Part shown: piece by piece, positions 1 to 64,000 of the stretch | Position numbering within the stretch: position 1 is the stretch's first letter | Layout of the letters: each line of letters starts with the position of its first letter | Origin: Mesorhizobium sp. WSM2240 | Lineage (GTDB): Bacteria; Pseudomonadota; Alphaproteobacteria; Rhizobiales; Rhizobiaceae | Direction: 5' to 3' | NCBI RefSeq assembly: GCF_040438645.1 | Contig: NZ_CP159253.1 | Coordinates: 5,446,501 to 5,510,500 of the forward strand | Length of the DNA stretch: 64,000 bases | Notes under the pieces: model-generated | Told to the model about the DNA's origin: nothing | The model's database searches: none | Seen by the model: the letters and a program-made list of their open reading frames with translations, nothing else | Made by a program: the position numbers and the translations under genes

Positions 1-2
1 TG

Positions 3-689
3 CGCCACCACCCGTCATGGAGGCGGCTGATCGAGGAAGCGCGCAAATTGGGCGGCCCTTACGTCTTCCGCATGAACCTGAACCAGCAGTCGAGCGGCCA
101 TACCTGGGAGACGCACAAGGCGCTGATGAAGACCACGTCGCCGATCGTCGATTGCGGCGTCCACTATCTCGACGTGATGTGCCAGATCACCGATGCGAAC
201 CCGATCGAGGTCCGCGGCATGGGCTTGAGGCTGACCGACCAGATCGACCCGGCAATGTACAATTACGGCCATCTGCAGGTGCTGTTCGACGACGGCTCGG
301 TCGGCTGGTACGAGGCCGGCTGGGGGCCGATGATGTCGGAAACCGCCTTCTTCGTGAAGGACGTGATCTCGCCGAAGGGCTGCGTTTCGATCGTCATGAA
401 GGAAGGCGCGAAATCCGACGACATCGACACGCACACCAAAACCTCGGTGATCCGCGTGCATGAGGCGGTGACGGGCGCCGACGGGCGGTTTCTGCGCGCC
501 GATCAGGACCTGACGATGGCGGGCGAGCCGGGCCATCAGGAACTGTGCGACCGCGAGCAGGCTTTTCTCCTGAAAGCCATCCGCGAGGATCTCGATTTGA
601 CCCGCCACATGGATGACGCGGTGAAATCGCTCCGCGTCTGCCTGGCAGCGGACGAAAGCGTTCGCACCGGCCGCGCTGTCACCCTTTAG
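3..689 (+). CDS. Gfo/Idh/MocA-family oxidoreductase, C-terminal part (5' end outside window)
   Basis: The frame is open from the first complete codon at base 3, so the Rossmann NAD(P)-binding domain lies upstream of the window and only the C-terminal half is seen. The string GVHYLDVM fits the GxHxxD catalytic region of Gfo/Idh/MocA dehydrogenases, and the following beta-rich stretch (YNYGHLQVLFDDGSVGWYEAG) fits the C-terminal sheet of that family. These enzymes oxidise or epimerise sugars and inositols with NAD(P). The next gene is a sugar-type ABC ATPase 18 bases downstream, so this is probably the end of a carbohydrate operon. The substrate cannot be told. Confidence 0.85.
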   Translation, partial: RHHPSWRRLIEEARKLGGPYVFRMNLNQQSSGHTWETHKALMKTTSPIVDCGVHYLDVMCQITDANPIEVRGMGLRLTDQIDPAMYNYGHLQVLFDDGSVGWYEAGWGPMMSETAFFVKDVISPKGCVSIVMKEGAKSDDIDTHTKTSVIRVHEAVTGADGRFLRADQDLTMAGEPGHQELCDREQAFLLKAIREDLDLTRHMDDAVKSLRVCLAADESVRTGRAVTL

Positions 690-707
690 AACTGGATCGG
701 ATTAGCC

Positions 708-1706
708 GTGGGCTCGCTGAAAATCGAAAACATCAAGAAATCCTTTGGCGCGGTCGAGGTCCTGAAAGGCATCGACCTCGAAGTGAAGGACGGCGAGTTC
801 GTCGTCTTCGTCGGCCCGTCAGGCTGCGGCAAGTCCACGCTGCTCCGCATCATTGCGGGGCTCGAGGATTTGACCTCAGGCGGAGTGCTGATCGACGGCG
901 TCAATGTCGGCAACGTGCCGCCGGCCAAGCGCGGCATCGCCATGGTGTTCCAGACCTATGCGCTCTACCCGCATTTGACCGTGAAGAACAATATGAGCCT
1001 TGGCCTCAAGCAGGCCGGCGCACCGGCCGACGAGATCGCGCGTCGCGTCGGCGTCGCCTCGTCGATGCTATCGCTCGAGCCCTATCTCGAGCGCCGGCCT
1101 GCTGAACTCTCCGGCGGCCAGCGCCAGCGTGTCGCGATCGGCCGGGCAGTGGTGCGCGAACCCAAGCTTTTCCTGTTCGACGAGCCGCTGTCGAACCTCG
1201 ACGCGGCGCTGCGCGTCAACACTAGGCTGGAGATCGCCCAGCTTCACCGCCGGCTCGCCGCGACCATGATTTACGTTACCCATGACCAAGTCGAGGCGAT
1301 GACCCTGGCCGACAAGATCGTCGTGCTCAACAACGGCCAGATCGAGCAGGTCGGCGCGCCGATGGAGCTATACAATTCGCCGGCAAACGAATTCGTGGCC
1401 GGCTTCATCGGCTCGCCCAAGATGAACTTCATCGACGGTGCGCGCCTTGGCGAGACTGCAAAAACCCTCGGCGTCCGCCCCGAACACATCACCGTCGACC
1501 CCAATGCCGGCACCTGGAAAGGCACCGTCATCCATGCCGAACATCTCGGCGCCGACACCAACCTCTATATCGACACGGAAAAAGCCGGCCTGCTGACGGT
1601 GCGTATTTTCGGCGTCTACGATGCGGAGCCGGGCGCAGCGATCTATGCCACGCCCGATCCGGCCAGAACCTATCGCTTCGGCGCGGACGGCCGCACGCTG
1701 GCTTGA
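708..1706 (+). CDS. MalK/UgpC-type sugar ABC transporter ATP-binding protein
   Basis: 332 residues, the usual length for the MalK/UgpC/SmoK class. Walker A (GPSGCGKST) lies near residue 37, the signature ([14 protein letters not shown]) near 135, Walker B ([12 protein letters not shown]) near 155 and the switch histidine in [16 protein letters not shown]. The C-terminal TOBE/OB region carries the family signature GVRPEHI. It energises uptake of a carbohydrate through permeases that must be encoded upstream of the window. The start is GTG at 708, giving [14 protein letters not shown]. It is very similar in layout to smoK at 22338 and aglK at 46384. Substrate unknown. Confidence 0.93.
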
Positions 1707-1759
1707 AAGCGGGCCTTGTTCATCGCATCGTCTGAATCGCAAGAACCACGAGGACGAGG

Positions 1760-2989
1760 ATGGACCACGCCAAGATTGCCGGCATAGCTGACTGGATCGT
1801 TCGGCGCGGTCTGGCTGGCGACGACGAGACGAGCCTGTTGCAGGGATTCTGCACGCGCTGCGTCGATGCGGGTCTCGGAATTTCGGATGGGACGGCGATC
1901 ATCGATACGCTGCATCCGGTTTATGAGGGACGCGTCTTCTTCTGGAGCGGCGACAATCCTCTCGATGCCCGCGTGACGGAATACGAGCCGACCGCAGCAA
2001 GCGGCAACGAAGAAAGCTGGCGTAGAAGCCCATTCTACCATCTCCTTCAAAGCGGCGACGACGAGCTGCGTTGTCGCATCGAATTGGGCGAAACAGGCGG
2101 GTTCCCGATCCTGGAAGAGTTGACGCAGAAAGGCCAGACCGACTATTTCGCGATGATCCAGCGCTTCAACCGCGAGGCGGCCATCGGCGAGATGGACTGC
2201 TTCATGTCGCGCTGGTCTACATCCCGAGCCGGTGGGTTCAGCAATGCCGATCTCGACGCGCTGCGCAGGCTGGCGCCGGCGCTCGGTCTGGCGATCAAGT
2301 CGACGTCGCTGGCGCGGGTCGCGGAATCGCTGGTCGAAGCCTATCTCGGCCGCGACGCCGGTCGGCGCGTGCTCCAGGGCCGGATGTCGCGCGGCGTGGT
2401 CGAGAAGATAAACGCCGTACTTTGGTTCTCGGACATGCAGGGCTACACCGCCCTTTCTGAAAGCATCGCCTCCGACCAGTTGATCCCGCTCTTGGACGAT
2501 TATGCCGAGGCGGTCATTTCAGCCGTTCATGGAGCTGGTGGCGACGTGCTCAAGCTTATCGGCGACGGCACGCTCGCGATCTTCACGGCCGACGATCCCG
2601 AGGAGGCCTGCCGCTCGGCGCTGCGGGCCGAGGCGGATCTGAGGCTGCGGTTGGTAGATCTGAACCGGCGCCGCGAAGCAGAAGGAACACCGACCACCTC
2701 GATCTATCTCGGGCTGCATATAGGCGATGTCTTTTACGGCAACATCGGCAGCAAGGACCGCCTCGACTTCACCGTCGTCGGCCAGGCGGTGAACGAGGTA
2801 AGCCGCATCGCCTCGATGTGCAGTTCGGCCGATCGATACGTTCTTTTTTCAGCCGCATTCCGCGAGTCGCTGCCCGAGGCGGAGGGGGCAAAGCTCGTCT
2901 CTGTCGGCCGCTACGCATTGCGCGGTGTCGGTCGCGCCCAGGAATTGTTCACGCTCGATCCGGAACTGGCAATTTTTCCGCTCCCTTGA
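1760..2989 (+). CDS. Soluble class III adenylate/guanylate cyclase
   Basis: 409 residues without a signal peptide or membrane segment, so cytosolic. The N-terminal ~210 residues resemble the unnamed sensory region seen in many rhizobial cyclases. The C-terminal half is the cyclase domain: VLWFSDMQGYTALSES holds the first metal aspartate, GGDVLKLIGDGTLAIF holds the substrate-specifying lysine and the second metal aspartate, and FTVVGQAVNEVSRI holds the transition-state asparagine and arginine. The position that is Asp in mammalian-type enzymes is Thr here (in FTVVG), as in class IIIb cyclases. Catalytic residues look complete, so it is probably active on ATP. It stands alone between two catabolic clusters, 53 bases after the ATPase gene. 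Confidence 0.9.
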   Translation: MDHAKIAGIADWIVRRGLAGDDETSLLQGFCTRCVDAGLGISDGTAIIDTLHPVYEGRVFFWSGDNPLDARVTEYEPTAASGNEESWRRSPFYHLLQSGDDELRCRIELGETGGFPILEELTQKGQTDYFAMIQRFNREAAIGEMDCFMSRWSTSRAGGFSNADLDALRRLAPALGLAIKSTSLARVAESLVEAYLGRDAGRRVLQGRMSRGVVEKINAVLWFSDMQGYTALSESIASDQLIPLLDDYAEAVISAVHGAGGDVLKLIGDGTLAIFTADDPEEACRSALRAEADLRLRLVDLNRRREAEGTPTTSIYLGLHIGDVFYGNIGSKDRLDFTVVGQAVNEVSRIASMCSSADRYVLFSAAFRESLPEAEGAKLVSVGRYALRGVGRAQELFTLDPELAIFPLP

Positions 2990-3104
2990 GGGAGGGTGCC
3001 GAGCGAAGCGAGGCGGGCGGGTCGGTGCGGCAGCGCTCGCCTATTTGCGCCGCCAGAAGACACGCCTCGCGCTGCCAGCCCGGGGAGGGAGGCGCCTCGC
3101 AATA

Positions 3105-3950
3105 CTACCCGTCGGCGCGAACCAGCTGGCGCTGCGATCCGAGCCCCTCGATGCCGAGTTCCACCACGTCTCCGGCCTTCAGGTAGCGCGGCGGCTTCAT
3201 GCCCATGCCGACGCCGGGCGGCGTGCCGGTAGAGATGATGTCGCCGGGCATCAGGGACATGAACTGGCTGAGATAAGAGACCAGATACGACGCCCCGAAG
3301 ACCATGGTCCTGGTCGAGCCGTCCTGCATGAATTCGCCATTGACCGTCAGCCACATCTTCAGGTTTTGCGGGTCGGGAACCTCGTCCTTGGTCACCAGCC
3401 AAGGTCCTGTCGGGCCGAACGTGTCGCAGCTCTTGCCCTTGGTCCACTGGCCCGAGCGCTCGATCTGGAAGGCGCGCTCGCTGACATCGTGGACGACGCA
3501 GTAGCCGGCGACGTAATCCAAGGCCTCGGCCTCGGAGACGTATTTCGCTTGCCTGCCGATGACGATGCCGAGTTCGACCTCCCAGTCGGTCTTTTCCGAC
3601 CCGCGCGGGATCAGAAGATCGTCATTGGGACCGACGATCGCCGACGTGGCCTTCATGAAGATGATCGGCTCCGGAGGAACGGTCGCGCCCGTCTCTGCGG
3701 CGTGATCGGAATAGTTGAGGCCGATGCAGATGAATTTGCCGGTGCCCGTCACGCAGGGGCCGATCCGAGGACTGCCGTCGACCGGCGGCAGCGTTGCCGG
3801 ATCGATGCGGGCCATGTCCGCAAGCGATCGTGGATCGAGCGCCGATCCGCCTATGTCGGCCACATGCGCCGACATATCACGGATCTTTCCATCCGCGCCG
3901 ACCACGCCCGGCCGTTCGCTGCCGGCCTCTCCATATCGAACCAGTTTCAC
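3105..3950 (-). CDS. Fumarylacetoacetate-hydrolase-family enzyme, probable 2,4-diketo-3-deoxy-L-fuconate/rhamnonate hydrolase
   Basis: 281 residues with the FAH fold: a short N-terminal segment (MKLVRYGEAGSERPGV), GLNYSDHAAETG near residue 78, the metal ligands in WEVELGIVIG and VHDVSERAFQ, and the C-terminal STGTPPGVGMG loop. Proteins of this size with an N-terminus of the form MKLxRYG often belong to the branch that cleaves 2,4-diketo-3-deoxy-L-rhamnonate or -fuconate to pyruvate and L-lactate; the branch is often mislabelled ureidoglycolate lyase. The SDR 20 bases upstream and the divergent lactonase support this. The exact sugar is inferred, not shown. Confidence 0.85.
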   Translation of the reverse strand: MKLVRYGEAGSERPGVVGADGKIRDMSAHVADIGGSALDPRSLADMARIDPATLPPVDGSPRIGPCVTGTGKFICIGLNYSDHAAETGATVPPEPIIFMKATSAIVGPNDDLLIPRGSEKTDWEVELGIVIGRQAKYVSEAEALDYVAGYCVVHDVSERAFQIERSGQWTKGKSCDTFGPTGPWLVTKDEVPDPQNLKMWLTVNGEFMQDGSTRTMVFGASYLVSYLSQFMSLMPGDIISTGTPPGVGMGMKPPRYLKAGDVVELGIEGLGSQRQLVRADG

Positions 3951-3970
3951 ATCGAACTCCTTGAGAAAGA

Positions 3971-4711
3971 TCAGATCGCCATGCCGCCATCGATGGCATA
4001 GGCTTGGCCGGTCGTATAGGTCGCGCCGGCGAGATAGACGGCGAGGTCGGCTATTTCCTCGGGCGTGCCGAGGCGGCCCATAGGCTGGCGCGCGATGAAG
4101 GCGGCGCGCGCGGCCTCATAGTCGCCCTGCGCCCGCATGCGGTCCTCCAGCGAGGGGCTTTCGACCGTTCCCGGGCAGATGGCGTTGCAGCGTATGCCCT
4201 GGCCGACGAAGTCCGCGGCGACCGATTTGGTCAGGCCGATCACCGCCGCTTTCGTGGTGGAGTAGGCGAAGCGGTTCGGAACGCCTTTGATGCTGGAAGC
4301 GACCGAAGCCATGTTGATGATGGCGCCGCCGCCGCGCGCGATCATGCCGGGCAGCACGGCGCGAATGGTTCTCACCATCGATTTCACATTGAGGTCGAAG
4401 GCGAAATCGAGGTCGCCCTCTTTCATGTCGAGGATCGTGCCGGCATGGACGAAGCCGGCGCAGTTGAACAGCACGTCGACCGGGCCGATAGCGGCCAAGG
4501 CATTGGCGACCGTCGCATCGTCGAGAACGTCGAGCCTTTGCACCGAAAGCCCGCCCTCGCGGCCAAGTTCGGCAAGCAGCTTCTCATTGATGTCGGTCGC
4601 ATGCACGGTCGCGCCGGCGCGCGCGAAGGCGAGCGCGGTCGCCCGGCCGATGCCTTGCGCCGCCGCAGTGACCAGAACCGTCTTGCCCGCCAGATTTCCC
4701 GTCATCGCCAT
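3971..4711 (-). CDS. SDR-family dehydrogenase, probable 2-keto-3-deoxy-L-fuconate/rhamnonate dehydrogenase
   Basis: 247 residues from the ATG at 4711, which follows an AGGAGAGG ribosome binding site. The open frame continues upstream to 4834 but that extension is Pro/Thr-rich and not family-like. The NAD-binding motif is TAAAQGIGRA, the NAG-type motif is NCAGFV, and the catalytic set is Ser in MASVASS followed by YSTTK. The C-terminus (TGQAYAIDGGMAI) is typical. It probably oxidises the 4-hydroxyl of a 2-keto-3-deoxy sugar acid to feed the FAH hydrolase 20 bases downstream. A second in-frame ATG at 4705 is possible. Confidence 0.87.
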   Translation of the reverse strand: MAMTGNLAGKTVLVTAAAQGIGRATALAFARAGATVHATDINEKLLAELGREGGLSVQRLDVLDDATVANALAAIGPVDVLFNCAGFVHAGTILDMKEGDLDFAFDLNVKSMVRTIRAVLPGMIARGGGAIINMASVASSIKGVPNRFAYSTTKAAVIGLTKSVAADFVGQGIRCNAICPGTVESPSLEDRMRAQGDYEAARAAFIARQPMGRLGTPEEIADLAVYLAGATYTTGQAYAIDGGMAI

Positions 4712-4908
4712 TTCCTCTCCTGGCGCAGTCGTAGGTTTGCACGCCGGATTCGTCAACGCGGCCAGCACGCGGAGAGGAGCGCCTGGCGGCGAACGTGTCT
4801 GTTTATCGGTAAAGAACAGCTTTTTTGCCGTCAAGCCTGAGTGAGGCTTGCGGTGCGGCTTTCCTCGTCTATGAATTTGGCCGGTCCTGGGGAGAACGGG
4901 AGAGAGCC

Positions 4909-5781
4909 ATGCTGGTCGACACGCATCTTCACATCATCAACAGATCGCGCCTCAGCTATCCGTGGCTTGCCGAGGTTCCGGCGCTCGACCGCGACTTCCT
5001 CTATGCCGAGTACAAGCGCCAGGCGCTGCGCGCCGGCATCTCCGACGCTATCCACATGGAAGTGGATGTAGCGCCTGACCAGATCGAGGCGGAAATCGCC
5101 TTTGCCGACGAACAATCGCGGCAGCCGGAGAGCCTGATCCGTGGTTGCATCGCCGCCTGCCGGCCGGAGGAGCCGGGCTTTGCCGCTCTTCTCGAGCGGC
5201 ATCTCGCCGATCCGTTCGTCCTGGGTTTCCGCCGTCTCATCAACCCGCTGCCGGACGGCGTTTCCGACAACAACATCTTCGTTGAGAACATCCGCCGCCT
5301 CGCCGGAACAAGGCTGACTTTCGACGCGCATGTCCACGGCCATCAGTTGCCGCGGGCGATGGCGCTTGCCGACGCGGCGCGGGAGGTGCGCTTCATCCTC
5401 GATCATTGTGGCGTGCCGGACATTCGCGGCGGCGATTTTTCTGCCTGGCGGGAAGGCATCACGGATCTCGCGAGGCGGGAGAATGTCACCGCAAAGATTT
5501 CCGGCATCGTCGCCTATGCCGATCCCGACGGCTGGACGGTCGAGACGCTGCGACCCTATGTCGAGCACATCATCGAGAGCTTCGGCTGGGACCGCGTGGT
5601 GTGGGGCAGCGACTGGCCCGTCTGTACGCTGGGCGGCGGCTTGCTTGCCTGGACAAGTGCCACCCATGCGCTGCTTTCAGGCTGCTCCAACGGGGAGCGC
5701 GAGAAACTGTTTTGGCGAAATGCCGACCGGATCTGGCGGCTGGGGCTGGGGCGAAGATGGAATAGCGCCCGGGCGCCTTAA
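4909..5781 (+). CDS. Amidohydrolase family 2, probable L-fuconolactonase/L-rhamnonolactonase
   Basis: 290 residues from the ATG at 4909, preceded by a purine-rich GGGAGAGAG site. The TIM-barrel metal motifs are clear: DTHLHI at residues 3-8, FDAHVHGHQLPR near 142, ILDHCGVPDI near 163 and VVWGSDWPVC near 230 with the catalytic aspartate. This is the layout of the sugar-lactone hydrolases of COG3618. It is divergent from the SDR/FAH pair across a 197-base promoter gap, so the three form a likely pathway cluster. The sugar dehydrogenase and the acid dehydratase that would complete it are not in the window. The 3' end overlaps the convergent aldehyde dehydrogenase gene by four bases. Confidence 0.86.
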   Translation: MLVDTHLHIINRSRLSYPWLAEVPALDRDFLYAEYKRQALRAGISDAIHMEVDVAPDQIEAEIAFADEQSRQPESLIRGCIAACRPEEPGFAALLERHLADPFVLGFRRLINPLPDGVSDNNIFVENIRRLAGTRLTFDAHVHGHQLPRAMALADAAREVRFILDHCGVPDIRGGDFSAWREGITDLARRENVTAKISGIVAYADPDGWTVETLRPYVEHIIESFGWDRVVWGSDWPVCTLGGGLLAWTSATHALLSGCSNGEREKLFWRNADRIWRLGLGRRWNSARAP

Positions 5782-8156
5782 TCCCCGTAAGGCACCCAGA
5801 CGTTCTTCACCTCGACAGCCCGCCTCAGAAACGCATCCCCCGCAACAAGATCGGACGTCCAGTCGACGGAGCGGCCATTGCTGGTCCAGACCCGCTTGAG
5901 ATTGCCGATAGATTCGGCTTCGGCCGACTTGCAGACATCGGAATCGGCGACGATCCACAGCCCGTCGACATCGTCGTGCCTGGCCAGCACGCCGGCCAGT
6001 TCGGCGGTTTTGCCGGTCACGATGTTGATAGCACCGGCAGGCACGTCGGAATATTCGATGACCTGATAGAGGTCGGTCGCAAGCAGCGGATATTTCTGGC
6101 TCGGAACGGCCACCACTGTATTGCCCATGGCGAGCGCGGGAGCGATCAGCGAAATCAGGCCGAGCAGCGGCGCTTCGTCGTCGGCCGCGATGCCGATCAC
6201 CCCGACCGGCTCATGCAGCGCCAGAGTGACGGCGCGAGCCGGCGGCGCATGCACCCGCCCTTCGAACTTGTCCGCCATGCCGGCGAACGAGAAGAGCCGC
6301 TCGATCGACAGTTCCACCTCTTCGCGTGCGGCTTTGGCGCTCGCGCCGGTCAACTGAACCAGCCTTGCCGCAAATTCGTCGGCGCGGCCGGAAAGATTTT
6401 CGGCCAGGAAATAGAGCACTTGGCTTCGGTTGTAGCCGGTCGCCTCGGCCCAGGCTTTCGCTCCCCGCGCCGCCGAAACCGCATCGCGGATGTCCTTGCG
6501 GTTGCCAAGCCCGACTTCGCCGGCGAGCTTTCCCTTTCGGTCGGCGACGGCCAGCGAATAATTGCCGTCGGGCCGCACCTGTTTGCCGCCGATGAACAGC
6601 TTTGCCGTGCGGTCGATGCCGAGACCTTCGCCATCGGCGCGTTCGCTGGCTGTAGTAGGCGCAGCGGCCGGCTTGATCGGCGCACCGAGCGGCAGCTTGG
6701 CTACCAGATATTCGTGCATGCCCTCGCGGCCGCCCTCGCGTCCAAAGCCGCTCTCGCGATAGCCGCCGAAGCCGCAGGCGGCGTCGAACATGTTGGTGCC
6801 GTTGATCCAGACGACGCCGGCCTTGAGCTGCGGCGCCGCGTGCAGCGCGAGGTTGATGTTCTCGCTCCACACCGATGCGGCAAGGCCGTAGCGCGTGTTG
6901 TTGGCAAGTTCGATCGCCTCTTCCGTCGTGCGGAAGGTCATGGCCGCCAGCACCGGGCCGAACACTTCCTCCTGCGCCAATATGTTGGCCGGCGCGACGC
7001 CGGTTGCGAGCGTCGGCAGGTGGAAATAGCCTGTCGACGGCAGCGCACAGTCCGGCTGCCAGCATTCCGCGCCCTGGCTGGCGCCCTGGGCGACCAGGCC
7101 GCGCACGCGGTCGAGCTGCGTCTTGTCGACGAGCGGGCCGATGTCGGTGTTCTTGTCGAGCGGGCTGCCTAGGCGCAGCCGAGCCATCCGGGTCTTGACC
7201 TTGGCGACAAAAGCTTCGGCGACGCCCTCCTGCACCAGCAGCCGCGAGCCGGCGCAGCAGACCTGGCCCTGGTTGAACCAGATGCCGTCGACCAGGCCCT
7301 CGACCGCGCTGTCGAGATCGGCGTCCTCAAAGACGATGAAGGCCGATTTGCCGCCGAGCTCCAGAGATATCTTTTTGCCCGACCCGGCGGTCGCCTTGCG
7401 GATGATTTTTCCCACCTCGGACGAGCCGGTGAAGGCGATCTTCTGCACCCCGGAATGGTTGACGATGGCAGCGCCCGCATCCGGGCCGCCAGGCAATATG
7501 TTGACGACGCCCTTCGGCACGCCAGCGCGCTCGCAGATATCGGCGAACAGGATGGCCGTCAGCGGCGTGAACTCGGCCGGCTTCAGCACGACAGTGCAGC
7601 CGGCGGCCAGCGCCGGCGCAATCTTCCAGGCAAGCATCAGCAGCGGGAAATTCCACGGGATGATCTGGCCCACGACGCCGACGGGCTTGTGATCGGGAAA
7701 TTCCCTATCCAGCGACTGCGCCCAGCCGGCATGGTGGATGAAATGGCGGATCGCCAGCGGCACGTCGATGTCGCGGCTCTCGCGGATCGGCTTGCCATTG
7801 TCGATCGATTCCAGCACGGCGAACAGCCGCTGATGGCGCTGCATGGCGCGGCCGATCGCGTAAAGCACCTTGGCTCGGCTGTAGCCGGAGCTTGCGCTCC
7901 ATCTCGGCAGTGCCCTGGCTGCGGCCGCGACCGCCGCGTCGATATCGGCATCGCCCGCGTCCGAAACCTTCGCCAGCAGCTTGCCGGTGGCCGGATCGTT
8001 CGTGTCGAACGTCTTGCCGCCCGCAGCCGCCTTCCATTCGCCGCCGATGAAAAGCGATTTCGAAAAATCCCTGGCCGCCAGCCACGCATCGGCCTCGTTG
8101 CGGGACTCCGGCGCGGGAGCGTAATCCATCGCGTGGTAGCGTTCGAGGATGTTCAT
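5778..8156 (-). CDS. Bi-domain aldehyde dehydrogenase with degenerate second domain
   Basis: 792 residues, far longer than the ~480-500 of an ordinary aldehyde dehydrogenase. Residues ~30-495 are a complete ALDH: PWNFPLLM, FTGSSEVGK, the glutamate in LELGGK, and the catalytic cysteine in FNQGQVCCAGSR. Residues ~510-792 repeat the N-terminal ALDH half (LFIGGKQVRPDGNYSLAVAD, a proline-glycine turn in LHEPVGVIGI) but lack the ELGGK and GQxC motifs, so this half cannot be catalytic. It lies 25 bases downstream of deoC, suggesting it oxidises the acetaldehyde or other aldehyde released by the aldolase; this role is inferred from context. Confidence 0.9.
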   Translation of the reverse strand: MNILERYHAMDYAPAPESRNEADAWLAARDFSKSLFIGGEWKAAAGGKTFDTNDPATGKLLAKVSDAGDADIDAAVAAAARALPRWSASSGYSRAKVLYAIGRAMQRHQRLFAVLESIDNGKPIRESRDIDVPLAIRHFIHHAGWAQSLDREFPDHKPVGVVGQIIPWNFPLLMLAWKIAPALAAGCTVVLKPAEFTPLTAILFADICERAGVPKGVVNILPGGPDAGAAIVNHSGVQKIAFTGSSEVGKIIRKATAGSGKKISLELGGKSAFIVFEDADLDSAVEGLVDGIWFNQGQVCCAGSRLLVQEGVAEAFVAKVKTRMARLRLGSPLDKNTDIGPLVDKTQLDRVRGLVAQGASQGAECWQPDCALPSTGYFHLPTLATGVAPANILAQEEVFGPVLAAMTFRTTEEAIELANNTRYGLAASVWSENINLALHAAPQLKAGVVWINGTNMFDAACGFGGYRESGFGREGGREGMHEYLVAKLPLGAPIKPAAAPTTASERADGEGLGIDRTAKLFIGGKQVRPDGNYSLAVADRKGKLAGEVGLGNRKDIRDAVSAARGAKAWAEATGYNRSQVLYFLAENLSGRADEFAARLVQLTGASAKAAREEVELSIERLFSFAGMADKFEGRVHAPPARAVTLALHEPVGVIGIAADDEAPLLGLISLIAPALAMGNTVVAVPSQKYPLLATDLYQVIEYSDVPAGAINIVTGKTAELAGVLARHDDVDGLWIVADSDVCKSAEAESIGNLKRVWTSNGRSVDWTSDLVAGDAFLRRAVEVKNVWVPYGD

Positions 8157-8181
8157 GTCAGGTCTCCGAACCGCCCTAAGC

Positions 8182-9228
8182 CTAAGCCATCGCGTGTCTG
8201 TGATTGGCCGAGTAGCGCCCGGTCAGATGATGCTCGAGCTGCAGCTCTATGTCGGTGAGCAGGCTCGACGCGCCGAAGCGGAAAAGCTCCGGCTCCAGCC
8301 ACGGCCGGCCGAGTTCTTCCTTCATCAGCACCAGCCAGTCGAGCGATGCCTTCGCCGTCGAAATGCCGCCGGCCGGCTTGAAGCCGATGAGATAGCCGGT
8401 GTGCTCGAAATAAGCGCGGATCGACCGAACCATGGCCAGCCCCACCGGCAGCGTGGCGTTGACGCTTTCCTTGCCGGTCGAGGTCTTCACGAAATCCGCG
8501 CCGGCCATCATCGCCACCATCGATGCCAGCATGACATTGCGCAGGGTCGCGAGATCGCCCGTACCGAGGATCACCTTCAGGTGCGCATTCCCGCACGCCG
8601 CGCGGAACGCCACGATCTCGTCGTAAAGTTCCTGCCATTTGGCTCCGAACACCAGCCCGCGCGGGATGACCACGTCGATCTCGTCGGCACCGTCGGCGAC
8701 CGAAGCCTCGATTTCCGCAATCCGGGTCTTCAGCGGCGACAGCCCGTGCGGAAAGGCAGTCGAGACCGCGGCCACATTGATGCCCGTGCCCTTTACCGCG
8801 TCGGCGGCGGTGGCGACAAACGGGTGGTAGACGCAAACCGCAGCCGGCCGGATTTTCTGGTCTCCGAGGCCGAGCCCCTCGACGATGTCGGCCCGCAACG
8901 GGTTGATCGCCTTGGCGCAGAGCCGACGCACGCGCTCGTCGGTATCGTTGGAATTCAGTGTCGTAAGGTCCATCAGCGAGATCGACCGCAGCAGCCATGC
9001 CGCCTGGTTGTCTGCCTTGATCGAGCGGCGCTTGGTCAGGCTGGCGACACGGCGCTCCAGCGCCGAGCGGTTGACGTTGCGCATCGACTCCAGGAAGCCG
9101 AGATCGAGCTTCATGCCCGGATTGCGGGCAATGCCATGGGTCTCGGCTGGCGCGTTGGCCGCCACGCGCACGGGCAGCGCCGTAACCGGAGGAGCCTCCG
9201 CCTTCAAATCCGCCGCAGCCTTGGTCAT
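8182..9228 (-). CDS. deoC: Deoxyribose-phosphate aldolase family protein
   Basis: 348 residues, about 100 more than the short E. coli type, with an N-terminal extension rich in Ala/Pro. The Schiff-base lysine is in ADFVKTSTGKESVNA and the proton-relay lysine in IGFKPAGGIST; VNVAAVSTAFPHG and DEIDVVIPRG are also family features. The enzyme cleaves 2-deoxyribose 5-phosphate to glyceraldehyde 3-phosphate and acetaldehyde. It is the first gene of a two-gene operon with the bi-domain aldehyde dehydrogenase, 25 bases apart. Promoter elements should lie between 9229 and 9400, where a mosaic repeat also sits. Confidence 0.92.
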   Translation of the reverse strand: MTKAAADLKAEAPPVTALPVRVAANAPAETHGIARNPGMKLDLGFLESMRNVNRSALERRVASLTKRRSIKADNQAAWLLRSISLMDLTTLNSNDTDERVRRLCAKAINPLRADIVEGLGLGDQKIRPAAVCVYHPFVATAADAVKGTGINVAAVSTAFPHGLSPLKTRIAEIEASVADGADEIDVVIPRGLVFGAKWQELYDEIVAFRAACGNAHLKVILGTGDLATLRNVMLASMVAMMAGADFVKTSTGKESVNATLPVGLAMVRSIRAYFEHTGYLIGFKPAGGISTAKASLDWLVLMKEELGRPWLEPELFRFGASSLLTDIELQLEHHLTGRYSANHRHAMA

Positions 9229-9339
9229 GTGTGCCTGTCCTCGCGATCCCGGCCGAAGCCGCCCCTGTTCTACCCGCCATCATGGGCCGATATCAAGGAG
9301 AGGGATTGCGGCGCTGTCCGCAGCGTTGCCGTTTATCCC

Positions 9340-9384
9340 TTCTCCCCGTCTCTGTACGGGGAGAAGGTGCCGGCATGAGGGGCG
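9340..9384. repeat. RIME-like intergenic repeat element
   Basis: The core CTCCCCGTC...TACGGGGAG hairpin followed by AAGGTGCCGGCATGAGGGG is a variant of the element found at 20233, 21410, 24123 and 25860. It lies between deoC and the small WYL-like gene. Such mosaic elements are common between genes in rhizobia. Confidence 0.75.
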
Positions 9385-9399
9385 GCACTAACCTCGGGG

Positions 9400-9687
9400 C
9401 TAAACCTGGCAGATGATCCGCGCGAAGAACCGGTCGCGGCGATTGTATTCCGGCCTGAAGCCTGAGAACTTCTGTTCCATAGCTTTCAGCGATGTCACGC
9501 CGTCGATCGGGAAGGTGCGGAAACCGACGCCGCTGCCGCCCGCTGTCTGCACGGCCGAAAGAACCAGTTCGCCATGCTCGTCATAGCCGAGGATGAAGGG
9601 CTCGGCGATCCGCGCTTCGGACTTATAGGTGAAGGAAAGCAGGCGCCGTTCCGCAATGGCTCCGCAGATCACATCGACGACAGACAT
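9400..9687 (-). CDS. Small WYL-domain-like protein
   Basis: 95 residues, no membrane segment. The pattern of an N-terminal helix (VDVICGAIAERRLLSFTYKS), a basic/acidic strand (ARIAEPFILGYDEHGELVLSA) and a final GFRTFPIDGVTSLKAM strand matches the WYL ligand-binding fold, which usually sits in transcriptional regulators behind a helix-turn-helix. Here no DNA-binding domain is present, so it is a stand-alone WYL-like protein. Ligand and role are unknown. It is 49 bases upstream of nothing obvious and is followed on the same strand by deoC after the repeat element. Confidence 0.65.
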   Translation of the reverse strand: MSVVDVICGAIAERRLLSFTYKSEARIAEPFILGYDEHGELVLSAVQTAGGSGVGFRTFPIDGVTSLKAMEQKFSGFRPEYNRRDRFFARIICQV

Positions 9688-9736
9688 TGCGCTCCCTCTT
9701 CACCAGTGGGAGCAGATACTAGCGCGGACGGTGCGA

Positions 9737-10147
9737 CTATCCAGTGGTGGCCACGGCGCGCCGCGCCGAATCGACGCTCCAAACGCCCGGTCCGGCGACG
9801 AACAGATAGAGGTAAATGAAGCAGTACAGGATGGCCGCGTCGCCCATATTGTTGACGGGGAAGAAATTCTGCGGCGCATGCGCCATGAAATAGGCGACGG
9901 CCATGAAGCCGGACAGGATGAATGCCACCGGCCGCGTCAGGAAGCCGATCAGGATCAGAAAGCCGCCGAAGGCCTCCAATATGGCGGTGACCAGCATCAG
10001 GCCGCCCAATTCGCCGGCTCCGCCTTCCATGGTGGACGGCGGGAATCCGATCAGCTTCTGCGTGCCATGCTCGATGAACAACAGCGCGGCCATGATGCGC
10101 AGCACCGCGAGCGCCTGCGGTTGATAACGGGAAAGATTGTCTAGCAT
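9737..10147 (-). CDS. DoxX family membrane protein
   Basis: 136 residues with four hydrophobic helices: roughly 12-30, 48-68, 73-90 and 103-122. The first carries LRIMAALLFIEHGTQKL and the third LTRPVAFILSGFMAVAYFMAHAP, both characteristic of the DoxX/YphA family of small inner-membrane proteins of uncertain, probably redox-related function. The ATG is preceded on the minus strand by a good GGAGGCGACC ribosome site. It lies between the WYL-like gene and the ferredoxin reductase gene on the same strand, 122 bases from the latter. Confidence 0.88.
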   Translation of the reverse strand: MLDNLSRYQPQALAVLRIMAALLFIEHGTQKLIGFPPSTMEGGAGELGGLMLVTAILEAFGGFLILIGFLTRPVAFILSGFMAVAYFMAHAPQNFFPVNNMGDAAILYCFIYLYLFVAGPGVWSVDSARRAVATTG

Positions 10148-10269
10148 TGCAGGTCGCCTCCTTGGGAACCGTTCCGCGAGTCAGCCCGCCGCCCTTACCC
10201 GGACGAGGCGATATATGGCAAAGTTCCCGGAAAGGACAGGCCGGACGCAACGCTGCGCCCGCCGGCACG

Positions 10270-11097
10270 TCAGCCGACGAAGGCGCGCTCCACGACGAAG
10301 CTGCCGGGATGGCTGAGCGAGCCTTCGACGAAGCCGAGGCTTTCGACCAGTTCCTTGACGTCCTTCAGCATGTGCATCGAGCCGCAGATCATGACGCGGT
10401 CGGTTGCCGGATCGAGCTTTTCGATGCCGAGGTCCGCGTAAAACTTGCCGGAACCGATCAGGGAGGTGATGCGGCCCATAAACTCGGACGGCTCGCGCGT
10501 CGTCGTCGAATAGAGCGTGACGCGGCCGCCGGTCAACTCGCCGATTAGCGGATCGTTTTCGAGTTCGTCATAGAGTTCGCGGCCATAGGCCAGTTCAGCT
10601 ATGTCGCGGCAGGTATGGGTGAGAATGACCTGCTCGAACTTTTCATAGGTCTCCGGGTCGCGCAGCAGGCTGGCGAAAGGCGCAATGCCCGTGCCGGTGG
10701 AGATCATGAACAGCCGCTTGGCCGGCGTCAGCGCGTCGACCACCAGCGTGCCGGTAGATTTCTGGCGCATCAGCACCGTATCGCCAGGCTGGATCTTCTG
10801 CAGTTCGGAGGTCAGCGGCCCATCCGGCACCTTGATCGAGAAGAATTCCAGCTCCTTGTCCCAGTTCGGGCTGGCGACGGAATAGGCGCGAAACACCGGC
10901 TTCTCGGCGTTGGGCAGGCCGATCATGACGAACTCGCCGGAGCGGAAGCGCAGCGACTGCGGGCGGGTGATGCGGAACGAAAACAGCCGGTCGGTATAGT
11001 GCTTCACCGACACCACGGTTTCGGCATAGACATTGGCCGGGATTGGAAAGCCGAGCGGCTTTGCCTCGTTGACGTTCAGGGCTGCTGCAGTATTCAT
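10270..11097 (-). CDS. fpr: Ferredoxin-NADP(+) reductase
   Basis: 275 residues from the ATG at 11097; the open frame runs on to 11202 but the family starts near MNTAAALNVNEAKPLG. The FAD-binding motif is RAYSVASP, the NADP-binding part is FMISTGTGIAPFASLLRDPE and the C-terminus FVVERAFVG is typical of the alphaproteobacterial/Azotobacter subclass of plant-type FNRs. The enzyme moves electrons between NADPH and ferredoxin or flavodoxin and is often part of the oxidative-stress response. The AT-rich stretch upstream (11195-11235) probably holds its promoter, divergent from hyuA. Confidence 0.92.
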   Translation of the reverse strand: MNTAAALNVNEAKPLGFPIPANVYAETVVSVKHYTDRLFSFRITRPQSLRFRSGEFVMIGLPNAEKPVFRAYSVASPNWDKELEFFSIKVPDGPLTSELQKIQPGDTVLMRQKSTGTLVVDALTPAKRLFMISTGTGIAPFASLLRDPETYEKFEQVILTHTCRDIAELAYGRELYDELENDPLIGELTGGRVTLYSTTTREPSEFMGRITSLIGSGKFYADLGIEKLDPATDRVMICGSMHMLKDVKELVESLGFVEGSLSHPGSFVVERAFVG

Positions 11098-11301
11098 GAA
11101 CCCAAGCCTTTGTCCTGACGGCAAATTCCTGCCGCTGCGCCGCCAAGCCATTCGGTCGGGGCGCCGCAAAAAATCCCGAAGCGGGAAACTCTTGTCTAGC
11201 AAACTTATTAGTGTACAAACGATATTCAGGTCAAGATAGCGGCGGGAAACACTCTTCCAAACTGCGCCGCATCCTTAGTCCGGGCATTTCGGGTTTGGCG
11301 C

Positions 11302-13374
11302 ATGGCTGAGAATTTTCCGGCAAACGCGGGCAATGTCGTCGCCGGCATCGATGTCGGCGGCACCTTCACCGATCTTCTGCTGATCGACGGGCGTGGTGGC
11401 GGCAGGGTCCACATCGCCAAGACGCCGACAACCGTCGACAACCAGGCCTTCGGCGTGGTGGCCGCACTGGCCGACACCAAATTCCCGGTCGAGAAAATCG
11501 ACCTGATCGTACACGGCACGACCACCACCACCAATGCCGTGCTGGAACGCCGGCTGGCAAAGACGGGCATGATCACCACGCGCGGCTTTCGTGACGTGAT
11601 CGAGCTTGGCCGGCGCACCCGGCCGCAGGCTTACGGCATGACGGGCGTCTTCGTTCCCGTCATCCCGCGCGACCTCAGGCTGGAGGTTTCCGAGCGGGTA
11701 GAGGCGTCGGGCGCGGTGCGCATCCCGCTCGACGAGGACGAGGTACGGGCGGCGGTCTCGGCGCTGCTCGCAGCCGGCTGCGAGTCCCTTGTCATCCACT
11801 TTCTTCACTCCTACGCCAACCCGGAGCACGAGCGCAGGGCCGCAGAAATCGCCGCGGAACTCTGGCCGAATGGCTATATCACCACCGGCCACGCGCTGCT
11901 TTCGGAAGCACGCGAATTCGAGCGGGGCGTTACCGCATCGGTCAACGCCTCGGTGCAGCCGATTCTGGAGCGCTATGTCGAGCGGCTGCGGCGCGAACTG
12001 GAGGCGAGAGGCTACGCCCGCGACTTCCTCATCATGAACGGCAATGGCGGCATGATCTCCGCCCGCTTTGTCACCCAGGAATCGGCGAAGACAGTGATGT
12101 CCGGCCCGGCATCCGGCGTCATCGCCGCCGCCTATACCGGCAAGCGCGCCGGCTACGAAAATCTCGTCACCTACGACATGGGCGGAACCTCGACCGATGT
12201 CGCGCTTATCCAGAACGCCGAACCGGCGGTATCGAACGAGACCGAGATCGAATACGCCATGCCCATCCATGTGCCGATGGTTGCGGTACATACGGTCGGC
12301 GCCGGCGGCGGCTCGATCGCCAGGGTCGACGCTTCCGGCCTGATCCGCGTCGGCCCGGAAAGCGCCGGCGCAAATCCCGGCCCGATCTGCTACCGCCGCG
12401 GCGGGACCGAGCCGACAATCACCGACGCCAATCTTGTGCTCGGCCGGCTCGATCCGAAGAAGCTTTTGGCCGTGGAAAATCCCGTGACCGTCGACCACGT
12501 CCGCTCGATTTTCGAGGAGCGGATAGGCGCACCGACCGGCCTGTCCGGCGTCGAAGCGGCCGGCGCGGTGCTGCGTCTAGGAAACCTGAAAATGGCCGGC
12601 GCGATCCGCATGGTTTCGGTATCGCGCGGCCACGACCCGCGCGATTTCGCGCTCTTCGCCTTCGGCGGAGCAGGCCCGCTGCATGCCACGGCGCTCGCCC
12701 GCGAGCTCGGCCTGCCGAAGGTGCTGGTCCCGGCCCGCCCCGGCATCACCAATGCGCTCGGCTGCGTCGTCGCCGATCTGCGCCACGATTTCGTCAATAC
12801 CGTCAACCAGCCGGTGGCGACGATCGAGGAGGCGAGGGTCAGGGAAATCCTGGAGCGCCATCGCGCCGAGGGCGCGGCGCTCATCGCCAAGGAAGCGGTG
12901 CAGCCCGAGACAATCCGCTTTTCGCACTCCGCCGACATGCAGTTCGTCGGCCAGACCCACATCCTCAACATCCCTCTTCCCTCGGTCGATGCCGGCCGGG
13001 ACCTGCTGCAGCGCCTGTTCGAAGAAGCCTATTTCGCGCGCTTCAAGGTCGCGCTACCGGAAATCCGCGCCAATCTGGTCAATCTCAACACCTCGGTTAT
13101 CGGCGTGCGCCCGGCGGTCGACCTGTCGCGACTGATCGACCCGGACGGACGTGCCCAGACGCTGGAAGCCGCGCTCCGCGAAATCCGCCCGGTTTGGTAT
13201 GAAGGAGTTTGGCATGAAACGCCGGTGTATTCGCGCGAAAAACTGCCGCTCGACGCGGTGATACAGGGGCCGGCGATCCTCGAGCAGATGGACGCAACCA
13301 CCGTTCTGGAGCCCGGTGACTGGGCCAAGACCGACGCAGACGGGAATATTGTTATCGAGGTTGGGAAGCCATGA
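11302..13374 (+). CDS. hyuA: Hydantoinase/oxoprolinase subunit A (HyuA family)
   Basis: 690 residues. The actin-like ATPase fold shows in VAGIDVGGTFTDLLLIDG at the N-terminus, VHGTTTTTNAVLER, VTYDMGGTSTDVALIQ near residue 290 and FGGAGPLHATALARELGL near 455. These are hallmarks of the HyuA subunit of ATP-dependent N-methylhydantoinase, 5-oxoprolinase and acetone/acetophenone carboxylases. It is followed 16 bases later by the B subunit. The substrate is uncertain; hydantoin-type cyclic amides are the usual annotation. There is only a weak ribosome binding site before the ATG. Confidence 0.9.
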   Translation: MAENFPANAGNVVAGIDVGGTFTDLLLIDGRGGGRVHIAKTPTTVDNQAFGVVAALADTKFPVEKIDLIVHGTTTTTNAVLERRLAKTGMITTRGFRDVIELGRRTRPQAYGMTGVFVPVIPRDLRLEVSERVEASGAVRIPLDEDEVRAAVSALLAAGCESLVIHFLHSYANPEHERRAAEIAAELWPNGYITTGHALLSEAREFERGVTASVNASVQPILERYVERLRRELEARGYARDFLIMNGNGGMISARFVTQESAKTVMSGPASGVIAAAYTGKRAGYENLVTYDMGGTSTDVALIQNAEPAVSNETEIEYAMPIHVPMVAVHTVGAGGGSIARVDASGLIRVGPESAGANPGPICYRRGGTEPTITDANLVLGRLDPKKLLAVENPVTVDHVRSIFEERIGAPTGLSGVEAAGAVLRLGNLKMAGAIRMVSVSRGHDPRDFALFAFGGAGPLHATALARELGLPKVLVPARPGITNALGCVVADLRHDFVNTVNQPVATIEEARVREILERHRAEGAALIAKEAVQPETIRFSHSADMQFVGQTHILNIPLPSVDAGRDLLQRLFEEAYFARFKVALPEIRANLVNLNTSVIGVRPAVDLSRLIDPDGRAQTLEAALREIRPVWYEGVWHETPVYSREKLPLDAVIQGPAILEQMDATTVLEPGDWAKTDADGNIVIEVGKP

Positions 13375-13390
13375 TCGCCAGAGTCGGAAC

Positions 13391-15136
13391 ATGACCTCGC
13401 TCGACGCCATCACTCTTTCCGTCATCCAGGCTGCGCTCCAGCAAACCTGCGACGAGATGGACCTGACTTTCAGCCGAGCCGCGTTTTCGCCGGTCATCGC
13501 CGAAGCCAACGATCGCTCCGACGGTATCTATTCGGCAGAGGACGGCTCCCTGATCGCGCAGGGTTCGCAAGGGCTGCCGGTCTTCGTCGGGGTTATGCAA
13601 TATTCGACGAAGACGATCATGGAGATGATCGCCGACGGCCGCTGCCTGCCTCCGGAAGAAGGCGACATCTATATCGTCAACGATCCCTATCTCGGCGGCA
13701 CGCATCTGATGGATGTGCGCTTCGCCATGCCGGTCTGGCGCGGCGGCAAGATTTTTTGCTGGCTGTCCAATACCGGCCACTGGCCCGATATCGGCGGCTC
13801 GGTGCCGGGCGGGTTTTCGGCGTCGGCGACTGCCGTGGAGCAGGAGGGGCTGCGCCTGCCGCCGGTGAAGCTGTTCAAGAACAAAAAACTCGATCCGGAA
13901 ATCTACGCGATCATTTGCTCCAACATCCGGGTCGCCGACCAGCGCATCGGCGACATACGAGCGCAAGCCGCTGCCCTCTATGTCGGGCAGGAAAGGCTCT
14001 TTGCCATACTGGATCGTTACGGTGACGAAACGGTGCTTGCAGCGATTTCGGAACTGCGCAAGCGCGCGGCCGAGCAGATGCGGGCGCATATCGCGCCGAT
14101 CGCCGACGGTACCTACCGATCGAAGGCTTTCGTCGATTCCGACGGCGTGGTCGACCAGCCGCTGACCATCGCCCTGTCGGTGGAGAAGCGCGGCGACACG
14201 CTCACCTTCGACTTTTCCGAATCCAGCCCGCCCTGCATCGGCCCGATGAACAGCGTGCTCGCCACCACGCTATCCTCCGTCTATCTCGCCATGCGGCACA
14301 TCTTCCCGGATGTGCCGATCAGCGCCGGTGCCTTCGAGCCGCTGATCGTCAAACGGCCGGAAGGCACCTTCCTCGACGCGAAATATCCGCGGCCTGTTTC
14401 GGGCTGTGCCGCGGAAGTGTCCCAACGCATCGCCGAGGCGGTGTTCGCGGCCATGGTCCAGGCGCTGCCCGACAAGGTCACCGCCGCGCCCGCTGGCTCC
14501 AGCGGCAATTTCGCACTCGGCGGCAACGACCCGGCGCGCGGCCGTGACTATGTCATGTACCAGATTTCCGGTGGCGGCTATGGCGGCAACGTCGCGCATG
14601 ACGGCCTCTCCAACGGCTGCTCCACCATCGGCATTTCCAAATCGCCGCCGGTCGAGATCATGGAGCAGGCCTATCCCGTACTCTACCGCCACTATGCGCT
14701 GCGCGAAGGCTCAGGCGGAGCGGGGGCGCATCGCGGCGGCTTCGGCCTCGCCTACGAGGTCGAGATCCTGAGGGGCGAGGCGCGGGCATCCTTCGTCATG
14801 GATCACGGCCGCTTCGGCCCGCAGGGCGCATGCGGCGGCAAGGACGGCGCGGTCAACACGGTCACCGTCTTCCGCGACGGCAAACCGCATGTGCCGAAGC
14901 ACCTGTCCAAGGAACAGGACATTCCGCTGAAGGCCGGCGACCGGGTCCGGGTCGGCACACCCGGCGGCGGCGGCTACGGCGATCCGTTCAAGCGCGATCC
15001 GGCGCTGGTGCTGCGCGATGTGAGGCTCGGGTACTATACGCCCGAACAGGCGGCGGAGATGTTCGGCGTGGCGCTGAGCGCCGACGGCCGGATCGACCAC
15101 GCCGCGACCGAAAGGCTCCGCTCGGCGCTCAAGTAG
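13391..15136 (+). CDS. hyuB: Hydantoinase subunit B (HyuB family)
   Basis: 581 residues from the ATG at 13391 (MTSLDAITLSVIQAALQQ). Family features include AFSPVIAEANDRSDGIYS, VNDPYLGGTHLMDV, the glycine-rich YGGNVAHDGLSNGC and the C-terminal GTPGGGGYGDPFKRDP. It pairs with HyuA to hydrolyse or carboxylate a cyclic amide or ketone at the cost of ATP. An upstream in-frame GTG at 13316 exists but would overlap hyuA and lacks family similarity. The SorC-type regulator begins 92 bases downstream and may be cotranscribed. Confidence 0.9.
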   Translation: MTSLDAITLSVIQAALQQTCDEMDLTFSRAAFSPVIAEANDRSDGIYSAEDGSLIAQGSQGLPVFVGVMQYSTKTIMEMIADGRCLPPEEGDIYIVNDPYLGGTHLMDVRFAMPVWRGGKIFCWLSNTGHWPDIGGSVPGGFSASATAVEQEGLRLPPVKLFKNKKLDPEIYAIICSNIRVADQRIGDIRAQAAALYVGQERLFAILDRYGDETVLAAISELRKRAAEQMRAHIAPIADGTYRSKAFVDSDGVVDQPLTIALSVEKRGDTLTFDFSESSPPCIGPMNSVLATTLSSVYLAMRHIFPDVPISAGAFEPLIVKRPEGTFLDAKYPRPVSGCAAEVSQRIAEAVFAAMVQALPDKVTAAPAGSSGNFALGGNDPARGRDYVMYQISGGGYGGNVAHDGLSNGCSTIGISKSPPVEIMEQAYPVLYRHYALREGSGGAGAHRGGFGLAYEVEILRGEARASFVMDHGRFGPQGACGGKDGAVNTVTVFRDGKPHVPKHLSKEQDIPLKAGDRVRVGTPGGGGYGDPFKRDPALVLRDVRLGYYTPEQAAEMFGVALSADGRIDHAATERLRSALK

Positions 15137-15228
15137 CGCGCGAACAATTGCCGCCGCGCATTGGCAATTGCGCATTCTTCGATTCCCTGCGAGACTGGGC
15201 CAAAACGGGCAGGAGGCAGGACAGGATC

Positions 15229-16185
15229 GTGAATATCCGGCAGGACACCGGCAGCACCCGGCTCGACGACGCGGCGCGGGCGGGCTGGCTCTATTACGTC
15301 GCCGGCAACACCCAGGACCAGATCGCGGCGAAGCTCGGCGTGTCACGGCAGACCGCGCAGCGGCTGGTTTCGCTCGCCGTGTCGGAAGGGCTGATCAAGG
15401 TCCGTGTCGACCATCCGATCGCAAATTGCCTCGATCTCGCGTCCAGGCTGAAGGCGCGCTTCGCGCTCGATCTGGTCGAAGTCGTGCCGAGCGACCCTTC
15501 ATCCACCTCGACGACGCTCGGCGTCGCGGAAGCGGCGGCCGCCGAGATCGAGCGGCGGCTGCGCTCGACCGAGCCGATCGTGATGGCGATCGGCACCGGC
15601 CGCACGCTGAAGGCGGCGATCGAGCAACTGCCCTCCATGGAGTGCCCGCAGCACAAGGTCGTGTCCTTGACCGGCAACATCTCGCCGGACGGCTCAGCCG
15701 CCTTCTACAACGTCATCTTCACCATGGCCGACCGCATCAAGGCGCGCTCGTTCCCGATGCCGCTGGCTGTCATCGCCTCCTCGCCCGAGGAGCGCGAAAT
15801 GCTGCTTTCCCAGCCGATGATCCAGCCGACGCTGGCGCTCGCCGCCCGAGCCGACGTGACCTTCATCGGCATAGGCGATCTCGGCCCGAACGCGCCCCTC
15901 TACGAGGACGGCTTCATCAGCGAGGCCGAGTTGAAGGCATTGCAGAAGGCCGGCGCGGTGGCCGAGATCGTCGGCTGGGCCTATGACCGCGAGGGCCGGC
16001 TGATCGAAGGCATCACCAATGACCGCGTCGCCTCGGCGCCGCTGCCGTCGCGCGAAAAATCGCTGGTCATCGCGCTGGCCATGGGCGAGCGCAAGATCGC
16101 AGGCATACTGGCGGCTGCCACACGGCGGCTGATCAACGGGCTGATCACCGACGAGCGCACCGCCGAAGCGCTGCTTGAAGCCTGA
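15229..16185 (+). CDS. SorC/DeoR-family sugar-responsive transcriptional regulator
   Basis: 318 residues from a GTG at 15229, with AGGAGG twelve bases upstream. The helix-turn-helix is at residues ~18-45 (YYVAGNTQDQIAAKLGVS...). The rest is the phosphosugar-sensing SorC domain, with the isomerase-like loop IGTGRTLKAAIEQL and VTFIGIGDLGPNAPLYEDG. SmoC, the regulator of sorbitol/mannitol genes in several alphaproteobacteria, belongs to this family, so it could control the smo operon at 18.86 kb. It directly follows hyuAB, so control of that operon is the alternative. Upstream open-frame sequence from 14830 is a shadow of hyuB. Confidence 0.88.
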   Translation: MNIRQDTGSTRLDDAARAGWLYYVAGNTQDQIAAKLGVSRQTAQRLVSLAVSEGLIKVRVDHPIANCLDLASRLKARFALDLVEVVPSDPSSTSTTLGVAEAAAAEIERRLRSTEPIVMAIGTGRTLKAAIEQLPSMECPQHKVVSLTGNISPDGSAAFYNVIFTMADRIKARSFPMPLAVIASSPEEREMLLSQPMIQPTLALAARADVTFIGIGDLGPNAPLYEDGFISEAELKALQKAGAVAEIVGWAYDREGRLIEGITNDRVASAPLPSREKSLVIALAMGERKIAGILAAATRRLINGLITDERTAEALLEA

Positions 16186-16230
16186 CCCATTCCGATAGGA
16201 TCGGAACGGGCTCCAGATTATTGTCTGGCC

Positions 16231-16292
16231 GCATGATCTTGTCCGAAAAGTCTGCAACTTTCGCTGACGCGACCTTCGGTTCGGGATCATGC
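16231..16292. repeat. Short palindromic intergenic repeat (GCATGATC...GATCATGC ends)
   Basis: The 62-base segment begins with GCATGATC and ends with its exact reverse complement, and contains TTGTCCGAAAAG and TTCGG internally. Repeats of the form GCATGATC-TTTTCCGAAAA...GGGATCATGC are scattered widely in rhizobial genomes. It lies in the 121-base gap between the SorC gene and the CAP lipoprotein gene. Confidence 0.6.
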
Positions 16293-16306
16293 TCGCGGCG
16301 GGATAG

Positions 16307-16801
16307 TCACTTCCCGACGACCAGCGCCCAGTATTTGCGGCCGTCCGCCTCGCCGGCATAGGCCAGGCCGAAGCGGTTGAAGCGCGGGTCGAGCATGTTG
16401 CGGCGGTGGCCGGAGGAGTTCAGCCACATGGAGAACAGCTTCTCCATGTCCATGCGGCCCTGGGCGATGTTTTCTGCCGCGGGAGCATCGACGCCGTTCT
16501 TCTTCATGCGACGGCCGAAATCCTTGCCCCAGCCGGTGGTGTGCTCCATGCGGCCCGACCGCGCCATATAGGCGGCCTGCTGCAGCGCCGCCTTTTCCAA
16601 CCGCGCATCATAGGCGAGAGGCGGCAGGCCGTGCGAGGTGCGGATCTCGGTGAGATAGGAAACGCCGGACACCGACGCGCCGCCGCTGTCGCCGACGGAT
16701 CCGCCGGTCTGGCAGGCCGAAAGCGCGAGCGTCGCGCAGAGAGCCGCCATCGGAACAAGCCGCCGCCCGATGGCGGGAATGTAGGAATCCGGCATGATCA
16801 T
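16307..16801 (-). CDS. CAP/SCP-domain (PR-1-like) lipoprotein
   Basis: 164 residues from 16801; a nearby in-frame ATG at 16795 is equally possible. A basic N-terminus and hydrophobic stretch lead to the lipobox LSAC near residue 30, so the product should be lipid-anchored. The rest is a bacterial CAP domain: YLTEIRTSHGLPPLAYDARLE, AAENIAQG and SMWLNSSGHRRNMLDPRFNRFGLAY hold the family's conserved Glu and His residues. Bacterial CAP proteins are secreted or envelope proteins of mostly unknown activity. It is convergent with the SorC gene. Confidence 0.88.
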   Translation of the reverse strand: MIMPDSYIPAIGRRLVPMAALCATLALSACQTGGSVGDSGGASVSGVSYLTEIRTSHGLPPLAYDARLEKAALQQAAYMARSGRMEHTTGWGKDFGRRMKKNGVDAPAAENIAQGRMDMEKLFSMWLNSSGHRRNMLDPRFNRFGLAYAGEADGRKYWALVVGK

Positions 16802-16978
16802 CCCCGGGCTTAAAAATCGGTCACGAGCATTTTCGGCCCAAACCGCTAATGCCGGGTTCCCGGAATAACGTTCATTGTGGCATTTGCCGGGCAGGGCGAA
16901 CTGGTCGCCACTTGTAAGCCACGGCGGCGTTTCGGGGGCCGTTCTGCGCCGACTCTAATTCGCCCCGCGTTGAGGGAT

Positions 16979-17167
16979 GGATTCCCGACACTCTCCGCTT
17001 CGCTCCGCGCGCTCACGAGGTCGGAATGACGGACTTCCTGGGCCCTTCTGCAATTGCCAACGCTGGGCTTGGGGCCAGTCACCAACGCTGGAGATTGGCG
17101 GAGTCATCAGCGCAATTCGTCATTCCCGACCTCATGAGCGAGGAACGAGCGGAGAGTGTCGGGAATC
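16979..17167. repeat. Large inverted repeat element with ~50-base arms
   Basis: The arm starting GATTCCCGACACTCTCCGCT at 16980 is nearly the reverse complement of the segment ending at 17167 (CGGAGAGTGTCGGGAATC). Both arms include the CGAGGTCGGAATGACG / CGTCATTCCCGACCTC ends. About 90 bases separate them, with CCAACGCTGG twice in direct orientation. No reading frame of note is inside. It may be a MITE-like or other mobile repeat. It accounts for most of the 464-base gap between the CAP gene and the DUF1127-like gene; the remainder (16802-16978, 17168-17265) shows nothing I can name. Confidence 0.7.
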
Positions 17168-17265
17168 ATGCCGGAACGGAGGCGACATCAGAGTCTGGGT
17201 AAGGATGCGTTCTTCCTTAGGAGGGACACCCGCGCCGGAGCATGAGACAGATCACCGCTTGGCCG

Positions 17266-17541
17266 TCACTTCCGCCGCCCCACGGGATTTCCATCGAGAA
17301 AACCCATGTCGCGCTTTAGATGATCGGATAAGTCCCTGACATCCAGCCTCGCCTGGCGGCGGCCGCGCCGCGCAAACCACGTCGCCAGCCATGAATTCAG
17401 GAATCCGCTATGGGTTTGTTCGAGCCGTGCCGTCGCATGTGTCATCGTATCGACAACCTTTTCAAGGGTTGCTCCCTTTATCCATCGGCCTTCAATTTGG
17501 AGGTGAAAGGCGCTAGTTTCCAATTGAATGTCGATCGGCAT
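17266..17541 (-). CDS. Small DUF1127-like protein
   Basis: 91 residues if read from 17541; an internal ATG at 17445 would give 59 residues and leave more promoter room. The C-terminal RDLSDHLKRDMGFLDGNP resembles the end of the arginine-rich DUF1127/YjiS proteins (pattern L-x2-L-x4-L-x-D-[IM]-G). WFARRGRRQARLDVRDL adds the basic stretch. It is divergent from a GcvA-like LysR gene, with only 22 bases between the longest frames. DUF1127 proteins in rhizobia have been linked to small-RNA and phosphate/stress effects, but the role of this one is unknown. Confidence 0.6.
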   Translation of the reverse strand: MPIDIQLETSAFHLQIEGRWIKGATLEKVVDTMTHATARLEQTHSGFLNSWLATWFARRGRRQARLDVRDLSDHLKRDMGFLDGNPVGRRK

Positions 17542-17563
17542 GCATAAGGCAGTTTAATCCATC

Positions 17564-18496
17564 ATGGCTTCGCAACGCCCTCCGCTCCCTCCGTCCCCTC
17601 CACTCCCTCCGCTCCAGGCGCTTCGGGCGTTCGAGGCCGCTGCACGGCATATGAGCTTCACCAGGGCCGCGGACGAGCTCGGCATGACGCAGGCGGCAGT
17701 CAGCTATCAGGTGAAGGTTTTGGAGGAGCGGTTCGGCGCAGCGCTTTTCTTGCGCCGGCCGCGCCAGGTCGCGCTGACGGAAGCGGGCCAGCGGCTCGCG
17801 CCCGCGATCACCGAGGCGTTCGAGACGATCGCCTCCGCCTGGGCCTCCGGCCGCAGCGGCGCGCAGGGCACGTTGTCGATCAGCACTGTCCAGACCTTTG
17901 CGTCGCACTGGCTGGCCCAGCACCTCGGCTCGTTCCAGATGGCGCATCCAACGCTTGCCGTGCGCCTCGACACCTCGCCGCGTTTCGTCGATTTCGCGCA
18001 GCAGGAAGTCGACGTGGCGATCCGCGCCGGCGGCGGCAAATGGCCGGGGCTGGAGACGCATTTGCTGATGTACACAGACTTCACGCCGATGCTCAGTCCA
18101 AAACTCGCCGAAAGCATAGGCGGCGTGAAAGAGCCGGCCGACCTTCTACGGCTGCCGATCGTCGATCCCGACGACCCGTGGTGGACACAATGGCTGACCG
18201 AGGCGGGCGTGCCCACCGACGGACTGGCCAACCGGACGCGCAGCCGCATGGGCTCGCAGTCGCTCGAGGCCGGCGTGGCGATCGCCGGCGGCGGCGTCGC
18301 CATGCTGACGCCCGCCTTCTTCGCCGCCGACCTTGCCGCCGGACGGCTTCTCCAGCCCTTCGACCTCGTCTGCAATGACGGCCACGCCTATTGGCTTGCC
18401 TATCCCGAGGCGCGCCGCAACGCTCCGAAGGTCAGCGCCTTCCGCACCTGGATTCTGGCCGAGATGAAGGCGTTTCTGGGCGAGATTCGCGAATGA
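17564..18496 (+). CDS. LysR-family transcriptional regulator (GcvA-like)
   Basis: 310 residues. The winged helix-turn-helix is at ~16-80 (LQALRAFEAAARHMSFTRAADELGMTQAAVSYQVKVLEE) after a Pro-rich start; the remaining ~220 residues are the periplasmic-binding-protein-like effector domain (LSISTVQTFASHWLAQHLG). The HTH sequence and LDTSPRFVDFAQQEVDVAIR are typical of the GcvA/AmpR branch. It is divergent from the small DUF1127-like gene, the usual place for a LysR target. A perfect inverted repeat lies 17 bases after its stop. Confidence 0.92.
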   Translation: MASQRPPLPPSPPLPPLQALRAFEAAARHMSFTRAADELGMTQAAVSYQVKVLEERFGAALFLRRPRQVALTEAGQRLAPAITEAFETIASAWASGRSGAQGTLSISTVQTFASHWLAQHLGSFQMAHPTLAVRLDTSPRFVDFAQQEVDVAIRAGGGKWPGLETHLLMYTDFTPMLSPKLAESIGGVKEPADLLRLPIVDPDDPWWTQWLTEAGVPTDGLANRTRSRMGSQSLEAGVAIAGGGVAMLTPAFFAADLAAGRLLQPFDLVCNDGHAYWLAYPEARRNAPKVSAFRTWILAEMKAFLGEIRE

Positions 18497-18513
18497 TCTG
18501 GTTTGGGAATCCA

Positions 18514-18540
18514 GTTTGAACCGGCATCAGCGGTTCAAAC
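18514..18540. repeat. Perfect inverted repeat (10-base arms, 7-base spacer)
   Basis: GTTTGAACCG at 18514-18523 and CGGTTCAAAC at 18531-18540 flank GCATCAG. It lies just after the LysR stop. No T-run follows, so it is either a Rho-dependent or bidirectional hairpin, or a regulator operator upstream of the smo operon. The rest of the 364-base gap holds the smo promoter and no convincing gene. Confidence 0.7.
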
Positions 18541-18785
18541 GAAGGATACGGGGTGACCGGAGGGCTGCGCGTGCATAGAAATCCCGGGACAGCGCTCGGG
18601 CTGCACGGAAAAACCGCTGCGATAACAGCGGTATCGGATGGCCGTTTTAAGCGCTTAATTTTTTACACAATGCCCGCTGAGGGTGTGAATGGCGGCGGTT
18701 CGGCGCGATGGCCGCGCAGGTTCGAGGCGTTTCGGCGCCAAGCTCCGGGCGCCGATCCTCTCGCATTGCAGCCACAGAATCACGC

Positions 18786-18813
18786 TTGACATAAATCACG
18801 GCAAGTGAATAAT
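18786..18813 (+). promoter_or_regulatory. Sigma-70 promoter of the smo operon
   Basis: TTGACA at 18786-18791 is followed, after 16 bases, by AATAAT at 18808-18813 (an alternative ATAATT reading gives 17). It lies about 50 bases upstream of the smoE ATG. Both hexamers are close to consensus, unusual in this GC-rich window. Confidence 0.7.
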
Positions 18814-18860
18814 TGCCCATAGCCAAGGCAAATGCTCAACTTGGTTCAAGGGAGGAATTC

Positions 18861-20171
18861 ATGAGACTGACCACGCTCATTCTGGGCTTATGCTCCGCAA
18901 GCGCGCTTGCGTTTGCCGCTCACGCCGAATCCATCACCATCGCCACTGTCAACAATGGCGACATGATCCGGATGCAGAAGCTGACGGACGATTTCACCGC
19001 CAAGAACCCCGACATACAGCTGCAATGGGTGACGCTCGAGGAGAACGTGCTGCGCGAGCGCGTGACCACCGACATCGCCACCAAGGGCGGCCAGTACGAC
19101 GTGATGACCATCGGCACCTATGAGGTTCCGATCTGGGCCAAGCAGGGCTGGCTGCTGCCGCTGGAAAATCTCGGCGCGGACTATGACGTCGGCGACATCA
19201 TCCCGGCCATCGCCGGCGGCCTGACCGTGGACGGCAAGCTCTACGCCGCGCCGTTCTACGGCGAGAGTTCATTCATTATGTACCGCAAGGACCTGATGGA
19301 AAAGGCCGGGCTCACCATGCCCGACGCGCCGACCTGGGAGTTCATCGCCGACGCCGCCCGCAAGATGACCGACCGCGCCGCCGACATCAACGGCATCTGC
19401 CTGCGCGGCAAGGCCGGCTGGGGCGAGAACATGGCGTTCCTGACCGCCACCTCGAACTCGTTCGGCGCGCGCTGGTTCGACGAGAACTGGGTTCCGCAGT
19501 TCGATCAGCCGGAATGGAAGAATACGCTCGACTTCTACGTCAACCTGATGAAGGACGCTGGTCCTTCCGGCGCTTCCTCCAACGGCTTCAACGAGAATCT
19601 GGCGCTGTTCCAGCAGGGCAAATGCGGCATGTGGATCGACGCGACCGTCGCGGCTTCCTTCGTGTCCAACCCGAAGGATTCGACGGTGGCCGACAAGGTG
19701 GGCTATGCGCTCGCCCCCGACAACGGTCTCGGCAAGCGCGGCAATTGGCTGTGGGCATGGTCGCTGGCGGTTCCGGCCGGCACGCAAAAGGCGGACGCCG
19801 CGCAGAAGTTCATCTCCTGGGCGACCAGCAAGGACTATCTGGCGCTGGTGGCCGAGAAGGAAGGCTGGGCCAACGTGCCGCCCGGCACCCGCACCTCACT
19901 CTACGAGAACCCGGAATACCAGAAGGCCGCGCCCTTCGCCAAGATGACGCTGGATTCGATCAACGCCGCCGACCCGACCAAGCCGACGGTGAAGCCCGTG
20001 CCCTATACCGGCGTGCAGTTCGTCGCCATCCCCGAATTCCAGGGTCTCGGCACGACGGTTGGCCAGCTGTTTTCGGCCGCACTTGCCGGGCAGATGACGG
20101 TCGACGACGCGCTTGCCCAGGCGCAGTCGGTGGCGACGCGGGAAATGACCCGCGGCGGCTATATCAAATAG
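18861..20171 (+). CDS. smoE: Sorbitol/mannitol ABC transporter substrate-binding protein
   Basis: 436 residues from the ATG at 18861, directly after GGGAGGAATTC. A Sec signal peptide (MRLTTLILGLCSASALAFAAHA, cleavage likely after AHA) precedes a family-1 periplasmic binding protein: FTAKNPDIQLQWVTLEENVLRERVTTDI, GGLTVDGKLYAAPFYGESS and FQQGKCGMWIDATVAASFV. The order of the following genes, two permeases, ATPase, SDR and polyol dehydrogenase, matches the Rhodobacter and Sinorhizobium smoEFGK-smoS-mtlK operon. It should capture sorbitol, mannitol or a related polyol. A 264-base gap with mosaic repeats separates it from smoF. Confidence 0.93.
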   Translation: MRLTTLILGLCSASALAFAAHAESITIATVNNGDMIRMQKLTDDFTAKNPDIQLQWVTLEENVLRERVTTDIATKGGQYDVMTIGTYEVPIWAKQGWLLPLENLGADYDVGDIIPAIAGGLTVDGKLYAAPFYGESSFIMYRKDLMEKAGLTMPDAPTWEFIADAARKMTDRAADINGICLRGKAGWGENMAFLTATSNSFGARWFDENWVPQFDQPEWKNTLDFYVNLMKDAGPSGASSNGFNENLALFQQGKCGMWIDATVAASFVSNPKDSTVADKVGYALAPDNGLGKRGNWLWAWSLAVPAGTQKADAAQKFISWATSKDYLALVAEKEGWANVPPGTRTSLYENPEYQKAAPFAKMTLDSINAADPTKPTVKPVPYTGVQFVAIPEFQGLGTTVGQLFSAALAGQMTVDDALAQAQSVATREMTRGGYIK

Positions 20172-20232
20172 GCATCCTCCCGGTGCCTTGGCCGTCCGGG
20201 TCCCAGCTCGGGCGGCCCCTTTCCAGACAGCG

Positions 20233-20365
20233 CTCTTCTCCCCGTCCTTACGGGGAGAAGATGCCGGCAGGCAGATGAGGGGCAGCGCGACCCAATCATA
20301 TCCTGGCGCCGCCCCTCACCCTTACCCTCTCCCCGTGAAGAACCGGGAGAGGGGGCGTCAGCGCC
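20233..20365. repeat. Two RIME-like mosaic repeats between smoE and smoF
   Basis: The first element, CTTCTCCCCGTCCTTACGGG onward to GGCAGATGAGGGGC (20233-20284), carries a strong hairpin. The second (about 20309-20365) begins GCCGCCCCTCACCCTTACCC and ends GAGAGGGGGCGTCAGCG. Copies recur at 21338, 24123 and 25797. They lie inside the operon and could act as mRNA-stabilising or attenuating hairpins after smoE. Confidence 0.85.
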
Positions 20366-20435
20366 GCGCTCGGCCTTACGCATCCAGACGCACCAGGCAT
20401 GAACGGTTGAAGATTCAACCAGACGGAGCAAGACG

Positions 20436-21308
20436 ATGGCCACGCGACAGACCGGCACGCTAGCGCGCTTCATGATGGCGCCGTCGGTGATCCTGCTGCT
20501 CGTCTGGATGACCGTGCCGCTGGCGATGACGCTGTGGTTCTCGTTCCTGAACTACAATCTGCTCAACCCGGCCAATGTCAGCTTCGCCGGCCTGTTCAAC
20601 TACCAGTATTTCTACACCGACCCGGCCTTCTTCCAGTCGATCTGGAATACGCTTCTGATCGTGGTCGGGGTCCTGCTGATCACCGTCATCGGCGGCATAG
20701 CGCTGGCGCTGCTGCTCGACCAGCCGATCTTCGGCCAGGGAATCGTGCGCATATTGGTGATCTCGCCGTTCTTCGTCATGCCGCCGGTGGCGGCACTCGT
20801 GTGGAAGAACATGATCATGCACCCCGGCTATGGCGTCTCCGCCGACATATCCCGGTTCTTCGGGGCGCAGCCGGTCGACTGGTTCGCCCAGTATCCGCTG
20901 TTTTCGATCATCGTCATCGTCGCCTGGCAGTGGCTGCCCTTCGCCACGTTGATCCTGCTCACCGCGCTGCAGTCGCTCGACGGTGAGCAGAAGGAAGCGG
21001 CCGAGATGGACGGCGCGAATTTCGTCAACCGTTTCATCTATCTGACGCTGCCGCACATGGCCCGCGCCATCACGGTGGTCATCCTGATCCAGACCATCTT
21101 CCTGCTCGGGGTCTATGCCGAGATCCTCGTCACCACCAATGGCGGTCCGGGCTACGCCACGACCAACCTGCCCTTCCTGATCTACCGCACCGCGCTGCTC
21201 GGCTACGATGTCGGCGGGGCTTCGGCGGGCGGGGTCATCGCCGTCGTCCTGGCCAACATCGTCGCCTTCTTCCTGATGCGTGCGGTCGGCAAGAATCTGG
21301 ATAGGTAG
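20436..21308 (+). CDS. smoF: Sorbitol/mannitol ABC transporter permease
   Basis: 290 residues with six predicted membrane helices, starting MATRQTGTLARFMMAPSVILLL. The cytoplasmic EAA loop that contacts the ATPase reads EQKEAAEMDGANFVNRFIYL near residue 190. This is the MalF/UgpA-type partner of smoG. It is the first of the two permease genes of the operon; a 185-base gap with repeats follows. Confidence 0.92.
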   Translation: MATRQTGTLARFMMAPSVILLLVWMTVPLAMTLWFSFLNYNLLNPANVSFAGLFNYQYFYTDPAFFQSIWNTLLIVVGVLLITVIGGIALALLLDQPIFGQGIVRILVISPFFVMPPVAALVWKNMIMHPGYGVSADISRFFGAQPVDWFAQYPLFSIIVIVAWQWLPFATLILLTALQSLDGEQKEAAEMDGANFVNRFIYLTLPHMARAITVVILIQTIFLLGVYAEILVTTNGGPGYATTNLPFLIYRTALLGYDVGGASAGGVIAVVLANIVAFFLMRAVGKNLDR

Positions 21309-21337
21309 AAAGATGCGAGCGTTGTTGCCTTTCGATC

Positions 21338-21458
21338 GCCCCTCACCCTTACCCTCTCCCCCTGAAGGACGGGGAGAGGGGGATCGTCAGCGTTGCGGCC
21401 AGCGGTCTTCTCCCCGTTTTTCACGGGGAGAAGTGCCCGGCAGGGCGATGAGGGGCAG
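21338..21458. repeat. RIME-like mosaic repeats between smoF and smoG
   Basis: A CGCCCCTCACCCTTACCC element (21338-21385) is followed by the CTTCTCCCCG...CGGGGAGAAG hairpin element (21407-21458). It is the same pair of modules as in the preceding gap, in the opposite order. Confidence 0.85.
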
Positions 21459-21493
21459 CGCAGACAACTCAATTCTCGGTGTGGAGGTTTAAC

Positions 21494-22318
<825 letters not shown>

Positions 22319-22337
22319 AATCCCCGGGGAGGAAGCC

Positions 22338-23336
22338 ATGGGCCAGATCACGCTGAAAAAAGTGTCGAAATCCTTCGGGGCGACGGTGATCATTCCGGAG
22401 ATCGACCTGACCATCGAGGATGGTGAGTTCGTCGTCTTCGTCGGCCCGTCGGGCTGCGGCAAGTCCACGCTTCTGCGGCTGATCGCCGGGCTGGAGGACA
22501 CCAGCGCCGGCGCGATCGTCATCGACGGTCGCGACGTCACCGGCGAGGCGCCGGCCAAACGCAAGCTGGCGATGGTGTTCCAGTCCTACGCCCTCTATCC
22601 CCACATGACGGTGGCGAAGAACATCGCCTTCCCGCTGAAGATGGCCGGCGAGGACAAGGCGGTGATCGACCGCAAGGTGGCGGAGGCGGCGCGCATCCTC
22701 AACCTCACCAATTATCTCGACCGGCGGCCGGGGCAGCTTTCCGGCGGCCAGCGCCAGCGCGTCGCCATCGGCCGCGCCATCGTGCGCCAGCCTTCGGCCT
22801 TCCTGTTTGACGAGCCGCTGTCCAACCTCGACGCGGCATTGCGCGGGACGATGCGGCTGGAGATCAGCGAACTTCACCACCAGCTCAAGACGACGATGAT
22901 CTACGTCACCCACGACCAGGTCGAGGCGATGACCATGGCCGACAAGATCGTGGTGCTGAACGCCGGCAATATCGAGCAGGTCGGCTCGCCGATGGAGCTC
23001 TACAAGACGCCGAAGAACCTGTTCGTGGCGGGCTTCATCGGCTCGCCGAAGATGAACCTGATCAACGGCGCAGTCGCTGCCAAACAAGGTGCTGCGACGA
23101 TCGGCATCCGCCCCGAGCACATGCAGATTTCGACCAGTGCGGGCGAATGGAAGGCGACGGTCGGCGTCGCCGAGCATCTCGGCTCGGACACCTTCCTGCA
23201 TGTCAACGCCGACGGGGTCGGGCCGCTGACCGTGCGCGCCGACGGCGAAATCTCGGTGCGCCACGGCGACACGGTTTTCCTGACGCCCGATCCAACAAAA
23301 CTGCACCGGTTCAGCGAAGACGGGAGAGCCATGTGA
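22338..23336 (+). CDS. smoK: Sorbitol/mannitol ABC transporter ATP-binding protein
   Basis: 332 residues of the MalK/UgpC class: Walker [10 protein letters not shown], signature [16 protein letters not shown], Walker [13 protein letters not shown], switch His in [16 protein letters not shown], and the TOBE region with [10 protein letters not shown]. It powers the smoEFG transporter. Its stop codon TGA overlaps the GTG start of smoS (ATGTGA), pointing to translational coupling. Confidence 0.94.
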
Positions 23337-24109
23337 CGAAGAGATTAGCCGGCAAATCGGCGCTGATAACGGGCGCTGCGCGCGGCATAGGCCGCGCCTT
23401 CGCCGAGGCCTATGTGCGGGAGGGCGCGACTGTCTGCATCGGCGACATCAACCTGGATGCGGCGATGAAGGCTGCCGACGAGATCGGCGAGGCGGCCTAC
23501 GCGGTCAGCCTCGACGTCACCGACCTTTCCTCGATCGATGCGGCAGTGAAGGCGGTAGAGAACAGAGCGGGCGGGCTCGATATACTGATCAACAATGCGG
23601 CCCTGTTCGACGCCGCGCCCATCGTGGAGATCGCCAAGGCGAGCTACGACCGGCTGTTTTCGGTCAATGTCGCCGGCACGCTGTTCATGATGCAGGCCGC
23701 GGCCCGCTCGATGATTGCCGCTGGCCGGGGCGGGAAAATCATCAACATGGCGAGCCAGGCGGGGCGGCGAGGCGAGGCGCTGGTGGCGGTCTATTGCGCG
23801 ACCAAGGCCGCCGTCATCTCGCTGACCCAGTCGGCGGGACTCGACCTCATCAAGCACGGCATCAACGTCAACGCCATCGCGCCGGGCGTCGTCGACGGCG
23901 AGCACTGGGACGGCGTCGACGCGCTGTTCGCCAAATACGAGAACCGGCCGCGGGGCGAGAAGAAGCGTCTGGTCGGCGAAGCCGTGCCGTTCGGCCGCAT
24001 GGGCAGGGCGGAAGATCTGACCGGCATGGCGGTTTTCCTAGCCAGCGCCGAGGCCGAATACATCGTCGCGCAGACCTACAATGTCGACGGCGGCAACTGG
24101 ATGAGCTGA
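23333..24109 (+). CDS. smoS: Sorbitol dehydrogenase, SDR family (L-iditol 2-dehydrogenase type)
   Basis: 258 residues from the GTG at 23333, overlapping smoK by four bases. NAD-binding [10 protein letters not shown] near residue 13, LINNAALFD near 84, catalytic Ser in [11 protein letters not shown] and the YCATK catalytic tyrosine-lysine near 152. Size, C-terminal [12 protein letters not shown] and position after smoK match SmoS of Rhodobacter, which oxidises D-glucitol to D-fructose (and galactitol) with NAD. A 185-base gap with repeats precedes mtlK. Confidence 0.92.
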
Positions 24110-24122
24110 GGGGGATGAACGC

Positions 24123-24263
24123 TCTCTTCTCCCCGTCCTTACGGGGAGAAGATGCCGGCAGGCAGATGAGGGGCACGCTCACTATCTCAGAAGTTCGTGC
24201 TGCCCCTCATCCGACCCTTCGGGCCACCTTCTCCGAGACGGGGAGAAGGGGTCGTCGAGGGCG
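24123..24263. repeat. RIME-like mosaic repeats between smoS and mtlK
   Basis: CTCTTCTCCCCGTCCTTACG at 24123 leads through GGGGAGAAG to GGCAGATGAGGGGC. A related module, TGCCCCTCATCCGACCCTTC (24200) to CTCCGAGACGGGGAGAAGGG (24250), is arranged as a partial inverted copy. Confidence 0.8.
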
Positions 24264-24294
24264 GCGCGACGCAGCGAAATGAGGTGCGGTTCAC

Positions 24295-25773
24295 ATGATC
24301 ATAAAACTTTCCGCCGATGCTCTGACAAAGCTCCCCCCAAACGTAGCGCGCCTGCGGTACGACCGCACCGACCTCACTCCCGGCATCCTGCATTTCGGCG
24401 TCGGCAATTTCCATCGCGCGCACCAGGCGGTCTATCTCGACGATTTGTTCAACGCCGGCATCGACCGCGATTGGGCGCTGGTCGGGGCGGGGGTTTTCGA
24501 GGACGAGAGAGCGGGGCGCGAAAAGCTCGCGAGCCAGGATTTCCTGACCACGGTGGTCGAACAGGACGACGGCCACATGCAGGCGCGGGTGACCGGCGCG
24601 ATGGTCGATTTTCTCGTCCCCGGCGACAGCGCCGCCATCATCCGCCGTCTCGCCGATCCCGCGATCCGTATCGTTTCGCTAACCATCACCGAGGGCGGCT
24701 ATTTCATCGATCCGGCTTCGGGGAAATTCAATCCGGCGTATCCCGCGATCGTTGCCGACGCGGCTGAGATCGACCGGCCGTCCACCGTGTTCGGCATCAT
24801 CCTGGCCGGACTGAAGCAGCGTCGGCAGGCAGGAGCGCCGCCCTTCACGGTCATGTCGTGCGACAACATCCCTCACAACGGCCACGTCACCGCCGACGCG
24901 ATCATCGGCTTGGCACGGATCGCCGATGAGGGCCTGGCTGACTGGGTAAGCGAGAACGTCGCCTTTCCCAACGGCATGGTCGACCGCATCACGCCGGCCA
25001 CGACCGACCGCGAGCGCTCTCTATTGGCCGAAAAATTCGGCGTCGACGACCATTGGCCGGTGTTCTGCGAGCCGTTTCGGCAATGGGTGCTGGAGGACAA
25101 TTTTCCGGCCGGCCGGCCGGCGCTGGAGAAGGTCGGCGTGCAGTTCGTCGACGACGTCTCGCCCTTCGAGCTTATGAAGATCCGTATTCTGAATGGCGGC
25201 CACGCGACGATCGCCTATCCGGCCGGGCTGATGGACATCCATTTCGTGCACGAGGCGATGCAGGAGCCGCTGGTTCGGGCATTTTTGGCCAAGCTCGAGC
25301 GCGACGAGATCATCCCGACTGTGCCGCCGGTGCCGGGCGTGGTGCTGGAGGAATATTTCGAGCTCATCGAACGGCGATTTTCCAACCCGAAGATCGGTGA
25401 CACGGTGCGGCGGCTCTGCCTCGACGGCTCAAACCGGCAGCCCAAATTCATCATCCCGACCATCGCCGACCGGCTGAAGGCGGGCACGGGCGTGGAGGGG
25501 CTGGCGCTCGAATCAGCTCTGTGGTGCCGCTACTGTTTCGGAACCACCGAATCCGGCGCCGAGATCGCGACCAACGATCCGAATTGGGACCGGTTGCTGA
25601 CGACCGCCCGCGCGGCACGGGCCGATCCCGCCGCCTGGCTTGCCATGGAGGACATTTACGGCCAGGTCGGCCGCTCGCCGGTTTTTTCGGCGGCGTTCGC
25701 CGACGCGCTGAAGGCGCTATGGCGGGAGGGTACGCGAGAGACGCTGAGGAGGTATTTGGAGGGTGGCTTATGA
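24295..25773 (+). CDS. mtlK: Mannitol 2-dehydrogenase (polyol-specific long-chain dehydrogenase)
   Basis: 492 residues. The N-terminal NAD domain has ILHFGVGNFHRAHQAVYLDD near residue 30; the C-terminal domain carries the family's catalytic pattern Lys-x4-Asn-x2-His, seen as KIRILNGGH near residue 300. These features define the NAD-dependent long-chain polyol dehydrogenases that oxidise D-mannitol to D-fructose and D-arabinitol to D-xylulose. It is the second catabolic dehydrogenase of the smo operon. No fructokinase or xylulokinase follows here, so phosphorylation must be encoded elsewhere. Confidence 0.93.
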   Translation: MIIKLSADALTKLPPNVARLRYDRTDLTPGILHFGVGNFHRAHQAVYLDDLFNAGIDRDWALVGAGVFEDERAGREKLASQDFLTTVVEQDDGHMQARVTGAMVDFLVPGDSAAIIRRLADPAIRIVSLTITEGGYFIDPASGKFNPAYPAIVADAAEIDRPSTVFGIILAGLKQRRQAGAPPFTVMSCDNIPHNGHVTADAIIGLARIADEGLADWVSENVAFPNGMVDRITPATTDRERSLLAEKFGVDDHWPVFCEPFRQWVLEDNFPAGRPALEKVGVQFVDDVSPFELMKIRILNGGHATIAYPAGLMDIHFVHEAMQEPLVRAFLAKLERDEIIPTVPPVPGVVLEEYFELIERRFSNPKIGDTVRRLCLDGSNRQPKFIIPTIADRLKAGTGVEGLALESALWCRYCFGTTESGAEIATNDPNWDRLLTTARAARADPAAWLAMEDIYGQVGRSPVFSAAFADALKALWREGTRETLRRYLEGGL

Positions 25774-25796
25774 GTGCCCCTTGGCCAAGACAAAGC

Positions 25797-25912
25797 CGCC
25801 CCTCGCCCTTACCCTCTCCTGGTGAAAACGGGGAGAGGGGGGCGCCAGCGTCGCCGCCTATCTCCTCTCCCCGTCCTTACGGGGAGAGGATGCCGGCAGG
25901 CAGGTGAGGGGC
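25797..25912. repeat. RIME-like mosaic repeats after mtlK
   Basis: GCCGCCCCTCGCCCTTACCC (25797) to GGGAGAGGGGGGCGCCAGCG, followed by CTCCTCTCCCCGTCCTTACG through GGGGAGAGGATGCCGGCAGG to GTGAGGGGC (25862-25912). Same module order as in the smoF-smoG gap. They fill the 187-base gap between mtlK and the next SDR gene. Confidence 0.85.
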
Positions 25913-25960
25913 AACTCTGTCTATGCTAAAGCTTGTGCGGAAACGATCGGGGAGACTTTC

Positions 25961-26752
25961 ATGAACCTCGGACTGAATGGAAAGGTCGCCGTCATCACCG
26001 GCGCGAGCGTCGGCATCGGGCTCGGCGTAGCCGAGGCCTTCGCCAGGGAAGGCGCGAACCTAGTGATGGCCGCGCGCGGCGAAGAGCGCCTTGCCGCCGA
26101 GGCCGCACGGATTGCGCGCGAGCATGGCGTCACTGCTCTTCCGGTCGCCTGCGACGTGGCGACGGTCGAAGGCGCCGCCGCCCTGATCGAAGCGGCGCGG
26201 CAAAAATTCGGCGGCGCGGATATTCTCATCAACAATGCCGGCACCGGCTCCAACGAGACGATCATGGAAACCGCGGACGACAAGTGGCAGGCCTATTGGG
26301 AACTGCATGTGATGGCGGCGGTGCGGCTGGCGCGCGGCTTCGTGCCGATGATGCGTGCGCGGGGCGGAGGAGCCATACTTCACAACGCCTCGATCTGCGC
26401 CGTGCAGCCGCTGTGGTACGAGCCGATCTACAACGTCACCAAGGCGGCGCTGCTGATGTTTTCAAAAAACCTCGCCAATGAGGTGATCAAGGACAATATC
26501 CGCGTCAACACGGTCAATCCCGGGCTGATCCTGACGCCAGATTGGGCGAAAACTGCCAAGCAATTGACCGCCGACAGCGGCGGCGACTGGGAAGGCTACC
26601 TGCAATCCGTCGCCGACGAGAACGCGCCGATCAGGCGTTTCGGCACGGTCGAGGAACTGGCCAACTTTTTTGTCTTCCTGTGCTCGGACCGGGCAAGCTA
26701 CGCGGTCGGATCCACCTACCATGTCGACGGCGGCATGTTGAGAACGGTTTGA
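25961..26752 (+). CDS. SDR-family oxidoreductase
   Basis: 263 residues from the ATG at 25961, after GGGGAGACTTTC. NAD(P)-binding TGASVGIGLG, LINNAGTGSNE, catalytic Ser in HNASICAVQP and Tyr-Lys in YNVTKAA. The sequence is nearer to 3-oxoacyl-ACP reductase-like or sugar dehydrogenases than to smoS. It follows mtlK on the same strand after the repeats, so it may be the last smo-operon gene, oxidising another polyol. Substrate unknown. Confidence 0.85.
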   Translation: MNLGLNGKVAVITGASVGIGLGVAEAFAREGANLVMAARGEERLAAEAARIAREHGVTALPVACDVATVEGAAALIEAARQKFGGADILINNAGTGSNETIMETADDKWQAYWELHVMAAVRLARGFVPMMRARGGGAILHNASICAVQPLWYEPIYNVTKAALLMFSKNLANEVIKDNIRVNTVNPGLILTPDWAKTAKQLTADSGGDWEGYLQSVADENAPIRRFGTVEELANFFVFLCSDRASYAVGSTYHVDGGMLRTV

Positions 26753-26785
26753 GGGGTGGCGGTCGGCGTCGCCCCCGCAAACGAA

Positions 26786-26807
26786 CGGGGCGGCCCAAGC
26801 CGCCCCG
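26786..26807 (-). terminator. Rho-independent-type terminator of the 26830-28758 gene
   Basis: CGGGGCGGC, loop CCAA, GCCGCCCCG: a perfect nine-pair stem 23 bases after the stop on the minus strand, followed on that strand by GTTCGTTTG. It also lies after the convergent SDR gene and could serve both, but no T-run follows on the plus strand. Confidence 0.65.
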
Positions 26808-26829
26808 CCGGTAATGTCCGGCATTCCGT

Positions 26830-28758
26830 TTACTTCTGCCGGCGCAGCTGACGCCTCGCCTTAGGCAGTTCGAGCGGGCGGAAGGCGGACGCCTTGTTGC
26901 GCTTCGGCTTCGGCGCGATGAAGGTCTTGACCGGAGCGCGGTCGGGCTTGCCGACGCAATTGCCGCGAACCAGTTTTTCGCCCCTGGCGCAATTCTTGGT
27001 CAGCGTCGGGATGCGGACGCAATTCTTGCCGACGAGCCGAAAACCCTTTTTGCAGAGAATGCTGACTTCCGGCTTCTTGATGCATTTGCCATTGACGCGC
27101 AGTTCGGTGCGCTTGCAGGCCTGCGCGATCGCCGGTTTCTTCACGCACTTCTTGCCGACCAGGTCGAAGCCCGGCTTGCAGAGGATGCTGACGTCCGGCT
27201 TGCCGACGCATCTGCCGCGGATCAGCTTTTCGCCGCGTTCGCATTTCGGTTCCGGCGTCACGACGATCGCGGGGAAGATAGGTTTCGCCGGGTTCGGCCG
27301 CGGGTCGGAGGTAACGTCGTCGACATTCGGGTCGATCGCCGGGTTGTTGCAGGTGAAGTCTTCCTTGTCGACGGCGACCGTCACCGGCGCAGGCCGCAAT
27401 TCCTGCAGCGTGCACTGGATCGAGCGCGTCTTGGTGATCGAGAGGTCATGCGCGCCATAGGCTTCGAACACGCCGCTGCCCTGGTCGTAGCCGGTCGCGG
27501 TTCCGGTGAAGAAGGCGCCGTTGGAGCAGCTTATGCGGTAGTCGAAATCGCCTGGCGCCTGGCGGGTCACCTCGAAAAACACCTGTCCTTTACGCGGGCA
27601 GGATTTGTCATGGCCGGCGCTGTCGGCGACGATCACCTCGCCCTGCCATTGAGCCTGCGGGGGCGGAAACAGCGGATCGTTGTCGTTGGGCACGGTTGTC
27701 AAGCCGCCGCCGCCCGGGCTGGTGCAGTGGACGGTGATATCCTTCCAGCCGTCGAACGGCGCGAAGGGCTCGTTCTCGACGATCTCGGTCTTGAACTGGA
27801 AGTAAGAGGTCGTGCCGACGTCTTCCCAGCTCTCATATGTGGCGAAATAGCCGTTCTTGGCGGCGTCGAAGGATGCCCAGGCCTGCGTGAACTCCGAGGT
27901 GATCGGCCCCCCATTCTTCTGCCGCCAGATGCGCATCGAGACCGGCCCGGCCTGGTTTGCCTGGGCGCGGGAAGTCACCTTCAGCGCAGGGCAGACGGCG
28001 CCCGGATTGGAGCCTTGCTGAAAGTTCTGGTAGGTGGTCAGGAACAGCTTCACGTCTTTGACGTCGAACGCGCCATGATCATGCGCGAGATCATTGGTCG
28101 GCGATTTTATCACGGGATCGCAGACCACATGCACGTCGAACTCGCCATGCGCCGAGTGGGTGGCGTAGGTGACGTCGAATGGCCATTCACCGATATTCGC
28201 CTCGGTGATGACGTTGTTCATATTGAGGATCTTGTCGGTCTCGGCGACGAAGGTGGCGTTGAACTTCTGCGAGAACGAATAGGATTTCGTGGGGCCGTCG
28301 GGCTGGAGATGCTGGTTGCATTTGGCGATGATCTGGTCGCCATAGGGGACGACCGCAATCCCGCCCGCCGACACCGGTATTTTCGACGTGCTGAAGGTGA
28401 AGTTCTGCTGGTGCGAATAGTCGCGGCTGTTCGCCAGATCGCTCCAGATCATCGGGAAGGTCGCGCATTGCTGCGCTCCGCAGACGCCGAGCGCAACCCC
28501 CACTTCGCCGACATAGCCTGGCCATCTGGTGTCGAGCTTCATGTGCCCCCAGAACTGAACGTTGCCGCTTTTCAGCTTGTCCCATTTGTGGCCGTCAGTG
28601 GAGATGACATGGATGGTGGTGTTGACGCTCTCGGTACTGAACGACATCGATTTGACGTTCGCGGGGTCCGAAAGAGCAGGCGTGGCGGAGAGGGCGGCAG
28701 CAGCGGCGAGCGCCAAGGCCGGGACGGTACATTTCATTGATTTCGCAGTTGTAAGCAT
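26830..28758 (-). CDS. Secreted protein with C-terminal C-x10-C repeats, function unknown
   Basis: 642 residues from the ATG at 28758, which follows AGGAGGAACC. A signal peptide (residues 1-30, ending in ATPALS) is followed by two Cys-poor beta-rich regions (~35-350 and ~370-470) that I do not recognise. Residues 506-601 contain five Cys pairs, each C-x10-C, with an exact 21-residue period (506/517, 527/538, 548/559, 569/580, 590/601), e.g. CERGEKLIRGRC and CKKGFRLVGKNC. A basic tail (KARRQLRRQK) ends the protein. The same C-x10-C motif occurs in the next upstream gene. The open frame continues upstream to 31044, but that part is the shadow of the neighbour. Confidence 0.8.
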   Translation of the reverse strand: MLTTAKSMKCTVPALALAAAAALSATPALSDPANVKSMSFSTESVNTTIHVISTDGHKWDKLKSGNVQFWGHMKLDTRWPGYVGEVGVALGVCGAQQCATFPMIWSDLANSRDYSHQQNFTFSTSKIPVSAGGIAVVPYGDQIIAKCNQHLQPDGPTKSYSFSQKFNATFVAETDKILNMNNVITEANIGEWPFDVTYATHSAHGEFDVHVVCDPVIKSPTNDLAHDHGAFDVKDVKLFLTTYQNFQQGSNPGAVCPALKVTSRAQANQAGPVSMRIWRQKNGGPITSEFTQAWASFDAAKNGYFATYESWEDVGTTSYFQFKTEIVENEPFAPFDGWKDITVHCTSPGGGGLTTVPNDNDPLFPPPQAQWQGEVIVADSAGHDKSCPRKGQVFFEVTRQAPGDFDYRISCSNGAFFTGTATGYDQGSGVFEAYGAHDLSITKTRSIQCTLQELRPAPVTVAVDKEDFTCNNPAIDPNVDDVTSDPRPNPAKPIFPAIVVTPEPKCERGEKLIRGRCVGKPDVSILCKPGFDLVGKKCVKKPAIAQACKRTELRVNGKCIKKPEVSILCKKGFRLVGKNCVRIPTLTKNCARGEKLVRGNCVGKPDRAPVKTFIAPKPKRNKASAFRPLELPKARRQLRRQK

Positions 28759-28848
28759 TGGTTCCTCCTGGATGATGTTCATTTCCGGAGGTGTGTCGCC
28801 CGGCCTCGCAAAATGGTTCACGGGCCGGCCCGAGTCATGCGTGGCAAC

Positions 28849-28874
28849 AAAAACCCGCCGGCTGGACCGGCGGG
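28849..28874 (-). terminator. Rho-independent terminator after the DUF11-repeat gene
   Basis: On the minus strand CCCGCCGG, loop TCCAG, CCGGCGGG is followed by TTTTTGTTG: a perfect eight-pair GC stem and T-run, 21 bases after the stop at 28896. It implies that the 26830-28758 gene has reduced read-through or its own promoter within 28759-28848. Confidence 0.85.
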
Positions 28875-28895
28875 GTTCTGGTCGAGGCTTCGCAG

Positions 28896-31800
28896 TTACT
28901 GGACCTGCCTGTTGTTTGACGGCTGCTGCTGCTCGCGTCGGGGCAGTATCCTCCTCAGCGTATCCGGATTGATCTGGATGTTCGGCTGAGTGGGTTGTGT
29001 CACCCTGCGGCAGTTCGGAGGCGTGCCGACCGTGCCGCGCGGGCAGCGGAGCGGCTGGACCTCCACTTTGCGGCAGTTCGGCGGCGTGCCGATCGTGCCA
29101 CGCGGGCAGCGCTGCGGCTGGACGGCCACGCACTGTCCGTTGCGCAGCACCGTGCCTTTCGGACACTCGACCGCGACCTGCCGGCACTGGCCGCGCACCA
29201 GGCGCGTACCACGCGGGCAGATGCAACGCCCGTCTTGCGTCCGGATCTGGCCGGGAAGCAGCGTGCACTGGCGCACCGGCGGCTCGTCCCTGACGCAGCG
29301 GTTGTTGCGCAGCTCGGTACCGCGCGGGCAGATGCATCGACCGTCCTGCGTCCTGATCTGGCCGGGCAGCAGCGTGCACTGGCGCACCGGCGGCTCGTCT
29401 CTGACGCAGCGGTTGTTGCGCAGCTCGGTGCCACGCGGGCAGATGCAGCGCCCGTCCTGCGTCCGGATCTGGCCGGGCAGCAGCGTGCACTGGCGCACCG
29501 GCGGCTCGTCCTTGACGCAGCGGTTGCTGCGCAGCTCGGTTCCGCGCGGGCAGATGCAGCGACCGTCCTGTGTCCGGATCTGGCCGGGCAGGAGGCGGCA
29601 TTGCTCGGTCTGCGGGTCGCGCGGCTTCGGCGTCGGGGTCGGTATCCCGCCCTGGTCGCCTGTGCAGCGGCCGTTGCGGAATGTCGTCCCTTCCGGGCAG
29701 ACGCAGCGGCCCGCATCGTTCATCACGAACCCTTCCGAGCACCGGTCCTTGGGCTGCTCGGGCTTCGAGATCGTGAACAGGTGGCAGGCATACTGCCCTT
29801 CTTCCGGCGAGCCTTCGACGAGCGACTGGCCCTCCGAAAGGCCGCCATTGCGCACTGGCGTGCCGGGGCTGAGCACGGCCACGCAGTTGCGGCCGTTGAT
29901 CGAACCGTTCTGGTTGTCGAAGCGGCCGTCGTCCGGGATCACCACGGTGACCTGGTGGACCCTGGCTTCCCCTGCTCCAAGCGAGAGGTCGGCGACGCAC
30001 GAGATGGGCAGCGTCGTCGGCTCCGGCGCGCAGCCAAAGGGCGGCACGATCTCGGCGATCTCGACGCCTTCGAGACGGCCGAGGCCTTCGACGCCGATAG
30101 CGTCGCCGATCCGCACCGGCCCGTTGAACGCCGTGTCGCTGTCGTTGCGGATGGTGACCTCGAACGTGCAGGGCTCGCCGACGCGGCATTCGCGGTCGCC
30201 GGTCTTCTCGACCCTGATGCTCGATCCGCCCTGATCGCAGGCTTCGCCGATCGGGTAGACGATGTCGTCTCCCGGAGCGGGCCCGTACGAGGCGCGTGCG
30301 CAGTTCTCGAACCGTTCGTTCGGCGAGACATTCACGGTCACGTCGAAATGGCGGCTCGTTCCGGGCGTCATTACCTCGCCCGGGATCTGGCACGACAGCG
30401 TGTCGGCCGGAACCGGTCCGCAGCTCCACTCCGCGCCGTCGGGTGTGACGGTCTGGATCTGGACGGGCGTGCCGGCGCCGATCAGTTCGGCCGCGTCGGT
30501 GACCCGGACCGGACCCGAAGGCGCGGTGGTGCCGAGGCTGGTGACGGTGATGCGGCAAGCATATCCGGCAGCGCCCGCAATCGCCTCGCAGGTCTTGGTT
30601 ACGCGCAGCGTCGGCTTGCCCGGATCGCGGCGGGGGATACGCGCGGTAGCGCAGGCCTTGTTGTTGGCGAGATCGCTCTCGTCGGCAACGGGCAGCACTT
30701 CGGCGCAGTTCTCGAGTAGGTCGGCGGGGAAATCGTCGCCGACGATCGCCTTGACGCCAAGCGGGATGGAAGCGCCCGGAACCAGCACTACGCCCGGATG
30801 GTCGCAGCGGAACCGCCCGGCCACCTCTGGCACGCACGACCATGGCGGCGAGGGCACGAAGTCGGACGAAGCCGGGACGTTTACCGGATATTCGTCGATG
30901 ACGGTGATCGGGCCGTCGATGGTCTCCGTGCCGGTGTTGATGACGTTGATGATGAAGAAGCAGACGCCGTCCGGCGAGCAGACCGGTGTGCGGGCGTGCT
31001 TGGTGATGCCGAGGTCGACCTTCTTCTCCACCGGAGGCCGGCAATCCCGGTCGTTGGGACGGCAGAGCTTGATTGCCGCGCAGGCCCTGTCGTTCGCCTG
31101 CGAGCCGAACAGCTCCTTCCCGCTCGCCGGATAATCATACGCGGCGCAGTTGCGGATGTAGCGCGCGTCCCAACCGGGACCCGGCTTGAAGCCGAGCTTC
31201 AGGTAGATGGATTCGCCCGGATTGAGCGTGGTCGCGGGATGCTCGCAACTCATAGGGCTCACCAGCGGGGCGCAGACCCAGGGCGGGTTAGGGCCGCTGT
31301 CGACCGTCGCGTTGCCGGGCAGGGTGACCTCGTCCAGCACGATCTTGCCGTTATAGGGCGCGTCGCCGACATTGGAGACGGTGATGGTGAAATTGCAGCC
31401 GCCCTCCTCTGTGCAGGTCGCCACGTCCGCGCGCTTTTCGACCTTGATGTCGGGTTCGCCGCGCTCGTCCGGGCAGTCGAGATCGTCGGGGATGACGAGG
31501 TCGACGGTCTGCGTGCAGCAGAGGCCGACGCCTTCTTGCGGTCCGGCATAGGTTTCGATGCCGGTGACGATCAGGTGGACGACATCGCCCGGCAGTGCGC
31601 CGGTGATGGTCCAGGCGAGAACGCCGCCGCCGGCCGGCACGAGCTGCGCCGCCGGCGCAACGGTTACGCCCGGCGTCGTGGTGCGAAGCTGCACCCACTT
31701 GCCGGCCATGTCGGCGCCGACAGGCATGTGGTAGATGAAGGCGCCGCCGCCAGGCACGCAGTCGACATCGCCGGTTTCGACCTCGAAGCAGGCCTCGTCG

Positions 31801-32582
31801 CCGCCCGGGGGTGGTGGCGGAGGCGGCTCGCAATCGGTCACGTCGATGCCGATTTTCGTCGGCTTGCCGGTCAGGAAATCGCCGTCGTCCGGCAATGCCG
31901 GGTCATGCGAAGGGATCTCGATTGCCGCCGCGCCCGGGCGGGCGAGCGTGACGAAACCCTGATTGTCGACCGTGGTCGCCGCCGGGAAGGCGGCGTGGTC
32001 GATTTTTGCCGTAATGATCACATCGAAATAGCGCCGGTCCAGAAGGCCGTCCCCGTCGAGGTCGGCTCCCGACAGGCGGAAATCCTCGATCGTCACCGTG
32101 TCGTCGAGCGAGCCTGTCGTCGAGACGGAAGCCGCCGGGGCGGGTCCGCCCGCGGCGTCCGTGATGTCGCCGTTTATCTCGACATTGACCACCGAAAGCC
32201 CGGCCGGAAGCTGGTCGCGGAAATCCATGCGGATCGCCTTCAGCTGGTTGCTGAACACGTCGCTGTTCAGGACTTCCGGTTCGCCTTCCGCGCCGAAGCG
32301 CAGCCGGTATTTGACGTAGTCGCAGGATATCTGCTTGCCGATCTTCTCGAAGAACGGCTCGACGCGCTCGCGTTCGCGCAGCGGTTCGTCTCTCCTGTCG
32401 AGTTCGAGGAGTGGCGTTTCGGGTTGTGCGGCGGCGGGTGCGATGCCCAGGGAGGCAAACGCTAGCCCGGCCGCCATCAGCCAGCGCGACGCGCGCGCGG
32501 CGATGGTTGCAGGTTTCATGATCGTCTCCGTGACATCGGTTTCGGGGCGCCCCGCAGCGGGAAGATGTGAGAACATGGTCAT
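28896..32582 (-). CDS. Large secreted protein with four DUF11-type repeats and Cys-rich tandem repeats
   Basis: 1228 residues from the ATG at 32582, behind GAGGGAGGGAGAG and 11 bases after the upstream gene's stop. A signal peptide fits better from the in-frame ATG at 32519 (MKPATIAARASRWLMAAGLA, cleavage after AAA), so that start is an alternative. Domains by residue: novel N-terminus to ~250, Pro-rich linker ~253-259, a CC-motif domain ~264-370 that also ends the neighbouring propeller-like protein, four DUF11/Ig-like repeats at ~376-504, 521-646, 657-780 and 788-903, then Cys-rich repeats ~946-1192, including four 37-residue copies of the PGQIRTQDGRCICPRGT type. It looks like a cell-surface or extracellular structural protein; function unknown. 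Confidence 0.8.
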   Translation of the reverse strand: MTMFSHLPAAGRPETDVTETIMKPATIAARASRWLMAAGLAFASLGIAPAAAQPETPLLELDRRDEPLRERERVEPFFEKIGKQISCDYVKYRLRFGAEGEPEVLNSDVFSNQLKAIRMDFRDQLPAGLSVVNVEINGDITDAAGGPAPAASVSTTGSLDDTVTIEDFRLSGADLDGDGLLDRRYFDVIITAKIDHAAFPAATTVDNQGFVTLARPGAAAIEIPSHDPALPDDGDFLTGKPTKIGIDVTDCEPPPPPPPGGDEACFEVETGDVDCVPGGGAFIYHMPVGADMAGKWVQLRTTTPGVTVAPAAQLVPAGGGVLAWTITGALPGDVVHLIVTGIETYAGPQEGVGLCCTQTVDLVIPDDLDCPDERGEPDIKVEKRADVATCTEEGGCNFTITVSNVGDAPYNGKIVLDEVTLPGNATVDSGPNPPWVCAPLVSPMSCEHPATTLNPGESIYLKLGFKPGPGWDARYIRNCAAYDYPASGKELFGSQANDRACAAIKLCRPNDRDCRPPVEKKVDLGITKHARTPVCSPDGVCFFIINVINTGTETIDGPITVIDEYPVNVPASSDFVPSPPWSCVPEVAGRFRCDHPGVVLVPGASIPLGVKAIVGDDFPADLLENCAEVLPVADESDLANNKACATARIPRRDPGKPTLRVTKTCEAIAGAAGYACRITVTSLGTTAPSGPVRVTDAAELIGAGTPVQIQTVTPDGAEWSCGPVPADTLSCQIPGEVMTPGTSRHFDVTVNVSPNERFENCARASYGPAPGDDIVYPIGEACDQGGSSIRVEKTGDRECRVGEPCTFEVTIRNDSDTAFNGPVRIGDAIGVEGLGRLEGVEIAEIVPPFGCAPEPTTLPISCVADLSLGAGEARVHQVTVVIPDDGRFDNQNGSINGRNCVAVLSPGTPVRNGGLSEGQSLVEGSPEEGQYACHLFTISKPEQPKDRCSEGFVMNDAGRCVCPEGTTFRNGRCTGDQGGIPTPTPKPRDPQTEQCRLLPGQIRTQDGRCICPRGTELRSNRCVKDEPPVRQCTLLPGQIRTQDGRCICPRGTELRNNRCVRDEPPVRQCTLLPGQIRTQDGRCICPRGTELRNNRCVRDEPPVRQCTLLPGQIRTQDGRCICPRGTRLVRGQCRQVAVECPKGTVLRNGQCVAVQPQRCPRGTIGTPPNCRKVEVQPLRCPRGTVGTPPNCRRVTQPTQPNIQINPDTLRRILPRREQQQPSNNRQVQ
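29232..29592 (-). repeat. Tandem 111-base repeats inside the DUF11-repeat gene
   Basis: GCGCACCGGCGGCTCGT recurs at 29271, 29382 and 29493, exactly 111 bases apart, within near-identical units encoding 37 residues with the CICPRGTELR core. Three full units and a fourth with diverged edges are present. Confidence 0.9.
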
Positions 32583-32593
32583 CTCTCCCTCCC

Positions 32594-34567
32594 TCACGGT
32601 TCGCAGCTTGCGGGTGGCGTTTCGAGCGTCACCGTGACTTTGCAGCACGGGTAGTAGCCGCCCCGTTCGGAATCGGCTTCCTTGTAGAAGCAGAGCCCGA
32701 CATCGACATTCTCGCCGGGGAAGTGCCCGGTGATGCCCAATGTGAACGGAGCGCCTGCAGGCTGGGTCTGCTGCAGGGGCGAAACGCCGATCCCCGGTGT
32801 CCTGGAGTCGGCCTTGATCGTGTCGCCGCCGATGCCGGCGACGTCACGCACGTAGAGATCGGCCTCGAGCCCGGCCGGCGTGCAGAAATACTCGACGGCA
32901 TCGAGATCGATGCAGGGTGGGATGTTCTCGCCCGGAGGCGGGAAGATCGGCGGCCAGATAGGCGGCAGGTAGCCGCCGCCCGGAACCGGCTCGTAATAGC
33001 CCGCGCGCCCTTCGCAGGGCCGCCAGACTTCCACGTCGCCGACATGGCCCTCGACTTCCGGGTCCTCGAAGAAGCCATCGAAATCGACGAACCAGCTGCC
33101 GAAAGGCGGCTCGTTCTTCGGTCGGACCAGCGGCGTCGGCGTGATCTGCACCCCGTGCACCGCAGTTGGCCCGCCGGCGATGAGCTGCTCTTCGAGCGCC
33201 GGATTGTCGCGCAGCTTGTCGCCGGTCTTCACCAGCGTGTCGGCGCAGGCATTGCTGTTCAGATTGCCCTGCGCGTCATAGCCATATTGCAGGTCGATGC
33301 CGCCCGCGCTCTGGCGGTGGCCTTCGGGAAAGCCGACGGCATATTCCTCCGGCGCTTCCACCCAGAGCGATTCCGTCGCCGGATCGTCGGGGCTCTCGCG
33401 CCAGTAGCGCAGCACGACGCCATCGCCGGAATCGGCGAAGCGGCTGTAGTCGTAGCGGTTGTCGATCTCGCCCCGCTGGGCGAGATACATGAAGCCGCGC
33501 GTATCGAAAGCGATGTCGGTTACGGGCAGTTCTTCGGGTGCGGCGACCGTCAGCTCCCAGCGCGGATCGCCGGCGAAAGTCCCGTCGCGGGCGATGCCGA
33601 CGGACCAGATTTCCGCCTTCTCGCCGACCGCGTAGTAGAGCCGGCGGCCATGCACCTGGACGCCCCAGACACGCCGTTCGTCCTGCGTGAAGCCCCACGT
33701 GTCGGGATCCTCGCTGTCGAAGGCGGCGCCCTCTATGTCCATCACCGCGCCGTCGTCCGCGACCGGCTCGAGGCCGCGCGCCGGCCGCCCGGCAACGCCA
33801 TGATCGAAGATGTCGATCAGGACGCCGTCGGCGCCGATGCGGTGGATCAGCCCGGTGTCGAGGTCGGAGGCGAAGAACTGCCGGTGCGCCTTGTCAAAGG
33901 CGATATTGCCGATGCCCGGCCCGCTATTGCCGTCGATATCGGCGAACAGCGAGACCTGTCCGGTCAGCCCGTCGATCTTCCAGAGCGTGCCGGGACCGCC
34001 GCCATTCTCCTCGGCGAACTGGCCCTCCATGAAGGTCGCGCCTGCGGCGCCGCGGCGCTGGCGTTCCGGCCTGCCGTCATCGTCCTCGTCGGGCGTGACG
34101 ATGCGGACGCCGTGCAGCGAGCTTGCGGCCGCGTAGAGGTTCGGCACGTCGCTCGGAATGCCGTCGCGGACGCCGTCATCATAGGCGAGGCCGAACACCT
34201 GGCCGATCTGCCCGGCCATCACCTCGAAGGGCTGCGGCGTATAGACGAGCTGGCCGGTCGGCGGGCCGCCGAGCGCATTGACGTCGAAAACGCGCAAGGT
34301 CGCGCGATCGAGGTCGATGAAGGTTTCGTCGACCGGGTCGACGCCGGGCGGCAGCCCCTCGTCGAAATTGGGAATGATGGTGCCGGAGAACCCTGTCACC
34401 GCCATCGATCCGGGATAAATGATCTGCGTTTCCTGCGCCCTGCCGGGGCCGGCGAACCATAGCCCGGCGGTCAGCGCCAGCGCGACGATCGCGCTCGTCG
34501 AGGCAAGAGCGCTGCGGCGGCGATGGGGAAGGGCGTGCAGGATTGATGTTCCGCGGACATGCGGCAT
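32594..34567 (-). CDS. Secreted beta-propeller-like protein with C-terminal CC-motif domain
   Basis: 657 residues from the ATG at 34567 (GGAGAAG seven bases upstream), starting MPHVRGTSILHALPHRRR with a signal peptide to ~43 (ending GRAQ). Residues ~45-480 show repeated strand motifs with aromatic/Gly-Asp turns (GIGNIAFDKAHRQFFASDLD, VTDIAFDTRGFMYLAQRGE), as in NHL/SMP30-type propellers. A Pro-rich stretch (PPIWPPIFPPPGENIPP) leads to a last ~95-residue domain with CID, TPG, PAG, GxFPGENVDVGLC and YYPCCKV. That domain matches the one at ~264-370 of the next gene. It is first in a three-gene run. An 88-residue upstream extension of the frame looks non-coding. Function unknown. Confidence 0.8.
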   Translation of the reverse strand: MPHVRGTSILHALPHRRRSALASTSAIVALALTAGLWFAGPGRAQETQIIYPGSMAVTGFSGTIIPNFDEGLPPGVDPVDETFIDLDRATLRVFDVNALGGPPTGQLVYTPQPFEVMAGQIGQVFGLAYDDGVRDGIPSDVPNLYAAASSLHGVRIVTPDEDDDGRPERQRRGAAGATFMEGQFAEENGGGPGTLWKIDGLTGQVSLFADIDGNSGPGIGNIAFDKAHRQFFASDLDTGLIHRIGADGVLIDIFDHGVAGRPARGLEPVADDGAVMDIEGAAFDSEDPDTWGFTQDERRVWGVQVHGRRLYYAVGEKAEIWSVGIARDGTFAGDPRWELTVAAPEELPVTDIAFDTRGFMYLAQRGEIDNRYDYSRFADSGDGVVLRYWRESPDDPATESLWVEAPEEYAVGFPEGHRQSAGGIDLQYGYDAQGNLNSNACADTLVKTGDKLRDNPALEEQLIAGGPTAVHGVQITPTPLVRPKNEPPFGSWFVDFDGFFEDPEVEGHVGDVEVWRPCEGRAGYYEPVPGGGYLPPIWPPIFPPPGENIPPCIDLDAVEYFCTPAGLEADLYVRDVAGIGGDTIKADSRTPGIGVSPLQQTQPAGAPFTLGITGHFPGENVDVGLCFYKEADSERGGYYPCCKVTVTLETPPASCEP

Positions 34568-34892
34568 GAGGCTTCTCCCGAATTTCGTCGGAGAAACCAC
34601 CGGTGCGGCCGCGCGAGCTATCGCTGCGTGTCCGGCACTTTCCCCCCTGGCAATACGGTATCCGCCCCTCATCTGCACGTTACGCGGGCAATGACGTTGC
34701 GTCAACGGGAACAGGCCAAAGCCCAGCGCATCCGTTCCGTCGCGAAGACGGTGGTTGCGCCGAACGCCGGCCGGGCCCGTTGACCCGTAACTGTTCATGG
34801 TCATGGGTTTTCCTTTCCGGGGCCGCACCATGCGGCTCCTGGACGCTCAGTCGCGGTGGAAAGGAAAAAGGTTCATTGGGTCGGTCGAGCAG
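34568..34892. other. Intergenic gap with inverted repeat
   Basis: The gap holds the presumed promoter of the secreted-protein run, though I find no clear -35/-10. TTTTCCTTTCC at 34808-34818 pairs perfectly with GGAAAGGAAAA at 34858-34868 across 39 bases. The repeat may terminate the LysE transcript on the minus strand. Confidence 0.45.
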
Positions 34893-35504
34893 TCACCGGT
34901 CGGAAAGCGCCAGCCGCAACCCCAGCGCGGCAAAGGCGCCGGCGAAACCGCGCCGCAGCCAGGCAAGCACGCTGGGCCTTGAAATGACGTAGCGCCTTGT
35001 CGCCGAGGCGAACGCGCCATAGCCGACGAAGACGATGAAGGTGAGCGCCATGAACACGCCCGCCAGTCCCAGCATGGTGGAGGTCGGGTTCGGCGTGTTC
35101 GCCGGCACGAATTGCGGCAGGAAGGCCAGGAAGAACAACGACAGCTTCGGGTTGAGGATGTTCAGCATGAAGCCGCTGGCGATGATCCTTGCCGGCGATA
35201 GCGCCGCGTGGCGTTCGGAAATCTGCAGCGCGCCGCCATCCCGCATCACGCCCCAGGCCATGTAGAACAGGTAGGCGACGCCGAGATACTTGACGATCTG
35301 GAAGGCCAGCGCGCTGGTGTGCAGCAGCGCCGCCAGCCCGGCGATGCTGGCCGCTATATGCGGGACGATGCCGAGCGTGCAGCCGATTGCCGCGAGCACG
35401 CTGGCGCTCCAGCCCCGGCTCAGCCCGAAGGCCAGCGTGTAGAGCACGCCAGTGCCCGGCAGGAGAATGACGATCATTGAGGTCAGCAGGTATTCGGGTG
35501 TCAT
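34893..35504 (-). CDS. LysE/RhtB-family amino-acid exporter
   Basis: 203 residues from the ATG at 35504, behind AAGGAGCGCCTCCC. Five or six hydrophobic helices and the family motifs are seen: LLPGTGVLYTLAFGLSRGW near the start (in place of the usual GP(N/G)), YLGVAYLFYMAWG near residue 70, and FMLNILNPKLSLFFLAFLPQF near 115. Such proteins export amino acids or homoserine lactones. The AraC-family gene lies upstream on the same strand, a common pair in which the regulator senses the exported solute. Confidence 0.9.
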   Translation of the reverse strand: MTPEYLLTSMIVILLPGTGVLYTLAFGLSRGWSASVLAAIGCTLGIVPHIAASIAGLAALLHTSALAFQIVKYLGVAYLFYMAWGVMRDGGALQISERHAALSPARIIASGFMLNILNPKLSLFFLAFLPQFVPANTPNPTSTMLGLAGVFMALTFIVFVGYGAFASATRRYVISRPSVLAWLRRGFAGAFAALGLRLALSDR

Positions 35505-35825
35505 GGGAGGCGCTCCTTCGTTTGAAGGCCTGATCAAAAACCGGCCGGCCGGCTTCCGTCTTGAACGAAATTGCGGCGCGAAGGCCATTCCGGTTCCAAC
35601 GGAATGCACGGGTTGCCGGCCACGCGAGCCGAAGACTGTGTCGATATTGCTGGCCTGCAGGTCGACTCCGCGATGGTGCACCCGCGGTCCGGTGATATTT
35701 TCCGTGGGCAAGGGCTTTTGGGGACAAGTTTCCAAAATGGGCACCTGCGGCTGGCGGCTGGCCCTATCCGGCCGCCAGCCTTGCGCGCCGGCGCCAGCTC
35801 GCCGTGGCGGTTTTACAGCAGAATC
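35505..35825. other. Gap between AraC regulator and LysE exporter
   Basis: No gene is seen. CATTCCG-N7-CGGAATG at 35586-35606 is a perfect seven-base palindrome about 80 bases upstream of the LysE ATG, a candidate operator. A ten-pair hairpin (GGCTGGCGGC / GCCGCCAGCC, 35749-35780) follows the AraC stop but has no T-run. Confidence 0.45.
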
Positions 35826-36653
35826 TCAGTTCACGGCTTCGGCATAGGCGCCGGGCGATATGCCGTATTTGCGGGTGAAAATCCGGGTCATGTGGCTCTG
35901 GTCCGAGAATCCGCAGGCCGCGGCCGCCTCGGCCAGCGGCGTGCCGCGCCGGATCAGCCGCCTTGCCGCGTCGACGCGGCGCTGGACCAGATAGGCGTGC
36001 GGCGTGAGCCCCGTGGCCCTGGCAAACGCCCGCAGCAGCTGAAAGCGGCTCAAGCCGCTGTCACGCGCCAGGTCCGAAAGCGTCACGGTTGCCGTTGGAT
36101 CGTCGTCGATGCGGCTGCGGGCCATGGAAATCGCGTCGGGAACGGACCGGTCACGATCGACATCCCCACGCATCACCTCCGCCAGCAGCATCAGCAGCCG
36201 TTCCTCCCGCGCGACCGCCTTTGCTGTTTCGACTGGCGTCGCTGCTTCCGCTCCGCCGGCCGTCACGGCCGAAAACAGCGCGCCGAAGCGGGCTGCGATG
36301 CGGGCGTCCGCAATGACGGGCTGGGCGAATTCGAACGTGCTTGTCCTCCCCTGGCTTAGGTCGCGGGCGGCGTCCGCGATCAGCGGAGGGTCGAAATAGA
36401 GCATGCGCCATGAGCGGCCGGCATCACCGATCGGAGCGCCGTCATGCACTTCGCCGGGATTGACGGTGATCGTGTCTCCGGCGCCGGCCTCCACCATGCC
36501 GCGCCCGCTCAGAGACTTCTGCGCGCCGCGATGGATAACGCCTATCCCGAACTGCTCGTGCGTATGGCGCGGAAAAGCGTGGCGCGTCTCCGCCTCCACC
36601 GCATCCACGCCGGCGATCAGGCACCGGCGCATTTTGAATTGGCGCTTTGCCAC
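35826..36653 (-). CDS. AraC-family transcriptional regulator
   Basis: 275 residues from a GTG at 36653, with GGAG eight bases upstream. The N-terminal ~150 residues form a cupin sensor domain (HAFPRHTHEQFGIGVIHRGA, GDTITVNPGEVHDG). The C-terminal ~100 residues carry two helix-turn-helix motifs (LSDLARDSGLSRFQLLRAFA and AAAACGFSDQSHMTRIFTRK). Cupin-AraC regulators next to LysE exporters commonly activate export when intracellular amino acid is high; that role is inferred here. Confidence 0.92.
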   Translation of the reverse strand: MAKRQFKMRRCLIAGVDAVEAETRHAFPRHTHEQFGIGVIHRGAQKSLSGRGMVEAGAGDTITVNPGEVHDGAPIGDAGRSWRMLYFDPPLIADAARDLSQGRTSTFEFAQPVIADARIAARFGALFSAVTAGGAEAATPVETAKAVAREERLLMLLAEVMRGDVDRDRSVPDAISMARSRIDDDPTATVTLSDLARDSGLSRFQLLRAFARATGLTPHAYLVQRRVDAARRLIRRGTPLAEAAAACGFSDQSHMTRIFTRKYGISPGAYAEAVN

Positions 36654-36739
36654 GTCTCGCGCTCCAGCCCTCTATTGGCGCCTGCTGCGGCCAGTTTGCC
36701 CGTGCGCGCGTGAAACCGCAACGAGTCGTCAGAGCGAGG

Positions 36740-36817
36740 GGGGACAGTTTACTTTCTTTCCGTGGAAAGGCGGCAGCAGTCGAGAGTTTCGTGAGCGGAA
36801 AAAAGTAAGCAGTCCCC
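36740..36817. repeat. Imperfect inverted repeat (GGGGACAGTTTACTTT type)
   Basis: GGGGACAGTTTACTTTCTTT at 36740 with CCG to 36762, and CGGAAAAAAGTAAGCAGTCC plus CC at 36796-36817, are near reverse complements. The GGGGACAGTTTACTTT motif resembles REP/MITE sequences dispersed in many proteobacteria. It lies in the 294-base gap upstream of the sigma factor gene. Confidence 0.6.
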
Positions 36818-36947
36818 TGCGGCAGACCGGCGAGATGCGCACCAGCGCCCCTCACGCTGGCGCAGTTTCCGCTCTTGGGCTAATCCTTCACCAACAGGAT
36901 GAACCTTTCCGGGTCCGCATGCGACAGAGCCGACAGAAGCGCCGGTC

Positions 36948-37508
36948 ATGACGAACGATACCGATCGTGACCTGGTCGGCCGCGTCGCCAAGGGCGATCG
37001 CGCCGCCGTGCGGCTTCTGTTCATGCGCCACCACGCGCGGGTCTACCGCTTCGTGGCGCGCCAGACGGGATCGGAAGCGATGGCGGACGACATAGCCAAC
37101 GAAGTTTTTCTGGAGCTGTGGCGGCAGGCGCCGCGCTTCGAAGGTCGGTCGGAAGTCTCGACCTGGCTGCTCGGCATTGCCCGCTTCAAGGCGCTGTCGC
37201 ATCTGCGCAAGAAAAGCGAGGCGTGGATCGACGATGACGACGCCGCGGCCGTGGCGGATACCGCCGACACGCCGGAAGTGACGGTGCTGAAGGAGAACAA
37301 GGCGGCTGCGCTGCGGCGTATGGTCGACGCGCTGCCCGAGGAGCATCGCACCGTGGTCGACCTCGCCTACTATCACGGCAAATCGGTCGCCGAGATCGGC
37401 GAGATCCTTTCGATACCTGTGGCGACGGTGAAGACCCGGATGTTCTATGCCCGCAAGAAGCTCGGCGAGGCGTTGAAGGCCTCCGGGCACGACAGGGGTT
37501 GGCCATGA
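36948..37508 (+). CDS. ECF RNA polymerase sigma factor
   Basis: 186 residues. Region 2 is at ~20-90 (LLFMRHHARVYRFVARQTG, VFLELWRQAPRFEGRSEVSTWLL) and region 4 at ~130-180 (LPEEHRTVVDLAYYHGKSVAEIGE followed by SIPVATVKTRMFYARKKL). It is a stand-alone ECF sigma factor lacking extra C-terminal domains. Its TGA overlaps the ATG of the anti-sigma gene (ATGA), so the two are translationally coupled. Target promoters are unknown; autoregulation is usual. Confidence 0.94.
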   Translation: MTNDTDRDLVGRVAKGDRAAVRLLFMRHHARVYRFVARQTGSEAMADDIANEVFLELWRQAPRFEGRSEVSTWLLGIARFKALSHLRKKSEAWIDDDDAAAVADTADTPEVTVLKENKAAALRRMVDALPEEHRTVVDLAYYHGKSVAEIGEILSIPVATVKTRMFYARKKLGEALKASGHDRGWP

Positions 37509-38173
37509 GCGCCGGAGAGAACATGTCGCGCCGCGACGAATTGGAAGCGCTGCTGCCCTTCTACCTGAACGGCACGCTGGAAGGCGACGACCTCGAAGCC
37601 GTCGAGGAATGGTTGGCCTCCGACCCGGAGGCAGCGGTGGCGCTCGCCGAGGCCGACGCTGAATTCGCCGGCGCGGTCGCCGCCAACGAGGCGCTGCGGC
37701 CGCCGCCCGATGCGCTCAGCCGCTTTTCGAAGGCGCTGGAGGCGGAAGCCAGGCCTGCGAGGGCAGAGGCCGGAACATCCTGGCTCGCCGGCCTGTGGGA
37801 ACGGATTGCTGGCCTGCCGGCGGGGCTCGCCTGGGCGACGGCTGCCGCTGCGGTCATGCTGCTTGTCGTGCAGGCGGCGCTCGACAAAGGCAGGCAGGGC
37901 GGCGATTTCGAGATTGCGGGCGAGGAAAGCGGCGTCGGCTCGATGCCATTCGCCTTCGTCAAGTTCAGGCCGGAAGCGGAGATGGCAGACATCTCGGCCT
38001 TCCTGGTGGAAAACGGCGCGGCCATCGCCGGCGGGCCGACCGCGGGCGGCGTGTTCCGCATCGCCATCCCCGCCGAGACCGCCGCCGACTACGAGAGGCT
38101 GGTCGGCCTTATTGCCGCCCAGCCCTTTGCCGAAACTGTTTCCGAAGGCAGGAAACCGGCCAATGGCGGGTAA
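37505..38173 (+). CDS. Membrane-bound anti-sigma factor
   Basis: 222 residues from the ATG at 37505, overlapping the sigma gene by four bases. Residues 1-100 are a cytosolic anti-sigma domain of RskA/zf-HC2 type without the Zn His/Cys set (RRDELEALLPFYLNGTLEGDDLEAVEEWLA). One membrane helix is at ~104-125 (PAGLAWATAAAAVMLLVV). A ~65-residue periplasmic domain at ~148-212 (FAFVKFRPEAEMADISAFLV, AAIAGGPTAGGVFRIAIP) follows. It should hold the sigma factor at the membrane until a periplasmic signal releases it. The downstream subtilase gene starts inside it. Confidence 0.87.
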   Translation: MSAGENMSRRDELEALLPFYLNGTLEGDDLEAVEEWLASDPEAAVALAEADAEFAGAVAANEALRPPPDALSRFSKALEAEARPARAEAGTSWLAGLWERIAGLPAGLAWATAAAAVMLLVVQAALDKGRQGGDFEIAGEESGVGSMPFAFVKFRPEAEMADISAFLVENGAAIAGGPTAGGVFRIAIPAETAADYERLVGLIAAQPFAETVSEGRKPANGG

Positions 38174-39578
38174 GGCATTCAGGATTGCGGCGTTTTCAGC
38201 GGCCATGCTTGCGGGCGTGGCTCCGGCCTTGGCTCAGACCAACGATCCGTCCGGCGCGCTGCCGACAGATCGGCTGACGGCCCGGCCTGAAGGCGCCAGT
38301 CCGGCAAACGGTGCGGCGGAGGATGCGGTGCTGCTGCCGGACCTTCTGTTCGACCTGTTTCCCAATCCGGCCGGCGGCGAACCGCCCCAGCCGGATGACG
38401 GCGGACAGACGCCGCCCGCGACCTCGCAAACGGGAGGACCGCCGCCCGTGCCGGCGCAAAATCCGCTTGGCCCCGCCGCTGCCGCCGCGGCGCGTCGGCC
38501 GCTCGCAGCACCGGCGCGGGCGATCGCCGGCGAATTTGTGCCCGATGAGGTGCTGGTGACGATCGAGGGCGACGGCGCGGTGGTCCTGCAACTCGCCGCC
38601 GAGTTCGGGCTGGAAGTCCGCTCGCAGCGGCTTTCGGCGCTGCTCGGCCTGACGATCGTGCGCTTCGGCATTCCCGATGGCCGGCCGGTCGGCGTCGTGC
38701 TGGCCCAGCTCGCCGCCGACGGCCGCGCGCAAAGCCGCGCGCCCAACCATGTCTACGATCTGCAGCAGGCGCCGGCCGTGATCAACTACGCCTTCCAGCG
38801 CATCGCGCTCGATTCGGCTGCGGCCAGCGGCAAGGATGTGCGCATCGCCGTCATCGACACGGCGGTGGACGAGACGCATCCCGCCCTGGAAGGTGTCGTT
38901 GCCGAGATTTTCGACGCCATGCCGGAGGTCGAGATCACGTCGCGCGACCATGGCACTTCCGTTGCCGGGCTGATCGCCGGCACAGGGCCGTTTCGCGGCA
39001 TGGCGCCGGGGTCGAGCATCTATCATGCCCGCGCCTTCGAGGACGGCAAGTCGACCATGGACACGATCCTGAGCGCTCTCGACTGGGCGGCGGGCAAGGA
39101 TGTGCGCATCATCAATATGAGCTTTGTCGGGCCGCGCAACGAGCTGCTGGAGACCGCATGCCGCAATGCGCGGGCGCGAGACATGGTGCTGGTGGCGGCG
39201 GCCGGCAATAACGGCCCGAAGGCGCCGTTCGGCTACCCCGCCGCCTATCCCGGCGTCACCGCCGTGACCGCGACCGACGAGCAGGATCAGCTGATGCAGC
39301 AGGCCAATCGCGGCGCTTACGTCTATCTGTCGGCGCCCGGCGTCGACATGATCGCGCCGGTCGGCGGCGGCTCCGATCTTGTCACCGGCACATCGTTTGC
39401 CGCGGCGATCGTCTCGGGAGCGGTGGCCAACCTGATCCGCAGCAATCCCCAGCGCTCGGCCGAGTGGATCGAGAAGGCGCTGGCCGAGACCGCCACCGAC
39501 CTCGGCAGCGCCGGCCGTGACGGCGATTTCGGCTACGGCCTGCTCAACGCAAAGGCGGCGGATGCGGAGAAGGAATAG
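38163..39578 (+). CDS. Secreted subtilisin-like serine protease (S8 family)
   Basis: 471 residues from the ATG at 38163, overlapping the anti-sigma gene by 11 bases. A signal peptide to ~24 (MLAGVAPALAQ) is followed by a Pro/Gly-rich linker (~65-115), an I9-like propeptide region (~120-200, FVPDEVLVTIEGDGAVVLQL) and the protease domain. The catalytic triad is Asp232 (VIDTAVDETHP), His263 (RDHGTSVAGL) and Ser411 (VTGTSFAAAI), with the oxyanion Asn at about 349 (AAAGNNGP). All catalytic residues are present. The operon suggests it is made under control of the sigma factor and acts in the periplasm or outside the cell. Confidence 0.93.
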   Translation: MAGKAFRIAAFSAAMLAGVAPALAQTNDPSGALPTDRLTARPEGASPANGAAEDAVLLPDLLFDLFPNPAGGEPPQPDDGGQTPPATSQTGGPPPVPAQNPLGPAAAAAARRPLAAPARAIAGEFVPDEVLVTIEGDGAVVLQLAAEFGLEVRSQRLSALLGLTIVRFGIPDGRPVGVVLAQLAADGRAQSRAPNHVYDLQQAPAVINYAFQRIALDSAAASGKDVRIAVIDTAVDETHPALEGVVAEIFDAMPEVEITSRDHGTSVAGLIAGTGPFRGMAPGSSIYHARAFEDGKSTMDTILSALDWAAGKDVRIINMSFVGPRNELLETACRNARARDMVLVAAAGNNGPKAPFGYPAAYPGVTAVTATDEQDQLMQQANRGAYVYLSAPGVDMIAPVGGGSDLVTGTSFAAAIVSGAVANLIRSNPQRSAEWIEKALAETATDLGSAGRDGDFGYGLLNAKAADAEKE

Positions 39579-39584
39579 GCGCGG

Positions 39585-40607
39585 TCAGCCTGCCGCTCCG
39601 GCGATCGAACCGCGAACGACGAGATCGACCGGCCAGATCTCGCCGCGCGCGCCTTCCTCCAGGCCCGAAATCCGCGCTGCCAGGCGTTCGGCGATGCGCG
39701 CTCCGGCCGCCCGGATCGACGAGCGCGTTGTCGACAGCGGCACTGAAAAATGCTCGGGTTTCAGCCAAGGGAACACGTCGTCATGGGCGATGAGCGACAC
39801 GTCGCCGGGGATAGTCAGGCCGAGATCGCGCACCGCGCGCACCACGCCGAGCGCCATGATAAGGCTGGAACAGGCGATCGCCGTCGGCGGTTCGGGCTGC
39901 TCGAGCAGGCTGCGCGCCGAGCGGTAGCCGTTCTCCTCGATCATCGCCACAGAGCGGATCCTTTCGGGCGGCAGCGCCAGGCCGGCCGAAGCCAGCGCGC
40001 GCCTGACGCCACGCTCGCGGAAAATCGCAAAGGTCTGCCCGTCATCGCCATTGATCAGCGCGATGCGCTTATGGCCGAGCTGGACCAAAAGCCGCGCCGC
40101 TTCGTGGAACGCGCCCTCATTGTCGATGTCGAGGAAGGGGTAGTCGAAATCGAGCCCTTCGGCGCGGCCATGCACCAGGAAGGGCAGGCCGAGCTGGTTG
40201 ACCAGCGAGATGCGCCGGTCGGCAGGTCGCGGCGCGGAGATATAGACAGCGTCGACCTGCTTGTTGGCGGCGACGCGGCGATAGGTCGTCTCCTCGTCGT
40301 CGGCGTCGGCGGGGCTCAGCACGAGGTCGAGCTCGTGCGAGCGCGCATAATCGCCGAGGCCCGACAGAAATTCCACGAAATGCGGGTCGATGTCGACCGA
40401 GGCGCCGGTCGGCAGCACATAGCCGATCATGCCCGCCTTGCCGGTGGCCAGGCGCCTGGCGCTCGGGTTCGGCCGGTAGCCGTGGCGCTTGGCGGCGTCG
40501 GTCACGCGGCGGCGGGTTTCCTCGCTGACTTCCGGATAGCCGTTCAGCGCCCGGCTCACCGTCGTCTGCGAGAGTTGCAGCATGTGCGACAGCTGTTTGA
40601 GGTTCAC
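39585..40607 (-). CDS. aglR: LacI-family regulator of alpha-glucoside genes
   Basis: 340 residues from the GTG at 40607, behind GGAG. The open frame goes on to 40736, but LacI proteins start at their helix-turn-helix, here VNLKQLSHMLQLSQTTVSRA. The effector domain follows (MIGYVLPTGASVDIDPHFVE, AHDDVFPWLKPEHFSVPLST). It is divergent from aglE. A perfect palindrome lies 17 bases upstream of its start and a second one precedes aglE, the expected layout for an autoregulated repressor of the agl operon, as in Sinorhizobium meliloti. Confidence 0.92.
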   Translation of the reverse strand: MNLKQLSHMLQLSQTTVSRALNGYPEVSEETRRRVTDAAKRHGYRPNPSARRLATGKAGMIGYVLPTGASVDIDPHFVEFLSGLGDYARSHELDLVLSPADADDEETTYRRVAANKQVDAVYISAPRPADRRISLVNQLGLPFLVHGRAEGLDFDYPFLDIDNEGAFHEAARLLVQLGHKRIALINGDDGQTFAIFRERGVRRALASAGLALPPERIRSVAMIEENGYRSARSLLEQPEPPTAIACSSLIMALGVVRAVRDLGLTIPGDVSLIAHDDVFPWLKPEHFSVPLSTTRSSIRAAGARIAERLAARISGLEEGARGEIWPVDLVVRGSIAGAAG

Positions 40608-40624
40608 AGCAGGGCTCCAGGTTC

Positions 40625-40638
40625 TCAAAGCGCTTTGA
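40625..40638. promoter_or_regulatory. LacI-type operator upstream of aglR
   Basis: TCAAAGCGCTTTGA is a perfect 14-base palindrome 17 bases upstream of the aglR start, with the central CG typical of LacI-family sites. It shares the core AAAGCGCTTT with the site upstream of aglE. Confidence 0.85.
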
Positions 40639-40831
40639 AATGCAGCCGGATTGCTGCTTTTGCCTCTCGTTGCGCAACGGTCAATATAAGCCGCGGATCG
40701 TCTCTCCAGAAGTGATATTGCATGCTGCAGCGCCAAAAAAGCATGCTGCGCTGCGCGAGCCGGACATTTTAAATCGGTTTATGCTCCCGACCTCTTGACT
40801 CTTCGCAACTTCGGTGGCGTCATACGCTTAG

Positions 40832-40845
40832 CCAAAGCGCTTTGG
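40832..40845. promoter_or_regulatory. LacI-type operator upstream of aglE
   Basis: CCAAAGCGCTTTGG is a perfect 14-base palindrome about 110 bases upstream of the aglE ATG. It lies in the 349-base divergent gap together with the aglR operator; the rest of the gap shows no gene and no convincing -10. Confidence 0.88.
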
Positions 40846-40956
40846 GAGCTCTGTCCGCGCGGTTGCGATCCGCGCGGGGCTGGGGCACATTCGAGCGGCC
40901 GTCGGCAGGACGGAATGGAGGTTCCGTCTCCCTTGAGAACCGTTGGGAGGACTATC

Positions 40957-42315
40957 ATGAAAAAAACCCTGATGCTGGGCGCCGCCCTTGCCGCGCTCGC
41001 CCTTGGCACGCCGGCTAACGCCGAACTGAAATTCCAGCCGGGTGAAGACGCCGCCCGCTTCACCTGGGCCAACTACGATGAATTGAAGAAGGTCGACCTG
41101 AAGGGCGAGACCCTGTCGATCTTCGGGCCGTGGCGCGGCGAGGACGAGGCTCTGGTACGCTCGGTGCTGGAGTACTTCAGCGAGGCCACGGGCGCCACGA
41201 TCAACTATTCCTCGTCGGAAAACTACGAGCAGCAGATCGTCATCGATACACAGGCCGGCAGCCCGCCCAACATCGCGATCCTGCCTCAGCCCGGCCTTCT
41301 CCAGGATCTGGCGTCCAAGGGACTGCTCATCCCGCTCGGCGACGACGTCGCCACTTTCGTGAAGGACAATTACGGCGCGGGACAGTCCTGGGTCGACCTC
41401 GGCACCTACAAGGACAAGGACGGCACCGAGAAATTTTTTGCGTTCCCCTACAAGGCGGACCTGAAGTCGCTGGTCTGGTACGTGCCGGAGAATTTCGAGG
41501 AAGCCGGCTATGAAGTTCCCAAGACCTGGGAAGAGATGATGGATCTCACCGACCAGATAGTCGAAGACGGCGGCGTGCCGTGGTGCATCGGCCTCGGCTC
41601 GGGCGGAGCGACCGGCTGGCCGGCGACCGACTGGGTCGAAGACATCATGCTGCGCACGCAACCGCCGGAAACCTACGACAAGTGGACCACGAACGAGATC
41701 CCGTTCACTGATCCGGCGGTGGTAAACGCCTTGCAGATCTTCGCCGACATCGCCACCAACGACAAATATGTCGACGGCGGCAGCGCGGCGGTGGCGGCGA
41801 CCGACTTCCGCGACAGCCCGAAGGGCCTCTTCGGCATCCCGCCGAAATGCTACCTGCACCGCCAGGCCTCGTTCATCTCGTCCTTCTTCCCGGAAGGCAC
41901 GCAGCTCGGCGAGGACGCAGACTTCTTCTACCTGCCGCCGATGGCCTCCAAGCCGGAACTCGGCAGTCCCGTTCTCGGCGCCGGCACGCTGGTCGCAATC
42001 ACCAAGGACTCGAAAGCCGCGCGCGAATTCATAAAGTTCCTCGAAATGCCGATCGCGCACGAGATCTGGATGGCGCAGTCGGGCCTGCTCACGCCGCTCA
42101 AGACGGCCAACAAGGACGCCTACGCCAATGAGCAGTTGAAGAAGCAGGGCGATATTCTGGTCAATGCGTCCACCTTCCGCTTCGACGGTTCCGACCTGAT
42201 GCCCGGCAAGATCGGCGCCGGCGCCTTCTGGACCGGCATGATCGACCTCGTCGGCGGCAAACCGGCAGCAGACGTGGCGGCCGACATCCAGAAGAGCTGG
42301 GACGCGATCAAATAG
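40957..42315 (+). CDS. aglE: Alpha-glucoside ABC transporter substrate-binding protein
   Basis: 452 residues from the ATG at 40957, behind GGGAGG. A clear signal peptide (MKKTLMLGAALAALALGTPA, cleaved near NA-E) is followed by a family-1 binding protein with AGSPPNIAILPQPGLLQDLA, GASFWTG-like GAGAFWTGMIDL and long N-terminal region FTWANYDELKKVDLKGETL typical of AglE. It binds maltose, sucrose, trehalose and similar alpha-glucosides in S. meliloti. Gene order aglR-EFGAK supports the call. A strong hairpin lies just after the stop. Confidence 0.93.
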   Translation: MKKTLMLGAALAALALGTPANAELKFQPGEDAARFTWANYDELKKVDLKGETLSIFGPWRGEDEALVRSVLEYFSEATGATINYSSSENYEQQIVIDTQAGSPPNIAILPQPGLLQDLASKGLLIPLGDDVATFVKDNYGAGQSWVDLGTYKDKDGTEKFFAFPYKADLKSLVWYVPENFEEAGYEVPKTWEEMMDLTDQIVEDGGVPWCIGLGSGGATGWPATDWVEDIMLRTQPPETYDKWTTNEIPFTDPAVVNALQIFADIATNDKYVDGGSAAVAATDFRDSPKGLFGIPPKCYLHRQASFISSFFPEGTQLGEDADFFYLPPMASKPELGSPVLGAGTLVAITKDSKAAREFIKFLEMPIAHEIWMAQSGLLTPLKTANKDAYANEQLKKQGDILVNASTFRFDGSDLMPGKIGAGAFWTGMIDLVGGKPAADVAADIQKSWDAIK

Positions 42316-42325
42316 CTTTCGATCT

Positions 42326-42443
42326 GGCGGAGGGGATTTCCTCTCCGCCTCGCTTTGCTCGGCGGACGGGAGCCAAGCTGGACGAGCATCATCTCCCCTC
42401 ACGGAGCGAGGAGAGGTGTGTCGCGCGCAGCGCGACGAGGGGC
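42326..42443. repeat. Hairpins and mosaic repeat between aglE and aglF
   Basis: GGCGGAGG pairs with CCTCTCCGCC (42326-42349, one wobble) immediately after the aglE stop. A second motif, CTCCCCTCACGGAGCGAGGA with GAG, and the stem GTCGCGC-GCA-GCGCGAC, run to 42443. They are similar in kind to the RIME-like elements in the smo operon and could set the aglE to aglF ratio. Confidence 0.65.
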
Positions 42444-42511
42444 ATACCGGAAAGTCAGGATGAATACCCAAAGAGCCTGACGCGAATTGGTCTTCATGAG
42501 GGGAGGAACCT

Positions 42512-43525
42512 ATGGCGGCTCAGATTTTTTCGGCGATCCTGGTCATCATCATCGGCGTCGGCGGTTGCGTCGGCTATTTCTGGGGCGCCAACAAGCTGCT
42601 CGACGTGATCTTTCCCTCGCGCGGCGTGAAAGGCGGGGCGGCGATCGACAATCTGCGCCGCCAGGGAGTTATCCGGCCATGGCTCTTCATCGGGCCGGCG
42701 CTTATCATTCTGACGGTCTATCTGATCTATCCCGTGGTCCAGACGCTGATCCTGTCCTTCCACGGCCGCAGCGGCGAAAATTTCGTCGGCCTCGACAACT
42801 ATTCCTGGGCGTTCGGGGACCGCGAGTTCCGCAACTCGATTTTCAACAACCTGCTTTGGCTGCTGGTCGTTCCGGCCGCCTGCACGTTCCTCGGGCTGGT
42901 GATCGCCGTTCTGACCGACAAGATTTGGTGGGGCACGATCGCCAAGAGCCTGATCTTCCTGCCGCTCGCCATTTCCTTCGTTGGCGCCAGCGTCATATGG
43001 AAGTTCGTCTATGAATATCGCGGCGAGGGCCAGACCCAGATCGGCATCCTCAATTCCATCGTGCAGTTCTTCGGCGGCGAGCCACAGGTGTGGATATCGC
43101 TGCCGTTCTGGAACAATTTCTTCCTGATGGTCATCCTGATCTGGATCCAGACCGGCTTCGCCATGGTCATTCTGTCGTCGGCGCTGCGCGGCATTCCCGA
43201 GGAGACACTGGAAGCCGCCGTGATCGACGGGGCCAACCCGTTCCAGATTTTCTGGAAGATCATGATCCCGCAGATCTGGGGCACGATCGCTGTCGTGTGG
43301 ACCACCATCACCATACTGGTGCTGAAAGTGTTCGACATCGTTCTGACGATGACCAATGGCCAGTGGAACAGCCAGGTCCTCGCCAATCTCATGTTCGACT
43401 GGATGTTCCGCGGCGGCGGCGATTTCGGCCGCGGCGCGACGATAGCCATCATCATCATGCTCGCGGTGCTGCCGATCATGATCTGGAACATCCGTCAGGC
43501 AAACAAAGAGACCGGAGGACACTGA
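42512..43525 (+). CDS. aglF: Alpha-glucoside ABC transporter permease
   Basis: 337 residues with N-terminal helix, a ~35-residue cytosolic/periplasmic stretch, then six membrane helices. The EAA loop reads EETLEAAVIDGANPFQIF near residue 235. The length and N-terminal IFSAILVIIIGVGGCVGYFW region fit AglF. It forms the membrane channel with aglG. The aglG ATG follows one base after the stop. Confidence 0.93.
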   Translation: MAAQIFSAILVIIIGVGGCVGYFWGANKLLDVIFPSRGVKGGAAIDNLRRQGVIRPWLFIGPALIILTVYLIYPVVQTLILSFHGRSGENFVGLDNYSWAFGDREFRNSIFNNLLWLLVVPAACTFLGLVIAVLTDKIWWGTIAKSLIFLPLAISFVGASVIWKFVYEYRGEGQTQIGILNSIVQFFGGEPQVWISLPFWNNFFLMVILIWIQTGFAMVILSSALRGIPEETLEAAVIDGANPFQIFWKIMIPQIWGTIAVVWTTITILVLKVFDIVLTMTNGQWNSQVLANLMFDWMFRGGGDFGRGATIAIIIMLAVLPIMIWNIRQANKETGGH

Positions 43526-43526
43526 G

Positions 43527-44681
43527 ATGGCCAATCCGACCGGCAAGTCCTACGTCGGCCGCTTCGGCGTCCATATCGCGGTCCTCTTCTTCGTGGCGCT
43601 GTGGACCCTTCCGACGCTCGGCATCCTGATTTCCTCGCTGCGCGACAAGGATCAGATCATAGTCTCCGGCTGGTGGACGGCGCTCACGAGTTCCACCCAG
43701 ACCGAGGCCGGGCGGCTGCCGCCGCCGAACACGGCCGTCGAAAAGGACGGCCAGTTCGTCCTGGAAGGAAATCTGTTCGAGGAGCCGGGAAGCCGCGAGA
43801 TCGCCAGTTTCGGCATCCGCGCCCAGGCGCCGACCGAGTTCGAAGCCGGCAGCGTCGCCGATCTCGGTGACGGCGAGACCCTGCAGGTCAACGCCGATGG
43901 CGGCTTCATCATGACGATGCCGGCAGCTTCCGACTCAACGCGCGGCCGGCGCGTCTATTACGCCGCGACGGTGCCGCCGCGGTTCACCACCGAAAACTAC
44001 GAGAATGTGCTGTTTTCGGAAGGCATCGGCCGCTCCTTTATCAATTCGCTGACGGTGACCATCCCGGCGACCGTGATCCCGATCATGATCGCCGCCTTCG
44101 CCGCCTATGCGCTCGCCTGGATGCGCTTTCCCGGCCGCGCGCTGCTGATCGCCACAATCATCGGCCTGCTCGTCGTGCCGCTGCAGATGACGCTGATCCC
44201 GTTGCTGGAAATGTACAACAACATCGGCAATCTGTTCGGCGTGCCGTCCAAGACCTATCTCGGCATCTGGCTGGCTCATACCGGTTTCGGCCTGCCTTTC
44301 GCGATCTACCTCCTGAGGAGCTACATGGCCGGACTGCCGCGCGAACTGATGGAATCGGCCCGCATCGACGGCGCTAGCGACTTCGAGATTTTCGTCAAGA
44401 TCGTGCTGCCGCTGTCTTTCCCCGTGCTCGCCTCCTTCGCGATCTTCCAGTTTCTCTGGGTATGGAACGATCTGCTGGTCGCCATGGTTTTCCTGGGATC
44501 GGGCGCGAACCAGCTTGTTCTGACCGGCAAGCTCAACGCGCTCCTCGGTTCGCGCGGTGGCGATTGGGAAATCCTGACGGCTTCGGCCTTCGTGACGATC
44601 ATCGTGCCGCTGATCGTGTTCTTCTCATTACAACGCTATTTCGTCCGCGGTCTGCTCGCGGGCTCGGTAAAAGGAGGCTGA
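43527..44681 (+). CDS. aglG: Alpha-glucoside ABC transporter permease with periplasmic insert
   Basis: 384 residues, longer than common permeases (~275) because a ~110-residue loop (about 45-155; QTEAGRLPPPNTAVEKDG and after) is inserted between helix 1 and helix 2, a known trait of AglG. The EAA loop is PRELMESARIDGASDFEIFV near residue 275. It is one base after aglF and one base before aglA, so the block is tightly coupled. Confidence 0.93.
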   Translation: MANPTGKSYVGRFGVHIAVLFFVALWTLPTLGILISSLRDKDQIIVSGWWTALTSSTQTEAGRLPPPNTAVEKDGQFVLEGNLFEEPGSREIASFGIRAQAPTEFEAGSVADLGDGETLQVNADGGFIMTMPAASDSTRGRRVYYAATVPPRFTTENYENVLFSEGIGRSFINSLTVTIPATVIPIMIAAFAAYALAWMRFPGRALLIATIIGLLVVPLQMTLIPLLEMYNNIGNLFGVPSKTYLGIWLAHTGFGLPFAIYLLRSYMAGLPRELMESARIDGASDFEIFVKIVLPLSFPVLASFAIFQFLWVWNDLLVAMVFLGSGANQLVLTGKLNALLGSRGGDWEILTASAFVTIIVPLIVFFSLQRYFVRGLLAGSVKGG

Positions 44682-44682
44682 T

Positions 44683-46350
<1,668 letters not shown>

Positions 46351-46383
46351 GCGGGACACGTCGATCAATTCGGGAGGAAAAGC

Positions 46384-47496
<1,113 letters not shown>

Positions 47497-48345
47497 CTAC
47501 GGCGTTTCCGTCGCAAGCAGCCGTTCCATGCGGGCGGCCTTGCGGCGCGAGATGAAGAAGGCTGCGACGAAGGTCAGGCTCATCAGGAGCACGATTGTCG
47601 GCGCGGGCGCCGAATCGAGGAAGAAGCTCAGATAGACGCCGAAGAACGACGCCAGGACCGCAATGGCGACCGCGATCATGAGCATGCGTTCGAAGCGGTC
47701 GGTGAGCAGGAAGGCGATGGCGCCGGGAGCTATCAGCATGGCGATGGCGATGATGATGCCGACCGCCTTCAGCGCGCCGACGATGGTCAAAGACAGGATC
47801 GACAGCAGCCCGTAATGCAGGAGCCGGACCGGCAGGCCGATGGCGCGCGCATGCTGCGGGTCGAAGGCGTGGACGAGGAGATCGCGCCGGAAGATCATGA
47901 TCGCGCCGCCCGCGATCGCTGCGATGACGCCGCTCTCAGCCACGTCGCGCCAGGTGACGCCGAGCATGTCGCCGAACAATATGTGGTCGAGATGCACGTC
48001 GGTCTCGATCTTCGTGTAGAGCACGATGCCGAGCCCGAACATGCCGGAGAAGACGACGCCCATGACGGTGTCTTCCTTGACCCGGCTGTTCTCCTTGAGA
48101 AAGCCGGTGGCGAGTGCGCAAACCATGCCCGCGCCGAAGGCGCCGATGGCGAGCGGCAGGCCGGCAATATAGGCGAGCACGATGCCGGGCAGAACGGCGT
48201 GGCTGATGGCGTCGCCCATCAGCGACCAGCCCTTCAGCACCAGGAAGGACGAAAGCAGCGCCATCGGCACGGCGACCAGCACGGCGATGGCGAAAGCCTG
48301 CTGCATGAAGGGGAACTGGAAGGGAAGCAGGAGGGTTTCGGTCAT
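47497..48345 (-). CDS. sitD: Manganese/iron ABC transporter permease
   Basis: 282 residues with about eight hydrophobic helices of the ABC-3 (ZnuB/SitC/SitD) family: GWSLMGDAISHAVLPGIVLAY near residue 40, KEDTVMGVVFSGMFGLGIVL near 95 and GLLSILSLTIVGALKAVGII near 185. It is last in the sitABCD operon and overlaps sitC by four bases. With sitC it forms the membrane channel for Mn2+ or Fe2+. Confidence 0.92.
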   Translation of the reverse strand: MTETLLLPFQFPFMQQAFAIAVLVAVPMALLSSFLVLKGWSLMGDAISHAVLPGIVLAYIAGLPLAIGAFGAGMVCALATGFLKENSRVKEDTVMGVVFSGMFGLGIVLYTKIETDVHLDHILFGDMLGVTWRDVAESGVIAAIAGGAIMIFRRDLLVHAFDPQHARAIGLPVRLLHYGLLSILSLTIVGALKAVGIIIAIAMLIAPGAIAFLLTDRFERMLMIAVAIAVLASFFGVYLSFFLDSAPAPTIVLLMSLTFVAAFFISRRKAARMERLLATETP

Positions 48346-49202
48346 GTTCCCGCCTCCAGCGCTTCACGGGCCCGCCGCCTGGCCGCCAGCATGCCGTGCT
48401 TGGGCGCCAGCGCGAAGGCAGCAAGGAAGATGGCCGTCTGCAGCACGACGATGATGCCGCCTGTCGCGCCGTCGAGGAAATAGCTGGCATAGGCGCCAAC
48501 GAGGCTGGTAGCAGCGCCGATCGCCACGCTGATCACGATCAGCCGCGGGAACCGGTCGGTCAGCAGATAGGCGGTCGCGCCGGGCGTCACCACCATGGCG
48601 ATGACCAGGAATGCGCCGACGGTCTGCAGCGCCGCCACCGTGCAAGCCGAAAGCAGCGTGAAGAACATCGCCTTCAGCCAGTCGGGATTGAGGCCGACGG
48701 AGCGGGCATGGTTCTCGTCGAAGAAGGTGACCATCAGGTCCTTCCATTTGACGAGGAGTATGGCGAGCGACACGCCGGCTATGATGACCAGTTGCAGCGT
48801 GTCTCCGGGGGTCACCGCGAGGATATTGCCGAGCACGATGGTCTGGATGTTCACCGAGGCCGGCGACAGGGAGATCATGAACAGGCCGAGACCGAAGAAG
48901 GAGGTGAAGATCAGACCGATTATGGCGTCTTCCTTGAGCTTGGTGCGCTGGTTCAGAAACAGCATCGCCGCCGCTGCCAGCCCGCCCGAAATAAATGCGC
49001 CGAAGGCGAAGGGCAGCCCGATCATGTAGGCGCCGGCAACGCCCGGCACGATGGCGTGGGAGAGCGCGTCGCCGATCAGCGACCAGCCCTTCAGCATCAG
49101 ATAGGCCGACAGGAAAGCGCATACGCCGCCGACCAGCGCCGACACCCACATGGCGTTGACCATGTAGCCGTAGGCGAAGGGTTCGGCGAAGGTGGCGATC
49201 AC
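48342..49202 (-). CDS. sitC: Manganese/iron ABC transporter permease
   Basis: 286 residues, ABC-3 family membrane protein with the same [21 protein letters not shown] motif near residue 40 and [20 protein letters not shown] near 95. It shares ancestry with sitD, so the two permeases arose by duplication. It overlaps sitB (49199-49202) and sitD by four bases each, pointing to translational coupling through the operon. Confidence 0.92.
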
Positions 49203-50116
49203 TTCTGTTCGTCCGGTTCTTCGGGGCTTGCCGAGTCGCGCGGATCCGCGCCATTGCCGTAGATGACGAAGGGCCGCTCGTCGTCGGTCAGTACCGTCAC
49301 CCGGCGCGGATCGGCGTCGTCATGCAGGTCTGCGCCGCCGAGGATGAACTGGCGCAGCACGCCGCCGAACGCTTTTTCCAGATTGGCATGGGTGAACACT
49401 TCCTTGGTCAGGCCCTCGGCCAGCACCGTCCTGTTGATCAGCACGGCGCGGTCGCAGAAGCGCGGCACCGAGCCCAGATTGTGCGTCGACACCAGCATGA
49501 TGCGGCCTTCGTCGCGCAGCGATTGCAGGAGCGTGATGATCGCCTCCTCGGTGCGCACGTCGACGCCGGTGAAAGGCTCGTCGAGCAGGATGATTTTTCC
49601 CTCCTGAGCTAGCGCGCGGGCGAGGAAGACACGCTTCTTCTGGCCGCCGGAAAGCTCGCCGATCTGCCGCCTGCGGTAGTCGGCCATGCCGACGCGCTCC
49701 AGCGCCTCCTCCACCGCCTGCCGGTCGGAAGGTCGCGCCATGCGCAGGAAATTCATGTGGCCGTAACGGCCCATCATCACGACGTCCTCGACCAGAACCG
49801 GAAAGTTCCAGTCGACGTCCTCGCTCTGCGGAACGTAGGCGACGGCGTTCTCCTTCAGGGCGTCGGCCGCCGGTCCGCCGAAGATCCGCACCCGACCGGC
49901 GGCGAGCGGCACAAAACCCATGATCGCCTTGAACAGGGTCGACTTGCCGCTGCCATTGACGCCGACCAGCGCAGTGATGCTGCCCTTCGGGATCGAGAAG
50001 GAGGTGTTGCGCAACGCCGTGTGACCGTTGCGGTAGGCGACCGCTATGCCCTCGACCGAAAGCCCGTCGCCGGGCTGCGGCGCGCTGCGGGGTCTCGTCG
50101 GGAGCGGTGCGTTCAC
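49199..50116 (-). CDS. sitB: Manganese/iron ABC transporter ATP-binding protein
   Basis: 305 residues. Walker [10 protein letters not shown] near residue 57, signature [15 protein letters not shown] near 160, Walker [13 protein letters not shown] near 178 and switch His in [11 protein letters not shown]. It carries an acidic C-terminal tail ([11 protein letters not shown]) beyond the ATPase fold. It overlaps sitA (50113) and sitC by four bases each. Confidence 0.93.
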
Positions 50117-51024
50117 TCGGCAAGACCTTTCGCTATGGTCTCGGTGGTGACGCGGAGCAGGTCGAGATAGGTCGGCACCGGCCCGTCCGCGGCGCTAAGC
50201 GAATCGACATAGAGCACGCCGCCATATTTGGCGCCGGTCTCTCGCGCCACTTGTTCGGCGGGATCGGGGGATACGGTGCTTTCCGAAAACACCGCCGGAA
50301 TGTTGTTGGCGCGCACCGCGTCGATGACCTTCCGCACCTGCTGCGGCGTACCCTGCTGGTCCGCATTAATGGGCCAGAGGTAAAGCTCCTTCAGGCCGAA
50401 ATCGCGCGCCAAATAGGAGAAGGCGCCCTCGCTGGAAACCAGCCAGCGCCGTTCCTCGGGAATGGCGGCGAGCCGCGCGCGGATCGGCTCCACCGTCGCC
50501 CTGATCTTCTCCGAATAGGCGGCGGCGTTCTTGGTGTAGGTCCCGGCGTTCTCCGGATCGTGCTCCGCGAAGGCTTTGCTAATGTTCTCGACATAGATCA
50601 GCGCCGCTTGCGGCGACATCCAGGCATGCGGGTTGGGCTTGCCTGTATAAGGGCCCTCGGCGATGCCCATCGGCTCGACGCCTTCGGAAACGACGACACC
50701 CGGCACTTCGCTCAGATTGGAGAAGAATTTTTCGAACCAGAGTTCGAGGTTGAGGCCGTTCCAAAGGATCAGGTCGGCCTTCTGCGCTTTGATCAGGTCG
50801 CCCGGCGTCGGTTGGTAATTGTGGATCTCGGCGTCGGGCTTGGTGATCGATTCGACCACGGCCGCGTCTCCCGCGACATTGCGGGCAATATCGGCAATCA
50901 CCGTGAAGGTGGTCACTACTACCATCTTTTCGCCCGCCCCACCGCTTCCAGCGTCGCCTTCGGCGGAGCATGCGGCGAGAACAAGGGCGAGGAGCAGAGC
51001 CGAAGCGGTCGCGAGCAATCTCAT
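50113..51024 (-). CDS. sitA: Manganese/iron-binding lipoprotein of the SitABCD transporter
   Basis: 303 residues from the ATG at 51024 (AGGATG upstream). It starts with a hydrophobic signal and lipobox LAAC near residue 18, so it is lipid-anchored or processed there. Cluster-9 (ZnuA/MntA/SitA) metal ligands are visible: His in [12 protein letters not shown], His in [10 protein letters not shown], Glu in [11 protein letters not shown], and an acidic residue near STVSPD. No His-rich loop is present, as expected for Mn/Fe rather than Zn binding. It is the first gene of the operon, controlled by a Mur-type box. Confidence 0.92.
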
Positions 51025-51105
51025 AAGACATCCTGATTTGTGCGCCGCGCAATACGGCAGCAGCCTAGGCATAGGTAGGGCAGGTCCTTGCGACTGTCAA
51101 TGCAA

Positions 51106-51122
51106 TTGCAAATCGTTTGCAA
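51106..51122 (-). promoter_or_regulatory. Mur (manganese uptake regulator) box upstream of sitA
   Basis: TTGCAAA-TCG-TTTGCAA is a perfect 7+3+7 inverted repeat about 80 bases upstream of the sitA ATG. Fur-like Mur proteins of rhizobia bind TGCAAA-type palindromes of this sort in front of sitA, so Mn-dependent repression is expected. Confidence 0.82.
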
Positions 51123-51218
51123 CAAGGATGAAGACGGCGAAGCATACTTTGTCAGGAACGACCCGGCAGATGCTCGATCCGGACCAGAAGGGCTCAGCGG
51201 CTGTTGATACACAACAGA

Positions 51219-53054
51219 CTAGGCGGCCGCGGGTGGTTCCGTCGGTTTCGTGTCGTCCGGCGTCTCCGGTTCGTCATTTGCCAAGGGCGGCTCGACATCG
51301 CCTTCCAGAATCTGCTCGACAATACCGCGCGCGATCTCGCGTTCGCCCATGATCACGGTGTCGGCGCCGAGCCTCCTCAAATGCTCGACCTCGGCGTCGG
51401 AATGGGCGCGGGCGATGATGGCGATGGCCGGATTGGCCGCCCGCGCGCGCAGGATGATCTGGCCGGCCTCGAATGCGTTGGGGATGGCCAGGATCAGCCG
51501 CTTCGCCCCGGCTGCATTGGCCGATGCGAATACCTCGCCTTTGGCGGCGTTGCCGGCCACCGTTTCGATGCCGTCGGCTTGCAGCCGGGCAAGCGTCTTG
51601 TCCGAGTCTTCGATGACGAGAAACGGCAGACCTGCTTGCTTGAGCGATTGACCGACAAGATCGCCGACCCGGCCGTAACCGACCAGAATCGTATGCTCAT
51701 TCATCCTGGTCAGTGGCGGCGCACCATCCCCCGCGTCGCCCGGGGCCTCTGCCAAGGTCGCGACCTGGCCGGGCTCCGTTGCCGGCGCGACCGGTTTGGC
51801 CGCAGGCGCGGCCGCGATCTTGCCCACCCGCTTCTCCAGCCAGGGCTTCAGGCGCTCGGCGCCGGCAAAAACCAGCGGGTTGAGCATGATGGACAGGATC
51901 GCGCCGGCAAGGATCAGGTCGCGCCCCTGCTCGGGAAGCAGGTCCAGCCCGACGCCGAGTTCGGCCAGAATGAAGGAGAATTCGCCGATCTGCGCCAGAC
52001 TGGCCGAGATGACCAGCGCCGTGGCGATCGGGTAGCCGAAGGCCAGGACGATCAGGAAGGCGGCCACCGATTTTCCTATGACGATGATGAACAGCGTCGC
52101 CAGGATGGGCCAAGTTTCGTGAAACAGGGTCGTCGGATCGAACAGCATGCCCACCGAGACGAAGAACAGCACCGAAAAGGCATCACGCAGCGGCAGCGAT
52201 TCCTCCGCCGCCTGCTGCGACAATTCGGATTCGCTCATGATCATGCCGGCGAAGAACGCGCCGAGCGCCAGCGAGACGCCGAACAGTTGCGCCGCGCCGA
52301 AGGCGACGCCGAGCGCTATTGCGAGCACCGAGAGCCGGAACAATTCGCGCGAGCCGGTGTGGGCGACATAGTGCAGCATCCACGGGATGATCCGGCGGCC
52401 GACCACGACCATGATGATGACGAAGGCGGCGACTTTGGCCAGCGTTACGCCGACGACCCCCCACAGACCGAGATCGAACCGTAGCGACAGGATATTGGCG
52501 CTGGTTTCCACACCCTGCCCTGTGCTGCCGAGCATGCCGGCCAGCGCCGGCAGCAGAACCAGCGCGAGCACCATCGCCAGATCCTCGACGATGAGCCAGC
52601 CGACGGCGATGTGGCCGCGCTCCGTGTCGATCATGCGGCGTTCCTGAAGTGCGCGCAAAAGCACGACAGTACTCGCGACCGACAGGGCCAGGCCGAAGAC
52701 GATGCCGGCGCCGACCGGCCAGCCCAGCATCCAGGCGAGGCCGGCGCCAAGCGCCGTTGCAAATCCGATCTGCACCACGGCGCCGGGGATCGCTATGGCG
52801 CGCACCGACAGAAGATCCTTGAGCGAGAAATGCAGGCCGACGCCGAACATCAGCAGGATCACGCCGATCTCGGCGAGTTCCAGTGCCAGGTTTTGATCGG
52901 CGACGAAGCCGGGCGTGTTCGGCCCAACCAGAACGCCTGCGATCAGGTAGCCGACAAGCGGTGGAATGCGGAAACGGTTGGCCAGCGCACCGAAGACGAA
53001 TGCCAGCCCCAGACCGGTGACGATCGTTGCGATCAGGGGCGTTTCATGCGGCAT
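51219..53054 (-). CDS. CPA2-family cation:proton antiporter with RCK domain (KefB/YbaL-like)
   Basis: 611 residues from the ATG at 53054 (MPHETPLIATIVTGLGLAFV); an in-frame GTG at 53075 is the alternative. About twelve membrane helices to residue ~400 (PPLVGYLIAGVLVGPNTPGF, IGVILLMFGVGLHFSLKDLL, ALGAFFAGMIMSESELSQQA) are followed by a cytosolic TrkA-N/RCK domain at ~455-580 with nucleotide-binding ILVGYGRVGDLVG. YbaL/KefB proteins exchange K+ or Na+ for H+ under glutathione or nucleotide control. It ends with an acidic Pro/Glu tail. It stands alone; sitA starts on the same strand 195 bases downstream. Confidence 0.9.
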   Translation of the reverse strand: MPHETPLIATIVTGLGLAFVFGALANRFRIPPLVGYLIAGVLVGPNTPGFVADQNLALELAEIGVILLMFGVGLHFSLKDLLSVRAIAIPGAVVQIGFATALGAGLAWMLGWPVGAGIVFGLALSVASTVVLLRALQERRMIDTERGHIAVGWLIVEDLAMVLALVLLPALAGMLGSTGQGVETSANILSLRFDLGLWGVVGVTLAKVAAFVIIMVVVGRRIIPWMLHYVAHTGSRELFRLSVLAIALGVAFGAAQLFGVSLALGAFFAGMIMSESELSQQAAEESLPLRDAFSVLFFVSVGMLFDPTTLFHETWPILATLFIIVIGKSVAAFLIVLAFGYPIATALVISASLAQIGEFSFILAELGVGLDLLPEQGRDLILAGAILSIMLNPLVFAGAERLKPWLEKRVGKIAAAPAAKPVAPATEPGQVATLAEAPGDAGDGAPPLTRMNEHTILVGYGRVGDLVGQSLKQAGLPFLVIEDSDKTLARLQADGIETVAGNAAKGEVFASANAAGAKRLILAIPNAFEAGQIILRARAANPAIAIIARAHSDAEVEHLRRLGADTVIMGEREIARGIVEQILEGDVEPPLANDEPETPDDTKPTEPPAAA

Positions 53055-53159
53055 TGCTGTGGCTGCACCTTTCACTCAAAATGGAGGACTGCCGCGAAAT
53101 TCGCCGCGATTCCAATATGGTGGAGAGGTCCGCCCCGACGCAAGCCCGGCTGGCCGCGG

Positions 53160-53549
53160 AGGTTCAACTGGCTGAAACAGCAGGATTTCTTACGCGGGCT
53201 GGATGAGCAGGGATTTGCGGCGGACGGCGCGCATTTTCTCGGTGAACTGAATGCCATTCATCCGTTTCGCGAAGGGAATGGCCGCACTCAGATGGTACTC
53301 TTCGGACTTTTGGCCGACCAAGCTGGACATCCTCTCGATCTGGAGCAACTGGAACCGGAGATTTTTCTGCCTGCTATGATCGAAGCCTTCAACGGCGACG
53401 AAGTGCGGCTGGCTGCTGAGATAAGGCGGATGCTCGAGACGGCAACTCGTCCCGATCGGCGCGGCGCGTGCCGAATCTCTGCCAATTGCAATTCATCGGG
53501 AAAGCCCGCAATCTGTTTGCCGCCGCACCGAAACGGAAACGTTTCGTAA
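53160..53549 (+). pseudogene. Remnant of a Fic-domain protein gene
   Basis: The frame reads FLRGLDEQGFAADGAHFLGE then the intact Fic motif HPFREGNGRTQ (53259-53291), then LFGLLADQAGHPLDLEQLEP. These fit the C-terminal part of Fic AMP-transferases, but the N-terminal half is missing: upstream the frame runs into the antisense of the antiporter gene with no start codon or ribosome site in a suitable place. The tail after about 53440 does not look family-like. It is most likely a decayed, truncated gene. It sits in the 525-base gap between the antiporter and the AfuA-like gene, whose promoter must lie in its 3' part. Confidence 0.75.
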
Positions 53550-53579
53550 GACGGCAAACGACCAGGGAGGAGTTTTTCG

Positions 53580-54608
53580 ATGACAAGCAAGAATCTGCTG
53601 GGCGCCACTATGCTGGCGGCCGGCCTGTTTTCCGGCATTTCGGGAGCGAGCGCGGAGAGCCTGACGCTCTATTGCAGCGCCGACGAAGCATGGTGCCAAC
53701 AGATCAAGACCGGCTTCGAGGCCGAGACCGGGATCACGGTCGATATGACCCGCAAGAGCTCGGGCGAGACCTATGCCCAGGTGCGCGCCGAAGCCGGAAA
53801 CCCGAAGGGCGACATCTGGTGGGGCGGCACCGGCGACCCGCATTTGCAGGCGGCCGAGGAAGGCCTGACCGAGGAGTATGTCTCGCCGATGCGCGACCAG
53901 CTTCATCCCTGGGCGATCAAGCAGGCGGAAGCGGCCGACAACAAGACGATCGGCGTCTATTCGGGCGCGCTCGGCTTCGGCTACAACAGCGAACTGCTGG
54001 CCAAGAACAACCTTCCGGAGCCGAAATGCTGGGAAGACCTGACGAAGCCCGAGTATAAGGGCCACATCCAGATCGCCAATCCGAACTCTTCAGGCACCGC
54101 CTACACCACGCTCGCGACGATGGTTCAGCTGTTCGGCGAGGACAAGGGCTTCGAGTACATGAAGGCCCTGCACAAGAACGTGAACCAGTACACGAAATCC
54201 GGCTCGGCGCCGATCAAGGCCGCCGGTCTCGGCGAGACCACGATCGGCATTGTCTTCATGCATGACGCGGTGGCGCAGACGGTCGCCGGCTTCCCGATCG
54301 TCACCGTCGCGCCCTGCGAGGGCACCGGATACGAGATCGGCTCGATGTCGCTGATCAAAGGGGCGCGCAACGCCGACGCCGCCAAGAGGTTCTACGACTG
54401 GGCCCTGACCGCAGAAATGCAGTCCAAGGCGCAGGAAGCGAATTCCTTCCAGCTGCCGTCAAATAAGTCGGCCGAGAGCTCCGACAAAGCGCCCGACCTC
54501 TCGACGATCAAGCTCATCGACTACGATTTCAAGAAATACGGGTCGAGCGACGAGCGCAAGCGCCTGCTGCAGAAATGGGACGAGGAAGTCTCGACGCTGC
54601 CGCAGTAG
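53580..54608 (+). CDS. AfuA-like periplasmic binding protein (sugar-phosphate or iron)
   Basis: 342 residues behind AGGGAGG, with signal peptide MTSKNLLGATMLAAGLFSGI to ~25 (GASA). The body is a FbpA/AfuA-type binding protein: SLTLYCSADEAWCQQIKTGF, PKGDIWWGGTGDPHLQAAEE and SGTAYTTLATMVQLFG. Ferric-binding FbpA proteins use adjacent Tyr residues that I do not see; instead His228-Asp229 and Glu252 (spacing 24) match the His-Asp...Glu set I recall for the hexose-phosphate-binding AfuA of Actinobacillus. The neighbouring phosphatase fits that. It is followed three bases later by the fused permease. Confidence 0.85.
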   Translation: MTSKNLLGATMLAAGLFSGISGASAESLTLYCSADEAWCQQIKTGFEAETGITVDMTRKSSGETYAQVRAEAGNPKGDIWWGGTGDPHLQAAEEGLTEEYVSPMRDQLHPWAIKQAEAADNKTIGVYSGALGFGYNSELLAKNNLPEPKCWEDLTKPEYKGHIQIANPNSSGTAYTTLATMVQLFGEDKGFEYMKALHKNVNQYTKSGSAPIKAAGLGETTIGIVFMHDAVAQTVAGFPIVTVAPCEGTGYEIGSMSLIKGARNADAAKRFYDWALTAEMQSKAQEANSFQLPSNKSAESSDKAPDLSTIKLIDYDFKKYGSSDERKRLLQKWDEEVSTLPQ

Positions 54609-54611
54609 ACC

Positions 54612-56891
54612 GTGCGGGCCCGCAAGACCGGCAGCCGATTGCATCCGACCGTCATCCTTTGGATGGCGGTCGGATGGCTCGGCTTTGCCGTGTTGCCCTG
54701 GTACGGGCTGGACAGCAATTTCTTCACGCTGTCCTGGCTGCTTGACGGCTATCCTTTCAATGGCGACGTAGCGCCTGCCCTGTTCCTCATCCTGCAGGGC
54801 GAGAAGCCCTGGCTAGCGCCGATGGGCGTGCTCCTCACCGCCCCGTTCCTGTTATGGGGCCGGGAAAAGAGCGATCCGCTGTCCGGTGCGCTGCTGATCG
54901 CAATCGGCGCGGCCGGCTTTTCCTGGCTGCTGTTCCAAGGTTTCGCCATAGGCCTGCAAGGCTTCCAGTTCGACTGGCTGACAACGCTTTTTGGCGAACT
55001 GGACGACCGCCAGTTCGGCATGGGCTACGGCGCGCTGCTCACCGCCGGCGCCTTCCTGTTCCTGTTCACGCTCGGGCTCGCCGGACGCGGCGCGGTCGGC
55101 GGCGACGTGTTCGTGGTCGGCTCGATCGGTTTCGTGGTCGCGGTGGTCAGCCTGTTCATCTTCATGCCGATTTTCCAGATGCTGCTCAGTGCGCTAATCA
55201 CCGAGGAAGGCAGCTATTCGCTCGCGACCTTCTTTGCCAAGCTCTTCAGCCACCGGCTCTGGGGGCTTGGCTGCCTGGCCGGTGGCAGCCGCTGCGGCGT
55301 CGCCTGGAACTCGCTCTTCCTGGCCGTGCTTGTCGGCATCCTCACCACCTTGCTCGGCCTGATCTTCGCGCTCGTCGTCACGCGAACCGGATTCCGGTAC
55401 GGCAGACTGCTCAGGGCGCTGACGGTGCTGCCGATCATCACGCCGCCCTTTGTCATCGGCCTTGCCATCATCCTTCTGTTCGGCCTGTCCGGCGCGGTGA
55501 CGCAGACCTTCGCCGAGCTTTTCGGCGTACAGCCTACCCGCTGGGTCTACGGCCTGCCGGGCCTCCTTATCGCGCAGGTGCTCGCCTTCACGCCGATCGC
55601 CTTCCTGGTGCTGATCGGCGTTGTCGAGGGCGTCAGCCCGTCGATGGAGGAAGCGGCGCAGACATTGCGCGCCAATCGCTGGCAGACCTTCCGCACCGTG
55701 TCGCTGCCGCTGATGCGCCCGGGACTGGCAAACGCTTTCCTGCTCGGCTTCATCGAAAGCATGGCCGATTTCGGCAATCCGCTGGTGCTCGGCGGCAATT
55801 TCGACGTGCTCTCGACCGAGATATTCTTCGCCATCGTCGGCGCGCAATACGACCAGGCCCAGGCCGCCATACTGGCGCTCGTGCTCCTTTTCTTCACGCT
55901 GAGCGCGTTCTACGCGCAGCGCTTCTGGCTGGGCAGGAAATCCTACACCACCGTCTCCGGCAAGGGCGACGCCGGCGTCCATCCGCATCTGCCCAACGGC
56001 CTGAAATACTCCGTCTATGCGGTTGCCGGAGCATGGGCCGCGTTCACTATTTTCGTCTATGCGACGATCTTCTACGGCAGCTTCGTCAAGCTGTGGGGCG
56101 TCGACCACAGCCTGACCTTCACTCATTACGTCAAATCCTTCGCGATCGGCTGGAACGAGTTCGGCATACACTGGATAGGCTCGGCCTGGAGTTCCTTCTG
56201 GACGACGATCACCATTTCGCTGATCTCCGCCCCGCTGACGGCGATGATCGGGCTTCTGACCGCCTATCTCCTGGTCCGGCAGGATTTCGCCGGCAAGGAA
56301 GGCTTCGAGTTCGGCACCATGCTGTCTTTCGCTATCCCCGGCACGGTTATCGGCGTCTCCTATGTGATCGCCTTCAACGTGCCGCCGATCGAACTGACCG
56401 GAACGGGCCTGATCCTCATCCTGTCCTTCATCTTCCGCAACATGCCGGTCGGGGTACGCGCGGGGGTCGCCTCGATGTCGCAGATCGACCGCAGCCTCGA
56501 CGAATCCTCGCTGACGCTCGGCGCCAATTCCTGGCAGACATTTCGCAATGTGGTGCTGCCGCTGCTCAGGCCCGCCATCCTTGCGGCGCTGGTCTATTCC
56601 TTCGTGCGCGCCATGACCGCCATCAGCGCGGTCATCTTCCTAGTCAGCGCACGTTACGACATGTCGACCAGCTACATTGTCGGACGCGTGGAAAACAACG
56701 AATACGGCGTCGCCATCGCCTATTCGTCCGTGCTGATCGCAGTGATGCTCGTCGTGATCGGACTGATGCAGCTTGCCGTCGGCAGCCGTAAGCTGGGCAG
56801 GCGTGGCCGCGAGGATCCGCAATCGGCAGGCTGGCGCAGCAATGTCAGCCTGCCCGCGCGGCAGCAACCGGCTTTCACGGGAGGCGGCTGA
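54612..56891 (+). CDS. Fused (two-permease) ABC transporter permease, FbpB/AfuB type
   Basis: 759 residues from a GTG at 54612. An N-terminal block of about six extra helices (to ~210) is followed by two permease domains, each with an EAA loop: SPSMEEAAQTLRANRWQTFR near 350 and DRSLDESSLTLGANSWQTFR near 635. Fused permeases are usual in the FbpB/AfuB group. The stop overlaps the context of the ATPase start (TGATATG, two bases apart), so afuABC-like genes are one operon. Confidence 0.91.
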   Translation: MRARKTGSRLHPTVILWMAVGWLGFAVLPWYGLDSNFFTLSWLLDGYPFNGDVAPALFLILQGEKPWLAPMGVLLTAPFLLWGREKSDPLSGALLIAIGAAGFSWLLFQGFAIGLQGFQFDWLTTLFGELDDRQFGMGYGALLTAGAFLFLFTLGLAGRGAVGGDVFVVGSIGFVVAVVSLFIFMPIFQMLLSALITEEGSYSLATFFAKLFSHRLWGLGCLAGGSRCGVAWNSLFLAVLVGILTTLLGLIFALVVTRTGFRYGRLLRALTVLPIITPPFVIGLAIILLFGLSGAVTQTFAELFGVQPTRWVYGLPGLLIAQVLAFTPIAFLVLIGVVEGVSPSMEEAAQTLRANRWQTFRTVSLPLMRPGLANAFLLGFIESMADFGNPLVLGGNFDVLSTEIFFAIVGAQYDQAQAAILALVLLFFTLSAFYAQRFWLGRKSYTTVSGKGDAGVHPHLPNGLKYSVYAVAGAWAAFTIFVYATIFYGSFVKLWGVDHSLTFTHYVKSFAIGWNEFGIHWIGSAWSSFWTTITISLISAPLTAMIGLLTAYLLVRQDFAGKEGFEFGTMLSFAIPGTVIGVSYVIAFNVPPIELTGTGLILILSFIFRNMPVGVRAGVASMSQIDRSLDESSLTLGANSWQTFRNVVLPLLRPAILAALVYSFVRAMTAISAVIFLVSARYDMSTSYIVGRVENNEYGVAIAYSSVLIAVMLVVIGLMQLAVGSRKLGRRGREDPQSAGWRSNVSLPARQQPAFTGGG

Positions 56892-56892
56892 T

Positions 56893-57969
56893 ATGGCCGA
56901 AATACGCAGCAACGCCGCATCGGTGGAGTTCCGCGACGTCACCAAGATCTACGGCAAGAGCGCCGTTCCAGCCGTGAACGATGTCTCGCTCTCGGTCGCG
57001 GCAGGCAAACTGGTGACGCTGCTTGGCCCGTCCGGCTGCGGCAAGACCACGACGCTTCGCATGATCGCCGGGCTGGAGATGGCGACGAGCGGTACGATCC
57101 TGATCGGCGGCAAGGACGTGACCCGGCTGCCGGCGACCGATCGCGACGTTTCCATGGTGTTCCAGTCCTACGCGTTGTTCCCGCACATGACGGTGACGGA
57201 AAACGTCGAATACGGCCTGCGCTTTTCCGGCTTCGCCAGGCGCGAGGTGAAGGATCGAGCCAGCGCAGGCCTGGAACTCGTCGGCCTGACCGGCTTCGGC
57301 GAGCGCTTTCCGAGTCAGCTCTCGGGTGGGCAACAGCAGCGTGTAGCCGTCGCCCGCGCGCTGGTGCTGGAGCCGCAAGTGCTGCTTTTCGACGAGCCGC
57401 TCTCCAATCTCGATGCCAAGCTCAGGCGACACGTCCGGGAGGAAATCCGGGAGATCCAGACCAAGCTCGGCCTGACGGTGGTCTATGTGACGCATGACCA
57501 GGAGGAGGCGCTTGCCGTTTCGGACCGCATCATCGTCATGAACAATGCCGCGATTGCGCAGGATGGCACGCCGCGCGAACTCTACGACGCCCCCGCCAAC
57601 GCCTTCGTGGCGGACTTTATCGGCGAAGCAAACATCCTCGACTGCGAGGTGACATCGGTGAGCGGCGGCATCGCCGATGTGCGGCTCGGCCCGGTGGAGA
57701 TGCGCCTACCGGCGCGTGGCCGGCAGGTCGGTCCGGCCAGGCTGGCGGCGCGGCCGAACCGCATCGACATCCGAGAGGGTGGAGCCGAAAACACGCTGGC
57801 CGGCAGGCTGCGCAAGGTGACCTATGTCGGCAGTCATCTCGAATTCGTGGCCGAGACGCAATTCGGCGACATTTTCGTCACCTCACCGGATGTGAACGCT
57901 CCGTTCGAGCAAGGGACCGCGGTCGGGATCGGATTTCCGGCGAAAGGCCCGGTGCTGATTACCGACTGA
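56893..57969 (+). CDS. ABC transporter ATP-binding protein, FbpC/AfuC type
   Basis: 358 residues from the ATG at 56893 (MAEIRSNAASVEFRDVTKIY); the longer frame from 56773 overlaps the permease and is unlikely. Walker A GPSGCGKTT, signature LSGGQQQRVAVARAL, Walker [13 protein letters not shown], switch His in YVTHDQEEALAVSDRI, and the C-terminal TOBE domain. It powers the preceding fused permease. Its 3' end overlaps the convergent phosphatase gene by 11 bases. Confidence 0.93.
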   Translation: MAEIRSNAASVEFRDVTKIYGKSAVPAVNDVSLSVAAGKLVTLLGPSGCGKTTTLRMIAGLEMATSGTILIGGKDVTRLPATDRDVSMVFQSYALFPHMTVTENVEYGLRFSGFARREVKDRASAGLELVGLTGFGERFPSQLSGGQQQRVAVARALVLEPQVLLFDEPLSNLDAKLRRHVREEIREIQTKLGLTVVYVTHDQEEALAVSDRIIVMNNAAIAQDGTPRELYDAPANAFVADFIGEANILDCEVTSVSGGIADVRLGPVEMRLPARGRQVGPARLAARPNRIDIREGGAENTLAGRLRKVTYVGSHLEFVAETQFGDIFVTSPDVNAPFEQGTAVGIGFPAKGPVLITD

Positions 57970-58750
57970 AGGCGTCGTCGCAAAGCGCGCTGACCTTGTC
58001 GAACACGCCCGCCCCGCTGGCGACGACCATCGACCCACGTTCGACGACGGTTTCCGGGTCCGGAACAAGGATGCGTCCCCCGGCTTCCTCGACCAGAAGC
58101 AGGCCGGCGAGGCAATCCCACGCGTTCATGTGCTCCTCGCAATAGGCGAGAAGCCTGCCCGCCGCCACATAGGCCAGCATCAGCGCGCCGGAGGCGTTGC
58201 GGAAGAACACCCCGCCCTCCTCGAACAGCAACTGGATCAGCGTGACGATGTTCTTCAGTTCGGCGCGATTGGAAAAACCGGTCCCGACCGAACCTTCCGC
58301 AAGGCTGGTCGCGGCGCTGGTCCTGATCGGGCGGCCGTTCAGGAATGCGCCGCCGCCGCGCCGGGCATAGAAAATCTCGCCCGTGGACGGCTCGTTGATG
58401 ACTCCGATTTCGGTCACTCCGTCCTTGGCGCAAGCGATGACGACGCACCAGGCGGGAATGCCGCGCACGAAATTGGCGGTGCCGTCGATCGGGTCGATCA
58501 CCCAGACATGGCCGGACGTGCCGCTCAGCGCCGCGTGCTCCTCGCCGACAATGGCATCGTCGGGGAATTCCTTCTGCAGGGCGGCACGGATGAACAATTC
58601 CACCTCGCGGTCGCCATTCGACACCAGATCCTGATGGCCCTTGCTCTCGATGGTCAGCGATTCGATCTCGCGGAAATAGCGGCTGCCCAGTTCGCCGGCT
58701 TCCCTCGCCAGTTCGACCGTGAATGCGAGCCGGCTATCGATTTCATGCAT
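57959..58750 (-). CDS. Inositol monophosphatase-family phosphatase
   Basis: 263 residues from the ATG at 58750 (MHEIDSRLAFTVELAREAGE), with GAGGGG upstream. The Mg-binding motifs are GEEHAAL (Glu), DPIDGTANF near residue 83 and the second motif WDCLAGLLLVEEAGG near 215. The family includes IMPases, fructose-1,6-bisphosphatases and histidinol phosphatases. Since it converges on and overlaps an AfuABC-like transporter that may import phosphosugars, it could dephosphorylate an imported substrate; this is inferred from position. Confidence 0.9.
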   Translation of the reverse strand: MHEIDSRLAFTVELAREAGELGSRYFREIESLTIESKGHQDLVSNGDREVELFIRAALQKEFPDDAIVGEEHAALSGTSGHVWVIDPIDGTANFVRGIPAWCVVIACAKDGVTEIGVINEPSTGEIFYARRGGGAFLNGRPIRTSAATSLAEGSVGTGFSNRAELKNIVTLIQLLFEEGGVFFRNASGALMLAYVAAGRLLAYCEEHMNAWDCLAGLLLVEEAGGRILVPDPETVVERGSMVVASGAGVFDKVSALCDDAFSR

Positions 58751-58962
58751 GAACGGTCCCCTCGTTCGGGAGCGCAACGCTCCCGTCCATTCCGACTACC
58801 AGACCAATTGCCGGCTTGAAAGGCCGCCTATATCCAGCCGCGGACCGCGACGCCCGCCGCGAATTGCGTAGGATAGCGTTAACCTGGTTTAGGCGTATTA
58901 TGCGCCGCGCAGGCCTGCCGCTCGTCGCGCCGGACTGCGCATTGGCAATGCGAGGCATGAGA

Positions 58963-59862
58963 ATGGCACTGCGGCCGGCATGGAAGGGTTATCTGAAGCT
59001 TTCGCTGGTGACCTGCGCCGTGGAGTTGTCCAACGCCACCACGCAAAGCGGCAAAATCTCGTTCCGCACCATCAATCGGAAGACCGGCAACAGGGTGAAG
59101 CGACAGTACATCGACTCGGCCAGCGGAAAACCGGTCGACGAAGACAGCCAGGTCAAGGGCTATGAGATAGACGATGACGAATTCCTGCTGATCGAGGAGG
59201 AGGAGATCGAGGCGGTCCAGATCGAATCCTCCCATACGATGGAACTCGAGGGATTCGTCGACAAGTCCGACATCAAGGAGGTCTACCTCGACACTCCTTA
59301 CTATTTGAGCCCGGCCGACAAGGTGTCGGAGGAAGCATTCGCCGTCATCCGCGAGGCGCTCGCCGCCAAGAAGATGGCCGGGCTGGCCCGCATCGTGCTC
59401 TATCGCCGGGAGCGGCCGGTGCTGGTCGAACCCTTCGGCAAGGGCATGCTGGTCACGACGCTGCGCTACCAGAACACGGTGCGCAAACCGGACGAAATCT
59501 TCGACGACTTGAAGGGGGTGAAGCTCGACGAGGACATGGTCGAGCTGGCGGCCGACATCGTCGACAAGAAGAAAGCCAAATTCAATCCGGCCAAATTCGA
59601 GGACCATTACGAAACAGCGCTGATCGAACTCGTCCGCTCCAAGAAGGCCGGCAAGAAGATACAGAAGGCAAAGCCGGAGACGAAACCCTCCAACGTCGTC
59701 AATCTCTTCGACGCGTTGAGAAAAAGCCTGGCCGAGGACGCCGGCAAATCGGCCGGAGCGTCGGAGGATAAGCCCGCGCCGCGCAAGAAGTCGAACAGGC
59801 CGGACAAGGAGAAGTCCGAAAAAGCCAAGCCGAAATCCTCCTCGAAGAGCAAGTCGGCATAG
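58963..59862 (+). CDS. ku: Ku protein (non-homologous end joining)
   Basis: 299 residues from the ATG at 58963, seven bases after GAGG; in-frame ATGs at 58957 and 58948 are alternatives. The Ku core (WKGYLKLSLVTCAVELSNAT, RTINRKTGNRVKRQYIDSAS, GKPVDEDSQVKGYEIDDDEF, then YYLSPADKVSEEAFAVIREA) covers residues ~1-240. A Lys/Ser-rich C-terminal tail (~255-299, RKKSNRPDKEKSEKAKPKSS) is typical of rhizobial Ku and may aid DNA binding. Ku binds DNA ends and recruits LigD; no ligD lies in the window. It sits at the edge of a stress-type cluster. Confidence 0.93.
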   Translation: MALRPAWKGYLKLSLVTCAVELSNATTQSGKISFRTINRKTGNRVKRQYIDSASGKPVDEDSQVKGYEIDDDEFLLIEEEEIEAVQIESSHTMELEGFVDKSDIKEVYLDTPYYLSPADKVSEEAFAVIREALAAKKMAGLARIVLYRRERPVLVEPFGKGMLVTTLRYQNTVRKPDEIFDDLKGVKLDEDMVELAADIVDKKKAKFNPAKFEDHYETALIELVRSKKAGKKIQKAKPETKPSNVVNLFDALRKSLAEDAGKSAGASEDKPAPRKKSNRPDKEKSEKAKPKSSSKSKSA

Positions 59863-59917
59863 GCTGACCGAGCGCGGCGGCGCTGTCGCCGGCCAAGCCA
59901 AAATTTCTAACAAAGCC

Positions 59918-59943
59918 GGAACCAAATCCCCCCTCGTCCGCTT
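59918..59943 (+). promoter_or_regulatory. Possible weak EcfG-type promoter before the three small genes
   Basis: GGAAC at 59918-59922 matches the -35 of the general stress sigma factor. The expected -10 (GTT after 17 bases) reads GCTTTT here, so the match is partial. Confidence 0.4.
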
Positions 59944-59968
59944 TTTCCCGACTACCGGGAGATGCGCA

Positions 59969-60070
59969 ATGGACAGGCTGATCGATTTATTGCTGGCGTT
60001 GCTGAGTGCACGCTGGTTTCCGTACTGGCCGCCCGAAACCGCTGATTTCAGGCCCGTGAGGAGGCGCTGA
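59969..60070 (+). CDS. Very small protein (33 residues), function unknown
   Basis: ATG at 59969 behind CCGGGAG, 33 codons, stop at 60070. The sequence MDRLIDLLLALLSARWFPYW starts with an amphipathic or membrane-inserted helix and ends with a basic FRPVRRR. The next small gene starts two bases after the stop, and the third overlaps the second, which supports all three as a real operon. I do not recognise a family. Confidence 0.5.
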   Translation: MDRLIDLLLALLSARWFPYWPPETADFRPVRRR

Positions 60071-60072
60071 AT

Positions 60073-60219
60073 ATGGTTCGCATGCTCTCCATTCTCTTCG
60101 CCGGCTGGGTGGTCAACCGCGTGATGGCGGAAAACCGGATAAGGCATCCGATCGCGCTTCTGCCGCCGCCTGGCCGGAAGCGGCGAGAACGCCCGCAGGG
60201 AGAAAGGTATCCCAAATGA
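60073..60219 (+). CDS. Very small protein (48 residues), function unknown
   Basis: ATG at 60073, preceded by GAGGAGG within the previous gene. MVRMLSILFAGWVVNRVMAE forms a hydrophobic helix, followed by a Pro-rich and basic tail (ALLPPPGRKRRERPQGE). Its TGA overlaps the ATG of the next gene (ATGA at 60216). It may be a small membrane-associated protein; no family recognised. Confidence 0.55.
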   Translation: MVRMLSILFAGWVVNRVMAENRIRHPIALLPPPGRKRRERPQGERYPK

Positions 60220-60542
60220 CGATGGCAGATCAGGACAAGCCCGGCCAACCCGGCAATCCAGCCGAAGAGGATGTGCCCGAGGCCGTAGAGGACGATGCGC
60301 CAGTCGTGGAAGAGGACTGGGAACGGGTCGACGCCGCCGAAGCTGAAGCGGGCGCCGATGAAGAGGACGTCTTCGCGTCGGAAGAAGTGGAAGTGATCCC
60401 CGAGGAGACGGACCTTTCGCAAGAAGACGACGACGACAATCCCTACCAGGAGAGCGACGAGGCCCTGCCTGACGACGAGGAAGAGGCCGCGATCCGCCAC
60501 GATCTGCTGGACCGGGACGAGGGCGAGCGCTTCGGCGATTGA
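60216..60542 (+). CDS. Highly acidic 108-residue protein, function unknown
   Basis: From the ATG at 60216, overlapping the previous small gene by four bases. Nearly half of the residues are Asp or Glu (runs such as EEDVPEAVEDDAPVVEEDWE and SQEDDDDNPYQESDEALPDD), with no Cys and no hydrophobic core, so it is probably disordered and very low in pI. The C-terminus HDLLDRDEGERFGD is more regular. It may buffer cations or mimic DNA. It is the last gene of a three-gene run next to Ku. Confidence 0.65.
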   Translation: MTMADQDKPGQPGNPAEEDVPEAVEDDAPVVEEDWERVDAAEAEAGADEEDVFASEEVEVIPEETDLSQEDDDDNPYQESDEALPDDEEEAAIRHDLLDRDEGERFGD

Positions 60543-60590
60543 CCCGCAGCCCTACCGCCCTCTTAAAGGCGGATTCTTTGCGCAATTTCG

Positions 60591-60615
60591 GGAACCAACG
60601 AGCCGCGCCGCTGTT
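60591..60615 (+). promoter_or_regulatory. EcfG-type general-stress promoter
   Basis: GGAAC at 60591-60595, 17 bases, then GTT at 60613-60615 match the GGAAC-N16/17-cGTT consensus of the alphaproteobacterial general stress sigma factor. It lies about 40 bases upstream of the small gene at 60657 and the YciF-like gene. Confidence 0.75.
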
Positions 60616-60656
60616 GAAGGGCGGGTGCGGATGGTGCTCTCGGGAGGGTACGCCAA

Positions 60657-60860
60657 ATGAAGAAACTGATCAGCAGCTTTCTGGCTGAAATGCAGCCCTT
60701 ATGGCTGAAGCAACGCCAGCAAAACGCAATCGGCCGCCGCATCGAGCGGCCCGAACAGCTCGAACAAATCATCCGCGCCAATCCATGGGTTCCGTTCCAG
60801 AAACGCGAACCCGGCCACCAGATGCAGAGAAACACGCGTGGGGCGCAGAGCCGCCACTGA
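60657..60860 (+). CDS. Small protein (67 residues), function unknown
   Basis: ATG at 60657, with GGGAGG nine bases upstream. MKKLISSFLAEMQPLWLKQR at the N-terminus is an amphipathic helix; the rest is basic and Gln-rich (QLEQIIRANPWVPFQKREPG). It begins behind an EcfG-type promoter and is 22 bases before the YciF-like gene, so the two are probably cotranscribed. No family recognised. Confidence 0.6.
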   Translation: MKKLISSFLAEMQPLWLKQRQQNAIGRRIERPEQLEQIIRANPWVPFQKREPGHQMQRNTRGAQSRH

Positions 60861-60882
60861 CCGGAACCGGAGACAACACACA

Positions 60883-61383
60883 ATGGCCAAGCAAAAGACG
60901 CTGGAGGACCTGTTCCACGACGGGCTGAAGGACATTCTCTACGCCGAGCGCAAGATCCTGAAGGCCCTGCCGAAGATGGCGAAGGGCGCCGAGGGCGCCG
61001 AGGTAAAGGCCGCGTTCGAAAAACACCGCGACGAAACCGAGACGCAGATCGAGCGGCTCGAAAAAGTATTTGAGATCTTCGGCAAGCGCGTGCAGGGCAA
61101 GAACTGCCCGGCCATTGAAGGAATCATTGAGGAAGGCGAAGAGATACTGGAGGATTACAAGGGCACTCCGGCGCTGGATGCCGGGCTGGTGTCCGCGGCG
61201 CAATCCGTCGAACATTACGAGATAACCCGCTACGGCACGCTGAAACGCTGGGCCGAAGTGCTCGGCATGAGCGATGCGGCGAAGCTGCTCGACCAGACGC
61301 TGCAGGAAGAGTCGAAAACCGATTCCGACCTGACCAAGCTGGCCGACGCCATGGCCAATTCGAAGGCGCTCAAGGCAGCCTAG
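60883..61383 (+). CDS. YciF-like ferritin-superfamily protein (DUF892)
   Basis: 166 residues from the ATG at 60883 (MAKQKTLEDLFHDGLKDILY). A four-helix bundle with the family's Glu/His set is seen: FHDGLKDILYAERKILKALP, FEKHRDETETQIERLEKVFE, EEGEEILED and SVEHYEITRYGTLKRWAEVL. YciE/YciF proteins are stress-induced, diiron or metal-binding bundles of unknown activity. An EcfG-type promoter lies upstream. Confidence 0.9.
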   Translation: MAKQKTLEDLFHDGLKDILYAERKILKALPKMAKGAEGAEVKAAFEKHRDETETQIERLEKVFEIFGKRVQGKNCPAIEGIIEEGEEILEDYKGTPALDAGLVSAAQSVEHYEITRYGTLKRWAEVLGMSDAAKLLDQTLQEESKTDSDLTKLADAMANSKALKAA

Positions 61384-61476
61384 CAATTGGCGTAATGCCC
61401 TACGCCCCCGCCTGCCCGGACGGGTGGGCGGCGCAGGGTGCAAGCTGGTAACGCCTGCCGGACATCAGGATGGCCC

Positions 61477-61737
61477 GTGCCTTTCTACCGTTTCGAATTT
61501 CGCGACGAGACCGGCACGCAGACGATGCCGGATATCGACCTTCCAGATCTCGACGCGGCCTACGAAGAGGCCAAAAGATCGACGCGCGACCTTTTGGTCG
61601 AGGCAACGATGAAGGGCGAGGAGCGGACCGGCTGGGCCTGCCGCGTCTATGACCAGGACGGACAACGCATCCTCTCCGTGAATTTCGAAGATGTCGTCCT
61701 CAATCGAGCAGACGACGATCCCGCAGACCTTCCGTAA
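61477..61737 (+). CDS. DUF6894-like small protein
   Basis: 86 residues from a GTG at 61477 (CAGGATGGCCC upstream). The pattern of VPFYRFEFRDETGTQTMPDI, a central LPDLDAAYEEAKRSTRDLL helix and RVYDQDGQRILSVNFEDVV strands matches the small DUF6894 proteins abundant in rhizobia. Function unknown. The longer frame from 61438 lacks support. Confidence 0.7.
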   Translation: MPFYRFEFRDETGTQTMPDIDLPDLDAAYEEAKRSTRDLLVEATMKGEERTGWACRVYDQDGQRILSVNFEDVVLNRADDDPADLP

Positions 61738-61809
61738 TCCCGCGAAACAGTCCCGCCTTTCATTTTTTCCCCTTCAGCGGTCCAAAAGTCACCGTTCTGA
61801 GGCGCTGCG

Positions 61810-61834
61810 GGAACCAACTTGCCCGCCACTTGTT
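61810..61834 (+). promoter_or_regulatory. EcfG-type general-stress promoter
   Basis: GGAAC at 61810-61814, 17 bases, then GTT at 61832-61834, with the same GGAACCAAC start as the site at 60591. It lies about 44 bases before the 24-residue gene and the PhnA-like gene. Confidence 0.75.
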
Positions 61835-61877
61835 GGTTTTGAGTGTTGTTGCAATGCCTTGAAGGGAGAGAACGAAA

Positions 61878-61952
61878 ATGCACGGCATCATTTATCTCGT
61901 CGGCCTTGTCGTGGTCATTCTCGCAATTCTGTCGCTGTTCGGGCTGCGCTGA
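61878..61952 (+). CDS. 24-residue single-helix membrane protein
   Basis: ATG at 61878 behind GGGAGAG, 24 codons to TGA at 61952. MHGIIYLVGLVVVILAILSL plus FGLR is one hydrophobic helix. It lies behind an EcfG-type promoter. Such tiny membrane proteins are easily missed. Role unknown. Confidence 0.6.
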   Translation: MHGIIYLVGLVVVILAILSLFGLR

Positions 61953-62015
61953 GCGGTTGCCCGTCATCCGGCTGCCGCCGGTAGTGCGAGCCAAATGTTT
62001 CCGAGGAGACCTTCG

Positions 62016-62918
62016 ATGGCCACTTCCGACTCTCCCCTGATATCGGTCGGCGGCGTGCAAGCCGACGAAACTTCCTACGTCGACTGGCCGGCGATCTTTG
62101 CCGGCACAATATTCGCCACCGCCATTTCATTCGTCCTGCTGACATTCGGCTCGGCGCTCGGCTTGTCCTTCGCCTCGCCCTATGAAGGCAGAGGCATGAC
62201 GCTGTTCTGGTTCTCGATCGCCGCCGCGCTGTGGCTTCTCTGGGTCCAGATTTCCAGTTTCATCGCCGGCGGTTACCTTACCGGCCGGCTGCGCCGACGA
62301 AAGCACGACGCGACGGAAGACGAATCCGACATTCGCGACGGCTCGCACGGACTTATCGTATGGGCGCTCGGCGCTCTGATCAGCGCCTTCATCGCAATAT
62401 GGGGCATAAGCGGCGTGGCGAGCACTGCCGCCACGTCGGTCAGCACGATCGCGGGAGGCGCGGCCAGCGGTGCGGGCGCTGCGGCCGAGGGCGAAGACCC
62501 TCTGTCGGGCACCTACGACCTTCTGGTCGACAGGTTCCTGCGTCCGGGAGATCCCGCCGCACCGCCGGTAAGCGCGGAAGCACGTGACGAAATAGGCCGC
62601 GTGCTCGTCATCGCTGTATCGGACGGCGCGCTGAACGACGCCGACCGGCAATATCTGACGACAACCATCGCCGCCCGCGCAGGCCTGGACGAGGCGCAGG
62701 CGCAGCAGCGCGTCGATGCGCTGCTGGCCGATGCGCAGGCGGCTGAAGCGGAAGCGAGGCAGGCGGCCGAAACGGCGCGCAAAGTGGCGATGATCGCGGC
62801 CTTCGTCACCGCCGCCTCGTTTCTGGTCAGCGCGGTAGGCGCCTACTACGGCGCAACGCTGGGCGGCAAGCACCGCGACAACCAGATCGTCTTCGCCGAC
62901 TGGCGGCGGCCTTGGTAG
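62016..62918 (+). CDS. PhnA-like multi-pass membrane protein
   Basis: 300 residues from the ATG at 62016, behind GAGGAG. Four hydrophobic segments at ~20-45 (WPAIFAGTIFATAISFVLLT), 60-85, 105-130 (LIVWALGALISAFIAIWGIS) and 245-275 (VAMIAAFVTAASFLVSAVGA) with a soluble Ala/Asp-rich region between the last two. The sequence resembles proteins called PhnA-like in rhizobia (not the phosphonoacetate hydrolase). It is probably cotranscribed with the 24-residue gene. Role unknown. Confidence 0.72.
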   Translation: MATSDSPLISVGGVQADETSYVDWPAIFAGTIFATAISFVLLTFGSALGLSFASPYEGRGMTLFWFSIAAALWLLWVQISSFIAGGYLTGRLRRRKHDATEDESDIRDGSHGLIVWALGALISAFIAIWGISGVASTAATSVSTIAGGAASGAGAAAEGEDPLSGTYDLLVDRFLRPGDPAAPPVSAEARDEIGRVLVIAVSDGALNDADRQYLTTTIAARAGLDEAQAQQRVDALLADAQAAEAEARQAAETARKVAMIAAFVTAASFLVSAVGAYYGATLGGKHRDNQIVFADWRRPW

Positions 62919-62974
62919 CCCGTTTGGGCGGGTGAACGGGTCGCGCCCTTAACCGGGCGCGGCCCATTCTGGCT

Positions 62975-64000
62975 TCAGGACCTGCCAGCGTCCGCGTAAC
63001 CGCCAAGAAACGCGGTCAGATTGTCGCTCAGCGCGTCGCAGAGATAGCCGCCTTCCTGGACGATGACGGTCGGCTGGCCGAGCTTTGCAATAGCTTCCGC
63101 GATCCGCGAAAATCCAGGCGTCGTCACAGATAGCCCGCCGAAGGGGTCGCCTTCGAAGGCGTCCAGCCCGAGCGCCACCACCAATGCGTCCGGTGAAAAG
63201 GCGCGGATGCGCCGGATGGCAATCTCGAGCGCTTCCAAAAATTGTTCGTCGCCTGATTTGCGGGCAAGCGGCAGGTTGAGATTGTAGCCGAGCCCCGGCC
63301 CCTCGCCGCGCTCGTCGGCATGGCCCCAGAAGAACGGATAGAAGCGGACTGGATCGGCATGGATCGAGACCGTCAGTACATCGGGCCGGGCATAGAAGAT
63401 ACCCTGCGTGCCGTTGCCGTGGTGCAGGTCGACATCGAGAATGGCGACGCGCGCTGCCTGTCTGCGAAGATGCTGTGCTGCGACCGCCGAATTGTTGATG
63501 AAGCAGAAGCCGCCGGCGACATCGGCGAAAGCATGATGGCCGGGCGGGCGGCAGAGCGCATAGGCGGCTGGGGCGCCGGAGATCACCGCTACGGCTGCCT
63601 CGACCGCAGACCATGCGCTCCAGCAGGCGCTCTCGAAGGTTTCGGCCGAGATCGGGCAGGCCGTGTCGGCCATGTGGTAGCCGGCCTGACCCACGGCCGA
63701 GGCGGGATAGCTGCCGCCGCGGGCGATCGGATGAATGTTCGGGATAACCTCGTCCGACGCTCCCTCAATGCGCCGCCAACGCACGAAGATGTTTTCGAGG
63801 AACTCCAGATATTCCGGCGTATGGACAGCGGCGATCGGCGCAAGGCCGAAATCGCGCGGGCGAAGGATTTCGCAACCCGCTGCACGCGCCCCGGCAAGCA
63901 GCCGCTCGACGCGCTCCGGCTTTTCCGGATTGGGCTGGGCTGCACCGCTGGACAAGAACGCCTTCGGGTCGTGGCGCTTCTGTTCGTCGGCAAAGTAGGC
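62975..64000 (-). CDS. Histone-deacetylase-family / acetylpolyamine amidohydrolase, 5' end outside window
   Basis: The frame is open through the right edge (AYFADEQKRHDPKAFLSSGA before the first internal start), so the N-terminus lies beyond 64000. Zn-hydrolase motifs are clear: RPPGHHAFADVAGGFCFINN, DVDLHHGNGTQGIFY, GLDAFEGDPFGGLS and QEGGY. These are the His-His, Asp-x-His and Asp ligands and the catalytic Tyr loop of the class II HDAC/AcuC/APAH group. Bacterial members deacetylate polyamines or other small amides. It is convergent with the PhnA-like gene. Confidence 0.9.
   Translation of the reverse strand, partial: AYFADEQKRHDPKAFLSSGAAQPNPEKPERVERLLAGARAAGCEILRPRDFGLAPIAAVHTPEYLEFLENIFVRWRRIEGASDEVIPNIHPIARGGSYPASAVGQAGYHMADTACPISAETFESACWSAWSAVEAAVAVISGAPAAYALCRPPGHHAFADVAGGFCFINNSAVAAQHLRRQAARVAILDVDLHHGNGTQGIFYARPDVLTVSIHADPVRFYPFFWGHADERGEGPGLGYNLNLPLARKSGDEQFLEALEIAIRRIRAFSPDALVVALGLDAFEGDPFGGLSVTTPGFSRIAEAIAKLGQPTVIVQEGGYLCDALSDNLTAFLGGYADAGRS

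Follow-up and report, generated by a model that had tools for sequence, protein, structure and literature searches.

Mesorhizobium sp. WSM2240 carries three consecutive minus-strand genes, g1, g2 and g3, within the 64,000-nucleotide stretch of contig NZ_CP159253.1 analysed here (the window), and the question they raise is whether they form one secreted system and what such a system would do. The three open reading frames were found where the original prediction had placed them: g1 (32594-34567, 657 residues), g2 (28896-32582, 1228 residues, or 1207 residues from an alternative Met at 32519) and g3 (26830-28758, 642 residues), with the start of g2 located 11 bp past the g1 stop. On reading the sequences, each N-terminus combines a hydrophobic stretch with small residues, as is typical of Sec substrates, consistent with the putative signal peptides assigned to all three. 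They had also been described as neither enzymes nor transporters, and searches of Pfam and NCBIfam agree, giving no such match above the curated cut-offs; the sole enzyme hit for the three was MYG1_exonuc in g3, below the cut-off (E 0.18).

A strict gene pair and an accessory neighbour

The genes g1 and g2 are a strict pair. They are adjacent in all 80 named loci and occur in the same 25 of the 297 family genomes, and across Mesorhizobium, Aminobacter and Nitratireductor the pair is found widely but not universally. The distribution of g3 is different: it was found in six of the 49 pair-bearing genomes searched, always adjoining g2, while 43 lack it, and G001, from the window's own genus, lacks it too. 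The original prediction had treated the three genes as one co-occurring system, and as an obligate cassette this is refuted by the relatives. A single three-component system could still be argued from the six g3 genes that all adjoin g2. A scan of the family also gave four strong g3 matches (E <1e-200, one of them in the window's own genome), all in pair-bearing genomes; three of them adjoin g2 and the remaining one adjoins a g2 fragment. Against this stand the many pairs without g3, a terminator-like hairpin between g2 and g3, and a profile comparison of parts other than the repeat tails, in which g3 had no domain in common with g1 or g2, and we consider such a system very improbable. g3 is an accessory gene that sometimes lies downstream of the pair and is not part of it.

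The hairpin (28854-28874, minus strand) has nine pairs, eight of them GC, with a TTTTTGTT tail, and begins 21 bases past the g2 stop. Terminator-like sites are no more frequent across the region than in shuffled sequence (4 versus 4.2), therefore the case for this one rests on its position and on similar hairpins after g2 elsewhere, which occur in 24 of 79 loci compared with 15 of 1600 random, mostly coding windows of the same loci. A promoter scan of the region found nothing.

g3 consists of a conserved N-terminal region and a tail of C-x10-C repeats, which the original prediction reported as common to g2 and g3. The repeats are indeed enriched in both proteins: g2 has 10 such motifs (8 in its tail) and g3 has 5, compared with means of 1.66 (maximum 8) and 0.47 (maximum 3) in 1000 shuffles of each. 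The g2 tail did not recover g3 in its own genome at E 1e-3 and gave only weak matches to g3 in relatives (best E 5e-7), therefore the likeness is mainly one of repeat pattern, and common ancestry of the tails is unsupported within this genome.

Domain architecture of g1 and g2

Behind its signal-peptide-like N-terminus, g1 is predicted to comprise a beta-propeller (residues ~48-520; 33008-34426, minus strand), a Pro-rich linker and a C-terminal cysteine-rich domain, here called CC. The propeller was modelled with pLDDT mostly above 90, and the model has the features of a six-bladed fold. The nearest solved folds by VIA-align are the six-bladed YWTD/NHL-type propellers of nidogen, LRP6 and LDLR, and the best matches by Z are binding propellers; at about 11% identity, there is no support for g1 sharing a ligand or a function with them. 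Foldseek with this model also put propellers on top, in long alignments with poor superposition (TM-score to query ≤0.32), and nidogen stood at rank 20, below seven-bladed nitrous oxide reductases and others, all with low TM-scores. No family of any kind in Pfam or NCBIfam matched g1 at E 1. The g1 alignment compared with solved-structure sequences hit mostly peptidoglycan-binding chains, at columns contributed by the fused relatives described below, along with weak DFPase matches. Propellers are a common type of ligand-binding platform.

In g2, DUF7929 is followed by CC, then by four DUF11 repeats and finally by a Cys-loop tail. DUF7929 (PF25551; residues 76-249; 31836-32357, minus strand), a predicted CnaA-like isopeptide domain, scored 282 bits against a Pfam gathering cut-off of 27 (E 1.6e-84), and its Lys-Asp-Asn triad K80-D123-N207 is present in all 81 g2 sequences with spacing identical to the published example, so that in match and triad this copy does not differ from its family. 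The four CLIPPER-type DUF11 repeats (residues 375-915; 29838-31460, minus strand) combine the Pfam match with a CnaA-like fold and contain the candidate triads K383/D417/N478, K528/D563/N625, K663/D696/N760 and K793/D827/N899, which were chosen by pattern and spacing and denote residues rather than observed bonds. According to PMC12617251, DUF7929 is a predicted isopeptide family, DUF7929 and DUF11 belong to the isopeptide-type domains of adhesins and pilins, and exposed stalks are the typical setting of CnaA-like and DUF11 domains. Spontaneous intramolecular isopeptide bonds are expected to form at the conserved g2 triads. The remainder of g2 (residues 951-1228; 28899-29732, minus strand) is the C-x10-C repeat tail, EB-module-like below the Pfam cut-off, and a Pro/Gln-rich C-terminus. 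A structure model spanning DUF7929, CC and two DUF11 repeats reached a pTM of 0.37; in Foldseek, integrin chains ranked level with the adhesin crystal structure 9IFR at rmsd >11, and alignments of g2 and g3 against solved-structure sequences gave nothing at E 1.

Pfam recognised no anchor domain, of the outer membrane or otherwise, and no secretion domain in the pair. A loose 'NP..L' motif occurs in 65 of 81 g2 C-termini (18 of 81 when shuffled) and in 10 of 120 fused proteins among the matches listed, but it is not uniform and matches no nameable sorting signal.

The CC domain and the split and fused forms

The original prediction proposed a domain common to the g1 C-terminus and g2, and both a sequence search and a profile comparison bore this out. 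Residues 537-651 of g1 matched g2 with 30% identity in a whole-genome search (E 6.5e-5), and the two CC profiles aligned over 108 columns with 97.1% probability (E 1.5e-10), whereas every other pair of unlike domains in the same comparison stayed below 3%; a degenerate DUF11 was rejected, as CC showed no profile similarity to it. The g1 copy (residues ~549-657; 32597-32923, minus strand) has six cysteines, none of which is missing from more than one of the 121 g1 sequences aligned. The g2 copy (residues 256-375; 31458-31817, minus strand) has five inside and a sixth (C251) just ahead, all invariant in 81 sequences; with a median identity of 73% this copy is better conserved than any other g2 part in the comparison.

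In more distant relatives, including Rhodobiaceae, Roseibium, Kaustia, Hyphomicrobium and others, the propeller and DUF11 repeats form one polypeptide. These fused proteins, several of which are named 'peptidoglycan-binding protein' by NCBI and some of which carry His/Pro repeats, have a homologous propeller and DUF11 repeats, and 71 of the 120 among the matches listed also have Cys loops like those of g2; their triads were legible with the repeat-2 model only, since the repeat-4 model left the Asn column gapped in 190 of 200 stretches. They differ from g1-g2 in being a single chain lacking CC and, in 13 of the 120 among the matches listed, in carrying PG_binding_1. The CC domain was present in 89 of 89 split loci and in none of 22 fused ones; the split locus L166 of genome G064 has weak CC scores, 38 and 61 bits. 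In a tree of 107 chosen propellers, 22 of 23 split forms fell in one clade (support 1.0) among the fused forms, together with one fused member (L165), and L166 fell elsewhere. Because the tree has no outgroup and L166 lies outside the main clade, we only infer that fission was the direction of change. In two genomes (G049 and G073) the split pair occurs alongside a fused propeller encoded separately (L162 and L163), therefore a genome need not have just one form or the other.

A proposed head and stalk on two chains

We propose, with a probability of about 0.55, that g1 and g2 each supply one half of an envelope protein resembling fibrillar adhesins, a head and a stalk docked through their CC domains. 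Sec would export both proteins; the g1 propeller would be the head, and DUF7929 and the four DUF11 Ig-like domains of g2, with Lys-Asp(Glu)-Asn triads expected to form isopeptide bonds, conserved cysteines and Cys-loop repeats at the end, would be the stalk. The homologous CC domains would bring the two together, their non-covalent or disulfide contact standing in for the continuous chain of the fused proteins. The assembly would be exposed at the cell surface, and its head would bind a ligand. In common with the DUF11/CLIPPER fibrillar adhesins (9IFR; PMC12617251), the pair has a signal-peptide-like start, an elongated tandem Ig-like stalk by sequence, K-D-N triads and a candidate head; unlike them, it has a propeller head separate from the stalk, a CC domain on each and no recognised anchor. 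Since head and stalk are on two genes here and on one chain only in relatives, the pair is adhesin-like rather than a typical fibrillar adhesin. The interpretation in the original prediction, a propeller-like reader, a DUF11-repeat scaffold and Cys-loop modules made from three genes, is partly supported; the three-gene unit is not upheld.

A Sec-only protein with no recognised outer-membrane anchor could also remain in the periplasm, and the pair might then be a peptidoglycan-associated module, such as a wall/outer-membrane spacer or sensor, with a propeller acting like periplasmic TolB and a stalk adding mechanical stability. This would agree with the peptidoglycan-binding domain that some of the fused proteins carry, but the window's pair has none at E 1 in Pfam, and CnaA-like and DUF11 domains are usually on exposed stalks (PMC12617251); we regard this explanation as unlikely. 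g1 resembles hydrolytic propellers (SMP-30/DFPase, phytase) in fold and weakly in sequence, and its propeller could be an enzyme; g1 would then be a secreted lactonase, esterase or phytase-like enzyme, with g2 as carrier or wall scaffold. With no family matching g1 and binding propellers as its top folds by Z, this seems less likely still.

Within the head-and-stalk reading, a more specific and tentative version, to which we give somewhat less than even odds, is that an ancestral single-chain protein was split in a forebear of Mesorhizobium and related bacteria, and that the CC modules re-join head and stalk as a two-subunit fibrillar adhesin. An inter-chain disulfide is possible, with an odd number of five cysteines inside the g2 copy. 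The stalk of such an adhesin would be covalently locked and its head exchangeable, and CC would be a new docking module pair. Isopeptide-stalk adhesins are described as single chains or pilins (PMC12617251), and the words 'propeller', 'split', 'heterodimer' and 'operon' are absent from the main text of that paper. If the proposal is true, a two-polypeptide head and stalk with a candidate docking module confined to the split form would be a new Gram-negative way of building such a protein and a natural test of a domain pair substituting for a covalent link, and it offers a testable role for a widespread protein pair.

A gene pair and an occasional third gene

The original prediction described three consecutive genes for secreted proteins in 26830..34567, and ORF reading of the window found all of them as described. 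The gene g1 (32594-34567, minus strand, 657 aa) has a signal-peptide-like start and encodes a predicted propeller and a small Cys-rich domain (CC), g2 (28896-32582, minus strand, 1228 aa) encodes DUF7929, CC, four DUF11 repeats and a Cys-loop tail, and g3 (26830-28758, minus strand, 642 aa) encodes a secreted-protein-like product with a C-x10-C tail. DUF7929 and DUF11 of g2 scored above the Pfam cut-off; no Pfam family did so for g1 or g3, and no NCBIfam family for any of the three. The 11 bp between g1 and g2 contain a purine-rich, ribosome-binding-like stretch. The 137-bp gap between g2 and g3 folds more strongly than shuffled sequences (z -3.6) and holds, 21 bases past the g2 stop, a 9-pair GC hairpin followed by a T tail. 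On one side the three genes are flanked by ABC-transporter, mannitol-dehydrogenase-type and SDR genes; a LysE transporter and an AraC regulator lie on the other. The segment 36948-39578 carries an ECF sigma factor gene, a short ORF after it (37499-38173) whose position alone suggests an anti-sigma factor, and a subtilase (Peptidase_S8) gene with relatives in 4/80 pair-bearing loci.

A scan of genome contigs yielded 331 relatives of g1. The best 80 of these, from Mesorhizobium, Aminobacter, Nitratireductor and some MAGs, were retained, and g2 lies directly downstream of g1 in all 80; the pairing is thus strict. Relatives of rpe (65), malonyl-CoA synthase (54) and dnaJ (39) in the flanks indicate that at these 80 named loci the pair sits mostly amid chromosomal housekeeping genes. 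g1 was matched in 40/297 genomes of the family; 25 matches cover CC, and the identical 25 genomes match the N-terminal half of g2, while 13 of the other 15 are propeller-DUF11 fusions and two could not be assigned. Two of the 25 split-pair genomes (G049 and G073) also encode a separate fused propeller-DUF11 protein (loci L162 and L163). Counting the window's own genome, g1 was matched in 7/289 genomes of the class sample, with four strong matches outside the order and two weak ones (~E 3e-4), and in 11/249 of the phylum sample, nine of them in the same order; three of the 11 matched at E 2e-4 to 7e-4 only. The pair is not universal even where common, as 5/7 sampled genomes of one genus of the family (g90) match.

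The proposal that all three genes form a co-occurring cassette did not hold. A search of 50 of the 80 loci, covering 49 genomes, found g3 in only 6/49 pair-bearing genomes, the same six in which it adjoins g2. g3 matched 11/297 family genomes, six without a g1 match, one of these six being a fragment with stops. In M. camelthorni (L035, contig of G001:C336) g1 is 95% identical, yet g3 was not found; in M. alhagi (L034, contig of G002:C365) no g3 occurs in the 2.8 kb past g2, and g3 lies on another contig than the full pair, beside a piece of a g2 tail. Close g3 relatives therefore accompany g2, yet the pair can do without g3. The M. alhagi piece (L148:2679-3278; last DUF11 repeat and Cys loops, just ahead of g3) may be a partial duplication or an assembly effect. 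The N-terminal ~340 residues of g3 are well conserved across a family of 112 relatives (E 1e-3) that shares invariant Cys and Trp residues; they match neither a Pfam family above cut-off nor a solved structure at E 1.

The CC domain and the split of a predicted head and stalk

The domain suggested to be common to g1 and g2 was borne out by comparison of eleven domain alignments, profile against profile: CC of g1 and CC of g2 match at 97.1% probability (E 1.5e-10), the four DUF11 repeats match one another at 78-99.7%, and every remaining pair falls below 3%. g1 is single-copy in its own genome and its C-terminal part matches g2. The six Cys of g1-CC are kept in 120-121/121 sequences; g2-CC has five inside and a sixth, C251, just ahead, all in 81/81. 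CC is the most conserved of the g2 parts that were compared (median 72.8%, against 52.2 for DUF7929 and 63.7 for the DUF11 block in 80 loci, and 42.6 for the tail in 79), and in g1 it ranks below the propeller (61.9 against 79.2). At 28899-28990, g2 C-termini carry a loose 'INP.LL'-like motif, of the NP-x-L type in 65/81 sequences against 18/81 shuffled ones.

More distant relatives carry the propeller and then DUF11 domains within one ORF, in some cases followed by Cys loops or His/Pro repeats. Among the best 120 of 380 matches, propeller and DUF11 queries both match 120/120 proteins, the Cys-loop tail query also matches 71/120, and PG_binding_1 occurs in 13/120; it is C-terminal to DUF11 in all three of those 13 that were scanned and contain both. 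In the fused relatives L027:8722-11496, L029:2122-5562, L030:5557-10137 and L032:11881-14099, the C-terminal parts carry long tandem His/Pro/Arg-rich repeats (e.g. HRPRGS) rather than Cys loops, unusual and fibrous or metal-binding in appearance.

CC is tied to splitting. Across all loci compared, the 89 propeller ORFs with CC (86 once doubly represented contigs are dropped) have a CC- or DUF7929-bearing gene downstream in 89/89 cases, against 0/22 for propeller ORFs that have DUF11 but lack CC and 0/4 for those in which neither was recognised. Conversely, 88/88 CC-bearing ORFs lacking a propeller have DUF7929 or DUF11. One locus (L165, genome G160) is especially informative: the tree places it within the split clade at support 1.0, but its propeller, g1-like at 53% over 421 residues, continues in a single chain into a DUF11 repeat like the fourth of g2 and a g2-like tail, and no CC or DUF7929 was found in it. 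L166 is an exception: it is split, falls outside the main clade and scores weakly for CC.

Candidate isopeptide triads and the proposed assembly

DUF7929 has been described as a CnaA-like family with a predicted Lys86-Asp129-Asn213 triad, and a DUF11 domain, renamed CLIPPER, was crystallized with Lys715-Asp748-Asn806 (PMC12617251). In g2 the DUF7929 counterparts, K80-D123-N207, are each invariant in 81/81 sequences, K80 and N207 being the sole fully invariant Lys and Asn of the domain. Candidate DUF11 triads, chosen by pattern and spacing, are likewise conserved: in repeat 1, K and N in 81/81 and D in 77, with E in three; in repeat 2, all three in 81; in repeat 3, 75, 75 and 76, five sequences being gapped at the site; and in repeat 4, 81, 81 and 80. 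In fused proteins, 418 DUF11-like stretches were aligned to repeat 2, the repeat-4 model being uninformative. Among ungapped positions K is kept in 338/341 and N in 274/291, D or E is present in 406/418, and the full triad in 233/418, the remainder mostly gapped at one position.

Our searches of open-licence PMC literature on DUF7929, DUF11/CLIPPER, propeller adhesins and fibrillar adhesins of Rhizobiales yielded no description of the g1-g2 pair. In a study covering Firmicutes and Actinobacteria, DUF11 is classed among stalk domains, and propellers do not come up in the main text (PMC9210967); the match in PMC3420878 is to DUF1109 and has no bearing here.

Computed models give g1 a predicted head fold and g2 a predicted stalk fold. 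Isopeptide bonds may form at the g2 triads, and CC of g1 would pair with CC of g2. The pair might instead be periplasmic, since neither an outer-membrane route nor an anchor was recognised for it. In the head-and-stalk reading that we favour, the g1-g2 complex would be exposed at the cell surface, where the g1 propeller may bind a ligand.
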